Positions 1 to 10,515 of a stretch of 10,515 nucleotides of DNA are shown here, piece by piece. Source of the DNA: Pseudomonadota bacterium. Its GTDB lineage: Bacteria; Pseudomonadota; Gammaproteobacteria; Xanthomonadales; Rhodanobacteraceae. The DNA is taken from positions 1 to 10,515 of the forward strand of contig JAFEEK010000005.1 of the NCBI GenBank assembly GCA_018241165.1, read 5' to 3'. The first letter of the stretch is position 1, and every line of letters starts with the position of its first letter. The position numbers and the translations under genes were made by a program. The notes under the pieces were generated by a model, which ran no database searches, was not told the DNA's origin, and was given only the letters and a program-made list of their open reading frames with translations.

Positions 1-20
1 CGCCTAAAAATCTAGCAATG

Positions 21-26
21 AGGAGA
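21..26 (+). promoter_or_regulatory. Ribosome binding site of the OmpA-family gene
   Basis: An AGGAGA Shine-Dalgarno sequence lies 7 nt before the ATG at 34 and supports that start. The promoter of this gene lies outside the window, to the left. Confidence 0.75.
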
Positions 27-33
27 CTCTCCG

Positions 34-1119
34 ATGAAACGTAATACCTTGTTTGTCCTGATCGCCCTGGGATTGGGCGGCGTGGGCGTCGCCAATGCCC
101 AGGATGCCAGCAGCTGGTATCTGGCTGCGCGTACCGGCATGGTCGCGCCGGACAGCGCCCGCACCACCAAGAATTCGGCGTTTGCCGGTATTGGCGCCGG
201 CGTGTGGGTCAATCCGAACCTGGCCGTCGATTTCGAATACGGCATCAACAATGCGGACTTCAAGAACAATTCCCCGCGCTTTGGCCACCAGTGGGAAAGC
301 GTGCAGCTCGACGTTGCCGCGCGCTGGTTCTTCGGCGAGATCGGCTCTGGTTGGCGTCCGTACGTGATGGGCGGCGTTGGCGTGATGCGCCACAAGGCCT
401 TTTCGGGCTCCCTGCTCAGCGACGCGGGGTACACCGCTTCTGGCGGCTGGGATCCGATGGCCACTGCCGGCGTCGGCATGCAGTACAACCTGTCCGACCG
501 CGTGGCGTTCCGTGGCGAAATCGCCGGTCGCTATGACCGCGACAACAATTCGCTGAATTCCTCGTTGGCCGCGTCGCAGGGCTTCAATCGTCACAGCGGA
601 TTCACCGACGCAATGGCTACGGTTGGTCTGGTCGTCAACTTCGGTGGCGGCTCGGCTCCTGCGCCGGCACCGGCGCACGAAGAGGCTGCTCCGCCTCCGG
701 CTGCTCCGCCGGCGCGCGAAGAAGCCACTCCGCCGCCCGCAGTCGCCATCGACCTGCGCGGCGTCGAGTTCAAGTTCGACCATCCGCGCGTTGGCGAAAA
801 GCTGGTGCCGTCGTTGAAGGCGCCGACTGCCGATTCCGTGCAGATCCTGGACGAGGCTGTCGATACCCTGAAGCGCTACCCGAACGTGCATGTTTCGGTT
901 GACGGCTACACCGACTCCGTCGGTAGCGACGCCTACAACCAGAAGCTGTCCGAGCGCCGCGCCAAGGGCGTGTACGACTACCTGACCGAGCATGGCGTGG
1001 ATGCCAGTCGCCTGGATGGTCCGAAGGGCTTCGGCAAGTCCAGCCCGATCGACACCAACAAGACCTCGGCTGGCCGTCAGCGCAACCGTCGCGTCGAGTT
1101 GAAGGTGGAAAGCCAGTAA
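34..1119 (+). CDS. OmpA-family outer-membrane protein (beta-barrel plus peptidoglycan-binding domain)
   Basis: The protein has 361 residues. Residues 1-22 are a Sec signal peptide (Lys-Arg, hydrophobic core, ANA cleavage site before Gln23). Residues 25-203 alternate polar and hydrophobic residues rich in Gly and aromatics, as expected for an OmpA-type eight-stranded barrel, and close with a strand ending in VVNF. Residues 206-237 are a Pro/Ala/Glu linker. Residues 243-358 are the OmpA C-terminal domain, with the diagnostic GYTDSVGSDAYN stretch (291-302), LSERRA (305-310) and the GRQRNRRVEL end (347-356); in the family, the Asp and Arg of these motifs hold diaminopimelate of peptidoglycan. Its role would be to tether the outer membrane to the wall and possibly to form a small pore. 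It is preceded by a good ribosome binding site and followed 22 nt later by a terminator, so it is the last or only gene of its transcript. The family is sure; the exact orthologue (OmpA, OprF or another) is not. Confidence 0.95.
   Translation: MKRNTLFVLIALGLGGVGVANAQDASSWYLAARTGMVAPDSARTTKNSAFAGIGAGVWVNPNLAVDFEYGINNADFKNNSPRFGHQWESVQLDVAARWFFGEIGSGWRPYVMGGVGVMRHKAFSGSLLSDAGYTASGGWDPMATAGVGMQYNLSDRVAFRGEIAGRYDRDNNSLNSSLAASQGFNRHSGFTDAMATVGLVVNFGGGSAPAPAPAHEEAAPPPAAPPAREEATPPPAVAIDLRGVEFKFDHPRVGEKLVPSLKAPTADSVQILDEAVDTLKRYPNVHVSVDGYTDSVGSDAYNQKLSERRAKGVYDYLTEHGVDASRLDGPKGFGKSSPIDTNKTSAGRQRNRRVELKVESQ
670..741 (+). repeat. Imperfect tandem duplication in the Pro/Ala linker of the OmpA protein
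   Basis: Two 11-residue units, PAHEEAAPPPA (residues 213-223, bases 670-702) and PAREEATPPPA (residues 226-236, bases 709-741), sit head to tail with two residues between them. They differ by two amino acids and by several third-position bases, so the duplication is not recent. They form the flexible hinge between barrel and wall-binding domain. Confidence 0.7.
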
Positions 1120-1141
1120 GGCTTCCGCTTGCTGCAATACG

Positions 1142-1168
1142 AAAAAGCCCGGCCATGCCGGGCTTTTT
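1142..1168. terminator. Bidirectional intrinsic terminator between convergent genes
   Basis: A near-perfect hairpin has arms AAAAAGCCCGGC and GCCGGGCTTTTT with a 3-nt loop. The T-tract follows the GC stem when read on the plus strand, and the A-tract becomes a T-tract when read on the minus strand. It starts 22 nt after the OmpA stop and lies 4 nt beyond the stop of the methyltransferase gene that arrives on the minus strand, so one hairpin can end both transcripts. Confidence 0.93.
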
Positions 1169-1172
1169 CTTT

Positions 1173-2249
1173 TCAGCGCTTCGAGAACCGGTAGTGGGCA
1201 ACCAGCCACTCGTTGCCACCGCGATAGCCGAACAGTTCCGCGCAGGCCATCCAGAACATGCGCCAACGCTGATGCCAGATACGGGCCTGGTCGCCGTATG
1301 CCGGTTCGAGTACGCGCAGCACTTCGTCACGATTTCGATCCTGATTGGCGAGCCAGGCATTGGCGGTTTTCGCGTAGTGCGTGCCCGACAGGCGCCATTG
1401 CCGTTCGATCAGCAGATCTTTCTGGAACCACAACAGCGTATCCGCCGACGGCATCAAGCCGCCGGTGAAGAAGTGGCGCCCCATCCAGTTGGCGTCGCCA
1501 TCAGTCTCGAACGGGTACATCAGTTCGCGATGGCAGAAAATGTGCACGAACAGCTTGGCGTCGGCACGCAGCCAAGACGCGATGCGTCCAAGCAGGATTT
1601 CGTAGTTGCGCATGTGCTCGAACATCTCGATCGACACGCAGCGATCGAATCGCGCGGATGGCAGTTCCAGCCGGTTGACGTCCTGCGTGATCACTTCGAC
1701 ATTGACCAGGCCCAGCGAGCGGCAGCGCGCGAGGATGAATTCGCGTTGCGGTTTCGAGTTGGATACGGCCGTGATGCGGCTGTGCGGGTATTTCTGCGCC
1801 ATCCACAGGGTCAGCGAGCCCCAGCCGCAGCCGAGTTCCAGAATATCCTGACCGTCGGCTAGCTCGGCGCGTTCGCCGTACAGAGCCAGCATCTTGTCTT
1901 CGGCCTGGTCCAGCGTTTCGCACCCGGTTGGAAAGTAGCAGCTCGAATACTTCAGATGTTTGCCGAGGCACAATTGGAAAAATCGTGGCGGCAATTCGTA
2001 GTGCTGCGCATTGGCGGCGTCCGTGTGGGTTGCGACCGGGCCCGCGCGCAAGTCATCCAGGCAGCGTTCGAAGCGCGACCAGGCAGCGGTGGTATCTGCG
2101 GCGCGTTCCTCGCGCAGGCGCTGCGCGCAAAGGCGGCGAATGCCGGCGCGGATCATCCAGTCCGGCAGCAGGCCGCGTTCGGCCAGACCGATCAGTCCGC
2201 GCGGTGCGTCGAAGGCAGCATTTGCGGTGCCGCTGGCGGTATCGTTCAT
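1173..2249 (-). CDS. Cfa-like SAM-dependent methyltransferase (second of two in the operon)
   Basis: The protein has 358 residues and belongs to the cyclopropane-fatty-acyl-phospholipid synthase superfamily, but to a branch distinct from the other copy in this operon. An N-terminal helical region (1-80) precedes the HYELPPRFF substrate-side motif (83-91), YSSCYF (101-106) and SAM motif I, ILELGCGWGSL (136-146). Next come SIEMFEHM (206-213), with the Glu and His found in canonical enzymes, and FVHIFCH (234-240). By alignment from memory with E. coli Cfa, Glu211, His236 and Tyr292 match bicarbonate ligands, while the Cys is displaced by one position (Cys104). It presumably methylates a double bond in an acyl chain or lipid intermediate at the inner membrane; this branch also resembles plant-type N-methyltransferases, so the substrate is uncertain. 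The start is the ATG of an ATGA overlap with the preceding DUF1295 gene; the frame is open further upstream, but only as a shadow of that gene. A terminator follows 4 nt after the stop. Confidence 0.88.
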   Translation of the reverse strand: MNDTASGTANAAFDAPRGLIGLAERGLLPDWMIRAGIRRLCAQRLREERAADTTAAWSRFERCLDDLRAGPVATHTDAANAQHYELPPRFFQLCLGKHLKYSSCYFPTGCETLDQAEDKMLALYGERAELADGQDILELGCGWGSLTLWMAQKYPHSRITAVSNSKPQREFILARCRSLGLVNVEVITQDVNRLELPSARFDRCVSIEMFEHMRNYEILLGRIASWLRADAKLFVHIFCHRELMYPFETDGDANWMGRHFFTGGLMPSADTLLWFQKDLLIERQWRLSGTHYAKTANAWLANQDRNRDEVLRVLEPAYGDQARIWHQRWRMFWMACAELFGYRGGNEWLVAHYRFSKR

Positions 2250-3031
2250 GGGGAATTCTTCGGAAGCCAGGGAATGAACATCGATGTCGTGTGCTGATAG
2301 TCGCGGTAATCGTCGCCGCGCGAACGCAACGCCTGCGCTTCCGCGAACGGAATGCCGGTGATCCACACCAGCGAAGCGAGCATCAGCACCGGCCCGATCA
2401 GGCTGAGCAGCCAGGCCGGAAACGGTGCACCGACGGCCAGGAAAACGTAGGTGAACCAGTGCAACCATTCGAAGAAATAGTTCGGATGACGGGAGTACCG
2501 CCACAGGCCCGCACGACAGGTTTTTTCGCGGTTTTGCGGATTCTTCCGGAACATCGACAACTGCGCATCGGCGATCGATTCGCCGGAGAGGCTGACGATC
2601 CAGATGGCAAGGCCGAGTCCGCACCACACTGAAAACGTCTCGCGCGGATTCTCGGCCACGGCCGCGAACGGCAGCGAGAACAGCGCGATCAGCAAGGCCT
2701 GGCCCATGAAAAATGCGAAAAATTTGCGCTGATCGCCATGCCAGTATTCACGTAGATAGCGATAACGGCCGTCTTCGTTTTCGTTCAGCACGCGGGCGAG
2801 GATGTGCAGGCACAGGCGGAATCCCCACAGGCTGCCGAGCAGCGCGACGGCAAGGCGCGAGGCAAGACCGCCGCTGCCGACCGCGGCGTAGAACAGCGCG
2901 CTGGCACCCATGCCTGCCGCCCAGATCGCATCGACGATACCGGCGTTGCGGGTGCGACGCTGGATCAGCCAGCCGACAAGCATCGCCGCGCTCGCCACGA
3001 TCCACACGTAAAGGATGTTGATCGGACTCAT
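2246..3031 (-). CDS. DUF1295 family integral membrane protein (steroid 5-alpha-reductase-like fold)
   Basis: The protein has 261 residues, mostly hydrophobic, with about six or seven membrane helices (for example 6-23, 35-52, 60-80, 105-125, 134-150, 188-204 and 206-226). The family signature GLWRYSRHPNYFFEW (175-189) is present, as are GRYRYLR (88-94) and a C-terminal DYRDYQ near residue 241. In relatives with the steroid-5-alpha-reductase or isoprenylcysteine-methyltransferase fold, this Arg-His-Pro-Asn region binds the NADPH or SAM cofactor. I therefore infer a membrane-embedded reductase or transferase acting on a lipid chain; no reaction is established for DUF1295. The start chosen is the ATG of an ATGA overlap with the preceding gene, with GGAG 7 nt upstream (3039-3042). 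An earlier start at 3064 would add 11 residues of upstream shadow and is less likely. Confidence 0.88.
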   Translation of the reverse strand: MSPINILYVWIVASAAMLVGWLIQRRTRNAGIVDAIWAAGMGASALFYAAVGSGGLASRLAVALLGSLWGFRLCLHILARVLNENEDGRYRYLREYWHGDQRKFFAFFMGQALLIALFSLPFAAVAENPRETFSVWCGLGLAIWIVSLSGESIADAQLSMFRKNPQNREKTCRAGLWRYSRHPNYFFEWLHWFTYVFLAVGAPFPAWLLSLIGPVLMLASLVWITGIPFAEAQALRSRGDDYRDYQHTTSMFIPWLPKNSP

Positions 3032-3579
3032 CGCAATGCTCCACGCAAGACCGGCCGCGCGCAATCCTCACGCACCAGATAGCGCGCCAGTGCAAACAGG
3101 GCCGGGGCCAGAACCGCCCACGCGATCGCCAGTACGCCAAGTGCGATCGCCGGTTGTGCGGCAAAGGACAGCGCGTTCCAGCCGCGTGCCGCGGCCCAAT
3201 AGGCCAGTGGCGCGCCGATGGCGCCGAGTATCGCGGCCAGCAGAAGATGCGATTTCAGATACGCCAGCGAATGGTTGAGCGTCAGCGCGAAGCTCATCCA
3301 CAGCGCCACGATCCAGATCGGCGCGAAGTGCGGCGAAGGCACCGGCGAGGAGTACGCGAACATGCCGCCATGCACGCAGGCGGTGTCGATGGCGAATCCG
3401 GCGATTGCAGCGCACGCCATCAATTGGAGATCGGCACGACGTTCGTTGGAAACCCAAAGCTGCCATGCAGCGAACACGGCGAGCATCAAGGGCCCGGCCC
3501 ACCACCAGCCGCGCGCGGCGCCCGCGACTGCGGCGAACCAGGTCGCCTGATAAAAGACGATATTGATGAAGTTGTTCAC
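3028..3579 (-). CDS. DUF2878 family integral membrane protein
   Basis: The protein has 183 residues and is almost entirely hydrophobic, with about five or six predicted membrane helices. Features typical of the family are the N-terminal FYQATWFAAV (9-18), a central segment with Asp65 and His70, and WMSFALTLNHSLAYL (94-108). The start is a GTG inside a GTGA overlap with the preceding Cfa-like gene; there is no in-frame ATG nearby and no strong ribosome binding site, so translation probably depends on ribosomes finishing the upstream gene. The stop overlaps the ATG of the DUF1295 gene in the same way. DUF2878 genes are commonly found beside DUF1365 and Cfa-like genes, which points to a role in lipid modification, perhaps as a membrane platform or subunit. 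The biochemical function is unknown. Confidence 0.85.
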   Translation of the reverse strand: MNNFINIVFYQATWFAAVAGAARGWWWAGPLMLAVFAAWQLWVSNERRADLQLMACAAIAGFAIDTACVHGGMFAYSSPVPSPHFAPIWIVALWMSFALTLNHSLAYLKSHLLLAAILGAIGAPLAYWAAARGWNALSFAAQPAIALGVLAIAWAVLAPALFALARYLVREDCARPVLRGALR

Positions 3580-4868
3580 GCCGCGTCGTCCGCGTCCGGG
3601 ACGAATTGCGCACGTCGGCAGTCGGGCTTTACCAGAAGCATCTGCACGTCGCCGGTGGAACGTTCGCGGAAACCGGCTTCGCAGTAGGCGAGGTAAAAAT
3701 CCCACATGCGCATGAAACGCTCTTCGTAACCGAGCGCACGCACTTGCATTGCGTGCGCATGGAAACGCGCGCGCCAGGCCGCGAGCGTGCACGCATAACT
3801 CGGGCCGATGTCTTCCAGATTGAACAGTTTCAGATCGCTCGTGCGCGCGGCGGCGTCGAGCATCGCGCTGACGGATGGAATGAAACTGCCGGGAAAGATG
3901 TAGCGCTTGATGAAATCGACCGCACGCAGCGCCTGCGCGTAGCGGTGATCTTCGATCGTGATCGCCTGTATCAGCGCCATACCGCCTGGTTTGAGCAATG
4001 CGCCGACCTTGCTGAAGTAGGAATCCAGGTATTGATGGCCAATCGCTTCGATCATCTCGATGGAAACGAGCTTGTCGTAACGTCCGCCCAGATCCCGGTA
4101 GTCGCGCAGCAGCACCTCGACGCGGTCGGCCAGTCCCGCCGCTTGCACGCGCGCGCGTGCCAGATCGTGCTGCTCGCGCGAGATCGTCGTGGTGGTGACA
4201 TGACAGCCGTAATGGCGCGCGGCGTGGATGGCGAAACCGCCCCAACCGGATCCGATTTCGACGACGCGGTCGTTCGCGCCCAGTTCGAGTTTTGCGCAGA
4301 TGCGCTCGAGCTTGCGCGTGGATGCGGCCTCCAGCGTGTCGTCGGCGCGCGCATACAACGCCGACGAATACATCAGGTTGTCGTCGAGGAACAGGCGGAA
4401 GAATTCGTTGCCGAGATCGTAGTGCGCAGCGATGTTGCGGCGACTGCCGCTGCGCGTATTGCGCTTGAGCGCATGCCAGGCGCGCATCGTCCAGGTGCCG
4501 ATGCGGGCCAGTCCGGTTTCCATCGCATCGAGCAGATCGCGGTTGCGAACCAGCATGCGCATCAGCGCGACTGCATCGTCGCAAGTCCATGCGGCATCCA
4601 TCCAGGCTTCGCCGGCGCCGACGCTGCCGTTGCCGGCGACCTGCCGGTAGAACCCCGCATCGTGCACGTGCACCGTTGCGTGCAGGGTCTGAGCCGGATC
4701 GTCGCACGGCGTGCCAAGCGTGGTGTCGCCGAGCGCGTCGACGATACGCAGCCGACACCCGCGCAACATGCTCATCTGTTTGTGCAGGCGTGCGCGCAAG
4801 ACGCGGTCCAGTGCGCTCCAGGACCCGGCGGGAGCGGATTCTATGGTGCTGGCGATGTCCTGGCTCAT
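3576..4868 (-). CDS. Cyclopropane-fatty-acid-synthase-like SAM methyltransferase with altered bicarbonate site
   Basis: The protein has 430 residues, somewhat longer than E. coli Cfa (about 380). An N-terminal domain (about 1-140) would hold the lipid; AAHYDLGNEFF (147-157) and MYSSALY (166-172) line the active site; SAM motif I is VVEIGSGWGGF (202-212); then come VLLRDYRDL (252-260), SIEMIEAIGHQY (269-280), ALIQAITI (298-305) and RYIFPG (322-327). By alignment from memory with E. coli Cfa, Glu274, Ile303 and Tyr358 keep bicarbonate-binding positions, but the Cys is Ser169, the His is Gln301, and the His after the Glu is Ala275. The enzyme should still transfer a methyl group from SAM to the double bond of a phospholipid acyl chain, but may not complete ring closure as Cfa does. 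The start is the ATG of an ATGA overlap with DUF1365; the longer open frame upstream is a shadow. Family is certain, product is not. Confidence 0.92.
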   Translation of the reverse strand: MSQDIASTIESAPAGSWSALDRVLRARLHKQMSMLRGCRLRIVDALGDTTLGTPCDDPAQTLHATVHVHDAGFYRQVAGNGSVGAGEAWMDAAWTCDDAVALMRMLVRNRDLLDAMETGLARIGTWTMRAWHALKRNTRSGSRRNIAAHYDLGNEFFRLFLDDNLMYSSALYARADDTLEAASTRKLERICAKLELGANDRVVEIGSGWGGFAIHAARHYGCHVTTTTISREQHDLARARVQAAGLADRVEVLLRDYRDLGGRYDKLVSIEMIEAIGHQYLDSYFSKVGALLKPGGMALIQAITIEDHRYAQALRAVDFIKRYIFPGSFIPSVSAMLDAAARTSDLKLFNLEDIGPSYACTLAAWRARFHAHAMQVRALGYEERFMRMWDFYLAYCEAGFRERSTGDVQMLLVKPDCRRAQFVPDADDAA

Positions 4869-5644
4869 GCGTCGCTCGCTCTGGATTTCGGGTGGTCGTA
4901 CACGGGGTTGCGTCGAAGGAAGATCAACAGCGCCTGCCAGTGGATCGCGATAACGATTTTCAGGGTCATGGCCGGAAAACGCAGCAACACGCGCGCCAGA
5001 TTCGCGCCGGTCAATGGCTTTCGTTCCATTACCAGGGTGGCGTCGAATTCGCTGTGCTTGTGTGCGTCGATGACATCCATGTGCACGCGCAGGGCATCGT
5101 CCGGGGCGGTGAAGCGCCATGCGTAGTCGCGTTGCATCGGCAGGAAAGGCGAAACGTGGAAATCCTTGGCGAAATCCCAGCGCAGCGCGGCACCGTGGCG
5201 CTGTGCGTCGGCCACCGGCAGCACGTAGCTGTGGCGTTCCTTCCACGGCGTGTTGGTGATTTCGGCGACGATGGTGTCCAGCGTGACGCCGTCATCCGCA
5301 TAGCAGTAATAGAAGCTCACCGGATTGAAGCAGTGGCCGAAATAGCGCAGGTGCGTAAGCACGCGGATCGGACCTTCCGGAGTGCGCCCGGTTGCTTCGC
5401 GCACGCGCGCACGCACGGCGTCGACAAGTGGCACGGATGGATCGCCCAGATAATCGTCGCGGCGGAACTGCGCGAGATTGCGCCGGTTCACCGACCACAG
5501 CCAGCGCCCGACGAACACGCGATCGAGTTCGGCCAGGTCCAGGTACAGCATGTACATCTTGTAGCGGAACGCATGCGCATGCGGTGCATGACGGCGGTGG
5601 CGCACCCAGCCTTCGTAGATGCAACTGGACAATGGTGCGTTCAT
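4865..5644 (-). CDS. DUF1365 domain-containing protein
   Basis: The protein has 259 residues, the usual size for DUF1365. Family hallmarks in order are GWVRHRRHAPHAHAFRY (12-28), RYFGHCFNPVSFYYCY (100-115), NTPWKERHSYV (131-141) and DFHVSPFLPM (161-170). A hydrophobic stretch near 219-243 could associate with the membrane. The many conserved His, Asn and aromatic residues suggest an enzyme or a metal- or lipid-binding protein, but no activity follows from sequence alone. DUF1365 genes almost always sit between a COG2907 FAD oxidoreductase and a Cfa-like methyltransferase, as here, so all three probably act on the same acyl chain. The start is the ATG in an ATGA overlap with the FAD oxidoreductase gene, with GGGAG about 10 nt upstream. 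The stop overlaps the Cfa-like start by 4 nt. Confidence 0.92.
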   Translation of the reverse strand: MNAPLSSCIYEGWVRHRRHAPHAHAFRYKMYMLYLDLAELDRVFVGRWLWSVNRRNLAQFRRDDYLGDPSVPLVDAVRARVREATGRTPEGPIRVLTHLRYFGHCFNPVSFYYCYADDGVTLDTIVAEITNTPWKERHSYVLPVADAQRHGAALRWDFAKDFHVSPFLPMQRDYAWRFTAPDDALRVHMDVIDAHKHSEFDATLVMERKPLTGANLARVLLRFPAMTLKIVIAIHWQALLIFLRRNPVYDHPKSRASDA

Positions 5645-6885
5645 GGCCAGCGCACTCCCAGACCATTGGCGACGTCGGTCGCGCTGCGCATGCCGTCTTC
5701 GTGGAAACCCCAACCCCAATATGCACCGGCAAACCAGGTTCGATTCCTTCCCTGAATTTCCACCTTGCGCTTCTGTGCGGCGACGCTGGCCTGTGTGTAG
5801 ACCGGATGGCGATAGTGCAAGCGTCGCAGGATTTTTTCCGGCGCGATCTGCGCGGTGCGGTTGAGCGTGACCACGATGGGCTCGGGGCAGTCCAGCGCTT
5901 GCAGCAGGTTCATGCAATAGCTGACCGTGCACGCCTGCGTGTCGTCTCGCGGCACCAGCGCATTCCACGCCGCCCAGGCGCGGCGCCGGCGCGGCAGCAG
6001 GTTCGCGTCGCTGTGCAGCACGGTATCGTTGTCCTGATACGTCATTGCGCCGAGGATTTCGCGCTCGTTTGCGCTGGCGTCGCCGAGCAAGGCCAGTGCC
6101 TCGTCGCTGTGGCAGGCGAGCACGGTCTGATCGAATTGTTCGACTCCGGCCGCGCTTTGCACGGTTACGCCATCCGCTGCGCGCGTTACGCGCGTGGCCG
6201 CGCAGCCGATACGCTCTTGCACGTGCCAGTTCTTACGCAGCGCACGCACGTAGGTCTGCGAGCCGCCCTTGACCACCCGCCATTGCGGACGACCGCGCAC
6301 CTGCAACATCCGGTGGTTGGCCATGAATTGCACCAGGTATCTCGCGGGAAACTTCATGATCTGCGACGACGGCGACGACCACAACGCGCTGGCCATCGGC
6401 AGCAGATGATCGTCCGCGAAGGCATGCGAATAGCGATGTTCGTCCAGATATTCGCCGAGCGTCGGACCATCACTGCCCTCATCCAGCAGGGCCGGCGCCT
6501 CGCGGTAGAATCGCCGCAGATCGGCCAGCATGCGCCAGAAGCGCGGCGAGACGAGATTGCGTGGCTGGCAGAACAGGCCGGGCAGATTCGTGGCGTTGTA
6601 TTCCAGGCCGCTGCGCTCGTTCTTCAACGCGAAACTCATCGTGGTCGGCTGCGATGCGACGCGCAGGTCATCGAACAAGCGGTTGAGCAGCGGATAGTGC
6701 GGCGCGTTGAATACGATGAAGCCTGTGTCTACAGCGCATCGACACCCGGCGATTTCGAGGTCATGCGTGTGCGTGTGCCCGCCCAGATAGTCGTTGGCTT
6801 CGTATAGCGTTACCTCGTGCTCCCGCGACAGCAGCCATGCGCTGGCCAGTCCCGCAATGCCCGATCCCACCACTGCGATTCGCAT
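5641..6885 (-). CDS. FAD-dependent oxidoreductase, COG2907 type (amine-oxidase/desaturase fold)
   Basis: The protein has 414 residues. The N-terminal Rossmann motif VVGSGIAGLASAW (5-17) followed by Glu29 and LGGHTHTH (34-41) binds the ADP half of FAD. VDTGFIVFN (52-60) is typical of the family. The C-terminal FAD segment NRTWFAGAYWGWGFHEDG (381-398) closes the cofactor site. The fold is shared with phytoene desaturases and amine oxidases, which remove hydrogens from hydrophobic substrates; a dehydrogenase or isomerase step on a modified fatty acyl chain is the natural inference. Neighbouring database entries are often named amine oxidase or cyclopropane/cyclopropene synthesis protein, but the reaction is not fixed by sequence. 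The gene starts with the ATG of a TGATG overlap (1 nt) with the desaturase and ends in an ATGA overlap with DUF1365. The frame remains open far upstream through the desaturase and OsmC genes, which is a codon-bias shadow and not an N-terminal extension. Confidence 0.93.
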   Translation of the reverse strand: MRIAVVGSGIAGLASAWLLSREHEVTLYEANDYLGGHTHTHDLEIAGCRCAVDTGFIVFNAPHYPLLNRLFDDLRVASQPTTMSFALKNERSGLEYNATNLPGLFCQPRNLVSPRFWRMLADLRRFYREAPALLDEGSDGPTLGEYLDEHRYSHAFADDHLLPMASALWSSPSSQIMKFPARYLVQFMANHRMLQVRGRPQWRVVKGGSQTYVRALRKNWHVQERIGCAATRVTRAADGVTVQSAAGVEQFDQTVLACHSDEALALLGDASANEREILGAMTYQDNDTVLHSDANLLPRRRRAWAAWNALVPRDDTQACTVSYCMNLLQALDCPEPIVVTLNRTAQIAPEKILRRLHYRHPVYTQASVAAQKRKVEIQGRNRTWFAGAYWGWGFHEDGMRSATDVANGLGVRWP

Positions 6886-7823
6886 CAGTGCGCCCGCCGC
6901 AGTCCGGCCGGCACCGGCTTCAGGTCCCACACCAGTCCGCACGCGGCGAATGCGCGCAGCAGGTAGTACGTCAAGTCGAACTCCCACCAACGAAAACCCT
7001 GGCGCGCCGAACCCGGGAAGTGGTGATGGTTGTTGTGCCAGCCCTCGCCGAACGTGATCAGTGCCAGCAGCCAGTTGTTGCGTGAATTGTCGCGAGTGGC
7101 AAAGCGACGGGAGCCAAAGCGGTGGGCAATGGAATTGATCGTGACCGTGGCGTGGAACAGCACCACGGTGGAAATGAAGAATCCCCAGATCAGCATTTGC
7201 GCGCCGCCGGTGTGCAGGGCCGGGTGGGCAACGCCAAGCCAGCGGCCGAAGAAGTACAAGCAGACCGCCAGCAGGATCGGCATGGCAATGTCGAAGCGAT
7301 CCAGCCAGCGCAGTTCCGGATAGCGGCGCAGATCCGGAATACGTTGCCAATCCGTGCCAAATCCGCGCGCGGTCAGGAACCAGCCCATGTGGCTCCACCA
7401 AAATCCGCGCTGCACGGGCGAATGGATGTCGGCTTGCGTATCCGCATGCCGATGATGATTGCGATGGTGCGCGGCCCACCACAGCGGTCCGCGCTGCACG
7501 CACATCGCACCGATCATGGCGAACAGGAACTGCACGACGCGCGAGGTCTTGAACGCCTTGTGCGAAAAATAGCGGTGATAAAAACCGGTCAGCGCGAACA
7601 TGCGCAGTGCATACAGCGCAATGGCGACGAAGAGTGCGATCCACGAGAATCCGACCCAGACCACGCCCAGACAGGCCAGATGCATGCCGATGAACGGGAT
7701 CACCCGCAGCCAGTCGATGCACTCGGCGTCCACGCCTTCGCGAGTCGCCACGGCGTCGGTATCGAACCATTGCGCAACGGCGAATAGTGATCGGTGTTGG
7801 GAGCTGGACGATGGGCTTCGCAC
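6885..7823 (-). CDS. Membrane fatty-acid (acyl-CoA or acyl-lipid) delta-9-type desaturase
   Basis: The protein has 312 residues from the GTG at 7823. The three His boxes of the di-iron membrane desaturases are complete: HRYFSH (83-88), HHRNHHRHAD (119-128) and HNNHHHFPGSA (263-273), together with the extra NSIAHRFGSR (230-239). Hydrophobic pairs at about 43-75 and 180-225 give four membrane helices. The enzyme uses O2 and an electron donor to put a cis double bond into a saturated acyl chain, which would supply the alkene on which the Cfa-like methyltransferases act. It is first in the coupled operon. Start choice: the frame is open to a GTG at 7874 (329 residues), but that site lacks a ribosome binding site, while the GTG at 7823 has AGGAG 5 nt before it; the extra residues would be a low-complexity Ser/Pro/Thr tail. 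Confidence 0.93.
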   Translation of the reverse strand: MRSPSSSSQHRSLFAVAQWFDTDAVATREGVDAECIDWLRVIPFIGMHLACLGVVWVGFSWIALFVAIALYALRMFALTGFYHRYFSHKAFKTSRVVQFLFAMIGAMCVQRGPLWWAAHHRNHHRHADTQADIHSPVQRGFWWSHMGWFLTARGFGTDWQRIPDLRRYPELRWLDRFDIAMPILLAVCLYFFGRWLGVAHPALHTGGAQMLIWGFFISTVVLFHATVTINSIAHRFGSRRFATRDNSRNNWLLALITFGEGWHNNHHHFPGSARQGFRWWEFDLTYYLLRAFAACGLVWDLKPVPAGLRRAH

Positions 7824-7913
7824 GACGACTCCTGGCGGGGACGACGCAGTGTCGCCAGTAGTGGGTGACGGCACGGTGAAGAACCGCGGCCGGGCGGGTC
7901 GGTTGTGGCCGCC
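7824..7913. other. Leader between the OsmC and desaturase genes
   Basis: This 90-nt gap is the only non-overlapping space upstream of the lipid operon. It holds the desaturase ribosome binding site and a GC-rich imperfect inverted repeat (AACCG at 7882-7886 against CGGTT at 7900-7904) with no T-tract after it. I see neither a convincing sigma-70 promoter nor an intrinsic terminator, so read-through from OsmC is possible. Confidence 0.5.
7829..7833 (-). promoter_or_regulatory. Ribosome binding site that decides the desaturase start
   Basis: On the minus strand AGGAG is followed by 5 nt and then GTG (7823-7821), in frame with the desaturase. The only other candidate start upstream, GTG at 7874, has no such sequence before it. 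Confidence 0.65.
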
Positions 7914-8363
7914 TTACACTTTCAGCTCGACCGCGGTTTTTATCGAATTGGCGATAAAACAGGCCGCATGCGCACGTGCGTGCAGCGCGGAGTATTCCTC
8001 GGCGGTGGGTTGCTTGTCCCCGGAGAACGCCACTTTCGGCGCCAGCGTCGCCCTGACCACGACCATCTTGCCATCGGCATTCTTGCCGAGCTCGGCGACA
8101 GCATCGTCGTGATAGCTGTCGATGGCGTAGCCGCGGTTCGCCGCAACTGCGAGAAAGGTCAGCATGTGGCAGCTCGACAGCGCGGCGAGCAGCAACTCTT
8201 CCGGATTGCTGGCCGAAGCGTCGCCGCCGTAGTCGCCGGGCGCGGAGGAATTGCGCAGGGTCTGGCCGCCATCGAAACGGATGGCATGGTTCTTCGTGTA
8301 ATTGCCGCGTTCGAATGGGCCGCCGTCGCGCGACCAGTCCAGTGCGATGCGATGATCCGGCAT
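7914..8363 (-). CDS. OsmC/Ohr-family peroxide-defence protein
   Basis: The protein has 149 residues, close to the family norm of about 140. It carries the two redox cysteines of the OsmC/Ohr family: Cys65 in LSSCHMLTFL (62-71) and Cys135 in AHAACFIANSIK (131-142), with SNPEELLLAAL (52-62) leading to the first. Members reduce organic and fatty-acid hydroperoxides in the cytoplasm with thiol help. The pattern with FIANS after the second Cys fits the COG1764 subgroup more than classical Ohr, where a Pro-Phe follows. The start is the ATG at 8363 with GGGGAGG 5 nt upstream; the longer open frame into the divergent gene is a shadow. It lies 90 nt upstream of the desaturase on the same strand, so it may be co-transcribed with the lipid operon, which would fit protection of unsaturated lipids. 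That link is inference. Confidence 0.93.
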   Translation of the reverse strand: MPDHRIALDWSRDGGPFERGNYTKNHAIRFDGGQTLRNSSAPGDYGGDASASNPEELLLAALSSCHMLTFLAVAANRGYAIDSYHDDAVAELGKNADGKMVVVRATLAPKVAFSGDKQPTAEEYSALHARAHAACFIANSIKTAVELKV

Positions 8364-8368
8364 GTGCG

Positions 8369-8375
8369 CCTCCCC
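8369..8375 (-). promoter_or_regulatory. Ribosome binding site of the OsmC-family gene
   Basis: GGGGAGG on the minus strand lies 5 nt before the ATG at 8363 and fixes the start of the OsmC-family protein. Confidence 0.75.
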
Positions 8376-8398
8376 GAAGCTTTGACGAAGTGCCGACA

Positions 8399-9205
8399 AT
8401 GCGGCAACGTGAGCGGATGAGGCGCAAGGGTAACCCATCGCCGTCACTGCGTCATCGCCGGGTCGCGGGTTCGGTCGAACCAGCGCCGCGGCATGGCCTG
8501 GCGCGCGTGCTGAGCAAGCTCGGCGTGTGTTCGCGCACGCAAGCACAGGCGTTGGTGCGCGCCGGGCGCGTGCGCGTTGACGGGCGCATCGTGCGCGATC
8601 CGGAAGCGCCGACGAATGCGCGGCGTGAGCGCATCAGCGTGGACGGCGCGGATATCGCCGCTGCCGAGAAAATCTACCTGATGCTGAACAAGCCACGTGG
8701 CTGTGTCACCACGGCCAGCGACGAACATGGCCGCGATACGGTGTATACCTTGTTGCAAAATGGAAAATTCCCGTGGCTGGCCCCTGTCGGCCGCCTGGAC
8801 AAGGCCAGCGAAGGCCTGCTGCTGTTCAGCAACGACAGCGCATGGGCGGCGCGATTGACCGATCCGGCCGCGCATCTGGACAAGACCTATCACGTGCAGA
8901 TCGATCGCTTGCCCGATGCCGATTTGCTCGCCCGCCTGTGTGCCGGCGTCGCTGACGATGGCGAAGTATTGTTGGCAAAATCGGTGCGCGAGCTGCGGCG
9001 TGGCGAAAAGAACGCCTGGCTCGAAATCGTGCTCGACGAAGGCCGCAACCGGCAGATCCGGCGGCTGTTGGCGGCGTTCGATATTGCCGTGCTGCGCTTG
9101 ATCCGCGTTGCGATTGGTGGTTTGGCACTCGGTGATCTGGCGAAAGGCCGGTGGCGGGTGCTGGCCGGCGTCGAGGTTGTGGCGCTGAAACTGCCCATGC
9201 CATGA
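8399..9205 (+). CDS. rRNA pseudouridine synthase, RsuA/RluB family
   Basis: The protein has 268 residues from the ATG at 8399. An N-terminal S4 RNA-binding domain covers about residues 32-85 (HGLARVLSKLGVCSRTQAQ, then RVRVDG). The catalytic domain follows, with YLMLNKPRGCVTT (93-105), the signature PVGRLDKASEGLLLFSND (129-146) containing the catalytic Asp134, KTYHVQI (162-168) and EGRNRQIRRL (214-223). It converts a specific uridine of ribosomal RNA to pseudouridine. The S4 domain argues against RluE and favours RluB, RluF or RsuA, but I cannot decide among these. Start is uncertain: ATG 8399 and ATG 8417 are both possible, neither has a clear ribosome binding site, and both lie before the S4 domain in a basic, likely disordered tail. 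The stop overlaps the next gene by 4 nt (ATGA). Confidence 0.92.
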   Translation: MRQRERMRRKGNPSPSLRHRRVAGSVEPAPRHGLARVLSKLGVCSRTQAQALVRAGRVRVDGRIVRDPEAPTNARRERISVDGADIAAAEKIYLMLNKPRGCVTTASDEHGRDTVYTLLQNGKFPWLAPVGRLDKASEGLLLFSNDSAWAARLTDPAAHLDKTYHVQIDRLPDADLLARLCAGVADDGEVLLAKSVRELRRGEKNAWLEIVLDEGRNRQIRRLLAAFDIAVLRLIRVAIGGLALGDLAKGRWRVLAGVEVVALKLPMP

Positions 9206-10425
9206 CCCGCCACGTCCGCATTGCCGACCTTCGCGGCGCCAGTCGCCTCGTCGTCGATGCGACGCTCGGCCTGGCCAGCCTGGTCGAAACCATGCATCAC
9301 AATATCCTGCGCACGCCGGGAATCCTCGGCAAGGCGACACAGCAGCCGGCGTCGGGAATTACTGGATTTGTATACAAGACCGTTCGTGGCGTCACCCGGC
9401 TGGTCGGCAGCGGAATCGATGCATTGCTGGATCGACTGGTGCCGTTGTTCGACGCTGGTGTTTCATCGCAAGAACGCGAAGCCGTGCTGGCGGCGTTGAA
9501 CGGGGTACTCGGCGATCATTTGCAGGCCGGCGCGAATCCGCTGGCGATTTCGATGCGGTTGCGCCGCGGCGGGCAGGCGCTCGACTTCAATCGCGCGGCG
9601 CTGGCAACGGCGATTCCCGCGGCGACCGGCAAGGTGTTGTTGCTCGTACACGGGCTGTGCATGAACGATCTGCAATGGCAGCGCCGGGGCCATGATCACG
9701 GCGCCGCACTGGCTGCCGATGCCGGATTCACGCCTGTGTATCTGCACTACAACACCGGTTTGCACGTTTCCAGCAACGGACGTGCGTTTGCTGCGCAGAT
9801 CGAGGCGTTGCTGCAGGCGTGGCCTGTGCGTGTGGACGAGTTGGCGATCCTTGCCCACAGCATGGGCGGGCTGGTCGCGCGCAGCGCCTGTCACTACGGC
9901 GAACTCGCGCAACATTGCTGGTTGCGGCATTTGGGCAAGCTGGTATTTCTCGGTACGCCGCATCTTGGCGCCGTGCTGGAGCGCGGCGGCAACTGGGTGG
10001 ACTTGCTGCTGGATGCCAGTCCCTACACGACCGCGTTCGCGCGCCTGGGGAAAATCCGCAGCGCCGGCATCACCGACCTGCGCCACGGCAACGTGATCGA
10101 TGAAGACTGGGAAGGTCGCGATCGTTTCGCGAATTCGCGCCGGCAACTGCGCACTGTGCCGCTGCCGGCCCACGTGAAGTGCTACGCGATCGCCGCGTCG
10201 ATCGCGAAGCGGCGCGGCAAACTCGGCGAAAGATTGCTCGGCGACGGTCTCGTCTCGATCGCCAGTGCGCTCGGCGAAGATCCGCGCGGGCGCAAAAATC
10301 TAGCGCTGCCGAAACGTCGGCAGTGGATCGGCTACGGCACGAATCACATGGATTTGCTGGATCGCAGCGAAGTGTATGCGCGGATCAGTCGCTGGTTTTC
10401 AGAATCGCAGCGACAGGCAACTTAG
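9202..10425 (+). CDS. Alpha/beta-hydrolase, probable lipase or esterase
   Basis: The protein has 407 residues. About 140 N-terminal residues without a recognised domain (no signal peptide; partly helical, with ITGFVYKTVRG at 53-63) precede an alpha/beta-hydrolase core. VLLLVHGLCMND (145-156) is the first strand and oxyanion hole; LAILAHSMGGLV (214-225) is the nucleophile elbow with Ser220 (Ala replaces the first Gly of GxSxG); VFLGTPHLGA (248-257) is typical of lipases related to PGAP1 and triacylglycerol lipases; GDGLV (347-351) offers the acid Asp348, and TNHMDLL (380-386) the catalytic His382. A complete triad is thus visible. It probably hydrolyses an ester bond in a lipid or a storage or wall ester in the cytoplasm or at the membrane; the substrate is unknown. 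The ATG sits in an ATGA overlap with the pseudouridine synthase gene, so the two are translationally coupled. Its 3' end overlaps the convergent gene by 27 nt. Confidence 0.88.
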   Translation: MTRHVRIADLRGASRLVVDATLGLASLVETMHHNILRTPGILGKATQQPASGITGFVYKTVRGVTRLVGSGIDALLDRLVPLFDAGVSSQEREAVLAALNGVLGDHLQAGANPLAISMRLRRGGQALDFNRAALATAIPAATGKVLLLVHGLCMNDLQWQRRGHDHGAALAADAGFTPVYLHYNTGLHVSSNGRAFAAQIEALLQAWPVRVDELAILAHSMGGLVARSACHYGELAQHCWLRHLGKLVFLGTPHLGAVLERGGNWVDLLLDASPYTTAFARLGKIRSAGITDLRHGNVIDEDWEGRDRFANSRRQLRTVPLPAHVKCYAIAASIAKRRGKLGERLLGDGLVSIASALGEDPRGRKNLALPKRRQWIGYGTNHMDLLDRSEVYARISRWFSESQRQAT

Positions 10426-10515
10426 AGCGCCGTCCATCTTGCGGAATTCCGACATGTCCAGTGCAATGAGCGGATAGCCGAACTTTCGCACGCGCGATTC
10501 GAATTGCGGGAATCC
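10399..10515 (-). CDS. C-terminal fragment of a dimethylargininase/arginine-deiminase-family hydrolase (cut by the window edge)
   Basis: Only the last 38 codons are inside the window. Read on the minus strand from the right edge they give a peptide containing GYPLIALDMSEF followed by RKMDGALSCLSLRF and a TGA stop at 10401-10399. The MSEFRKMDG stretch and a Cys four to six residues before the end are the hallmark of the guanidine-modifying superfamily, where this Cys forms the covalent intermediate with arginine or methylated arginine. The codon of that Cys is at 10417-10419, inside the 27-nt overlap with the hydrolase gene. The family fits N,N-dimethylarginine dimethylaminohydrolase-like proteins that form citrulline, but arginine deiminase or another relative cannot be excluded from so short a piece. 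Confidence 0.75.
   Translation of the reverse strand, partial: GFPQFESRVRKFGYPLIALDMSEFRKMDGALSCLSLRF

Follow-up and report, generated by a model that had tools for sequence, protein, structure and literature searches.

Which lipid is made by a row of seven overlapping genes that combines a fatty acid desaturase, a FAD protein, two Cfa-like methyltransferases and three proteins of the DUF1365, DUF2878 and DUF1295 families? The row lies in a window of 10,515 bases (the whole stretch of DNA analysed here) from a 2.45-Mb draft genome of 515 contigs. The preliminary description of the locus had proposed the bacterial furan fatty acid pathway as a parallel, and our analyses support it: the row holds counterparts of UfaD, UfaO, UfaM and FufM, and those of UfaD, UfaO and UfaM follow one another as in Rhodopseudomonas. 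We consider it probable, at roughly 0.85, that the seven genes constitute one translationally coupled operon whose product is a dimethyl furan fatty acid, built on the acyl chains of phospholipids. This reading is based on gene content, gene overlaps, synteny, clade membership and the predicted fold of the DUF1295 protein; from these we infer every reaction proposed for this organism, as well as which chain serves as substrate and what des, DUF2878 and DUF1295 do.

In the account of R. palustris given in PMC7380195, ufaD, ufaO and ufaM are RPA2571, RPA2570 and RPA2569, fufM is RPA0924, and the ufaD-ufaO-ufaM gene set is described as sufficient for the monomethyl furan acid. The reference genomes used here were those of Rhodopseudomonas AAP120 and B29 and R. 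palustris JSC-3b, taken from the best 80 of 582 relatives, rather than those of CGA009 or R. sphaeroides.

Organization of the operon

The seven genes are read on the minus strand from position 7823 to position 1173, in the order listed, between two flanking genes of the plus strand.

9151-10425, plus strand: alpha/beta hydrolase gene with PGAP1-like domain, flanking the operon
6885..7823, minus strand: des, SCD-like fatty acid desaturase, first operon gene (GTG start; PF00487, 90.5 bits)
5641..6885, minus strand: UfaD-like FAD/NAD oxidoreductase, putative methyl-ene fatty acyl desaturase (PF01593/PF13450)
4865..5644, minus strand: UfaO-like DUF1365 protein, putative O2-dependent furan-forming step (PF07103, 285 bits)
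3576..4868, minus strand: UfaM-like SAM methyltransferase, the first Cfa-like gene (CMAS, 271 bits)
3028..3579, minus strand: DUF2878 membrane protein, putative accessory (GTG start; PF11086, 143 bits)
2246..3031, minus strand: DUF1295 membrane protein with the predicted fold of an NADPH-dependent C=C reductase (227 bits)
1173..2249, minus strand: FufM-like SAM methyltransferase, the second Cfa-like gene, predicted to add the second ring methyl (CMAS, 123 bits)
34-1119, plus strand: OmpA/OprF-type porin gene, flanking the operon

From des to the last gene, the ORF coordinates give overlaps between neighbours of 1, 4, 4, 4, 4 and 4 nt, which bears out the six overlaps of 1 or 4 nt described earlier. 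The overlaps are not due to chance: the complete set of seven genes is present in 23 relative loci, and at every one of the six junctions between 18 and 23 of these loci show either an overlap or a spacer no longer than 20 nt. The number of families lacking an assigned reaction, initially given as three of the seven, is two (DUF2878 and DUF1295), because DUF1365 is the UfaO family. No Rfam family was found at gathering score, nor a sigma-70-like promoter between positions 900 and 8700.

The UfaD- and UfaO-like genes

Similarity to UfaD, UfaO, UfaM and FufM, which had been suggested as a check, was found for all four proteins, at 41-42%, 34-38%, 40-41% and 47-50% identity, respectively, in local alignments (tblastn for the first three) with the Rhodopseudomonas counterparts. 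The UfaD-like protein aligns over residues 1-414 (317-324 bits) with the product of the FAD gene beside DUF1365 in the three reference genomes, and the DUF1365 gene, which adjoins the ufaD-like gene, matches the gene in the ufaO position. DUF1365 has a single match in the window's draft genome, as in each reference genome. Fold searches gave no confident relative of the UfaO-like protein.

The furan parallel first put forward needs a more exact mapping of genes to steps: by analogy with the known systems, the second double bond of the furan route falls to the UfaD-like FAD protein rather than to the FA_desaturase gene, des being an extra.

The low identity of the DUF1365 protein leaves some room for an operon that ends at a methyl-branched or methyl-diene acid, with no furan and with DUF1365 doing something else. 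UfaM by itself is reported to yield a methyl-branched acid (PMC7380195, PMC12089945), and Halomonas UfaM in E. coli gave a new peak assigned as 11-methyl-12-octadecenoate (PMC12089945), a result that also counts in favour of the furan reading. We regard this outcome as improbable, given the coupling of UfaD-, UfaO- and FufM-like genes to the UfaM-like gene, the single DUF1365 match in the genome, and the preference described for FufM, which acted on furan acid and did not significantly methylate 18:1(11Z) (PMC7380195).

Two methyltransferases outside the Cfa rows

A methyltransferase tree (IQ-TREE) of 42 rows, namely 20 FufM, 18 UfaM and 4 Cfa, placed the two enzymes of the window in different well-supported clades, each with Rhodopseudomonas proteins, which backs the furan parallel. 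The UfaM-like protein falls inside a UfaM clade of 18 rows (fork 100/98), and the four Cfa rows, including E. coli Cfa and the second Rhodopseudomonas Cfa, stand outside this clade; over the whole alignment the UfaM-like protein is only 35.6-36.5% identical to the methylase neighbouring DUF1365 in Rhodopseudomonas. The FufM-like protein falls in a FufM clade of 20 rows (fork 100/100) and is 46.0-47.5% identical over the whole alignment to the three Rhodopseudomonas proteins taken as FufM. Regarding that assignment, AAP120 and B29 each have three CMAS matches above 130 bits: a Cfa-like gene next to DUF1365, a further Cfa and a coclaurine-N-methyltransferase-like gene. JSC-3b has two, the Cfa-like gene next to DUF1365 and the coclaurine-N-methyltransferase-like gene, and further matches in all three are at most 45 bits each. 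Since this inventory fits the available account of R. palustris (PMC7380195), the coclaurine-N-methyltransferase-like protein was taken as FufM on that fit, not via CGA009 itself.

The bicarbonate ligands of E. coli Cfa are reported to be Glu239, His266 and Tyr317 (PMC11387697). At position 266, Gln is present in 18/18 UfaM rows and His in 4/4 Cfa rows, as well as in the FufM rows, so that this residue separates UfaM from Cfa among the 22 rows compared; at position 139 of E. coli Cfa, Ser occupies 17/18 UfaM rows and Cys the Cfa rows. Considered as a Cfa, the UfaM-like protein of the window retains Glu239 and Tyr317 and has Gln in place of His266. Loss of this ligand could plausibly explain why UfaM would yield a methyl and an alkene instead of a ring. 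The FufM-like protein, considered likewise, retains all three ligands, yet belongs to the FufM clade. Its closest relatives in the PDB are plant coclaurine N-methyltransferases (E 3e-75), Cfa being farther (E 9e-24); Arabidopsis proteins have been named after the furan pathway, LIME1 being FUFM1 (PMC10940516).

That both enzymes match the CMAS family would also suit a stress-lipid cluster unrelated to furans, in which the two make ordinary cyclopropane acids. Their separation from the Cfa rows in the tree, the missing bicarbonate histidine of the UfaM-like protein and the nearness of the FufM-like protein to coclaurine N-methyltransferases in the PDB make this the least probable of the explanations considered, and very unlikely. 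In genome G000, a further CMAS match (contig C472:4585-4719, L003; 42.7 bits) ends at the contig end; it is perhaps that genome's ordinary Cfa.

Synteny and co-occurrence of DUF2878 and DUF1295

The closest named relative of the window's DUF2878 protein comes from an assembly of Rudaea sp. (83% identical; Rhodanobacteraceae, Gammaproteobacteria). A search of 59 other relatives found DUF2878 in 36. Gene content was determined by tblastn in 38 loci fetched from DUF2878-carrying relatives, and the full one-strand order des-ufaD-ufaO-ufaM-DUF2878-DUF1295-fufM was recovered in 23. Near-complete versions lack DUF1295 only (four loci) or fufM only (one), or have DUF1295 on the other strand (one); two loci run into a contig end before reaching des, two start at DUF1365, and in two DUF2878 is oriented against the other genes. 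Two loci are second copies that consist of DUF2878-DUF1295 alone, and one locus has DUF2878-fufM alone.

DUF1295 also accompanies fufM. Among the best 80 of 582 relatives, ranked by likeness to alphaproteobacterial FufM, it lies directly upstream of fufM on the same strand in 62 loci and elsewhere in the locus in one, and is absent from the stretch in 17; it is present in 17/17 further loci from one alphaproteobacterial family. No DUF2878 match of at least 60 bits was found in these 97 FufM loci.

A sample of 249 genomes of the phylum, in which DUF2878 was required to exceed its cut-off and DUF1295 to be full-length at more than 100 bits, contained 16 carriers of FufM, 73 of DUF1365, 36 of DUF2878 and 22 of full-length DUF1295. 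FufM occurred with DUF1365 in 15/16 genomes (4.7 expected) and with DUF1295 in 14/16 (1.4 expected), DUF2878 with DUF1365 in 35/36 (10.6 expected), and DUF1295 with DUF1365 in 19/22 (6.4 expected), with p values of 1e-8 to 4e-21 that ignore shared ancestry. The exceptions are one of the 16 FufM genomes without DUF1365 and two without full DUF1295, and, among the 22 genomes with full DUF1295, three without DUF1365 and eight without FufM. Within 6 kb of DUF1365, DUF2878 is found in 26/36 genomes and DUF1295 in 11/22, and FufM lies at most 2 kb from DUF1295 in 11/16. DUF2878 and FufM coincide in only six of the 249 genomes (p 0.016), an overlap small enough to suggest that DUF2878 belongs with the core rather than with the second methylation. 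Both families appear to be membrane accessories of the furan pathway, by a tie that is near-constant for DUF2878 and holds mostly for DUF1295.

A predicted reductase fold for DUF1295

The DUF1295 protein, most likely an NADPH-dependent C=C reductase by its predicted fold, was compared with steroid 5-alpha-reductase-like membrane reductases (PbSRD5A and C14-sterol reductase), with which it may share that fold; Foldseek itself returned no DUF1295 match at E 0.001 or better. The NADPH contacts of PbSRD5A in TM5-6 (N159, D163, R170, N192, Y193 and E196) were read by eye from an alignment of 48 DUF1295 rows: the D, N192 and Y occur in 48/48, the E in 40/48 and the R in 31/48, and the first N is replaced by E or G. 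The region of the catalytic Q-E-Y motif of these reductases gave no sequence alignment with DUF1295.

In R. sphaeroides, FufM alone is reported to have given the dimethyl acid (PMC7380195), so that DUF1295 seems unneeded for the second methylation. The same study made a deletion of R. palustris RPA0923, which is probably the DUF1295 gene upstream of fufM; the available main text gives no result for it. As a tentative and rather doubtful proposal, DUF1295 might be the NADPH ene reductase of the furan pathway, acting on the conjugated ene-dione (dioxoene) that arises from oxidation of the furan acid, with the chain in Rhodanobacteraceae supplied by the operon's own desaturase. If true, conversion of the dioxoene to a saturated 1,4-diketone would be a detoxification, and possible re-closure to the furan would make the acid a recyclable oxidant trap. 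The DUF1295 gene that precedes fufM would thereby have an activity open to testing.

The desaturase gene, its upstream region and the stress setting

The best solved relatives of the des product are the acyl-CoA desaturases 4ymk (E 6e-26) and 4zyo; its His boxes read HRYFSH, HRNHH and HNNHH, and its score of 91 bits falls short of the 400 bits required for the DesA equivalog. Upstream of the GTG at 7823 stands AGGAG, and in three same-genus loci AGGAG (two) or AGGAA (one). Two further features lie upstream.

7865..7880, minus strand: direct repeat TTCAC-N7-TCAC, candidate operator upstream of des
7914..8363, minus strand: OsmC/Ohr-like peroxiredoxin, possible eighth gene (PF02566, 60 bits; ATG start by comparison with relatives)

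The repeat occurs in 9/29 des upstream regions against 0.12 expected, its spacing having been chosen after some of the regions had been seen. The sigmaE-type promoter form in Rhodobacter is TGATC-N16-20-TAAG; this one form was found in 0/29 loci within 300 bp upstream of des. The osmC-like gene, 90 nt upstream of des, lies near the cluster in 10/38 relative loci and fits an oxidative-stress setting. Between ufaD and DUF1295-fufM (20 of the 97 FufM loci, 35 of 42 ORFs scanned) we found nine ChrR cupins and six sigma-70 factors, which agrees with the place of the furan genes in the core singlet-oxygen regulon (PMC6852236). The SAK1-dependent singlet-oxygen genes of Chlamydomonas are described as including DUF1365, DUF1295 and two Cfa-type genes (PMC4067076), which agrees with the co-occurrence seen here, as does the placing of DUF2878 after FAD-DUF1365-cfa in Aeromonas (PMC10012899). 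At locus L084 (595-8394, minus strand), a MerR/B12-binding regulator, fufM, DUF2878, DUF1295, DUF6134, a lipocalin and ufaD-ufaO-ufaM stand in a row, possibly a light-regulated furan cluster.

The presence of des within the gene row of 29/38 related loci bears on a variant of our explanation, in which the substrate is an iso-branched or des-derived chain rather than cis-vaccenate and the furan acid differs in structure from those reported. Five strains of Luteibacter (Rhodanobacteraceae) contain 20-29% iso-C17:1w9c, so that UfaM may act on something other than cis-vaccenate; a strong FabA match (more than 200 bits) occurs in just 15/30 relatives, and the operon carriers G001 and G014 (99-100% complete) are without one. 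The window's genome, however, encodes a FabA ortholog that shares 63% identity with the E. coli protein, which makes the vaccenate route likely there, and desaturase regiochemistry is unreadable from sequence. We hold this variant to be possible, with the odds against it.

Proposed pathway

In the preferred reading, a dimethyl furan acid would be formed as follows. A cis double bond would come from the SCD-like desaturase, acting aerobically, or from the FabA route, and the UfaM-like methyltransferase would place a methyl on it; the UfaD-like flavoprotein would then give a conjugated methyl-diene, the UfaO-like DUF1365 protein would introduce oxygen derived from O2 and close the furan, and the FufM-like methyltransferase would add the second ring methyl. 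Since all steps to a dimethyl furan acid appear to be encoded in a single coupled operon, the pathway could be tested with one clone. Beyond the four known furan enzymes the operon adds des, DUF2878 and DUF1295, the latter two being families without assigned function that synteny and co-occurrence now link to furan fatty acids.

Comparison with known furan systems

Two clusters share the core of the window as they have been described. Halomonas sp. YLGW01, gammaproteobacterial like the window, has a consecutive core of ufaM, ufaD and ufaO with an assigned UfaM product, the available account making no mention of FufM, DUF1295, DUF2878 or des (PMC12089945). In Aeromonas salmonicida, FAD-DUF1365-cfa followed by DUF2878 reproduces the UfaD/UfaO/UfaM-like order of the window; SDR and SnoaL genes lie upstream, and the available description does not name des, DUF1295 or FufM (PMC10012899). 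By published description, UfaD (RSP1091) of R. sphaeroides adjoins UfaO (RSP1090) in the RSP1091-1087 operon, as in the window, whereas ufaM (RSP2144) lies elsewhere and the three other genes of that operon are dispensable for furan acid.

The Rhodopseudomonas system of ufaD-ufaO-ufaM and fufM shares the FAD-DUF1365-Cfa-like order with the window in AAP120, B29 and JSC-3b, and these three genomes, together with Bradyrhizobium BTAi1, also share a DUF1295 gene directly upstream of the FufM-like gene. Unlike the window, the Rhodopseudomonas loci examined gave no des or DUF2878 match, and their ufa and fufM blocks lie apart, whereas in the window all seven genes are united in one coupled operon.
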